Positions 1 through 34,160 of a stretch of DNA of 34,160 bases are shown in pieces. Source of the DNA: Siminovitchia fordii DSM 16014 = CIP 108821 (GTDB taxonomy: Bacteria > Bacillota > Bacilli > Bacillales > Bacillaceae_C); NCBI RefSeq assembly GCF_000374565.1, contig NZ_KB894715.1:1-34160 (forward strand), given 5' to 3'. The position numbers and the translations under genes were made by a program. Below the pieces are notes generated by a model. That model saw nothing but the letters and a program-made list of their open reading frames with translations, was not told the origin of the DNA and did no database searches. How positions within the stretch are numbered: the first letter of the stretch is position 1; each line of letters opens with the position of its first letter.

Positions 1-217
1 TAAGCAAGGAGCTGAGCTCCTATTTCAAGTGCTTAATTTGTGTTACGAACGGCGAAGTGTAATCGTTACGACAAATCTTCAGTTCGGACAGTGGAATCAT
101 ATATTCGGAGATCCGATCTTGACGGAAGCGTTTATTGATCGCTTAATTCATTACTCACATTTACTGGTGTTCAATCGAGAAAGTTTTCGACACAAAGAAT
201 CATTACTCAATCATTAA
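1..217 (+). CDS. istB: IS21-family IstB helper ATPase, C-terminal part, cut by window start
   Basis: An open frame enters from the left edge and stops at 215-217. It encodes about 71 residues with the typical IstB C-terminus: an ELLFQV stretch, then YERRSVIVTTNL, then FGQWNHIFGDP, then a DRLIHYSHLL segment. IstB is the DnaC-like AAA+ helper that works with the IstA transposase of IS21 elements. The P-loop half would lie outside the window. A GTG at 29 could be called a start, but coding similarity runs unbroken upstream of it, so I treat the gene as partial. The IS end repeat begins just after the stop. Confidence 0.85.
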   Translation, partial: KQGAELLFQVLNLCYERRSVIVTTNLQFGQWNHIFGDPILTEAFIDRLIHYSHLLVFNRESFRHKESLLNH

Positions 218-225
218 AAAAGGGA

Positions 226-375
226 TGTTGGCAAGTAGCTACAATTTTAACTGCCAAATCATACATATTCTACTTGCCAAATACATCTTTTAAGCTGGCA
301 TGAATAAAATAGACTGTATTTAATAAGTAAAAAATGTATGAAATGGCAATCAAACGAGTATGCCACTTGCCAACA
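226..375. repeat. IS21-type end repeats of two converging element remnants
   Basis: TGTTGGCAAGT occurs at 226-236, its reverse complement at 365-375, and an internal inverted copy CTACTTGCCAA at 270-280. Read outward from each istB stop, the two strands share a similar stretch of roughly 60 bp that includes a TGCCA..TCATACAT block. These look like the 3' ends of two related IS21 elements facing each other. Multiple terminal repeats are typical of IS21 ends. No gene is seen here. Confidence 0.6.
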
Positions 376-378
376 GTC

Positions 379-690
379 TTACGAATGCAGTAAGGGTTCC
401 TTATACCGGAAGCAGTCGTCGGTAAAAAGCAATAAATGTGAATGATGGATCAACCGGTCAATCACAGCTTCCGTCAAAAGCGGGTCTCCAAAGACATTCA
501 TTAATTTCGGTAGTTTTCCTTCTTGATGCGCTTCAATCAATTGGTTTACCAAGCAGGCCACGGTATAGAAACTAACCTGGCTGCCAAACCCATGTATGGC
601 ATTCAGGCTGATTAATGTGGCCAAGTATGTTTTACCGGTTCCAAACCCTCCATATAAGATATGGTTCTCTTTTCGTTGATAAATCCACCA
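379..690 (-). pseudogene. istB: IS21-family istB remnant, internally deleted
   Basis: Read on the minus strand, an open frame from 690 to 379 gives the Walker A region (ENHILYGGFGTGKTYLAT), then a VNQLIEAHQEGKLPKL segment. It then jumps to VFGDPLLTEAVIDRLIHHSH and the usual IstB C-terminus. Roughly 90 residues that should carry Walker B and sensor motifs are missing between them, and the N-terminal DNA-binding part is cut off by a stop at 691-693. About 103 codons remain of the usual 250 or so, so this is a dead copy. It is related to, but not identical with, the istB at the left edge. Confidence 0.85.
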
Positions 691-740
691 TTAAGAATAG
701 TCTATTAAACTTCTTCAGGATGGAAGACTTATCAATTTTT

Positions 741-900
741 TTGGTGTTTAAATCCGCGAAGGAATCGTCAGCTCCAATGAAAGGTTATGTTGGCTTCTAC
801 AGACTGCTGACCAGTACAGTACAAATCCTTTTCGAAATCAATCACGATGAGAAAATGGTTTACATGCGAGCTGTCGATTCGCGCGGTGGAATTTACAAAT
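741..900 (+). pseudogene. RelE/ParE-family toxin relic (copy A)
   Basis: The plus-strand frame reads MKGYVGFYRL, a short scrambled stretch, then ILFEINHDEKMVYMRAVDSR and GGIYK. This matches the C-terminal half of RelE/ParE mRNA interferase-type toxins (KGYEGFYRLRxGxYRxxFEI...VYxxxxxxRGDxYK). The RxGxYR part is distorted and no proper N-terminus or antitoxin gene is visible, so I call it a relic. The first 69 bp recur at about 88% identity at 16097-16165. Confidence 0.65.
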
Positions 901-935
901 ATTTTATTTTGCTTTTAAAGTTAACTTTAATAAAC

Positions 936-963
936 TTGTTAATACATTGGTAATACATATATT
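936..963 (+). promoter_or_regulatory. candidate promoter of the acetyltransferase gene
   Basis: TTGTTA at 936-941 and TATATT at 958-963 are 16 bp apart, in the AT-rich gap before the acetyltransferase. Assigned by match to the sigma-A consensus only. Confidence 0.4.
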
Positions 964-1032
964 GTATAGTTAACATTTTGGGTAAAACAAAACTCAAGCT
1001 TTAAATGAATGATCTTGAGGAGGTGAATCTAA

Positions 1033-1494
1033 ATGGATACTATAGGCGTCGAGTATAGAAGATTAAAAAGCGGAGACGATTCGCAGTTTTCTGATTTGGT
1101 GCTATTGTTTAACGAAGAATTTGAATCACCAACTTTGACATATGTAAATACAAAAAACATCCGGAAACTGTTGAATAATCCTAAATTTGTATGTATTGTA
1201 GCTCAGATCGATCACAAGATTATAGGAGGATTAACTGCATACGAATTAGAGATGTATGATCGAGAAGGATCTTCCATGTATATATATGATTTAGCCGTCA
1301 GTAAAGAGTATCAGCGTAATGGGATTGGAAGTAGGTTAGTTCATGAAATAATTATGTTATGTAAGTCGAAAGTTATCGAGGATTTGTTTGTACAAGCTGA
1401 TGGAGTTGACCAACATGCTATTAGTTTTTACAAAAAAATAGGCGGTAAGCAATCTAAAACCTTCCAGTTTTCGTTTAATCCATTAGATTACTAA
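1033..1494 (+). CDS. GNAT acetyltransferase, AAC(3)-I-like
   Basis: Encodes 153 residues with the GNAT fold. The acetyl-CoA binding motif A is seen as YIYDLAVSKEYQRNGIGSRL (Q/RxxGxG/A, around residues 82-101), followed by LFVQADGVDQHAISFYKKIG (around residues 119-138). The GGLTAYELEMYD and FVQAD blocks resemble aminoglycoside 3-N-acetyltransferases of the AAC(3)-I branch, which acetylate position 3 of gentamicin-type drugs. Similarity alone cannot prove that substrate; many chromosomal homologues have unknown targets. The ATG is preceded by a strong AGGAGGTGA at 1018-1026. The gene appears to be a single unit with its own promoter and a hairpin after it. Confidence 0.85.
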   Translation: MDTIGVEYRRLKSGDDSQFSDLVLLFNEEFESPTLTYVNTKNIRKLLNNPKFVCIVAQIDHKIIGGLTAYELEMYDREGSSMYIYDLAVSKEYQRNGIGSRLVHEIIMLCKSKVIEDLFVQADGVDQHAISFYKKIGGKQSKTFQFSFNPLDY

Positions 1495-1532
1495 AATAAT
1501 GACTCTGGCTTAATTCCACGAGGTTAGATAAC

Positions 1533-1553
1533 AGGGGGCTTGCCCCCTTCTTT
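1533..1553 (+). terminator. short GC-rich hairpin after the acetyltransferase
   Basis: GGGGG (1534-1538) pairs with CCCCC (1543-1547) around a CTTG loop, and A1533 with T1548. The tail TTCTTT is a poor T-tract, so this is a likely but weak terminator. Confidence 0.5.
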
Positions 1554-1614
1554 GAGCCATAGCAATAAGGAAAGAAAACTGTTCGATAACAGATGTCATA
1601 AATCTTTTTGACGC

Positions 1615-1977
1615 TTATCGGTTATTCTCCTCATTCCCCTTACCTTTAATAATTTCCCACATTTGTCTCAGTTTACGCAAATCTTCTTCATCCGATTTAG
1701 GCAGTTCTTTATGCCACCGATCAAGTTCGGGATCCTTAATGATTGTTGGAAATTCTTTATCAGACGCTATAGGGTGATCGGTTATGCCGAGTAGATAATC
1801 TGTTTTCACTCCATACAATAAGGCAAGTTTTTTTAACGTTTCAGTATCAGGGTCGCGATAGTCCCGTTCATAGTTTGATAAGACCGCGTTTGTGATTCCG
1901 ATCTTTTTAGCTACATACACCTGCGACCAGTTTCTTCTTTCTCTTTCTTTTTTTAAACGAGAACCTAAGCTCATCAT
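1615..1977 (-). CDS. XRE-family transcriptional repressor
   Basis: Encodes 120 residues. Residues 7-65 form a lambda-repressor-like helix-turn-helix: LKKERERRNWSQVYVAKKIG, then ITNAVLSNYERDYRDPD, then LKKLALLYGVKTDYLLGITD. The remaining part is charged and has no peptidase or oligomerisation domain that I recognise. Two ATG codons lie in tandem at the start; the upstream GGTGATG is a modest ribosome site. The gene is divergent from a smaller XRE gene at 2140. The gap between them carries several copies of a palindrome, the arrangement of a phage or ICE repressor/Cro switch. No integrase or phage structural gene is seen nearby. Confidence 0.85.
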   Translation of the reverse strand: MMSLGSRLKKERERRNWSQVYVAKKIGITNAVLSNYERDYRDPDTETLKKLALLYGVKTDYLLGITDHPIASDKEFPTIIKDPELDRWHKELPKSDEEDLRKLRQMWEIIKGKGNEENNR

Positions 1978-2018
1978 ACATCACCGTTTCATGTATTTAT
2001 ACAAATAGCTTACAACAA

Positions 2019-2120
2019 ATAAACGCTGTGTTAAACAAATTAAACAAAAAGTTTAGAGTTTTACTTGACATTAAACTTTTCGTGTATATAATAGGGGTAT
2101 GTATTAAACTTTGCGTTTAA
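2019..2120. promoter_or_regulatory. cluster of four 6-5-6 palindromic operators
   Basis: Four sites share the form TTAAAC-N5-GTTTAA. They are 2019-2035 (ATAAAC-GCTGT-GTTAAA), 2040-2056 (TTAAAC-AAAAA-GTTTAG), 2071-2087 (TTAAAC-TTTTC-GTGTAT) and 2104-2120 (TTAAAC-TTTGC-GTTTAA). The last is a perfect dyad. The third fills the spacer of the rightward promoter and the fourth follows its -10. They are the likely targets of the flanking XRE proteins; binding itself is inferred. Confidence 0.65.
2065..2092 (+). promoter_or_regulatory. strong sigma-A promoter of the Cro-like gene
   Basis: A perfect TTGACA (2065-2070) and a perfect TATAAT (2087-2092) are 16 bp apart. An operator copy lies between them, so repression by steric block is likely. 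Confidence 0.8.
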
Positions 2121-2139
2121 AAAGGTTGGTGATATTTTT

Positions 2140-2349
2140 TTGTTACATGAAAAAATTAAAAGGGTAAGGAGATCTAAAAATGTAAAACAAGCTGTGATAG
2201 CAAATGTTCTTGGTATTACTGTGCAGGCGTACAGTATGAAAGAAGGGGGAAAACGTCCAATTACAACGGTTGAGCTAGAATTGATTGCTGCGGTATTGGA
2301 AGTACCAGTATCGATATTTTTTTGGGGAGAAAATAAACGTAAAGTTTAA
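2140..2349 (+). CDS. small XRE/Cro-like regulator
   Basis: Encodes 69 residues, nearly all a helix-turn-helix domain: KIKRVRRSKNVKQAVIANVL, then GITVQAYSMKEGGKRPITTV, then a third segment ending VPVSIFFWG. It is short like Cro. The start is TTG at 2140, after AAGGTTGGTGAT; the nearby ATG at 2147 is out of frame. It is divergent from the 120-residue XRE gene and controlled by the strong promoter at 2065-2092. A fifth palindrome overlaps its stop codon, which suggests feedback on genes downstream. Confidence 0.8.
   Translation: MLHEKIKRVRRSKNVKQAVIANVLGITVQAYSMKEGGKRPITTVELELIAAVLEVPVSIFFWGENKRKV
2333..2349. promoter_or_regulatory. fifth operator copy overlapping the stop codon
   Basis: ATAAAC-GTAAA-GTTTAA has the same 6-5-6 form as the sites at 2019-2120. 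It overlaps the last codons and TAA of the Cro-like gene, upstream of the small ORF at 2391. Confidence 0.55.
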
Positions 2350-2390
2350 ATATCGCCAATATAAAATTAGAAAGGAGTGGTCTTAAACCT

Positions 2391-2516
2391 TTGGTAGATA
2401 AATATATGAGCTGGTTTGAATTCAGTGATACTCCTTGCTTTAAAGAGGAGTTCACAGGTCGGGAGTGGTCGTTACAACGGATGGAGAAACAGGAGCTATT
2501 TAAACACAAGGTCTAA
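2391..2516 (+). CDS. small hypothetical protein (41 aa)
   Basis: A TTG start at 2391 is preceded by AAAGGAGTGG (2371-2380). The 41-residue product has the order MSWFEFSDTPCFKEEF, then a charged tail ending QELFKHKV, with no signal peptide or membrane segment. An internal ATG at 2406 is a possible alternative start but lies far from the ribosome site. It is the third gene of the switch and is transcribed with the Cro-like gene. I do not recognise the family; small proteins at this place in prophage modules are common. Confidence 0.5.
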   Translation: MVDKYMSWFEFSDTPCFKEEFTGREWSLQRMEKQELFKHKV

Positions 2517-2535
2517 CGAATTTTCATTGATTTAA

Positions 2536-2567
2536 TTGTCCAAACATCCATACAACGATATGATCGT
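2536..2567 (+). promoter_or_regulatory. candidate promoter and dyad operator of the lyase/TRAP operon
   Basis: TTGTCC (2536-2541) and TATGAT (2559-2564) are 17 bp apart. A perfect dyad ACGAT-ATG-ATCGT (2555-2567) covers the -10. The GntR regulator encoded in the operon is the natural candidate to bind it, but the dyad does not match the classic HutC-type operator. Confidence 0.5.
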
Positions 2568-2591
2568 ACTTTTCAGAAGGAGTGGATTAAG

Positions 2592-4076
2592 GTGAGAGAA
2601 AGGCTTTCTTCAGAGTTGTCGGAAAAAGTCATTCACTATTTATTTGAACCTACGATTGAGAGTGAGAGACAGCGTTCCTTTCAAAATATGATGGATGTGA
2701 ATAAAGCGCATCTATCCATGTTAATGTTTGAAGGGATTGTGTCTGAAACAGCGGGTCATACCATCATGCATGCATTGAATGAAATAAAGGATACGGGAAG
2801 TGAGCAATTGAAGATTGATCCTCAGTTGGAGGATTTGTATTTCAATATTGAACAGGAACTGATTGAAAGAGTTGGTTTAGAGGTTGCCGGACAACTGCAT
2901 ACAGGCAGAAGCAGGAATGATCTTTATGCTGCCGTTACAAGGATGAACAGCCGGGACGGTTTACAAAAGGTTTGTAAGCTTTTATTAAAGCTCCGTTTTA
3001 CGCTAGTAGAACTGGCTGAAGAGTACTGTCATATGGTGCTAAGTGGTTACACACACATGCAGCCGGCAGAGCCGATTACTATAGGACATTATTTTTCAGC
3101 GATTCTTCATGCACTGGAGCGGGATTTTACTCGCATGCGAAGGGCCTTGCAACAGTCAAATGTTTCTCCTTTGGGGTCTGGAGCAATGGCAGGTACAGCT
3201 TTTCCTATCAATCGAGAAAAGACGGCCAGATTATTGGGGTTTACAGATACGATGAAAAACTCTTTAGACGGGATTGCCTCGCGTGATTATATTCTTGAGT
3301 CTTTATCTGTAATGAACATTTTTATGAATCACATCAATCGCCTAAGTTATGATTTGTATATTTGGTCAACGGATGAATATGGGATTGTTGAAGTCGGAGA
3401 TTCAGTTGCTGCCACCAGCAGCATTATGCCTCAGAAAAAGAATCCCATCACATTGGAACATATAAAAGCAAAATCATCTCATGTATTAGCTGCGGTTGTT
3501 TCGGCAACCTCTTGCATGAGCAATATACCTTATGGACATTGTCGGGATCTGGCGGGAGAGAGTACCAAGTATTTCTGGGACGCATTAAATGAAGTTGAAG
3601 CTGCTGTGGAATTGATAATAGAGACGATGCAGACAATGACTTTTAAAGAGCAGAAAATGTTAGAAAGGGCTTCTAATAACTTTTCTACTGTGACAGAATT
3701 GGCAGGTTTACTTGTTAGAGAAGCTGGAATTTCGTTCCGGCAGTCTCACCAGTTAATTGGGTATCTTGTAAATTACATGTTTCAACATAAAATGTCACTC
3801 AAACAATTGAATTCTAGGCTCATTGAACAAGCATCCACCGAAATGTTTGGAAAGAGAATTTCTGTTTCTCAAGACAAAATTGAAAACGCTTTAAATCCTG
3901 CTACAAATGTAGAAGCAAAAAAGGTTCAAGGCGGACCAGCCTCTCGGGAAGTGAAACATCAATTAGATAGGCTTAAACAAAGGCTTTTACAAGACGAGAA
4001 TTGGATGTCTCAACAAATGGAAACGGATCATCTTAGTAAAGAAATGTTGAGAACGGATTTGCAACAGACAAAATAA
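2592..4076 (+). CDS. argininosuccinate lyase-like enzyme (fumarase/ASL superfamily)
   Basis: Encodes 494 residues; argininosuccinate lyase is usually about 460. The superfamily landmarks are in order: HTGRSRND at 103-110, GYTHMQPAEPITIGHYF with the catalytic His region near 155, SPLGSGAMAGTAFPINRE near 192-209, and the mobile loop SSIMPQKKNP at 276-285, which carries the catalytic Ser. The family eliminates fumarate from N-succinyl compounds. Some positions differ from ordinary ArgH: the Q after GRSRND is L, and SDRD is replaced by ASRD. There is no argG nearby, and the partners are a transporter and an opine dehydrogenase. So a catabolic role on an N-substituted aspartate, as in EDDS lyase, seems likelier than arginine synthesis. 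Automatic annotation would probably call it argH. GTG start, with AGAAGGAGTGG at 2575-2585. Confidence 0.8.
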   Translation: MRERLSSELSEKVIHYLFEPTIESERQRSFQNMMDVNKAHLSMLMFEGIVSETAGHTIMHALNEIKDTGSEQLKIDPQLEDLYFNIEQELIERVGLEVAGQLHTGRSRNDLYAAVTRMNSRDGLQKVCKLLLKLRFTLVELAEEYCHMVLSGYTHMQPAEPITIGHYFSAILHALERDFTRMRRALQQSNVSPLGSGAMAGTAFPINREKTARLLGFTDTMKNSLDGIASRDYILESLSVMNIFMNHINRLSYDLYIWSTDEYGIVEVGDSVAATSSIMPQKKNPITLEHIKAKSSHVLAAVVSATSCMSNIPYGHCRDLAGESTKYFWDALNEVEAAVELIIETMQTMTFKEQKMLERASNNFSTVTELAGLLVREAGISFRQSHQLIGYLVNYMFQHKMSLKQLNSRLIEQASTEMFGKRISVSQDKIENALNPATNVEAKKVQGGPASREVKHQLDRLKQRLLQDENWMSQQMETDHLSKEMLRTDLQQTK

Positions 4077-4092
4077 TTGGGGGTGGAACCTA

Positions 4093-4797
4093 TTGAAAAA
4101 GAATTCATATCCTCCACTTCCTTTATATCTGCATATAAAAGAAGCATTGAAAGAAAAGATCGACAGCGGCATATGGAAGCCGGGAGATCAAATCCCGAAT
4201 GAACTTCACTTGGCAGCCCAATTCGGAGTAAGCCGTTCAACTGTAAGGGAAGCGGTTCTTCAAATGGTAAGAGAGGATCTCCTTGTCAGATATCAGGGAA
4301 AGGGAACGTTCGTTTCTCATCCCAAAATTGAAGGGGATTTGGTTAACTTTTACTTTCCGAGTGAACTTGGAACGAAGCATCTGATGATAGGTTTTATCGA
4401 AAGGAATTGTACAATCTCGATAGCAAAAATATTGGAGTTGCCTGTGGGAGAACTGATATATGAGATTAAAAGAATTCGATATTTCCATTCAGAGCCGGCT
4501 GCTTTGGAAACGTCTTATATACAAAAGGTGTTAGTGCCAAATCTGGAGGATTATCCGATTGAAGGCCGTTTATATGACCTGTTGAAAGAAGAATATCAAA
4601 TTTCCATTACAAATGCAGAGAACTATATTGAGCCTATACTACTGAATTCATTAGAAGCGGGGCTGTTGGAAACCAAAATGAATAAACCTGGACTGAAATT
4701 GACAAGGATTGGCAAGACCGTGTCGGACAGGCCAGTCATTTTAACCTACAGCTTAATCAGGGGAGATAAGGCAAGGATGTTCGTTAAATCCAAATAA
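4093..4797 (+). CDS. GntR-family regulator with UTRA domain (HutC subfamily)
   Basis: Encodes 234 residues. A winged helix at about 10-75 contains KEKIDSGIWKPGDQIPNE and FGVSRSTVREAVLQM, followed by the wing YQGKGTFVSHP. A UTRA effector-binding domain fills about 95-230. The TTG start follows GGGGGTGG, 16 nt after the lyase stop. It sits inside the operon and probably controls it in response to the imported substrate or a breakdown product. The dyad at 2555-2567 is the best candidate operator. The family call is firm; target and effector are inferred. Confidence 0.9.
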   Translation: MKKNSYPPLPLYLHIKEALKEKIDSGIWKPGDQIPNELHLAAQFGVSRSTVREAVLQMVREDLLVRYQGKGTFVSHPKIEGDLVNFYFPSELGTKHLMIGFIERNCTISIAKILELPVGELIYEIKRIRYFHSEPAALETSYIQKVLVPNLEDYPIEGRLYDLLKEEYQISITNAENYIEPILLNSLEAGLLETKMNKPGLKLTRIGKTVSDRPVILTYSLIRGDKARMFVKSK

Positions 4798-4814
4798 GAC
4801 AGGGGAAGAATGAG

Positions 4815-5822
4815 ATGGTTAAAAATAAAGGGTTCGTATTTTTGTTGATTGTATGTGTAATGCTTGCAATTGTTTCTGGGTGCTCAGGGCAAGAAAAGAA
4901 AGAAACGGGAGCAAATTCTCCGGAAACCCATAAATTGCTTTTGGGTACATCAAGTCAAGGAGGAACCTACTATGTTTGGGGTGGCGGATGGGCCGATATA
5001 ATGGCTAAAGCTGTTCCAGGAGTTGACATAGCTGTTGAGGTGACCGGCGGACCTACATCTAATATGCAGCTTATTCAAAGCGGTGACATGGACCTTGGTT
5101 TTGTGACAGCCTGGTTGGGCGGGGAAGGTTATAACGGAGTTGGATGGACAAGCGAAAAACATGATAAAGTCAGAAGTATTTTTGCGATGTATCCGAGTGT
5201 CATGCATATGTACTCGTTACAGGGAAAAGGAATTAAAACCATAAAAGATTTTTCCAGCCGACATGTTAGTACTGGAGCTCCTGGTAGTACAAGTGCGGAG
5301 GCGGGAAGTGCATTACTGGATGCTCTTGGAATTAAGCCGAGCAAAATTAGTGGTATTCCGACTAGTACCTCTGTTGACGGACTGCGGGATGGGACAATAG
5401 ATGCCGGGTTTGCAGTTACAGGTGTTCCCGGGCCGTTCATGCTGGATCTGGAAACAACTCATGATGTGCAGCATATCGGCTTAACTGATGAAGAAATGGA
5501 CAAGCTTTTGGCGGAGTATCCTTATTGGAGTGAAATGGATGTACCGGCAGGTACTTATAAACATCAAAAGGAGGATTTAAAGGTTGTTGCATTCTGGAAT
5601 CTGGCAGTTGCCTCCACGGACTTGTCGGAAGATTTAGTTTATGACTTGGTGAAATCCACATTTGAAACGAATGATCAATTGCAGGCGGTGGATCCGACAG
5701 CCAAAGATACCATTGCTGAAAACATCAAATATTCAACCATTCCTTTGCATTCAGGTGCGTTGAAGTACTATCGGGAAATTGGAATAGAGATTCCTGATGA
5801 ACTTGTCCCACCTGAAGCCTAA
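4815..5822 (+). CDS. TAXI-family TRAP transporter substrate-binding lipoprotein
   Basis: Encodes 335 residues. A lipoprotein signal peptide ends in a lipobox, VSGC, with the lipidated Cys at 23. The mature part begins with a linker and then LLLGTSSQGGTYYVWGGGWA, the hallmark of TAXI (TRAP-associated extracytoplasmic immunogenic) binding proteins. It also has EVTGGPTSNMQLIQSGDMDL and FSSRHVSTGAPGSTSAEAGS. It would catch the substrate outside the membrane and pass it to the permease encoded next. TAXI systems often carry glutamate or dicarboxylate-like solutes. ATG start, with AGGGGAAG upstream. Confidence 0.93.
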   Translation: MVKNKGFVFLLIVCVMLAIVSGCSGQEKKETGANSPETHKLLLGTSSQGGTYYVWGGGWADIMAKAVPGVDIAVEVTGGPTSNMQLIQSGDMDLGFVTAWLGGEGYNGVGWTSEKHDKVRSIFAMYPSVMHMYSLQGKGIKTIKDFSSRHVSTGAPGSTSAEAGSALLDALGIKPSKISGIPTSTSVDGLRDGTIDAGFAVTGVPGPFMLDLETTHDVQHIGLTDEEMDKLLAEYPYWSEMDVPAGTYKHQKEDLKVVAFWNLAVASTDLSEDLVYDLVKSTFETNDQLQAVDPTAKDTIAENIKYSTIPLHSGALKYYREIGIEIPDELVPPEA

Positions 5823-5855
5823 CCATAAGGGTGATATGGAAAGAGGTGTATGAAG

Positions 5856-7775
5856 ATGGAAAAAATCACTTTTCCACAAATAAAAGAAGACGAAATACGA
5901 CATGAGATGCCTGGTATTCAAAAAAAAATATTTACCTTCGTTGCGGTTTTTATGTCCTTGTTTCACCTTTATGTATTAGGGTTCAATCCGGTTACACCGT
6001 GGATTTTATACACTGTACACCTTGGATTGGGTGCTTTGCTTGTTTTCCTAAGTCATCCTATGAGACGTGTTTCGGGTGCTTCAAAGCTTTTCATTTTAGA
6101 CTTCATTCTAATTGCGGGTACTATTTTTTCAAGTATATACCTGATTAAAGAAATGGATGAGCTTATATATAGGATAGGTGTGGCACCTACAACACTCGAC
6201 TTGATTGTCAGCGCGATCCTAATTGTCGTTGTTTTGGAGATTACTAGAAGAACAACAGGCTTGATTCTTCCTGTTTTGGCCGTTTTGTTTATTTTATATG
6301 CACACTTTGGAAAATATCTCCCGGGGTTCTTGGGTCATAGGGGATATGAGTGGGATCGGATTTTTAGTTATCTCAATAGCTTAGACGCGATTTTCAGTGT
6401 ACCCATCGGTGCTTCGGCCAGTTTTGTATTTTTGTTTATCCTGTTCGGATCTTTTTTAAGCGGTACGGGAGGCAGCCAATTTTTTATTAATTTTGCAATC
6501 GGTGCAACAGGAAGTAAAAGAGGAGGACCTGCCAAAGCTGCGGTCCTTTCCAGTGCATTGTTTGGTTCGGTATCGGGAAACTCAGTAGCCAATGTTGTTT
6601 CTACCGGAGTATTCACCATTCCTTTAATGAAAAAAATTGGTTACACCCCGCGTTATGCGGGGGCCGTGGAATCAGTAGCTTCCACAGGTGGACAAATCAT
6701 GCCGCCAATATTGGGGTCGGCCGCTTTTATCATGGCTCAGCTTGTCGGAGTTCCATATCTCGATATTGTGATGGCTTCCATCATTCCGGCTTTGCTGTAT
6801 TTTGCAACGGTATTTATGATGATTGATTTGCAGGCTGCCAAGCTTGGACTAAAAGGGATGCCCAAAGATTCTCTTCCCAACTTGAAAGAGGTCATGAAGC
6901 GCGAAGGACATTTATTTATCCCGTTGCTTGTGTTGATATTCGTGATGACCATCTTAAAAGCCAGCCCGATTAAAGCAGCCATTTGGGCCATTGCTTCCAC
7001 GATTATCGTCTCGTTTTTGAAGAAGCAAACAAGATTAAACTTACGGAAACTGATCGAATGCCTGGCGAATGGAGCCAGGTCAGCCCTTGGGATGATTGCG
7101 GCTTGTGCCACTGCAGGGTTGATCATTGGAGTGTTGAATTTAACTGGCGCGGGACTAAAGTTTGCTACAGTCATTTTATCTTTTTCAGGAGGAAGTTTGC
7201 CATTTGCCCTTGTTTTGACAATGTGTGCAACCATCATTTTGGGAATGGGGCTGCCGACAACTGCCGCCTATTTAATCACTGCTGCAGTAGTGGCACCGGC
7301 ATTGGTACAAATGGGCGTTTCTACCATAGCTGCTCACATGTTTGTTTTCTATTTTGCTTGCCTTTCTGCATTTACTCCCCCAGTGGCCCTGGCGGCATAT
7401 GCAGCAGCGGGAATTGCGAAAGCCAAACCGATGCAAGTGGCATTTACCGCTATGAAAATCGGAATTGTCGCCTTTATTATTCCGTTCGTTTTTGTTTACG
7501 GCCCTCCTATTTTGCTTGACGGTTCAATAGGAGAAGTGGCTTTATCCACCATTACGGCATTGATAGGAGCGTTGACTTTGGCATCAGCTGTCGAAGGTTG
7601 GTTCCTGGGAAGGCATAGCAACATTGTTGTTCGTATGTTGTTATTAATATCGTCCATACTGCTTATCGTACCGGGAGGGTTTACTGACATATTAGGAATA
7701 GCCTTTGTACTTATATGTGTGATTCAGCGGAGGTTGCTCAAAACAAAAAAATCGGATGAATCATTATCTGCATGA
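5856..7775 (+). CDS. TRAP transporter fused permease (small and large subunits joined)
   Basis: Encodes 639 residues and is very hydrophobic. An N-terminal group of about four membrane segments corresponds to DctQ, and a long C-terminal group of about twelve to DctM. Typical motifs are GSFLSGTGGSQFFINFA, KAAVLSSALFGSVSGNSVAN, STGGQIMPPILGSAAFIMAQ and LGMGLPTTAAYLITA. Fused permeases of this length usually pair with TAXI binding proteins, as here. I chose the ATG at 5856 because AGAGGTG (5841-5847) lies 8 nt before it; the ATG at 5850 would have only 2 nt of spacing. It sits 33 nt after the binding-protein gene. Confidence 0.93.
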   Translation: MEKITFPQIKEDEIRHEMPGIQKKIFTFVAVFMSLFHLYVLGFNPVTPWILYTVHLGLGALLVFLSHPMRRVSGASKLFILDFILIAGTIFSSIYLIKEMDELIYRIGVAPTTLDLIVSAILIVVVLEITRRTTGLILPVLAVLFILYAHFGKYLPGFLGHRGYEWDRIFSYLNSLDAIFSVPIGASASFVFLFILFGSFLSGTGGSQFFINFAIGATGSKRGGPAKAAVLSSALFGSVSGNSVANVVSTGVFTIPLMKKIGYTPRYAGAVESVASTGGQIMPPILGSAAFIMAQLVGVPYLDIVMASIIPALLYFATVFMMIDLQAAKLGLKGMPKDSLPNLKEVMKREGHLFIPLLVLIFVMTILKASPIKAAIWAIASTIIVSFLKKQTRLNLRKLIECLANGARSALGMIAACATAGLIIGVLNLTGAGLKFATVILSFSGGSLPFALVLTMCATIILGMGLPTTAAYLITAAVVAPALVQMGVSTIAAHMFVFYFACLSAFTPPVALAAYAAAGIAKAKPMQVAFTAMKIGIVAFIIPFVFVYGPPILLDGSIGEVALSTITALIGALTLASAVEGWFLGRHSNIVVRMLLLISSILLIVPGGFTDILGIAFVLICVIQRRLLKTKKSDESLSA

Positions 7776-7787
7776 GGAGGATATGAG

Positions 7788-8867
7788 ATGAAGTTCACAA
7801 TTATCGGAGCCGGGAATGGTGGCCAGAGCATGGCCGCACATCTGGCTTTACTTGGTTATGAAATATCTTTATATGATATTCAGGATAGTTTGATAGAAAG
7901 TATTAATGAAAAAGGCGGAATTAAAGTGGAAGGGGTGATACATGGATTTGCTCCTTTGAAGGCGACAACCGATCTTGAAATTGCCATGCAGGATACAGAT
8001 ATTGTCATGATCACTACAACAGGAACAGCCCATAAGGCTGTGGCACGTTCGATCGCTCCTTACTTGCAAGATGAACAAGTGATTTTGATCCTTCCAGGCT
8101 ATTGGGGTGCATTGGAGTTTAGGAACGTTTTTAACCAAATAGGCATGAGTAAAAAAGTGTATGTATCGGAAACAGAATCTCTCATCTATACATGCCGCTA
8201 TATAGAGCCTGGCCATGTCCGTATCAGAAAAATAAAGGAATCCCTTGAATTCTCTGCTTTGCCTGCAAGCGATTCAGTTATCGTCAAAGAGAGGCTGAAA
8301 GAGGTTTATCCGCAACTAGTCATGGCGGGTAGTGTATTAGTAACCACTTTGAATAATTGCAACCCTGTATTCCATGTGCCCATCACTTTGTTGAATGCCG
8401 GCAGAATCGAGTCCAATGAGGAATTTTTCTTTTACCCGGAAGGAGCTACACCGTCTGTTGTGAATGTAATGGAAGAAGTGGACAAAGAAAGATTGAATAT
8501 CGGGAGGCAATTGGGAGTAGAATTGACGCCCGCGCTGGATTTGCTCCGAAGGTTTTATCAAGTAGAGGGGGACACACTGTATGAAGGAATCCAAAGAAAC
8601 CTTGCTTATCAGACCGGAAAAGCTCCGACCACATTAAACTATCGATACATTTACGAAGATATTCCATACGGTCTGCATCCCATGGTGAAACTTGGGGAAA
8701 AGCTGAGAGTCAATATGACATGCAGTAATTTACTCATAGATATGGCATCTTACTTGATGAAAGAAAATTTACGGGCGGGGGCTCTTGATCTGTCGGATTT
8801 GGGATTGGCGGAAATGTCTTCGGTGGAGATGGTAGAGTATTTGAGAGGAGAAAAGAATAGGCGGTAA
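7788..8867 (+). CDS. NAD/NADP octopine/nopaline dehydrogenase-family enzyme
   Basis: Encodes 359 residues. It begins with a Rossmann fold, FTIIGAGNGGQSMAAHLALL (GAGNGG at 7-12), for NAD(P). The C-terminal opine dehydrogenase domain has NPVFHVPITLLNAGRIE near 192-208; His196 fits the family's catalytic His. It then has FYPEGATPSVVNVMEEVDKE. Members interconvert an N-(carboxyalkyl)amino acid with an amino acid plus a 2-oxoacid. Last gene of the lyase-GntR-TAXI-TRAP operon: GAGGAGGATAT lies before the ATG and a strong terminator follows the stop. The likely role is oxidative cleavage of an imported opine-like compound or of the lyase product; the substrate is unknown. Confidence 0.88.
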   Translation: MKFTIIGAGNGGQSMAAHLALLGYEISLYDIQDSLIESINEKGGIKVEGVIHGFAPLKATTDLEIAMQDTDIVMITTTGTAHKAVARSIAPYLQDEQVILILPGYWGALEFRNVFNQIGMSKKVYVSETESLIYTCRYIEPGHVRIRKIKESLEFSALPASDSVIVKERLKEVYPQLVMAGSVLVTTLNNCNPVFHVPITLLNAGRIESNEEFFFYPEGATPSVVNVMEEVDKERLNIGRQLGVELTPALDLLRRFYQVEGDTLYEGIQRNLAYQTGKAPTTLNYRYIYEDIPYGLHPMVKLGEKLRVNMTCSNLLIDMASYLMKENLRAGALDLSDLGLAEMSSVEMVEYLRGEKNRR

Positions 8868-8878
8868 TAAATTATCTC

Positions 8879-8925
8879 AACTACGGTATCAATTGTTGAA
8901 CCAACATTTGGTACCGCAGTTTTTA
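8879..8925 (+). terminator. strong rho-independent terminator of the lyase/TRAP operon
   Basis: Arms 8879-8898 and 8902-8921 form a 20-position stem with two mismatches and a wobble around a 3-nt loop, followed by TTTTT. Confidence 0.85.
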
Positions 8926-9044
8926 TGGAAACATGAAAAGAGGGTGCATTACTAACAATTTATATGCGAATAATGAAAAACTGTATTATTCGTTAGAAAA
9001 AAAGACATGTTAATTTTTGTTTAAGGCAGGTTCTTATGTTTTTT

Positions 9045-9070
9045 GTTTTCATCTCCATTATTAGGGGTAT
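9045..9070 (+). promoter_or_regulatory. sigma-B-like promoter upstream of the 51-aa gene
   Basis: GTTTTC (9045-9050) and GGGTAT (9065-9070) are 14 bp apart and resemble the general-stress consensus GTTTAA-N12-15-GGGWAW. It lies about 110 bp before the start codon. The match is by eye only. Confidence 0.35.
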
Positions 9071-9179
9071 GGGATCATTATAAACTTCAGACTTATCAAG
9101 AGTATATTTAATGCTATACCTGAATCAAAGGGTTACACATATTGTTACCTCGTGAAAACATTATTTGGAGGTCTGGTAA

Positions 9180-9335
9180 ATGAGTAATAAAGAAAATGTT
9201 ATTTTAATTGCCTCCGCTCCAAAGGGATATGGAAAGAAAGTCGTCACTAATCGAATGAATCAAATGAAGCAGGATCGCGCCAATTTAAAAAATAAACTTG
9301 CACATATTAAAAGTTTATCACGAAATATCAAATAA
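9180..9335 (+). CDS. small basic hypothetical protein (51 aa)
   Basis: ATG at 9180, seven bases after TGGAGGT (9166-9172). The product begins MSNKENVILIASAPKGYGKK and continues with a lysine- and asparagine-rich, probably helical half (NRMNQMKQDRANLKNKLAHI). It has about 13 Lys/Arg, no Cys, no signal peptide and no membrane segment. A clean terminator follows 15 bp after the stop, so the gene is a complete unit. I do not recognise the family. A role in RNA or DNA binding would fit the charge but is only a guess. Confidence 0.65.
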   Translation: MSNKENVILIASAPKGYGKKVVTNRMNQMKQDRANLKNKLAHIKSLSRNIK

Positions 9336-9350
9336 ACAGCCAAAAAATTG

Positions 9351-9381
9351 CTCACTTTTCATTCCTGTAAAGTGAGTTTTT
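9351..9381 (+). terminator. terminator of the 51-aa gene
   Basis: CTCACTTT (9351-9358) pairs perfectly with AAAGTGAG (9369-9376) around a 10-nt loop, followed by TTTTT (9377-9381). Confidence 0.85.
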
Positions 9382-9832
9382 ATGATTAATCCACAAATTG
9401 GGAAGGACTTGAGGACATGAAATACTGAAGAAAGAAGAGAATTTCATCTTTTAAAGGTTTTAAGGGGAGTGGCACCTAAGAAATCCTTAATAAGCCTTTG
9501 TATTTTGAAAAGTATGTAGTTTTATGTGAATTCATTCACATAAATGAAAACACAATTTATAGCCATGACACCAAGCGAACAGGATTAAGAGGGAATATAT
9601 ATAAACATAACAGTACAACTAAATTTGGAAATCAATTATGGTCTAACGATATAACAATAAGTCCGATGGTGGAATACTGATGAATCTTAAAGAAAAACTT
9701 ATCAGATGATAGGATAATCGACAGATACATTTACGAAAACAATATATTATACCTTATTTCTACAAAACAGCAAGGTTTAAGAAAAAAATCAGTTGTTAAG
9801 TACCAAAGACGAAACAAAAACATCGAAATAGT
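9382..9832. other. AT-rich gap with no supported gene
   Basis: One 60-codon frame (9498-9680) lacks a ribosome site and its start is only a TTG; its composition looks random. I see no hairpin array, tRNA or coding similarity here. The right end leads into the promoter at 9833. Confidence 0.5.
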
Positions 9833-9860
9833 TAGACAAATGAAATAATTTATGTATAAT
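9833..9860 (+). promoter_or_regulatory. promoter of the DGQHR gene pair
   Basis: TAGACA (9833-9838) and a perfect TATAAT (9855-9860) are 16 bp apart, 28 bp before the start codon. Confidence 0.7.
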
Positions 9861-9888
9861 GGGTGTCAAAGGCAGGTGAGACATAAGT

Positions 9889-10989
9889 ATGAGTACTATG
9901 AAAATGGTCACTAAAATACAGGGCAAGGAATTCACACAGTTTGGTAAGAAGGTCCTGTTTACACAAATGAAATATAGAGAACTTGAATCTCATTTTGAGG
10001 TGGATGAAGAGGTACAAAGGAAGATAGATACGAAGCGCCGGTCTGAAATCAGGGATTTTATCCTTGATTCCTTGGAAAACAGACAAGGTTTTCATTTCTC
10101 GCCTTTTATTTTTTCAGCGAGGAATGGAATCAATCCGGTCGAAAATGGGTTTGAGTTTGTTTCAGGACGTAAAATTTACATACTCGACGGGCAGCACAGA
10201 ATATCAGCTATTGCAAGTGCGCTTGTTTCACTGAATACCGATAAAGAAGTAAAAGAGGAAATGATGCATTATGAGGAATTGGAAAGGATCAAGGAGCAGA
10301 TTAATATCCTGAGGGAATACCCCATTTCCATGCAGATCTACCTCGACTTGGAGCAGAACGAAGAGCGCCAGCTCTTCACTGACATCAATACGGAAAGACG
10401 GGAAGCGCATATCGGATTGGTGATGCAATATGATTATCGCGACCAGTACACGGAGTGGACACGTTGCGTAGCCAAGCGGTTGGCCGAGGAGATGGAAATC
10501 GAGCAAAAGCGGTCACGGCTTACGAGTCAAAATTCGGCCATTACGTCTCTGACAATCATGAGGAGATGTCTTATTGCGCTGTTTGAAGGTATCCTGACAG
10601 TAAAAACAGGCGATCCGTACCCCCGTGGATGCGCTCCTAACAAGGTCCCTGATGTAGCAGAATCATTTTTTCGCATGTGTATACGGCTTTTTCCAAAAAC
10701 TATGGCAAACAGAAACAAATATGTTTACGGGTTGTCCGGCATTCAAATAGCATTGGCTTATACCGTCTTCATTCTCATAAGGAAATATTCCATCCCTCAC
10801 CAAGAAGCTATCCGGATGCTTTTGCCGTTGAAGAAGCATTGCAGTTGGAAGCATACAGACCCCATATTTGCACATATGTACAACGCCGAGACAGGAAAAA
10901 TAACCAACCATTCAACAGTGACAGCCATACAGCATACTGCAAAGGCTTTTTTTGTGAAAATCGAAAGTGAAAGGGACCGAGCAAAATGA
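9889..10989 (+). CDS. DGQHR-domain / DndB-like protein (first of a pair)
   Basis: Encodes 366 residues. KIYILDGQHRISAIASAL carries the DGQHR motif at 100-104, and LFTDINTERREAHIG near 167-181 matches the conserved F-x-D-[IL]-N block of the family. DGQHR proteins share a ParB/sulfiredoxin-like core. DndB, the best-known member, is the repressor of phosphorothioate dnd clusters, and DpdB belongs to the 7-deazaguanine DNA modification systems. No dndA/C/D/E, tgt-like or restriction genes are seen here, so the role is open. ATG with AGGTGAG 8 nt upstream. It overlaps the next gene by 4 nt (ATGA), so the two proteins are probably made together. Confidence 0.8.
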   Translation: MSTMKMVTKIQGKEFTQFGKKVLFTQMKYRELESHFEVDEEVQRKIDTKRRSEIRDFILDSLENRQGFHFSPFIFSARNGINPVENGFEFVSGRKIYILDGQHRISAIASALVSLNTDKEVKEEMMHYEELERIKEQINILREYPISMQIYLDLEQNEERQLFTDINTERREAHIGLVMQYDYRDQYTEWTRCVAKRLAEEMEIEQKRSRLTSQNSAITSLTIMRRCLIALFEGILTVKTGDPYPRGCAPNKVPDVAESFFRMCIRLFPKTMANRNKYVYGLSGIQIALAYTVFILIRKYSIPHQEAIRMLLPLKKHCSWKHTDPIFAHMYNAETGKITNHSTVTAIQHTAKAFFVKIESERDRAK

Positions 10990-12011
10990 TTTCGGATATT
11001 GTCTTTAACAAGCAGCAATCGATTCATTCCTATTCTATCGGGGCACTTGAGAAGATGTATATGGAAGGAAGGTTGAAGTTTAGGGAGATTAACAATCCGC
11101 AAGTCAGGCAGATTCGCAGATATATATTGGATAACGCGTTGGATGAGCGAATCTATTTTCCGCCAGTGGTGGCCTATAAGAAGGAAGGAGACAAGTCAGG
11201 GACACTGCACATAATAGACGGCAATCAGCGTATCAGGGCATTCACGCAGTTATATGAATACTCCTTTGATAGGCTGGGGATTGATGATAAAAAGGAAGAG
11301 GAAAGTGCCAGGAAGGTGCTTGATTACATAGGTAATACGGAAATTGCGGTGCAGGTGTTTGAGGGATTGTCGGAAAAAGAAGCTGACCAGCTGTATGTGG
11401 ATTTTAATACAAAAGGGAAAAAAGTGGCCTTGTCTAAACGGATTGCCTTTGATTCTAGAAGTCAAATCAACCAAATCACGAACAAGGTACTGCAGCAGAA
11501 TACCATACTCCGGGTAGCGGGAATCGAAATGGAGAAGAGAGCAGTGATCCGGCCAGCGAATAAAAACTTTTTGTCCTTGTCGCAGCTGAGGCAGGTGGTC
11601 ACCGTGTTTTTAACAGGGAAAATGGTAGTCGATCAGGACAAAAGCATCGAGCTATCAATGGACATGGATCAATACCTGGAACTGATCCGTATGTGGTTTA
11701 TTGAGTTGTTTGAATTATATCCCGCTGAATCTATTGGTAATTACGAAGATTCAATGTTAGCAAGCTTCCCACTATTGATGGCGGTAGTTTTGTATGCACT
11801 TTCAGGGGTTGATGGAATGGATTTTGAGGAAAGAAAGACAACAGTTGTAACGAGAATGAAGCGTTTAAAGGAGGTGAACTGGAGTCGAGGTAACCCGGTA
11901 TGGACCGAATTTGAAGGGTCCGTAAGAGGGACGTACAAATATTTTTATTTGGATAACAATAAAAAGAATATTGACAAGATGACGGAATGGTTGAAACAGC
12001 AAGGGAGGTGA
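10986..12011 (+). CDS. DndB-like protein with degenerate DGNQR motif (second of the pair)
   Basis: Encodes 341 residues and is a diverged relative of the gene before it. HIIDGNQRIRAFTQL holds DGNQR at 78-82 in place of DGQHR. LYVDFNTKGKKVALSKRIAF follows where the partner has LFTDINTERREAHIG. The N-terminal RQIRRYILDNALDERIYFPP corresponds to RSEIRDFILDSLENRQGFHF of the partner. Loss of the motif His suggests the two subunits have split roles, perhaps as a heteromer; that is inference. Translation is coupled by the ATGA overlap. Two terminator hairpins follow. Confidence 0.75.
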   Translation: MISDIVFNKQQSIHSYSIGALEKMYMEGRLKFREINNPQVRQIRRYILDNALDERIYFPPVVAYKKEGDKSGTLHIIDGNQRIRAFTQLYEYSFDRLGIDDKKEEESARKVLDYIGNTEIAVQVFEGLSEKEADQLYVDFNTKGKKVALSKRIAFDSRSQINQITNKVLQQNTILRVAGIEMEKRAVIRPANKNFLSLSQLRQVVTVFLTGKMVVDQDKSIELSMDMDQYLELIRMWFIELFELYPAESIGNYEDSMLASFPLLMAVVLYALSGVDGMDFEERKTTVVTRMKRLKEVNWSRGNPVWTEFEGSVRGTYKYFYLDNNKKNIDKMTEWLKQQGR

Positions 12012-12037
12012 GGCTGATGTGATCAAACGTACATATG

Positions 12038-12085
12038 AAAACCCTTGGATTGTAAAGTCTTGCTCGACCAAATCCAAGGGTTTTT
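12038..12085 (+). terminator. terminator after the DGQHR pair
   Basis: AAAACCCTTGGATT (12038-12051) pairs perfectly with AATCCAAGGGTTTT (12071-12084) around a 19-nt loop, with T12085 extending the T-run. The A-run on the other side could make it work in both directions. Confidence 0.8.
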
Positions 12086-12090
12086 CGGTT

Positions 12091-12128
12091 GGAGTATACC
12101 CAACTAACGTTAGTATACTCCTTTTTTT
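12091..12128 (+). terminator. second tandem hairpin with T7 tail upstream of the ComK-like gene
   Basis: GGAGTATAC (12091-12099) pairs perfectly with GTATACTCC (12113-12121), then TTTTTTT. The loop contributes to an alternative perfect 12-bp palindrome ACTAACGTTAGT (12103-12114). It could be a terminator, an attenuator for the ComK-like gene, or partly an operator. Confidence 0.65.
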
Positions 12129-12165
12129 GAATAAAAAAAACTTTTAACAAAAAGGAGGATTAAGA

Positions 12166-12726
12166 ATGCAGGAGATGTATGACTACGTTATTCATAAGGA
12201 AACAATGGGGATACTAAATCGGTATGACGAGTATGGGAATTTGTGTTCATTGGTCGTGGAAGAGAAAGATATTTATGAAGTGAACGAGAGTCCGCTGGTG
12301 ATTGTTAAAAATAGCGCTCTGTTCTATGGAAGCAGCCTGGAAGGAGCAATTACTGGAGCAAGGGCGGCATTGGGGAAAATTAGTATGTCCCCGGTGATGA
12401 TTGGGGGAATCGAGCGGATGTACTGGTTTCCGAGCAAGTCCACTGAACATGAAGATTGCATTTGGTTTTCTGCGGAACACATTAAGGACTATAGGACTCT
12501 TGATGACGGGACACTTGAGGTGCGCTTTCACAATGATTATTCCATTAACATCGCCAGTACCTACTATCGGTTCGATCAGAAAGTCGGTAGAGCAAATAAG
12601 CTGAAAAATATCATGGAAAGAAGAACTGGCAGCAAGCGGATGTTTTTGTACATCCCTGAAAAGCAATTCATCATTATCAAGGATGGGGGCAGGAATCACT
12701 ACAAGATCCAGAAGCGGAGGAAATAG
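12166..12726 (+). CDS. ComK-family competence transcription factor homologue
   Basis: Encodes 186 residues; ComK of Bacillus subtilis has 192. The order of blocks follows ComK: YEVNESPLVIVKNSALFYGS (cf. FYVNMKPLQIVDRSCRFFGS), then a GAITGARAALG block, MSPVMIGGIERMYWFPSKST, WFSAEHIKDY, and SINIASTYYRFDQKVGRANK. ComK activates DNA-uptake genes by binding paired AT-boxes. Whether this is the main ComK or a paralogue cannot be told from the window. Start ATG after AAAAAGGAGG. Just upstream, AAAA-AAAAC-TTTT (near 12135-12147) has the spacing of one ComK AT-box, hinting at autoregulation, though A/T runs arise easily. It lies downstream of the DndB-like pair, separated by two hairpins. Confidence 0.75.
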   Translation: MQEMYDYVIHKETMGILNRYDEYGNLCSLVVEEKDIYEVNESPLVIVKNSALFYGSSLEGAITGARAALGKISMSPVMIGGIERMYWFPSKSTEHEDCIWFSAEHIKDYRTLDDGTLEVRFHNDYSINIASTYYRFDQKVGRANKLKNIMERRTGSKRMFLYIPEKQFIIIKDGGRNHYKIQKRRK

Positions 12727-12735
12727 AGAACATGG

Positions 12736-12765
12736 AGGAGTGCCCTTGGCACTCCTTGAGTTTTG
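12736..12765 (+). terminator. terminator after the ComK-like gene
   Basis: AGGAGTGCC (12736-12744) pairs perfectly with GGCACTCCT (12748-12756) around a CTT loop. The tail TGAGTTTTG is an imperfect T-tract. Confidence 0.65.
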
Positions 12766-12839
12766 TTGAATCAAACAGTAGGGAACGCTGATAGAGGCTA
12801 AGAAGAAGCCATGGACAGATATCTTGACTTCTTACTTAT

Positions 12840-13424
12840 TTAACGGCTCTGCAGCCATCGTCTAAATTCAGCAGGTGTTCGTACATTATTGTCTAATACA
12901 GCAGTGTAGATATCAAAGCTTTTTACTTGCTTTCCATATTCGGCCCGTGCGGCCCAAACAGTTTTAATGCTTAAAATAGAGGCAACCGTTTCCGGAGTAA
13001 GGCGATCGGACATAGTGCGAATATGTTGCAAATCGGGCTGTTTTTCAGGCTCGTCTACGAACCAAATATCCAGCTCCCATTGGTTGCCGCTGTTCGACTC
13101 GTACGTCATACCGAGAAAATAACCGTCGGGGTAAGTGGGATCGGTGTTCCAGTTGCCAGTATCGTTGATGAATTTCAAATCCCTGATCTGAGGATTGGAC
13201 ATCAATTGCGCTGCAATTCCGGAAATGTCAGCGATGTTCAACTTGGTGCAAACGACTGTAATATCAAGGTCTCTCCAAGCCATCAAACCAAGCGCCGCAC
13301 TCCCTACTTTTATTGGTGTCCCGGCTGATGCCAGCAATTGCATAATGTGCATTTCTTCAGCAATCTCATCTGCTTCAGCTTGCAGCTGCAGTTGGCGGGC
13401 CAGCAGCTCTTCCTGTTCAGCCAT
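12840..13424 (-). CDS. nucleotidyltransferase-fold protein
   Basis: Encodes 194 residues. VGSAALGLMAWRDLDITVVC fits the pol-beta nucleotidyltransferase pattern hGS-x9-DhDh, and WELDIWFVDE supplies the likely third acidic residue. An N-terminal helix of about 30 residues is rich in Glu, Gln and Ala. Antibiotic nucleotidyltransferases and GrpB-like proteins share this fold, but I cannot assign a substrate. I chose the ATG at 13424: AAGGGAGTG lies about 8 nt upstream, while the GTG at 13433 would sit inside that site. Its start overlaps by 8 nt the end of a broken frame on the same strand. Confidence 0.7.
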   Translation of the reverse strand: MAEQEELLARQLQLQAEADEIAEEMHIMQLLASAGTPIKVGSAALGLMAWRDLDITVVCTKLNIADISGIAAQLMSNPQIRDLKFINDTGNWNTDPTYPDGYFLGMTYESNSGNQWELDIWFVDEPEKQPDLQHIRTMSDRLTPETVASILSIKTVWAARAEYGKQVKSFDIYTAVLDNNVRTPAEFRRWLQSR

Positions 13425-13620
13425 CTTCCGCACTCCCTTTTAACATCCGTTTTTTGGTATTTTTATAATACTGCGAGTAAATAGCCGTTTTTCCTAGAAA
13501 TACGCCGTACATATAGACAACCGTACCATTGCTTAAAACGCACCAAGCTTGCAGCCAAGTTTCGAATTCAGAAATAGGCTTTCTTGCTAGTACTGCTTCT
13601 TTCGGATTGACGGTATTGTC
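13417..13620 (-). pseudogene. truncated gene overlapping the nucleotidyltransferase start
   Basis: A minus-strand frame without a start codon encodes 67 residues: NPKEAVLARKPISEFETWLQ, then AWCVLSNGTVVYMYGVFLGK and SQYYKNTKKRMLKGSAEDG. Its TGA overlaps the next gene's ATG (ATGGCTGA), the usual arrangement of coupled genes. The residue mix looks coded (aromatic-rich, no random stops). In-frame stops occur at 13621-13623 and further upstream, so the 5' part is lost or degraded. I do not recognise the family. Confidence 0.45.
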
Positions 13621-13749
13621 TCAATTGAGAACGTCAAATTCTGAATGTACTATCCTCTAGATCGTTATCTGCCTTTGTACGTTACTCGACTGCATTACGA
13701 TTTCAATCCCAGGTTCATAATGTTTAAAAGGGGTCCGTTTTGGCTTTCC

Positions 13750-14352
13750 CTAATCTAGAGGCTGTACCCGTCCAGCTACTCCATAGAAGAACAACTCCAT
13801 TAACTGATCCATGCTCAAGGTTGTCCGTTCTTGATTCGATGACTCCCAATACCGACGGAGTTCATTCTGGAACATCGTGAAATAACTCATCATCATCTCT
13901 TCCGTCAGATCCATCCGAATATACCCCTCTTGTTTTCCAAGCGCAACAAACTTCTTGAAGAAGTGCACGATTTTCTGCTCACTATAACTGTCCATTATTT
14001 GCATCAAACCGCTCAATTCGGAGGAAGGGACTTTCGGAAACTCATCCCCTAAAATTTTCAGATTTGCTGCCTCCAATTGCATAATTTCTTTCGCCTTCTC
14101 AGGAAAAGATAAATCGGAATCCAGAATGCTCTCATACTGTTCCAACTGCTTGTCCATCCAATTTATCAGGGAATCGCTATAGAGCTGTTCTTTCGTACCG
14201 AAGTAATTATATATGGTTGCAGGGGAAACCTTCGCTTTATGCGCAATTTCATTCACATTAACCTTCTGAAAGCCGTATTTGAAAAATAATTCAATCGCTG
14301 CGCTGAATATTTGCTCCATTTTTTTCTGTTTCCGTCGTTCGTAGCCGTTCAT
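13750..14352 (-). CDS. TetR/AcrR-family transcriptional regulator
   Basis: Encodes 200 residues. The N-terminal helix-turn-helix at about 8-55 reads IFSAAIELFFKYGFQKVNVN, then EIAHKAKVSPATIYNYFGTK. The remainder is the helical ligand-binding and dimer domain. The ATG at 14352 is preferred over the TTG at 14355 because AGGTGAAAG then has a spacing of 7. It is divergent from the membrane protein gene at 14531 and probably represses it. Repeated AGTTTTAGAGT elements lie in the shared gap. Confidence 0.9.
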   Translation of the reverse strand: MNGYERRKQKKMEQIFSAAIELFFKYGFQKVNVNEIAHKAKVSPATIYNYFGTKEQLYSDSLINWMDKQLEQYESILDSDLSFPEKAKEIMQLEAANLKILGDEFPKVPSSELSGLMQIMDSYSEQKIVHFFKKFVALGKQEGYIRMDLTEEMMMSYFTMFQNELRRYWESSNQERTTLSMDQLMELFFYGVAGRVQPLD

Positions 14353-14382
14353 CAACTTTCACCTCATATGTAGTGTAACCAA

Positions 14383-14461
14383 AGTTTTAGAGTGATTCAA
14401 TAAAAACAGTACAAAACATATTGACCCAAACAGAAACGTATAGATATAATAGTTTTAGAGT
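14383..14461. promoter_or_regulatory. promoter with two AGTTTTAGAGT direct repeats (likely TetR target)
   Basis: TTGACC (14421-14426) and TATAAT (14445-14450) are 18 bp apart and read toward the membrane protein gene. The 11-mer AGTTTTAGAGT occurs at 14383-14393 and again at 14451-14461, directly after the -10. This placement suits repression. TetR operators are usually inverted repeats, so direct repeats are slightly unusual. Confidence 0.5.
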
Positions 14462-14530
14462 TAAAAAGTGTATATAGTACATAACTTTATAGAAATAAGT
14501 GTTTTTCATTGATGATGGGAGTGGTATGAA

Positions 14531-15100
14531 ATGAGACAACTTCGAATTCCTTCTTTTTTACACGATGTATTTGGTGAAAAACAGTCTGTTGCATCCATTT
14601 TGACAATACTGCTTTTTGGCGGAATACTGACGGTTGCGTTATATTACAGATTCCCAGAGTTGACCAGTCATTTGCCGGCATGGCGAAGCATTCTGGCATT
14701 ATTATTGATATTCGATGTTTTTGCCGGCTGCATAGCGAATTTTACGCCTTCAACCAGCAACTTTTATGCGGCGCGAAAAACAAATCGGATCGTATTTATC
14801 GCGATCCATATCCATGTCGTACTCGTTGCCCTTCTGCTTGATACCGATATTGGGTATTCCCTTGGGATCTGGGCTTATACGATCATCGGAGCATTCACCG
14901 TAAACGCACTTATCGGGAAGCATACGCAATTATTCGTAGCGGGCTTGCTTTTGTCTGTCGGTCTGGGCTGCATGCCTATGTTGCCGGGAATAACTCCTTA
15001 TATGCTGATGATTGGGGAACTGTTTATGCTGAAAGTATTGTTTGGCTTTGCCGTCGACCATTATGGAAAAGCAAAACGTAACACCGCTGAAGAAGCATGA
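14531..15100 (+). CDS. multi-pass membrane protein next to TetR
   Basis: Encodes 189 residues with about five or six membrane segments, for example ILTILLFGGILTVALYY, SILALLLIFDVFAGCIANF, IHIHVVLVALLLDT and LFVAGLLLSVGLGCMPML. The cytoplasmic end is basic (YGKAKRNT). No transport motif is recognised and no known family can be named with confidence. ATG after GGGAGTGG. Divergent from the TetR gene and probably under its control, which would fit a stress or efflux-related role; this is inferred from position only. Confidence 0.7.
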   Translation: MRQLRIPSFLHDVFGEKQSVASILTILLFGGILTVALYYRFPELTSHLPAWRSILALLLIFDVFAGCIANFTPSTSNFYAARKTNRIVFIAIHIHVVLVALLLDTDIGYSLGIWAYTIIGAFTVNALIGKHTQLFVAGLLLSVGLGCMPMLPGITPYMLMIGELFMLKVLFGFAVDHYGKAKRNTAEEA

Positions 15101-15292
15101 AAACTGCGCTTCGAATTGTCAAAATTGGCAAATTTTATGATTAGGAATAGAAAATTTGCTCTAGTTTTTTTCGGTTTTTCTGTATAATAATAGGAAAGAA
15201 TATTTCGATATTTTGTTTGGTTGAGCCAGAGGTAGAAAATTAACAGATTAAGATAATTATGATTTTTAATGGAATAGAAAGGGGATGATAGA

Positions 15293-15928
15293 ATGTTTTC
15301 ATATATTGTTGTCGTATTTCTTTTATTTCTAATCCCGGGTCCAGCGGTCATTATTACAATTTCACAAACGATCAAAAGTGGCAGAAAAAATGGGATGATG
15401 GTTGCTTGTGGAATTGGTTTAGGTGATACTATCCATGTGATGTTCGCTGTTTTAGGGCTATCAGCGATTTTATTAAGTTCTGCTGTAGCATTTGAAATCG
15501 TAAAATATATTGGAGCTATTTATTTATTTTATTTAGGGATTCAAATGTTACTGACAAAGGCTAGACAAGAAGAAAAACCAAACCTTGAACAAACGTCTGT
15601 GAATATAGATAAAAGCTCAAGTTGGAAATCAATGAAACAAGGCTTTTTAACGGAGATATTGAATCCTAAAACAGCATTATTCTTTTTAGCATTTTTACCT
15701 CAATTTATCCAAAATGACGGAAGTAGTGTGACATTGCAACTTCTCCTCTTGGGTATTGTATTTGTTCTAATGAGTCTTATATACACTTTCGTTTTGGTCT
15801 ATTGTACAAATTTTATTGGAGCAAAGATGTTCAAAACTTCAAGTGTTTTTTCTGATAAAGTCGAAAAGATTGTCGGTTTGATTTATATTGGATTAGGCAT
15901 CCGTTTAGCTCTTCAAACTCAAGAATAG
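15293..15928 (+). CDS. LysE/RhtB-family amino acid exporter
   Basis: Encodes 211 residues with six expected membrane segments. The family N-terminus is clear: FLLFLIPGPAVIITISQTIK, then GRKNGMMVACGIGLGDTIHV, then KYIGAIYLFYLGIQMLL. The middle contains FLTEILNPKTALFFLAFLPQ, the conserved NPK block. Members export amino acids or related metabolites from the cytoplasm. ATG after AAAGGGGATGA. TATAAT at 15183-15188 may be the -10 of its promoter, without a good -35. A perfect terminator follows. Confidence 0.92.
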   Translation: MFSYIVVVFLLFLIPGPAVIITISQTIKSGRKNGMMVACGIGLGDTIHVMFAVLGLSAILLSSAVAFEIVKYIGAIYLFYLGIQMLLTKARQEEKPNLEQTSVNIDKSSSWKSMKQGFLTEILNPKTALFFLAFLPQFIQNDGSSVTLQLLLLGIVFVLMSLIYTFVLVYCTNFIGAKMFKTSSVFSDKVEKIVGLIYIGLGIRLALQTQE

Positions 15929-15982
15929 ATGACGAATATCAATGGAAAAACGTCACTATTCCTAAAAAAGTTTTGAACAGTG

Positions 15983-16024
15983 AATAACCATCTATCGATG
16001 TAGCAGATAGATGGTTATTTTGTT
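15983..16024 (+). terminator. terminator of the LysE-type gene
   Basis: AATAACCATCTATC (15983-15996) pairs perfectly with GATAGATGGTTATT (16006-16019) around a 9-nt loop; the tail is TTTTG then TTTTC. Confidence 0.9.
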
Positions 16025-16096
16025 TTCAAGAAAATTAAACAAAGGTATTAAAATTGCTTAAGTACTTTATTCAGTATGGAAGGTTCAACAAATTTA

Positions 16097-16217
16097 TTGG
16101 TGTTTAAATTCCCGAAGGAATCGTCAACTCTAATGAAAGGTTATGTCGGTCTCTACAGACTGCGGATATGGTTATACAGTCGTGCACCTCAAAAAGAATA
16201 GATGGTTTAATTTGTGA
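16097..16217 (+). pseudogene. RelE/ParE-family toxin relic (copy B)
   Basis: The frame reads KFPKESSTLMKGYVGLYRLR, then breaks. After a frameshift near 16178 the RelE-like YRVVHLKKNRW continues and ends at TGA (16215-16217). The first 69 bp are about 88% identical to 741-809. The KGYxGLYRLR block is typical of RelE/ParE toxins. No antitoxin gene is seen beside it. Confidence 0.6.
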
Positions 16218-16297
16218 TTTTTTAATAATTCCTCTACACATGATTGGTACATTCCTGTTGGCATAATAAAAGATTCTTCCATTTTGATAATTTCCCC

Positions 16298-16328
16298 TTG
16301 AATCTCAGGTTACTTGAGCTTTTATACT
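16298..16328 (+). promoter_or_regulatory. MerR-type promoter with 19-bp spacer and central dyad
   Basis: TTGAAT (16298-16303) and TATACT (16323-16328) are 19 bp apart. The spacer holds the near-palindrome CTCAGGTTACTTGAG (16304-16318). Long spacers with a dyad between -35 and -10 are the mark of MerR-activated promoters. A MerR gene lies in the operon it drives. Confidence 0.7.
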
Positions 16329-16362
16329 GAAATAGATGATTGATCAAGGGAGGTTTCAGGAT

Positions 16363-16905
16363 TTGAATTTTGTTGCATGGATGATCGTAGCGTGTGAGGT
16401 GGCCTTCTGGGTTGTAATTGGGTTGGGGCTCGTGACACGTTATGTGTTGAGGTTGAACAAGATTGGATTGTTTTTATTGGCTTTGACTCCTGTGGTTGAC
16501 CTGATACTGTTAGTTATTACGAGTATCGATTTGTATCATGGAGCCACTGCGACCACCCCCCATGCTATTGCTGCTGTTTATATTGGGGTATCGCTCGCAT
16601 TCGGCAAAAGCATGATCAAATGGGCAGACGAATATTTCCAGTATTATATTTTGAAACAAGGATCGAAACCAGCGAAACGGTACGGTACGGAGCACGCTAT
16701 TCATTATTTTAAAAGCTTTTTGAGACATGTACTTGCCTTTGGCATTGGAGCGGGTTTATTAGCGGCTACTATTTATTTGCTCGATAATCCTGCTCAGTCG
16801 GAAGCGTTGAGCAAGGTATTAAAGTTATGGGCGATAGTCCTTGGCATTGATTTCTTGATTGCTGTCACCTACTTCATTTGGCCAAAAAATGAGACAGCTA
16901 CTTGA
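16363..16905 (+). CDS. membrane protein of a MerR-controlled operon (YmcC-like)
   Basis: Encodes 180 residues with about five membrane segments, starting NFVAWMIVACEVAFWVVIGL. Others include FLLALTPVVDLILLVITSID, HAIAAVYIGVSLAFGK and LAFGIGAGLLAATIYLL, with a long basic loop between the third and fourth. It resembles YmcC-type hypothetical membrane proteins of bacilli. I chose the TTG at 16363 because AAGGGAGG (16346-16353) lies 9 nt before it; the in-frame ATG at 16336 has no ribosome site. First gene of an operon with a MerR regulator and a serine hydrolase. Confidence 0.65.
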   Translation: MNFVAWMIVACEVAFWVVIGLGLVTRYVLRLNKIGLFLLALTPVVDLILLVITSIDLYHGATATTPHAIAAVYIGVSLAFGKSMIKWADEYFQYYILKQGSKPAKRYGTEHAIHYFKSFLRHVLAFGIGAGLLAATIYLLDNPAQSEALSKVLKLWAIVLGIDFLIAVTYFIWPKNETAT

Positions 16906-16930
16906 ATAAAAGATTGAGGAGGTTATATCT

Positions 16931-17704
16931 ATTTACAACATCGGTTTATTTGCTAAACGATCGAATGTCAGTATTAGTACACTCCATTATTATGACGATA
17001 TTGGGTTGCTCCCTCCTTCAACTACAACGGATGGAGGACATCGGTTATATACAGAAGAAGACCTTCGTCGATTGCAACAGATTACACTGTTAAAACGTTT
17101 GAACTTTCCCTTGAAAGAAATTAAAGCCATTATAGATTGCCAACAAGATTGGGGCGAAAGTCTGCGCGAACAACTTGAGTTGATCCGAGAAGAAAAGAGA
17201 CGATTGAACAAAATCGAGACTACCTTACTTGAATACATCCATTCCTTTGAAATAGAGGGAAAAGTGGATTGGGATGTACTGTTTTATTTAACCCAATTAT
17301 CCTCAAGGAATCCGCTAGAGGAAGAAGCCGTAATCAATAGCCGATTGTCACCGGAGGAAAAAGAAGCTTTTGACCGATTGCCTTTCTTGTCAGGAGAAGA
17401 TGCCGAGACAAAAGAATGGATAGAACTGTTAAAGCAGATAAAAAAGCACTGTCACGAAGGAGCTGCTTCTGAAAAAATACAGGCGATTGTTCAGCAAATC
17501 ATGGTGAAGACTGATCAGGTGTTTCAAGGAGATGAAAAACTGGTGGAACGCTTTTGGGAACTTCGAAAAAAGCAAGACCCCGTTTTCCGTCTTTACCCGC
17601 TCGATCCTGAATTGCTTCAATTCATCGAAGAGGCGATCATAATCTGGGAGCAGCGTCAGCAAAAGAAGATCGAACCCCTTCAACGAAACGGCGTTCAGCC
17701 ATGA
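16931..17704 (+). CDS. MerR-family regulator, apparent ATT start
   Basis: Encodes about 257 residues. The N-terminal winged helix reads YNIGLFAKRSNVSISTLHYY, DDIGLLPPSTTTDGGHRLYT and EEDLRRLQQITLLKRLNFPL, the full MerR signature. A coiled coil (about 80-110, ELIREEKRRLNKIETTLLEY) and a TipAS-like C-terminal effector region follow. No ATG, GTG or TTG occurs in frame between the stop at 16907-16909 and residue 1. AGGAGG (16917-16922) is 8 nt before ATT at 16931, which aligns with the usual first residue. The first ordinary start, TTG at 17006, would remove the DNA-binding helices. It is either a rare ATT start or a start-codon mutation. It likely activates the promoter at 16298. Confidence 0.85.
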   Translation: MYNIGLFAKRSNVSISTLHYYDDIGLLPPSTTTDGGHRLYTEEDLRRLQQITLLKRLNFPLKEIKAIIDCQQDWGESLREQLELIREEKRRLNKIETTLLEYIHSFEIEGKVDWDVLFYLTQLSSRNPLEEEAVINSRLSPEEKEAFDRLPFLSGEDAETKEWIELLKQIKKHCHEGAASEKIQAIVQQIMVKTDQVFQGDEKLVERFWELRKKQDPVFRLYPLDPELLQFIEEAIIIWEQRQQKKIEPLQRNGVQP

Positions 17705-19617
17705 AACGAAAATCATGGATCATTCTTTTATTGGTGATTGCAATGTTCGCTGTACAAGTTCATGGAGAAAGCGATTCGGAATGGAATACATCCTTCCAAA
17801 AAGAAACTATTGCGTTTGTAGAAAAAGAAATGCAAAAAGATGGCGTTCCAGGGGCGGCTATCGTTGTCGTGAAGGATGGGAAAATCGCATGGTCAGAAGG
17901 GTTTGGTTGGGCTGATCAGTCACAAAAGAAGCACGTTGACCCTGCAGAAACACTTTTTCCAGTCGGTTCTGTCAGCAAATTATTTACGGCAGTCGCCGCA
18001 ATGCAACAGGTGGAACGTAGGAATCTCGAATTACATCAAGATGTGAACTATTACCTGGAAGGATGGTCTGTCCCTCCGGGTGAAGCCCCATTGACGCTGC
18101 ACGATTTGCTTACCCATACGGGTGGATTGGAAGATGTGGCCATTCCTTTGACTGCCCGAACTCCCGACGAACTCTGGACGCCACAGGAGTTGTTAATGAA
18201 TCGCGGCTTGTGTCGTGCAGATCCACCCGGGAAATGGATTCACTATTCCAACGACGGTATTGTCTTGGTCGGTCATCTGGTAGAACAAGCTTCAGGCCAA
18301 CCGTTTTTGGATTATATGGAGCAAGAGATTTTCACATTACTTGGCATGAAATCCACTACTTACCGCCAGGTGTTGCCGGATGATTTAAGTAAGAACCGGA
18401 CCGTAGGATACCACAAGGGGAAAAATGGATCGGCTGTTCCTAATCCACCGTACTGGTTACACGGAGAGCCTGCCGCGACTCTTACAACTACTCCACTTGA
18501 TCAGGCTGCTTTTATGCAAAATGCACTGGAAAGGCCGACATCGGGAAAAGTAATTTTACGACCGGAAACATGGGAACAGATGATGACGCGACAATTTAGT
18601 TCCCATTCCGAACTTCCCGGTATTGGGTATGGATTTTTTGAAATGGAATGGCATGGAGAGACTATATGGATGCATGAAGGCAGTGTCCCCGATGGCAGCA
18701 GTTTGATGATGTTGGTACCGGAAGAACACCTTGGTATCTTTGTAGTACACAATATGGTAAGCTTCGTTGCGCCTGAATTTAACCACCGGGTAGCAGATTA
18801 TTTATTGAGTCACCTTATACCTGGTAATACCGAAACGCGCACGCCTTCAAATTTTGAACTTTCCAAGAATGAATTGAAGGCTTACATCGGAGAATACCGG
18901 AGTAAAGGTTCTTTTACGACCCAAGGTGACGCCAATAAAATGTTAAATCTGCTTCCGTTTTTTCAAGTTCGTGTTCAGTTGAATGAGGACGGTACCCAAT
19001 TGCTGGCGGGGGAATCATCACTTATCCCATTGGGAAACGATCGGTTTGCCGTTGAAGAAAAGCTATATGATATCGCTTTCGGGAGGGATGAGGCTGGTAA
19101 AGTAAACATGATGTACACGGGGAGTCCTACTCCCATCATGAAAAGCCGGGAAAAAATTGCCTGGTTCGACGACTATCGATTGCACTACGTCTTATGGGGA
19201 GTTATCCTTGCAATCTCGATCGGTGCAGCTTGGTGGTTTCCCATACAGAGATGGTTTCGAAGCAGAAAACAGGAAAAAACCAAAGAATCTACATTGTTGT
19301 TGCCTCAGTTGGCCTGTACAATTGGATGGTTGCAACTATTGTTTATCGGATCGGTTATCGTTTTCTTTTTGATTCCGAGCGTCCAAGATTTGTTTTGGGG
19401 GCCATTTCGTTATGGTATTCCCCTCCCATTGCGGATTGCCGGGCTACTGCCCTTCGCCGGAGTGCTTTTGTCCATTTGGCTGGCCATTCAATCTGCCCGA
19501 ATCTGGTCGAAACTCAACCGATTCCAAAGATTAGGATTCGTATTGGTCGCATCTACCGGAATTGGTTTAATTCCATATTTGGCGTATTGGAACTGGCTGT
19601 CACTCCCATGGTCGTAA
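17701..19617 (+). CDS. serine hydrolase of beta-lactamase/PBP class C fold with C-terminal membrane domain
   Basis: Encodes 638 residues. A signal peptide or anchor (about 1-22) is followed by the class C serine-hydrolase fold. The catalytic SVSK is at 90-93, YSN at 182-184 and HEG at 325-327, the last standing for KTG. A linker domain follows (about 380-480), then about four membrane segments near 490-638, for example VLWGVILAISIGAAWWF and LQLLFIGSVIVFFLI. Relatives act as D-amino-acid amidases, esterases or cell-wall peptidases, and true beta-lactamase activity is uncommon. The ATG overlaps the MerR stop (ATGA). A link to cell-envelope stress sensed by the MerR protein is plausible but inferred. 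Confidence 0.88.
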   Translation: MKRKSWIILLLVIAMFAVQVHGESDSEWNTSFQKETIAFVEKEMQKDGVPGAAIVVVKDGKIAWSEGFGWADQSQKKHVDPAETLFPVGSVSKLFTAVAAMQQVERRNLELHQDVNYYLEGWSVPPGEAPLTLHDLLTHTGGLEDVAIPLTARTPDELWTPQELLMNRGLCRADPPGKWIHYSNDGIVLVGHLVEQASGQPFLDYMEQEIFTLLGMKSTTYRQVLPDDLSKNRTVGYHKGKNGSAVPNPPYWLHGEPAATLTTTPLDQAAFMQNALERPTSGKVILRPETWEQMMTRQFSSHSELPGIGYGFFEMEWHGETIWMHEGSVPDGSSLMMLVPEEHLGIFVVHNMVSFVAPEFNHRVADYLLSHLIPGNTETRTPSNFELSKNELKAYIGEYRSKGSFTTQGDANKMLNLLPFFQVRVQLNEDGTQLLAGESSLIPLGNDRFAVEEKLYDIAFGRDEAGKVNMMYTGSPTPIMKSREKIAWFDDYRLHYVLWGVILAISIGAAWWFPIQRWFRSRKQEKTKESTLLLPQLACTIGWLQLLFIGSVIVFFLIPSVQDLFWGPFRYGIPLPLRIAGLLPFAGVLLSIWLAIQSARIWSKLNRFQRLGFVLVASTGIGLIPYLAYWNWLSLPWS

Positions 19618-19781
19618 TCGATTATCCTCTTCCTCTTTGTCATTCGGCCTTTATGTCTCACAACACTCTTTCAGATAAAAGTGAACTTGACGAAATAAGT
19701 CACCTTCTAGTGAAGTGAGTAATGAGGATAGTATAGTGAAATACCTAAGACTACATTAGACAAAAGAAAATTACCAAAAGG

Positions 19782-19810
19782 AAATGCCCTCATTTTTTGA
19801 GAGCATTTTA
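19782..19810 (+). terminator. weak hairpin after the serine hydrolase
   Basis: AAATGC-C-CTCA (19782-19792) pairs with TGAG-A-GCATTT (19798-19808) around TTTTT, with one mismatch. The tail is short, so termination is uncertain. Confidence 0.4.
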
Positions 19811-19964
19811 TATGTGTGAAAAAATCTTTATGTCATGTTACAAAAACGTCACCGTCTGAAAAGCTCTATAGACGGTATTAACACCCCAACCAAAAGGATA
19901 CGGAATGGCGTACCGTCTTGCACTCTTTGTTCAAAAGCCCAAAAAGGGCATACGGGTAATGCGT

Positions 19965-20031
19965 CCATTTCGCTTGAAACGGTCCGTCTAAAGGTTTTAA
20001 ACGTTGCTATTTTTCGACATTTGTTGAGTTT
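19965..20031 (-). repeat. degenerate dispersed repeat, copy 1
   Basis: Two blocks of 26 and 30 bp match 31790-31869 at about 80%, mostly with transition differences. The copies differ in the length of the segment between the blocks. It may be a remnant of a mobile or coding element read on the minus strand; no family is recognised. Confidence 0.3.
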
Positions 20032-20059
20032 CAATAAGAAAGTCTACAATTAAAGTAAA

Positions 20060-20118
20060 AGAGAAGACATCTCTCAGGATGAATCGTGCCAGAGAGATTG
20101 TCCTCTCTTCTTTATTTT
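20060..20118 (+). terminator. imperfect hairpin with T-rich tail
   Basis: AGAGAAGACATCTCTC (20060-20075) pairs with GAGAGATTGTCCTCTCT (20092-20108) allowing one bulge and one mismatch. A T-rich tail TTCTTTATTTTTA follows. No intact gene precedes it, so it may be left from a lost gene. Confidence 0.5.
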
Positions 20119-20483
20119 TATTTGTCATTTACTATTAAGTCTTTGAGCATTTCTTATATGCCCTACTTTTAGATGTTTTAATGACAAACAGTTATTTTAA
20201 CAACTGGAGGAGAAGGCTTTTTTACTACATCATTCCAATCTAATACCGCACTAACCATACAGAAATTGGAGAAAAATGGGATGGTGGCCTGGGCTGCTCA
20301 GGAACCAATTACTCCTTCATGACGAGTTCTCGCAACAGTAAGATCTACAATTTCTAACTTCAATTGACCTACAAATAACTATGTTTACATGATTATAGTT
20401 GGAGTTTTAACAAACTTAATTATTTCTAAAATGAACTTTAGAATGTTATATCAAAAACTTACTAGAATCCGGTGGAATTACTT
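20114..20483. other. gap with only a coding trace
   Basis: No intact gene. A plus-strand frame at 20206-20322 without a usable start reads TTSFQSNTALTIQKLEKNGM and a few residues more before TGA. It looks coded but I cannot place it. The rest is AT-rich without clear structure. Confidence 0.4.
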
Positions 20484-20880
20484 TCACCGGCCTTGCGTTA
20501 CACCTGTCCATAAAAGAGTGACATGTTTATGAATGTGATAAAATTTGCTGAAAAAGACATTGTTAACCACGTCTTCTTTCCTTTTCCACAGGCCTGCGGA
20601 CTGACAATACTCAGACGGGGATGCTCTAGAAAAGTCACTATTGCTTTAACACGGTGGACCCTGCTGTTATCAAGGGTCATGACTATGTCGCCTTCCGCTT
20701 CAGCCTTTAGCACGCCCTTCCCGAAATCGTTTAAAGGATAGGGATGAGTTGTCCGTTCCTCCCGATGCGGATTTTCCCACTCTTCATAATCAACTGTTGC
20801 ATACAGTTTGGCCCCTCTTGTGCTGTCCATAAGTGGGAATCTTACCAACCAAAATTTTGTTCAATTGGTGTCAAGGCTAG
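20484..20880 (-). pseudogene. IS630-family transposase remnant with frameshifts
   Basis: On the minus strand, KIPTYGQHKR passes by frameshift into AKLYATVDYE. Then GDIVMTLDNSRVHRVKAIVT and FLEHPRL follow, the DDE block of IS630 transposases with the second Asp in LDN. After another shift KEDVVNNVFFSKFY gives the C-terminal block. The segment that normally carries the last catalytic Glu (PxYSPxLNxIE) is missing. At least two frameshifts plus a deletion make it inactive. Confidence 0.75.
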
Positions 20881-21120
20881 TCCTAACAGTGTTCCACCAC
20901 TAAGAACAAGCCAGATATTGCCTGTCTATGCCTCGATCGATCTTCATCTGTTATTTCGTTCTTTACACAATCTTTATGTAACTTCCTTTTCTTTACAACA
21001 ATTTAAAAATCAGCACTTCTCCTTTACAAAACCTTTAAAAAATTCTTGTAGAATATTTATATTTATTTAACATTATTTCTCTACTATTTAATTAACGCTT
21101 TTATACACAGTAGTGAAACG

Positions 21121-21190
21121 CGTACTGAAGTACGTAATCGGTTTGGCGTGAGGGAGAGTTAAATGCCCAAGAGTCCCAAAACTCTTTCGA
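21121..21190 (+). promoter_or_regulatory. structured leader before the glycosyltransferase operon
   Basis: A perfect palindrome CGTACT-GA-AGTACG (21121-21134) is followed by two mutually exclusive pairings. AGAGTT (21155-21160) pairs with AACTCT (21180-21185), or AAGAGT (21169-21174) pairs with ACTCTT (21181-21186) around CCCAAA. This could be an attenuator or an antitermination target. I recognise no known riboswitch in it. Confidence 0.35.
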
Positions 21191-21220
21191 AAGTAAAATA
21201 GCTGAGAAGGAAAGTGAGAG

Positions 21221-22411
21221 ATGAAAAAGGTACTCTTGATTTCTCAAAATTTTTATCCGGAAATTGGCAGTGCTGCGAACAGGATGAAAAATATCTATGA
21301 GCTCCTCAAAAACAAGGGTTATTTTGTTCAAGTGCTGACGACTGAGCCGTCCTACCCGAATAAAAAGACATATGAGGAGGCTTCTTTTTGGGATGATGAA
21401 GAGTTAAACAATGATCGGCATATTACCCGTATCCCAATCAGAAGCCGCAAATATTCTGGGAATTTCGTGAGCCGCTTATTTTATTATCTGGAAATGATGT
21501 GGAGGATGATTTTCGCCATCCTGAAAGACCGGCAGCAGTATGATGTGATTTTTGTGTCGTCTCCGCCGATATTTGTGGCTTTTGCAGGGCTATTGGCAAA
21601 ATGGAAATTTAAAAACAAGCTTATTTTGGATATACGAGATTTGTGGCCCGAATCATTGAAGGGTGTGGGAGTGTTTCATCATCCCATTATCATGTATATA
21701 TTTTACGTGATTGAAAGAATCCTTTACCGAAAAGCCGATTTTATCATCATCAATAGTCTTGGTTTTCAAGACTATATAAAAAAACAGTTGGGCCCTGTTC
21801 CTGCGAAAATTGTGTATTTGCCCAACGCAGCACGCCAACGTGAAATGGCAAGCCAAGCCGCTGAAAAGGTGTGTAATCAGGTGATTTATGCGGGGAATTT
21901 GGGGCGGGCGCAAGATGTTTCCTTGTTAAAAGAGCTGGCTGTCAAACTTTCGGAAAATGATATCAGCCTTACGGTAATCGGTTATGGAGTCGAAAAAAAT
22001 CAATTTTACGAATTTGCACAGCAGAACGGATTAAAAAATATCTCCTTTTTATCACCTACAACACGAAAAAAATGTTTAAACCTAATCGGGAATTCGAATG
22101 TAGCCATCGTTACATTAAAACAGAAAGAGGTGTTTCAAACGGTACTTCCCGGAAGAGTGATAGATTATATGACTTGCAAAGTTCCAATTGTCGGCTCTGT
22201 CTCGGGTTTTTCCAGATCATTGATAGAAAAAGAAAAAGTAGGTTTGGTCAGTGAGGACGGGTCGGCAGCCGATCTGTTTCATAAAATCATCTATTTATTG
22301 AAAAGCAAAGAACTGCGCCAGGAAATGTCAAGAAATGGCGAAGCATATATCCGGAAATCTTTTATATGGGAGAAAAATATTGAAACGCTTGTCGATTGTA
22401 TTGAAAAGTAA
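21221..22411 (+). CDS. GT4-family glycosyltransferase (WcaI-like)
   Basis: Encodes 396 residues with a GT-B fold. The N-terminal Rossmann half starts KVLLISQNFYPEIGSAANRM, the acceptor-side motif of WcaI/GT4 enzymes. Other blocks are VIFVSSPPIFVAFAGLLAKW and LILDIRDLWPESLKGVG. The donor half has VIYAGNLGRAQDVSLLKELA and LTVIGYGVEKNQ, and VFQTVLPGRVIDYMTCKVPI holds the family's C-terminal E/K region. It acts on the cytoplasmic face in building a lipid-linked surface glycan. ATG after AAGGAAAGTGAG. First gene of the polysaccharide locus; the next starts 23 nt later. Confidence 0.88.
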   Translation: MKKVLLISQNFYPEIGSAANRMKNIYELLKNKGYFVQVLTTEPSYPNKKTYEEASFWDDEELNNDRHITRIPIRSRKYSGNFVSRLFYYLEMMWRMIFAILKDRQQYDVIFVSSPPIFVAFAGLLAKWKFKNKLILDIRDLWPESLKGVGVFHHPIIMYIFYVIERILYRKADFIIINSLGFQDYIKKQLGPVPAKIVYLPNAARQREMASQAAEKVCNQVIYAGNLGRAQDVSLLKELAVKLSENDISLTVIGYGVEKNQFYEFAQQNGLKNISFLSPTTRKKCLNLIGNSNVAIVTLKQKEVFQTVLPGRVIDYMTCKVPIVGSVSGFSRSLIEKEKVGLVSEDGSAADLFHKIIYLLKSKELRQEMSRNGEAYIRKSFIWEKNIETLVDCIEK

Positions 22412-22434
22412 ATGGATAAGGCCGGGATGGAAAT

Positions 22435-23727
22435 ATGAAGAAAAAAGTTTGTATGTTTGTATGGAATCATTTCACGAATGATGCCCGTGTGCTGAGAGAG
22501 TGTACGGCACTATCGACAAATGGTTATAAAGTGGATCTCATTTGCATCCACGACCCGAGTGAAAAAGGATTGCCCCGATTTGAGGAAAGAAACTCTCATT
22601 TTCATGTATATCGTGTGAGAAGATATCCGGTTGTCTGGGAACTTTTCCAAAAAGTGATCCGGCTCGTCAGGGAAGATAAAATAATGCTCATTCCCTTATT
22701 GGTTTTGGTCGGCGTTTTATTGATTTATGCGCCTTACATTCCTATCATTCTGTTCTGTCTATTAGTATTGCTTATGCAGAAAACCATCCGGGCACTCTGG
22801 TTGAGGGGAAGCATCTTTTTAAGAATGATCTGTCACGGGTTCAAAAAAGATTATGATATTTATCATTCAAATGATTTAAATACCCTTCCTCAAGGATATA
22901 TTTGTGCAAAATGGAGATTTCGTAAGAAAAAGCTGGTATATGATTCCCACGAAGTCCAAACGAGTAGAACAGGTTATGACTCGGCGTTGTATGGAAAAAT
23001 GGAAGGATTTTTTATTCGAAAAATTAGCGCCATGATCGTAGAAAATCACACAAGGGCCAAATACAGCGAAAACCTTTACGGCTTTTATCCGAACGTGGTC
23101 CATAATTACCCTTTTAAAGAAATCGGCCAATCGGCGGAAAAAGCGCCATTGCATGAACAATTGGGTTTGCCGAAAGGTGAAAAGATTCTGCTGTACCAGG
23201 GAGGTATTCAAACAGGCCGGGGACTGGACAAACTTATTAAAGCAGCCCCCCTGTTCAAGGAAGGAACACTTGTACTCATTGGTGATGGCAGGATCAAACC
23301 GGACCTGATCCAACTAGTAAAAGATATGAATTTGGAAGAAAAGGTAAAGTTTTTACCCAAAGTACCGCTGAAAGAATTGCCCAAACATACGAGAAATGCT
23401 TATCTCGGGTTTCAGGTGCTGAATAACGTTTGCTTTAACCATTATTCCGCATCATCCAATAAATTATTTGAATACTTGATGGCCGGCGTGCCTGTGGTGG
23501 CTTGTGATTTTCCGGAGATTAAAAGAATAGTAGAGGGGGAACAAGTCGGCCTTTGTATCGACTCGCACAGTGAAATAGAGATTGCCGGGGCCGTAAACAA
23601 GCTGCTGGAAAATAAAGCTTTGTACCGCCAGCTTGCGAACAATTGTGCGGGAGCAAAACACAAATACAATTGGGAGCAGGAGCAAAGAAACTTTTTATCC
23701 GTATATGACTATTTGATAGCAAACTAG
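22435..23727 (+). CDS. GT4-family glycosyltransferase with internal membrane segments
   Basis: Encodes 430 residues. Its start, KVCMFVWNHFTNDARVLREC, is typical of GT4 enzymes that act on surface glycans. Residues about 85-115 (LIPLLVLVGVLLIYAPYIPI and following) form two adjacent membrane helices inside the N-terminal domain, which would tether it to the membrane. The donor half shows ILLYQGGIQTGRGLDKLIKA, TLVLIGDGR and SASSNKLFEYLMAGVPVVAC with the E-x7-E region. The specific sugar is unknown. Weak ribosome site GGGATGG. It precedes wecC by 45 nt. Confidence 0.88.
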   Translation: MKKKVCMFVWNHFTNDARVLRECTALSTNGYKVDLICIHDPSEKGLPRFEERNSHFHVYRVRRYPVVWELFQKVIRLVREDKIMLIPLLVLVGVLLIYAPYIPIILFCLLVLLMQKTIRALWLRGSIFLRMICHGFKKDYDIYHSNDLNTLPQGYICAKWRFRKKKLVYDSHEVQTSRTGYDSALYGKMEGFFIRKISAMIVENHTRAKYSENLYGFYPNVVHNYPFKEIGQSAEKAPLHEQLGLPKGEKILLYQGGIQTGRGLDKLIKAAPLFKEGTLVLIGDGRIKPDLIQLVKDMNLEEKVKFLPKVPLKELPKHTRNAYLGFQVLNNVCFNHYSASSNKLFEYLMAGVPVVACDFPEIKRIVEGEQVGLCIDSHSEIEIAGAVNKLLENKALYRQLANNCAGAKHKYNWEQEQRNFLSVYDYLIAN

Positions 23728-23772
23728 AAGAAAGAAGATTGCCGCTATTTTCATAGAATTGGAGGAATTCAA

Positions 23773-25053
23773 ATGAAAGTTTGTGTAATGGGACTGGGAT
23801 ATATAGGACTGCCGACATCTATCATGTTTGCTAGGCATGGTGCGGAAGTGGTTGGAGTGGATGTGAAAAAAGATGTAGTCTCTAGGCTGAATTCCGGTGA
23901 AATCCACATTGAAGAACCGGGATTAAAGGAAGCTTTGCTGGAAGTCATTAAAAAAGGGACTTTTAAAGCATCACTGAATCCGGAAAAAGCGGATGCTTTT
24001 ATATTATCCGTTCCGACTCCCAATTTGCGCGATCCTCACAAATCATGTGACCTGACCTATGTATTGGACGCGTTGAACCGTATCCTTCCTTGCATGGAAA
24101 AAGGAAATACCGTGATTGTGGAATCGACGATTTCCCCCAGAAGTATGGATGATCATATCAAACCAGTCATTGAAGCTGCAGGGTTTGTTGCAGGGAAAGA
24201 TATTTTCCTCGTTCATTGTCCGGAAAGAGTCCTTCCAGGCCAAATTATGCACGAACTCATTTACAACAACCGGATTATCGGCGGCATCACACCGGCTTGC
24301 ACCGAAGCTGGCGTAAGGGTTTATTCTACATTTGTCCAAGGCGAAATGAACCGGACGAATGCCAAAACGGCTGAAATGTCCAAGCTGATGGAGAACACCT
24401 TCCGTGATGTCAATATCGCATTGGCAAACGAATTGACCATGGTCTGCGACCAATTGGAAATTAACGCTTTGGATGTTATTCAAATGGCAAATAAACACCC
24501 GAGAGTAAATCTTCATCACCCTGGTCCCGGTGTCGGAGGACACTGCCTTGCCGTAGATCCCTATTTCATTGTTTCCAAAGCGCCTGAAACGGCCAAAATC
24601 ATTCAATTGGCACGCAGCGTGAACACCTCCATGCCGGCCTTTGTAGTAGAGAACATCAATGCTTTAATGCAAAAGGTGAACGGAAAAATTGTCACATTAT
24701 TCGGCTTGACCTATAAAGGAAATGTGGACGACACGAGAAAAAGCCCGGCAATGGAAGTGCTGGAAAGACTAAAGTTCGAGGGGAGATATGGCGTAAAAAC
24801 GTATGATCCCCATGTCAACAGCCGACTTGTTATGAAAGACATCCGGGAAGCGGCAGCCCATTCCGATTTGATTGTCGTGTTAACCGATCATGACGAATTT
24901 AAAGAGGTGGACTTCTCCCAATTATCAGGCATGGCAACCAAGCGGATTTTTGACACAAAAAATGTCGTTCAAAATCGTTCGGAAGCCTTTCAATATATCA
25001 ATTTCGGCAATCTCTATCATTTCAAAAAGCAAACCATGGTGGGAACACGTTAG
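23773..25053 (+). CDS. wecC: UDP-N-acetyl-D-mannosamine dehydrogenase
   Basis: Encodes 426 residues. It oxidises UDP-ManNAc to UDP-ManNAcA with 2 NAD+ in the cytoplasm. The NAD site is GLGYIGLP at 7-14. CPERVLPGQIMHELIYNNRI (149-168) is the WecC-type central block. The catalytic Cys258 sits in GPGVGGHCLAVDPYF. The C-terminal UDP-binding part has LFGLTYKGNVDDTRKSPAME. The VLPG and NNRIIGG blocks separate it from UDP-Glc dehydrogenases. Its partner epimerase WecB is encoded at 29209, so ManNAcA is probably a building block of the glycan made here. GGAGGAATT before the ATG; a strong terminator follows. Confidence 0.92.
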   Translation: MKVCVMGLGYIGLPTSIMFARHGAEVVGVDVKKDVVSRLNSGEIHIEEPGLKEALLEVIKKGTFKASLNPEKADAFILSVPTPNLRDPHKSCDLTYVLDALNRILPCMEKGNTVIVESTISPRSMDDHIKPVIEAAGFVAGKDIFLVHCPERVLPGQIMHELIYNNRIIGGITPACTEAGVRVYSTFVQGEMNRTNAKTAEMSKLMENTFRDVNIALANELTMVCDQLEINALDVIQMANKHPRVNLHHPGPGVGGHCLAVDPYFIVSKAPETAKIIQLARSVNTSMPAFVVENINALMQKVNGKIVTLFGLTYKGNVDDTRKSPAMEVLERLKFEGRYGVKTYDPHVNSRLVMKDIREAAAHSDLIVVLTDHDEFKEVDFSQLSGMATKRIFDTKNVVQNRSEAFQYINFGNLYHFKKQTMVGTR

Positions 25054-25066
25054 TCGTGTGTCGTAT

Positions 25067-25106
25067 AGTGCTGTCGGAAGGATTTTCCCCCGGCAGCACT
25101 GTTTTT
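25067..25106 (+). terminator. terminator of the GT-GT-wecC unit
   Basis: AGTGCTGTCGG (25067-25077) pairs with CCGGCAGCACT (25090-25100), with one wobble, then GTTTTT. Confidence 0.88.
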
Positions 25107-25200
25107 CTGACATTAATAGAAAAGCGTAAGCGCCCGTTAAGCGACGTACAAATCTATGAAATGCGGAAGACGGCCGATTAGGGGTGACAAGCGCTGGCCG

Positions 25201-25255
25201 CCTTAGGTCGCCACGTCCTGTGGCGCCGGCGGCACTAGGACATCCTGTCCGTCGG
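25201..25255. repeat. paired-hairpin unit 1
   Basis: Hairpin GCCAC-GTCCT-GTGGC is at 25210-25224 and hairpin GGAC-ATCCT-GTCC at 25238-25250, starting 28 nt apart and joined by a linker ending in GGCACTA. About 89% identical to unit 2. Confidence 0.8.
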
Positions 25256-25260
25256 AGGGT

Positions 25261-25295
25261 AATCCAGTGAAGTCGTTCTTTGACTTCATTGGATT
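25261..25295. repeat. 14-bp hairpin between units 1 and 2
   Basis: AATCCAGTGAAGTC (25261-25274) pairs with GACTTCATTGGATT (25282-25295), with a single wobble, around a 7-nt loop. There is no T-tract, so it is not a terminator. Confidence 0.75.
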
Positions 25296-25443
25296 GACCG
25301 AAGCGACCTCGAGCCCCTGCCGTCTGGAGCTAGACAATGGAGCACTCCGCAATGAGATAAAGGATAAGGAAGTGTGGAGAGTGCCAGGCTTATGACCTCG
25401 AGCCGATGGCACTCGCAGCCGGACAACACGGCGACGTAGGCCG

Positions 25444-25498
25444 CCTCAGGTCGCCACATCCTGTGGCTTCGGAGGCACTAGGACGTCCTGTCCGTCGG
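25444..25498. repeat. paired-hairpin unit 2
   Basis: Hairpin GCCAC-ATCCT-GTGGC is at 25453-25467 and hairpin GGAC-GTCCT-GTCC at 25481-25493, again starting 28 nt apart. Confidence 0.8.
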
Positions 25499-25501
25499 CA
25501 G

Positions 25502-25559
25502 GCTCAGGACGCGACGTCCTGTCGCTTCGCTTGCACTAGTACTTCCTGTACGGCGAAGC
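25502..25559. repeat. paired-hairpin unit 3 with compensatory stem changes
   Basis: Hairpin GCGAC-GTCCT-GTCGC is at 25511-25525 and hairpin GTAC-TTCCT-GTAC at 25539-25551, starting 28 nt apart. Compared with units 1 and 2, a C-G pair became G-C in the first stem and a G-C pair became T-A in the second. An outer stem GCTTCGC/GCGAAGC encloses the second hairpin. Confidence 0.8.
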
Positions 25560-25631
25560 TGGACAAAGCAGATACTTTTTTCGGTCTTATATTATGTCTT
25601 TAACAGTAAGAAAAATCGGGAGTCTGATATC

Positions 25632-26411
25632 GTGAAAAACACTTTTGATTATATGGAAAAAAAGGAGCATATCAATCTTATCGAAAAATGGATTTGTGAA
25701 AAATCGAAAGGCGGTCACACTTTAAAAATTGGATGTTCCCAAGGATTGGATTCCATTTTTATGGGAGGAGAGAGAGGCAGTGGGCTTGATCTCTCCGAAC
25801 AATCGGTTCAATCTATGAATCAGCTGCTGGACCGTGAGGACCCAGACTGTAGATGCAACAATGTAATGACAGATGATGTTGAAGGCGAGACATTCGACTC
25901 TGTGATTGTAAGGAATATCTTCCAGTATGGAACGGATGCCCCGAAAGTAATGGAAAAAGCTTTTGGCTTGCTAAAAGAAGACGGCCGCCTTGTCATAACG
26001 GTTTCTGATGAATCAGGCCGTTCACTGAAACTTTTTTATGCAACGGAAGTCTATCAGTTTCAAACGGAATCCCTCCAAATCATAGAGATGCAATTTTTCG
26101 GCAATGAGATAGGTGCTGTTTTTAAAAAAGTTTCCGGGGCATGGCCGCTGCATCGGGATATGAATAGCATTCCGATAACAATGGAAGAAGCATGGCAACA
26201 GGAAAAGCAAGCCAGTATGGACCGGATCATGAAGAATATTTACTTGCAGGAACATTTGGAAGCAGCTTACTCGAGAGAGGAAAAGCTGCTCATCTCCTAC
26301 AAGGAATTATTGCGAAAGTATCAAGCGCTCAGCAACTCCAAGCTTGGAAAATTTGCTTTATATTATTGGAAAAAACGCAGAAGTCTTTTTGGAGGGAAAT
26401 CAAGTGGATGA
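25632..26411 (+). CDS. class I SAM-dependent methyltransferase
   Basis: Encodes 259 residues. A reduced motif I is seen as LKIGCSQGLDSIFMGGERGS (31-50), followed by GLDLSEQSV for the adenosyl-binding acid. FDSVIVRNIFQYG (about 88-100) and LLKEDGRLVITVSDE (about 112-126) are motif II/III-like. The C-terminal third is a charged helical tail. It most likely methylates a sugar of the growing glycan or its end, given the neighbours. GTG start after GGGAG. It overlaps the next gene by 8 nt, which suggests the two proteins act together. Confidence 0.75.
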   Translation: MKNTFDYMEKKEHINLIEKWICEKSKGGHTLKIGCSQGLDSIFMGGERGSGLDLSEQSVQSMNQLLDREDPDCRCNNVMTDDVEGETFDSVIVRNIFQYGTDAPKVMEKAFGLLKEDGRLVITVSDESGRSLKLFYATEVYQFQTESLQIIEMQFFGNEIGAVFKKVSGAWPLHRDMNSIPITMEEAWQQEKQASMDRIMKNIYLQEHLEAAYSREEKLLISYKELLRKYQALSNSKLGKFALYYWKKRRSLFGGKSSG

Positions 26412-29109
26412 AGCAGCGATTGACCGAAGATTATCCACATTAAAGCATTTAAAAAAGAAAATAAGAGAAGAAATCAACGAAGACCGGAAAACGCTTATGG
26501 AACAATACGGCGCTGTGTATGAAAGCAAGTATGATTTCCTGGATGCATCGATCGGCAGCGTAAAAGATAAAGGAGCCTATTTATCCTATAGGGATCAAGT
26601 ATCGGACAAACACTTTTTGGAAGGGATTAAACCTTTGCTGGATCAAATTCCGGATAGCAACGGCAGCCGGTTTTATGAAAAAATCAAAGCGAATATCGGC
26701 ATTATTTGTGATGAGTTTTTATTTCATTCCTTTCAGGGAGTCGCCAACTTTATCTATATCGAACGGGACAGGTACAAACAGATTCGTGAAAATCTGGATG
26801 TTCTTTTGGTTGTATCAACGTGGAAGGGAATCGATTCAAAATGGAAAGGGCTTGGAAATCCGAACATCCGAAGGCACAGGGAAGATTTGCAGAAAATCAT
26901 CGACTATTTCCGGGATAGAGGAACGAAGATTGTATTTTACTCAAAGGAGGACCCTGTCAATTATCATGTTTTTCTGGGAATCGCCCAAAAATGTGATTAT
27001 ATCTTTACGACAGCAGAAGAAAAAATAGACTGCTATAAAGCGGATTGCGGCAATGAGAATGTGTTTTTGCTCCGGTTCGGCGTCAATCCCACTTACCATC
27101 ACCCGATCGGCATGCGAAAATTTCCAAAAAGGAAAGAAGTGTTATTTGCAGGCTCTTGGTATGAAAAATACCCCGATCGCCAGGAAGAGACGAGAGTTCT
27201 GTTTGAAGGGGTATTGGAGGCAGGGAAAGGCTTAAAAATTATTGATCGGAATTTTGAGTTGAGATTGGAGCAATTTTTTTTCCCGGAAGAGTATTTGCCG
27301 TATGTTTCCCCTTCGATCCAACATCAATATTTACAAAAGCTGTATAAATTGTTTGACTGGACCATTAATCTGAACAGTGTGAAATACAGCAATACGATGT
27401 TTGCCAACAGGGTTTATGAAGTGCAGGCTTTGGGGAACAATTTGCTTTCCAATTACAGCATCGGGGTAAACAATCAATTTCCGAATGTGTTCACCATTCA
27501 TGATGAAAAAGAAATTCAATCGATTTTTGAGGGCTTTACGGAGGAAGAAGTTTATCAACATCAAGTTTGGGGCATTCGAAGAGTCATGTCCGAAGAAACA
27601 AGCTATCATCGGATAGAAGAAATGCTTGAAAAAATCGGCTTTAAGACCGGAACGAAGAACCGAAAAGCAGCTGTGATCGTGAGGGAAAAAACGCAGGCTA
27701 TTTGTTCAGCATTTAATAAGCAAACCTATCCGTATAAAAAGCTGTTTGCAGAAAACGTAGTGAATGAAGAAGCCTTAAAAGAATTTGATATCGTGGCTTT
27801 TTTTGATCCCCAAAAGGAGTATGGAGAGTTTTACCTGGAAGATATGATCAATGGATTTAAATATACAAATTGTGATTATATTACGAAGGATGCGTATTAT
27901 GATGGCAATCAGTTGGTGGAAGGCATCGAACATGATTATGTGAATCAAATGAAAGATAAATACAGAACCGTGTTTTGGAAGGACGCCTTCCCGATATCCG
28001 CATTATTGGAAATGGAAGGCCCTGTCCATATCGAAAATGGATACAGCATCGACAGGTTTGAATTTGATAGCAAAAAAATCGAAAAGGCCATTCAGCCAAA
28101 AGAATATAAACTATCCGTGATTGTCCCTGTTTACAATAATGGGGACCACTTGCTGAACAAATGTTTTTTGAGCTTAAAGAGAAGCACTTTGTTTGATGAT
28201 ATGGAAATTGTCATGGTGGATGATGGCTCGACGGACGGTTATACGCCCGGAATCGTGAAAAGAATAGCAAATGAATATGCCAATGTAAAAACCTTTTTCT
28301 TTGAAGAGGGAGGCAGCGGCAGCGCGTCGCGCCCGAGAAATAAAGGCGCCGAGTTGGCCACGGCGAATTATATCACGTATCTTGATCCGGATAACGAGGC
28401 GATTCATGATGGATATGATCACTTATATGAAGAAGTGAAAGGCGGGCGTTATGATATGGCCGTCGGCAACATGGTCCGCCTGGCTCATGATGAGATGCTG
28501 TTTGACTATTATCAGACAGCCATTCAATATAATGGAAGCAGCGTGATCTCCGGAAATGTACATCACTACTTAAGCAGCAGCCAATTTAAGGCCATGAGCA
28601 TTCAAGCCTTAATTGTAAGGAAAGAGGTTATCGTAAACAACGGCCTTGAAATGGTCGTCGGTGCCGCGGGTCAGGATACCCTCTTCTTTCACGAGCTGCT
28701 TTTGCACGCCCGCCGGACAAAAGTGATTAATTTGCCAATTCACATTTACTATGCCGCTGTTTCGGGATCCACTGTGAACACTGTGACGACACATTTTTTC
28801 GAAAAATATTACCTGCTGGAGAATGCAAGAAAAAATTTCCTCAAAAAGCATGATTTACTTGAGGAATACATGGAGAAACGATTTAACTATTATTTTAAAA
28901 ATTGGTACCTGGATAAATTGAAAAACGTTAGAGAAGAAGATGCCTTCGCATCGGTCAAGGTCCTGGAGAAAATTTTTGCGCTGTACCAGGATCACATGGT
29001 TCAGGAAGATGAAGAGCTTGCCAAATTTAAAAGCATCCTGATGGAACAGGATTATGAGCAAATTTTAAATGAGCTTGTTTATGAGCATCAAAAGGCAATG
29101 GTATCTTGA
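26404..29109 (+). CDS. two-domain glycosyltransferase: CgeB-like GT plus GT2
   Basis: Encodes 901 residues. After a coiled N-terminus (about 1-60), residues about 80-420 match the CgeB/DUF3880-type GT-B enzymes: LDVLLVVSTWKGIDSKWKGL, then KRKEVLFAGSWYEKYPDRQE, then NTMFANRVYEVQALGNNLLS. Residues about 565-800 are a GT2 (GT-A) domain: LSVIVPVYNNGDHLLNKCFL, then EIVMVDDGSTDGY, SRPRNKGAELA and the metal-binding YLDPDNEA. Such fusions add two different residues in teichoic-acid or capsule-like polymers. I start at GTG 26404, 7 nt after GGAGGG, instead of the TTG at 26344, which lacks a ribosome site and would overlap the methyltransferase gene by 68 nt. Confidence 0.88.
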   Translation: MDEAAIDRRLSTLKHLKKKIREEINEDRKTLMEQYGAVYESKYDFLDASIGSVKDKGAYLSYRDQVSDKHFLEGIKPLLDQIPDSNGSRFYEKIKANIGIICDEFLFHSFQGVANFIYIERDRYKQIRENLDVLLVVSTWKGIDSKWKGLGNPNIRRHREDLQKIIDYFRDRGTKIVFYSKEDPVNYHVFLGIAQKCDYIFTTAEEKIDCYKADCGNENVFLLRFGVNPTYHHPIGMRKFPKRKEVLFAGSWYEKYPDRQEETRVLFEGVLEAGKGLKIIDRNFELRLEQFFFPEEYLPYVSPSIQHQYLQKLYKLFDWTINLNSVKYSNTMFANRVYEVQALGNNLLSNYSIGVNNQFPNVFTIHDEKEIQSIFEGFTEEEVYQHQVWGIRRVMSEETSYHRIEEMLEKIGFKTGTKNRKAAVIVREKTQAICSAFNKQTYPYKKLFAENVVNEEALKEFDIVAFFDPQKEYGEFYLEDMINGFKYTNCDYITKDAYYDGNQLVEGIEHDYVNQMKDKYRTVFWKDAFPISALLEMEGPVHIENGYSIDRFEFDSKKIEKAIQPKEYKLSVIVPVYNNGDHLLNKCFLSLKRSTLFDDMEIVMVDDGSTDGYTPGIVKRIANEYANVKTFFFEEGGSGSASRPRNKGAELATANYITYLDPDNEAIHDGYDHLYEEVKGGRYDMAVGNMVRLAHDEMLFDYYQTAIQYNGSSVISGNVHHYLSSSQFKAMSIQALIVRKEVIVNNGLEMVVGAAGQDTLFFHELLLHARRTKVINLPIHIYYAAVSGSTVNTVTTHFFEKYYLLENARKNFLKKHDLLEEYMEKRFNYYFKNWYLDKLKNVREEDAFASVKVLEKIFALYQDHMVQEDEELAKFKSILMEQDYEQILNELVYEHQKAMVS

Positions 29110-29208
29110 ACACTTTTGTAGGGGATCCACCGATCTCTGAAAGAGCGTGTTCATAATGGACGGGTATGGAACATATTTTAGTGACATAAAACAAGGGACT
29201 GATCATCG

Positions 29209-30369
29209 TTGAAGAACAAAATCAAAGTCATGGCCATTTTTGGAACAAGACCTGAAGCCATCAAGATGGCTCCGCTTATATTGGAATTGGAAAGGCGGCC
29301 GGATGATTTCGAAACGATCGTGACCGTAACGGCCCAGCATCGGCAAATGCTGGACCAAGTACTGGAAATATTTGATATTCAGCCGGACTATGATTTGAAC
29401 ATTATGAAGGACAGGCAAACTCTTCCAGGGGTGACAACGGCTGCGCTTACGGGTTTGGATGAGGTCATGAAAAATACTCAGCCTGATATTGTGCTGGTGC
29501 ATGGCGATACAACGACCACTTTTGCGGCCGGTTTGGCTGCTTTTTACAATCAGATTCCAGTTTGCCATGTAGAAGCCGGATTAAGGACCTGGAATAAATA
29601 TTCCCCGTTTCCGGAAGAAATGAACCGGCAGCTCACGGGCGTGATGGCCGATCTGCATTTCTCTCCGACCCAACAATCCGCCAATCATTTACTGGAAGAG
29701 GGCAAAAAGGAAGAAACGATTTTTATTACCGGGAATACGGCCATAGATGCCCTGAAAACAACAGTAAGGGATGAATATACGCACCCGGTGCTTGAAAAAG
29801 TCGGGGAAGACCGTCTCATTCTGTTAACGGCCCACCGGCGGGAGAATTTGGGAGAACCCATGAGAAACATATTCAGGGCTGTCAAGCGTCTGGCAGAGGA
29901 TCATCCTGATATACAAGTGGTCTATCCTGTTCACTTAAACCCTGCAGTGCGGGAGACTGCGAATGGGATTTTGGGAAACGATCCCAGAATTCATTTAATC
30001 GAACCGCTGGATGTGATAGACTTTCACAACTTCGCGAACAAGGCCTATTTGATACTCAGTGATTCCGGCGGGGTACAAGAAGAAGCCCCGTCATTGGGAG
30101 TCCCAGTCCTGGTATTAAGGGATACGACGGAGCGTCCTGAAGGGATCGAAGCGGGGACTTTGAAATTAACTGGACTTCAAGAGGAAACGATCTATCAATT
30201 GGCAAATGAACTATTAACAGATCCATCAGCCCATGAAAAAATGGCCAAAGCGGTCAATCCATACGGGGATGGGGAAGCATCGAGACGCATTGCGGAAGCG
30301 ATTCGTTATTATTTTAAACAGACGGACAAGAGGCCGGTTCCGTTTTCAGGAATCTCCAGTTTACGTTGA
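29209..30369 (+). CDS. wecB: UDP-N-acetylglucosamine 2-epimerase (non-hydrolysing)
   Basis: Encodes 386 residues. It interconverts UDP-GlcNAc and UDP-ManNAc in the cytoplasm. Family blocks are complete: AIFGTRPEAIKMAPLILELE, VTAQHRQMLDQVLEIFDI, LVHGDTTTTFAAGLAAFY, HVEAGLRTWNKYSPFPEEMN, LLTAHRRENLG and SDSGGVQEEAPSLGVPVLVL followed by RDTTERPEG. Bacillus homologues are also named mnaA. With WecC it would give UDP-ManNAcA. TTG start after AAGGGA. It lies 99 nt after the glycosyltransferase; this gap has no clear terminator. The C-terminal 20 residues extend slightly past the usual end. Confidence 0.94.
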   Translation: MKNKIKVMAIFGTRPEAIKMAPLILELERRPDDFETIVTVTAQHRQMLDQVLEIFDIQPDYDLNIMKDRQTLPGVTTAALTGLDEVMKNTQPDIVLVHGDTTTTFAAGLAAFYNQIPVCHVEAGLRTWNKYSPFPEEMNRQLTGVMADLHFSPTQQSANHLLEEGKKEETIFITGNTAIDALKTTVRDEYTHPVLEKVGEDRLILLTAHRRENLGEPMRNIFRAVKRLAEDHPDIQVVYPVHLNPAVRETANGILGNDPRIHLIEPLDVIDFHNFANKAYLILSDSGGVQEEAPSLGVPVLVLRDTTERPEGIEAGTLKLTGLQEETIYQLANELLTDPSAHEKMAKAVNPYGDGEASRRIAEAIRYYFKQTDKRPVPFSGISSLR

Positions 30370-30479
30370 CACCGAGTAGGGATCGGAATAAGGAGAAAGC
30401 GGCCCGAGTAGCGGTTATGACAGGACAATTATTAAAAATGAGGCTTACCTGGTGGAACGGGAGGTCTTCTTTTTTCTGG

Positions 30480-30837
30480 GTATTGATGGAAAGAACAGGA
30501 ATTTCTGACCTTGCCAATCATGACAAAACGTAGGCAACTGCAATTTGCAGGTTCTTATCAACCATCCTGAAATCATATTTATTGATGAACCGACAGGTGC
30601 TATCAATTCGAAATCTGCCAATGACATTATGGAACTATTATTAGAAATCAATCAAACAGGAACAACCATCCTATTAGTTACATACGATGTGAAAGTTGCA
30701 GCAAAAACGGATGGGGTCTTTTATATACTGGATAGCAGCATTGCGGGTGAAATACAACTTGGCAAATATAGATAGGAAAAAAAAGAAGATAAAATAACGG
30801 AAGACATTCTTCCCAGATGGTTAATGAAAAAAGGGTT
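30480..30837 (+). pseudogene. ABC-transporter ATPase fragment
   Basis: An open frame at 30545-30775 gives VLINHPEIIFIDEPTGAINS (Walker B and D-loop), then GTTILLVTYDVKVAAKTD and ILDSSIAGEIQLGKYR. This is the C-terminal third of a MacB/BceA-type ATPase. Upstream, ATAICR continues the signature region in another frame. After the stop, KEDKITEDILPRWLMKKGF continues the family tail in a third frame. Walker A is absent, and the H-loop His is Tyr (VTYD for VTHD). Clearly a dead fragment. Confidence 0.75.
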
Positions 30838-30908
30838 TTTAACGCTTATAAATGGTTTGTGTTATTTCATCCTCTCAGAAGAGGAAATATCGCAGGGGGA
30901 GTGAATTT

Positions 30909-31436
30909 ATGAATTTTAATATGAAAGAAGCAATAGAGATACTGGAGAACACACCTCAAACCCTTGAGGCTTTTCTATCCGGTTTATCCGAAGGATGGCT
31001 GCATTGCAATGAAGGAGAAGGAACATGGAATGCAGTTGAAGTGGTTGACCACCTGATTGAGGGAGAGAAAAGCAATTGGATCCCCCGGTTGAAGTTCATT
31101 CTCCAGGAAGGGGAAGGCAAGCCGTTTCCGCAGTTTGATCGCTTCGCCCATCTTGAGGAAGGAGCTGAAAGTTCATTAGAACAAAAGTTGTATGAGTTTA
31201 AATCAATCCGAAAAGAAAACCTGGCGACATTAAAGCTTCTTATTAACCCAGAGATTCACCTCGAAATAAAGGGCTCGCACCCTGCTTTTGGAGCTGTAAA
31301 GGTAAGGGAGTTGATTTCGACATGGGCCGTTCATGATTTAACGCATATCTCCCAAATCGTAAGGGTGATGGCTGAAAGATACAGAGAGGATGTCGGCCCC
31401 TGGAAGGAATATTTGGGCATATTGAGAAAAAAGTAG
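30909..31436 (+). CDS. DinB-like four-helix protein
   Basis: Encodes 175 residues of the DinB/DUF664-type four-helix bundle. [20 protein letters not shown] followed by DHLIEGE supplies the first metal-site His, and [18 protein letters not shown] supplies the H-x3-H pair. The three His can bind a divalent metal as in bacillithiol-S-transferase-like and YfiT-like proteins. The exact reaction is unknown. I start at ATG 30909, eight bases after AGGGGGA; the upstream start at 30852 has no ribosome site. Single gene. Confidence 0.85.
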
Positions 31437-31587
31437 TCAACAGGCAGTTCAAGAAGAGGCAGAGGTTTGTCAAGTAAAGCGTGTAAGCGAGGAGATAGGC
31501 TTTTGAGTATAAATGTAAGCTGAAAAAAACGATGTGTTCACACTGTTTACTCTATTCGTTGCCGAAATGACTCAGAAGACTATTATT

Positions 31588-31629
31588 CAGCCTTATTCGT
31601 TACCAAAAACCGGATAAGGCTGTTGTTCG
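31588..31629 (+). terminator. hairpin downstream of the DinB-like gene
   Basis: CAGCCTTATTCG (31588-31599) pairs with CGGATAAGGCTG (31611-31622), with one wobble, around an 11-nt loop. The tail TTGTTCG is poor in T, so it is only a possible terminator. Confidence 0.5.
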
Positions 31630-32211
31630 TGCACGATTCAAGTTGTTAATGGAATCATCGGCTATCTGTAGATGCGTCCTAACACGAGACAGGCATCATT
31701 CAACAAAATATGCATCAATATTTTTCTGAGCATATGGCAGACATATTCTGTATTCGAATGATCTAATCGTTTTTCCATCAGGAAATAGCCCATTCCGCTT
31801 GGAGTGGTTCGTCTAGCTGCTTGTATAACGGTAAGAAGACGTTGCATTTTTTCGGTTTTTGTTGAATTTGCTTGTAATCAGAGAATAAATATAGAATTTT
31901 GTATAGTTTTTGTACAGTATGTCAAATTATAATCCCCCTTAAGGGCAGGTAAATATTTACATCGGCGTAAGACACGCATTTTGTTCGATATATTAAACGT
32001 ATAGCACCTTGGGGGGTTATTGTTCTCATGAAAATAGATATAAATTTAAATTACCTGCGAATATTGTAGATTTCTTAATTAAATTTGTATGGGTATTTCT
32101 TCCTTATTATTTAAAAAATGGAAAAAATGCAGAATTTTGTCATATAATAAGTTCGATTAATGAAACATGCTATAGAACCTTCTGTAGCTTAATATATTTG
32201 GAGGTGGAATA
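31630..32211. other. long leader region before the surface protein gene
   Basis: No convincing gene. TATAAT at 31928-31933 is a good -10 with a weak -35 (TTTTTG, 31907-31912). Just after it lie two perfect palindromes, CCCTTAAGGG (31936-31945) and GTAAATATTTAC (31949-31960), possible operators. A 13-codon frame starting with ATG at 32029 could be a leader peptide. The mRNA leader would be about 270 nt, long enough for regulation. Confidence 0.4.
31790..31869 (-). repeat. degenerate dispersed repeat, copy 2
   Basis: Two blocks match 19965-20031 at about 80%, separated here by a longer insert. A minus-strand frame of 61 codons (31662-31847) overlaps it, but has no ribosome site that I can see and no recognised family. 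Confidence 0.3.
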
Positions 32212-34160
32212 ATGAATTCTTCCAGTTTTGTAACCCAGAGGTTCAAGTCAATATTCAAAAGATACATAATCTTTCTCGCGATGATCTTGGTTACTTTTAA
32301 TGGAATGATTCCGGCTTCATTGCCAGTCCAAGCAGTAGAGAAGACTGGAGTGGAGGATCTGGAACAGCCTAACGTCTCAAAAGACGTTGATGGTGAGGAA
32401 AGTAAAGAAATCGAAAATGGGACAGACTACCACTATAATGTAAACGTTCAACTTCCTGAAAATATATCAGGTTATGAAACAATGACCATTTCAGATGATC
32501 TGGATAAACGTTTAGCTGTTCAGAAAACAGCCGTCCTGATTAATGGGGAAGTGGACGATCGTTTTAAAGTAGTAGTAGATAGTCAAAAAGTTTCCTTGGC
32601 ATTCAAGCAAGAGCAGCTTCAAGAACTTGCAGACAAAGAAATCAAACTGCAAATTACAACACAAGTGAAGGAAGATGCAATTACCGGAGATAAAATTTAC
32701 AATATTGCTAATATTATTATCAATAGCAATATTGTGATGGAAACGAATCCGGCAGTTGTCACTCCAGTTGATACGGAGGAAAAGCATCAGGCGAAGCCGA
32801 ATGCTTCAAAAGAGGATACTTCAAAAGAAGATGGTGAAAAAAACGTCGAATCTAATGACAATCCCCCTGCTAAAAAAAGCGCGGATGCGTCAGTAAATCA
32901 AGTTCAAGCGACTAATGGCATTACTATTAATGATGTTGATTCATATGGCGTCCAGGGCTTGACTCTTTTACAATTTGATGGAACTAATCCAACAACTACT
33001 CCCAAGGCAAGTGTTCCAATTACTGGTATCTCTGCAAGGAATTTAAATGGATTAGCGCTATCTTTGACCGAAAATGCTTTCTATGCTAGTACCCTTGGAA
33101 CAGGAAACCTTTACAAAATTAATGCTGATGGGAAAGCCGGCTTTGTAACAACGTTAGAAGGTGTCGCGGGTAATGCTGTAATTTATGATGGGAAATATTA
33201 TTATTCTTATGGAAGTGGCGGCAAATCATTCCTAGGTTCTTATGATCTAACTACCGGCAATAAGACTTCTACCGAAATAAAGGGCTTCGATAACTTAGCC
33301 GGAGACTTAGGAGGCGATATTGTTGCCGATGGTGACGGTTATCTCTGGTTTTATAGATCTAATTCAGTTATGCAGTTGGATCGAGAGACTGCGAACATTT
33401 TGCGCAGCGTCTCTATAACTAATTCAGATGGTGTGGCTATAGAATGGGGGATCAGAGGAATCAGCTTTTTGCCCGGCGGAAAAATGCTGCTGGCTGCCGG
33501 TGATCCTAATCCAAAATTCTATATAATTGACCCGGAAACTAAAAGTACCACTTACCTAGGAGCTATGACAGGGGATTTAATTTTTGACTTAGCATCTGCA
33601 GTAACACCAAAATTCGAACCAAATCCTCCAGTACTTGAATCTAATAAAACAGCAAAAATTCAAGAAAAGGCGGAAGGAAACACGGATGCGGATCATCCTG
33701 AAGTGGGCGACACGATTCGTTACACCATCACAACAAAGAATACGATCGAGGATAGTTTGGTCAAAAACCTGGTCATCAACGATACGATTCCAAAAGGCTT
33801 GACTTATGTTGCTGGAAGCCTTGAAGTGGATGGCCAAAAAGTATCGGATGCAAAAGACGATGATGCCGGTCATGCGGTAGACGGCAAGGTCACAGGAACC
33901 TTTGGTAATGTGACGGATACCGACGAACATGTGGTTACCTTCTTAGTGACCGTAGACAAAGGACAAGCTGGTGCCGATATTAAAAATATTGCCACTGTTG
34001 GTGGTGACAATACAGATGATCCAGATGAGCCGGGAGAAGAAGTGAAGATTTATCCAAGAGATCCAAAGTTTGAGTCAGCAAAAACAGCTGTAAACTTGGA
34101 TCAAGATAAAGAGAAATTCGAAGTGGGCGACACAGTTGTCTATACCATCAAAGCTCGCAA
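32212..34160 (+). CDS. large secreted surface protein with DUF11-type repeats, cut by window end
   Basis: An open frame runs 649 codons from ATG 32212 (after GGAGGTGG) to the edge without a stop. Residues 1-41 are a signal peptide with a basic start, a hydrophobic core (FLAMILVTFNGM) and a VQA cleavage site. About 45-185 resembles the isopeptide-forming fimbrial domains. About 186-240 is a charged, Pro/Ser/Lys linker. About 245-470 looks like a beta-propeller of DUF6923 type (FYASTLGTGNLYKINADGKA). From 475 on, DUF11/TIGR01451-like repeats begin (EVGDTIRYTITTKN, LVINDTIPKGLTYVAGSL), and a second copy starts near 621. A C-terminal LPXTG sorting signal would be expected beyond the window. Probably an adhesin or cell-wall-anchored protein. 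Confidence 0.85.
   Translation, partial: MNSSSFVTQRFKSIFKRYIIFLAMILVTFNGMIPASLPVQAVEKTGVEDLEQPNVSKDVDGEESKEIENGTDYHYNVNVQLPENISGYETMTISDDLDKRLAVQKTAVLINGEVDDRFKVVVDSQKVSLAFKQEQLQELADKEIKLQITTQVKEDAITGDKIYNIANIIINSNIVMETNPAVVTPVDTEEKHQAKPNASKEDTSKEDGEKNVESNDNPPAKKSADASVNQVQATNGITINDVDSYGVQGLTLLQFDGTNPTTTPKASVPITGISARNLNGLALSLTENAFYASTLGTGNLYKINADGKAGFVTTLEGVAGNAVIYDGKYYYSYGSGGKSFLGSYDLTTGNKTSTEIKGFDNLAGDLGGDIVADGDGYLWFYRSNSVMQLDRETANILRSVSITNSDGVAIEWGIRGISFLPGGKMLLAAGDPNPKFYIIDPETKSTTYLGAMTGDLIFDLASAVTPKFEPNPPVLESNKTAKIQEKAEGNTDADHPEVGDTIRYTITTKNTIEDSLVKNLVINDTIPKGLTYVAGSLEVDGQKVSDAKDDDAGHAVDGKVTGTFGNVTDTDEHVVTFLVTVDKGQAGADIKNIATVGGDNTDDPDEPGEEVKIYPRDPKFESAKTAVNLDQDKEKFEVGDTVVYTIKAR

Follow-up and report, generated by a model that had tools for sequence, protein, structure and literature searches.

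Are the short hairpins that crowd one intergenic spacer of Siminovitchia fordii parts of an RNA, or are they pieces of mobile DNA? The spacer belongs to the window, by which we mean the whole analysed stretch of 34,160 nucleotides, and it is bordered by two genes whose domains bear out the surface-glycan neighbourhood noted in a preliminary description of the locus. That description had proposed RNA roles on either strand and had added that the element may equally be a mobile intergenic repeat; this last suggestion is supported by dispersed copies and by pairs of filled and empty sites. The reading that we regard as probable is that the window contains two insertions, one of a single unit and one of a two-unit array, of a very small mobile DNA element (approx. 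58–63 bp) into other intergenic repeats. Besides the dispersed copies and the filled/empty pairs, its basis includes exact one-unit growth of arrays, decayed or missing copies at sites filled in relatives, and Watson–Crick covariation free of a G-U bias. The spacer and its borders comprise the following features.

23773..25053, plus strand: flanking gene, UDP-glucose/GDP-mannose dehydrogenase family (PF03721, PF00984, PF03720)
25118..25152, plus strand: left end, of the GAAAAGCG... type, belonging to one more dispersed repeat (94% match to C1:324518-324552; 89% to C8:19365-19400)
25158..25195, plus strand: host repeat B, left part, interrupted by unit 1; outer end approximate (aligned with own-genome empty copies at C25, C7 and C1)
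25196..25253, plus strand: Bacillaceae-1 unit 1, 58 nt (RF01690, 40.7 bits; insert relative to three empty copies of the same host repeat; fold); hairpins 25210-25224 and 25238-25250, outer stem about 25197-25202 with 25228-25233
25254..25338, plus strand: host repeat B, right part, beginning GGAGGG; outer end approximate (same alignment with empty copies)
25387..25434, plus strand: part of dispersed repeat D, just before units 2 and 3 (48-nt match, 98%, C1:674021-674068, sequence L032)
25439..25496, plus strand: Bacillaceae-1 unit 2, 58 nt (RF01690, 31.2 bits, E 8.4e-4, below gathering; direct repeat D1, 90%); hairpins 25453-25467 and 25481-25493
25497..25554, plus strand: Bacillaceae-1 unit 3, directly following unit 2 in the same orientation (RF01690, 29.9 bits, E 1.7e-3, below gathering; direct repeat D1, 73%, spacing 58); hairpins 25511-25525 and 25539-25551
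25555..25566, plus strand: GAAGCTGGACAA, a terminus found beside other arrays too (by eye)
25632..26411, plus strand: flanking gene, methyltransferase (PF13847, PF08241)

The units, their family and their surroundings

The element had first been taken for an undescribed one, but cmscan assigns the units to the Rfam family RF01690, Bacillaceae-1, with unit 1 scoring above the gathering threshold of 35 bits (E 8.7e-6 at genome scale). The two hairpins with N-UCCU loops and the outer stem around the first of them are present in all three units, and together with the spacing they are what the window shares with the family. The window units differ in being nested, in the tandem arrangement of two of them at 58 nt, in the 3' end (GTC/GGC) and in the absence of the AAGGA 5' end of the family model, where GGA occurs in 22 of the 27 other rows of our alignment.

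Much of the original account of the hairpins stands. The loop is N-TCCT in six out of six, the starts of paired hairpins are 28 nt apart in each of the three units, and the stems (GCCAC/GTGGC and GGAC/GTCC twice each, GCGAC/GTCGC and GTAC/GTAC once each) differ only by compensated changes. The unit length, given as 55 nt, is actually 58 nt, the period of the head-to-tail units 2 and 3; the outer stem had been missed; and the span 25120-25565 does enclose the units, but it also takes in pieces of other dispersed repeats. Unit 1 begins 243 nt upstream of unit 2, and its placement is ambiguous by 2 nt, with GG on both sides. Single-sequence folding is only partly supportive of the structure: the plus-strand z values (RNA/DNA parameters) are −3.1/−4.4 for unit 1, −1.2/−2.1 for unit 2 and −1.0/−1.7 for unit 3, the first hairpin of the last being different in the predicted minimum-energy fold.

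Bacillaceae-1 was published in 2010 by Weinberg et al. (PMC2864571), who, according to PMC4333381, were not confident of its strand. The latter source also proposes binding of CsrA by the reverse complement of the motif, and PMC8208703 mentions eight Bacillaceae-1 structures in Bacillus subtilis that are absent from earlier annotation. The units of the window are hence members of a known family and the CsrA idea is already in print; what is of interest is the reinterpretation as mobile DNA of a family that Rfam files as an sRNA gene.

Outside the units, the stretch 25118-25566 consists largely of matches to other dispersed repeats. A comparable organization is seen at the own-genome loci L010-L032, where, as in the window stretch, intergenic repeats with common ends (GAAAAGCG... 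on one side, ...GGCGCTGGAGCTGGACAA on the other) form mosaics with Bacillaceae-1 units nested inside. Scanning of 24950-25700 yielded two matches resembling promoters on the minus strand (0.6 expected), none on the plus strand, and a single terminator-like match against 0.9 expected. Immediately downstream of the dehydrogenase gene, at 25067-25106, there is also an inverted repeat, AGTGCTGTCGG/CCGGCAGCACT, followed by TGTTTTTCT; it resembles an intrinsic terminator and was not listed by the scan.

Copies, insertion sites and array growth

Matches to positions 25100-25600 number 61 in the own genome (4.5 Mb) when searched with blastn, and many of these copies look like mosaics built from the same pieces. 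Of 299 genomes of the order, 147 carry the element; the survey scored about 16 candidates per genome, a ceiling that many genomes reached, and its copy numbers are therefore lower bounds (at least so many). A phylum-wide draw of 299 genomes gave matches in four, three of them from the same order and one (G397) from another class. The loci L311-L314 and L319-L322 of the latter have a Bacillaceae-1 core inside a longer dispersed repeat, which starts with CACTATCAGAAAGTATAAG or a variant of it and ends near a CTTGGC/GCCAAG hairpin. A blastn search of plasmids and phages with one canonical copy at E 1e-3 gave no match.

Three sets of sites allow filled and empty states to be compared, and the clean inserts measure 58, 63 and 61 nt. 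The first is host repeat B, of which the copies in the window and at C10 and C23 contain the insert, whereas those at C25, C7 and C1 lack it. Its filled junction reads GACAAGCGCT, then the insert (beginning with GG and ending with TC), then GGAGG, an arrangement in which the 2-nt GG may be duplicated. The second is a host repeat of genome G120, from another family, with nine empty and 12 filled copies, eight of the latter retaining both host sides and four the right side only. Fixed words on the two sides are 13 nt apart in the nine empty copies and 76 nt apart in the eight two-sided filled ones, a net gain of 63 nt. One junction is common to all eight, which therefore probably stem from a single insertion amplified with its host, and the three filled copies of host B may likewise represent one amplified insertion. 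The third is the spacer between 5S and tRNA-Val, compared in two genomes of one genus. Fixed words are separated by 103 nt in G300, which is filled, and by 42 nt in G303, which is empty; the difference of 61 nt lies between the same flanks, ACAACATTA and CGGAGG.

The strongest competitor of our reading, which we nevertheless think unlikely, is that the unit is an ordinary DDE-type miniature transposon or a plain hitch-hiker: its insertions would be rare, and larger repeats would have carried it along through recombination or their own mobility. The single junction in G120, where the unit occurs with its host and a third of the filled copies (4/12) keep only the right host half, speaks for such a process, as does the residence of units in several types of host with common ends, and the GG/GGA repeated at the insert ends could be a short target duplication. 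The repeat is, however, never longer than 2–3 nt in host B or in the tRNA-Val spacer, and no end duplication was seen in the G120 inserts, the ends of which are not resolved to the base. Nor did we notice, by eye, any terminal inverted repeats in the unit, and there are sites outside host repeats altogether, namely in the 16S leader, at 5S and at tRNA-Val.

Such sites stand out in genomes with few copies. Among the best copies of 30 low-copy genomes, 14 adjoin or interrupt a gene for rRNA or tRNA: nine are just upstream of 16S (two of these, L115 and L117, judged by eye), three at the 5' end of 5S, one inside a partial 5S sequence (L109) and one at tRNA-Val. The copies at L102 and L111 are in the opposite orientation to 16S. 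In the own genome, too, one copy is located 2 nt from tRNA-Val (L001). A study of Bacillaceae-1 is said, in its abstract, to tell rRNA-linked copies apart from intergenic ones and to report expression in B. subtilis; since the linked copies are already separated there, we do not claim the association with rRNA genes as new.

Sites of this kind differ between relatives. Among 13 distinct tRNA-Val sites, hand-picked from a longer list, five have a full-length module, four have remnants and four have none, and six more stretches upstream of tRNA-Val (L258, the second of L261, L263, L275, L277 and L278) are without a module as judged by eye. In the orthologous rpsR spacer the model of the module finds a match in G000 (31.6 bits), two fragments in G302 (8.6 and 5.8 bits) and no match in G299, G300, G301 and G303. 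At L109 an intact 5S gene is followed by a partial 5S sequence that the copy (523-590) splits in two, 11 nt of the 5S being absent.

Arrays change by whole units. Of two adjacent host copies at C14, one has 35 nt and the other 93 nt between fixed words, exactly 58 more, and an array in Siminovitchia terrae comprises 22 hairpins, i.e. 11 units with a period of 58, all head to tail. In the own genome an exact GGAG follows 12 of 24 arrays and GAAG a further seven; few canonical copies are followed by GGAG, and a GGAG target is not general.

DNA or RNA: the evidence from base pairing

Compensated stem changes had been advanced as evidence of structure, and this argument was upheld in an alignment of 29 homologous copies (A2), where the covariation is strong. 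In A2, 98.2% of 491 cells pair (32–40% in slid controls), 127 carry changes on both sides, one-sided changes are absent, and no G-U pair was counted. It comprises two window units and 27 of the 60 loci L042-L071 and L102-L131, hand-picked among 67-nt matches and leaning to high scorers; the row of L053, wrongly placed in an earlier alignment (A1), was left out. Because A2 is a high-scoring set, we also assembled a wider one, A3, with 124 matches from 85 sources, 114 of them distinct. The distinct copies have 1705 Watson–Crick cells, 33 G-T, 36 A-C and 72 others. As many as 20 of the 33 G-T cells fall in one stem column and are all from the own genome, the rows of which, taken alone, show a raw excess of G-T over A-C (25 versus 11) that is a point against a DNA-like reading. 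Counted as events (once per genome, column and pair, with the outermost pair left out), the deviations amount to 14 G-T, 26 A-C and 29 others; with the outermost pair included, G-T stays at 14 and A-C rises to 35.

Structured RNA tolerates G-U pairs on its own strand. Four of the same loci supplied 46 tRNAs as a control, and in these, with 17 fixed pairs each, there are 712 Watson–Crick pairs, 50 G-T, three A-C and 17 others (fixed stem positions were used in place of the ARAGORN brackets, which appear to list only accepted pairs). The G-T:A-C ratio of the element differs from that of tRNA whether the plus strand (p 5e-10) or the minus strand (p 3.7e-4) is taken as the RNA, in a comparison that sets events against cells, has one kind of RNA as its control and uses pair counts that are not independent of relatedness. 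Whichever strand is read, the deviating pairs show no clear preference for G-U; neither therefore has the look of a strand under selection as RNA, and the RNA reading of the element is weakened. The same A-C/G-U logic is used to orient RNA motifs in PMC6429828, a source that also allows for some motif candidates acting as single-stranded DNA.

These counts bear directly on the idea, advanced in the preliminary description as well as in PMC4333381, that a minus-strand RNA sequesters CsrA by its AGGA loops in the manner of CsrB/RsmZ. The loops do read AGGAN on the minus strand in all six hairpins of the window, and the deviating pairs lean towards minus-strand G-U (26 versus 14, p 0.08), but tRNA stems have 50:3, a very different proportion (p 3.7e-4), and the stems of the element are without an RNA-like bias. 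One of the promoter-like matches, TTGATA-16-TATAAT at 25675-25648 on the minus strand (11/12), points into the element, which speaks for sequestration and against mobile DNA; it is a match to the consensus only and lies in the start of the methyltransferase gene. The presence of csrA says little, as the gene is nearly universal (283 of 299 genomes). Genomes that lack it carry the element less often than expected (3/16, p 0.018), a result in favour of the CsrA idea and against our reading, but from a test confounded by the derivation of seven of the 16 from one family (f23), and the three carriers among them have at least 2, 8 and 6 matches, one of the three genomes being 7% contaminated. Sequestration of CsrA would, moreover, leave the filled/empty pairs and the tandem expansion unexplained, and we deem it distinctly improbable.

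Still less can be said for a signal in the processing or folding of rRNA and tRNA precursors that later escaped into intergenic regions. It would account for the 14 of 30 best copies at rRNA or tRNA genes in low-copy genomes, the nine upstream of 16S in particular, but positions and orientation vary between genomes (as at L102 and L111), close relatives have empty or decayed sites at tRNA-Val and the stems do not behave like those of an RNA, so that we assign it a very small probability. A plus-strand small RNA pairing with Shine-Dalgarno sequences by its UCCU loops, for which the invariance of the loop in the window (6/6) and the filing by Rfam as an sRNA gene could be adduced, is hardly credible given that G-T does not exceed A-C (14 versus 26 events) and that 24950-25700 has no promoter-like site on the plus strand.

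A possible mechanism and known mobile repeats

Mobile DNA remains the reading that we prefer, and a mechanism can be sketched for it. The module consists of a bulged stem capped by one N-TCCT hairpin, with a further N-TCCT hairpin after it on that strand. Two hairpins with one loop on the same strand, repeats of at most 2–3 nt at those ends that are resolved, and covariation of a DNA type together suggest movement as single-stranded DNA, like that of REP and IS200/IS605 systems, although the end repeats may also reflect a short target duplication by a transposase of another type. In single-stranded form the hairpins would be recognized by a trans-acting enzyme. Choice of the cut may be aided by the shared loop (GGA/TCC), considering that GGA stands at the 5' end of the module in most rows (22/27) and that GG or GGA occurs at several targets; such a guiding role is a guess. 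Slippage or unequal recombination would afterwards lengthen the arrays. For the element in the window we think a dedicated regulatory role unlikely, and if it affected the glycan genes, it would do so incidentally.

Transposases of the Y1_Tnp type (IS200/IS605, RAYT) were considered as mobilisers and rejected. A Y1_Tnp gene is present in 107 of the 147 carriers and in 115 of the 152 genomes without the element (p 0.60). It is absent from 14 genomes in which the element has 12 or more matches, and from B. subtilis, itself a carrier. At 20 chosen Y1 loci of carrier genomes, a module-like match was found within about 1 kb at only two, with no flanking arrangement, and the two Y1_Tnp loci of the own genome (L039 and L040) gave a single 11-nt match of 7 bits. 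The Y1_Tnp match at L039 (C13:18846-19193) contains seven internal stop codons and represents a decayed transposase gene. The lack of a mobilising enzyme among these results counts against the mobile-DNA reading.

A bolder proposition, which we put forward tentatively and with some doubt, is that Bacillaceae-1 is not an RNA and ranks among the smallest self-contained mobile DNA units: some 60 nt with a left and a right hairpin only, moved as single-stranded DNA without target duplication by a non-Y1 enzyme, the GGA/TCC loop guiding the reading of the cut site. If this is true, an RNA-family entry that pipelines annotate as a small RNA gene must be reread as mobile DNA. The contrast between Watson–Crick-only covariation and the G-U bias of true RNA stems offers an inexpensive way of testing other orphan 'structured RNA' families in general. 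The proposition would also raise the question of what copies a pair of hairpins of 60 nt without any transposase in sight.

Two known systems invite comparison. REP elements and their RAYT transposases, as treated in PMC8266576 and PMC3733652, share with Bacillaceae-1 short intergenic hairpins that have a conserved loop and are often paired; recognition as a single strand is shown there, whereas for Bacillaceae-1 we infer it. Bacillaceae-1 differs in that both hairpins have the same orientation, the GTAG tag is lacking (the alternative tag CGTC does overlap with the foot of hairpin 2, on its 3' side, in units of the own genome, though not in canonical ones) and there is no association with Y1_Tnp. 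The pneumococcal BOX elements, according to PMC3049150, are likewise composite intergenic repeats in which a variable number of short, tandem, structured modules is held between other modules, and they too are nested in repeats. In the present case the host modules are not the same at every site, and the module is found on its own, too, beside rRNA and tRNA genes; the likeness drawn here is one of architecture.
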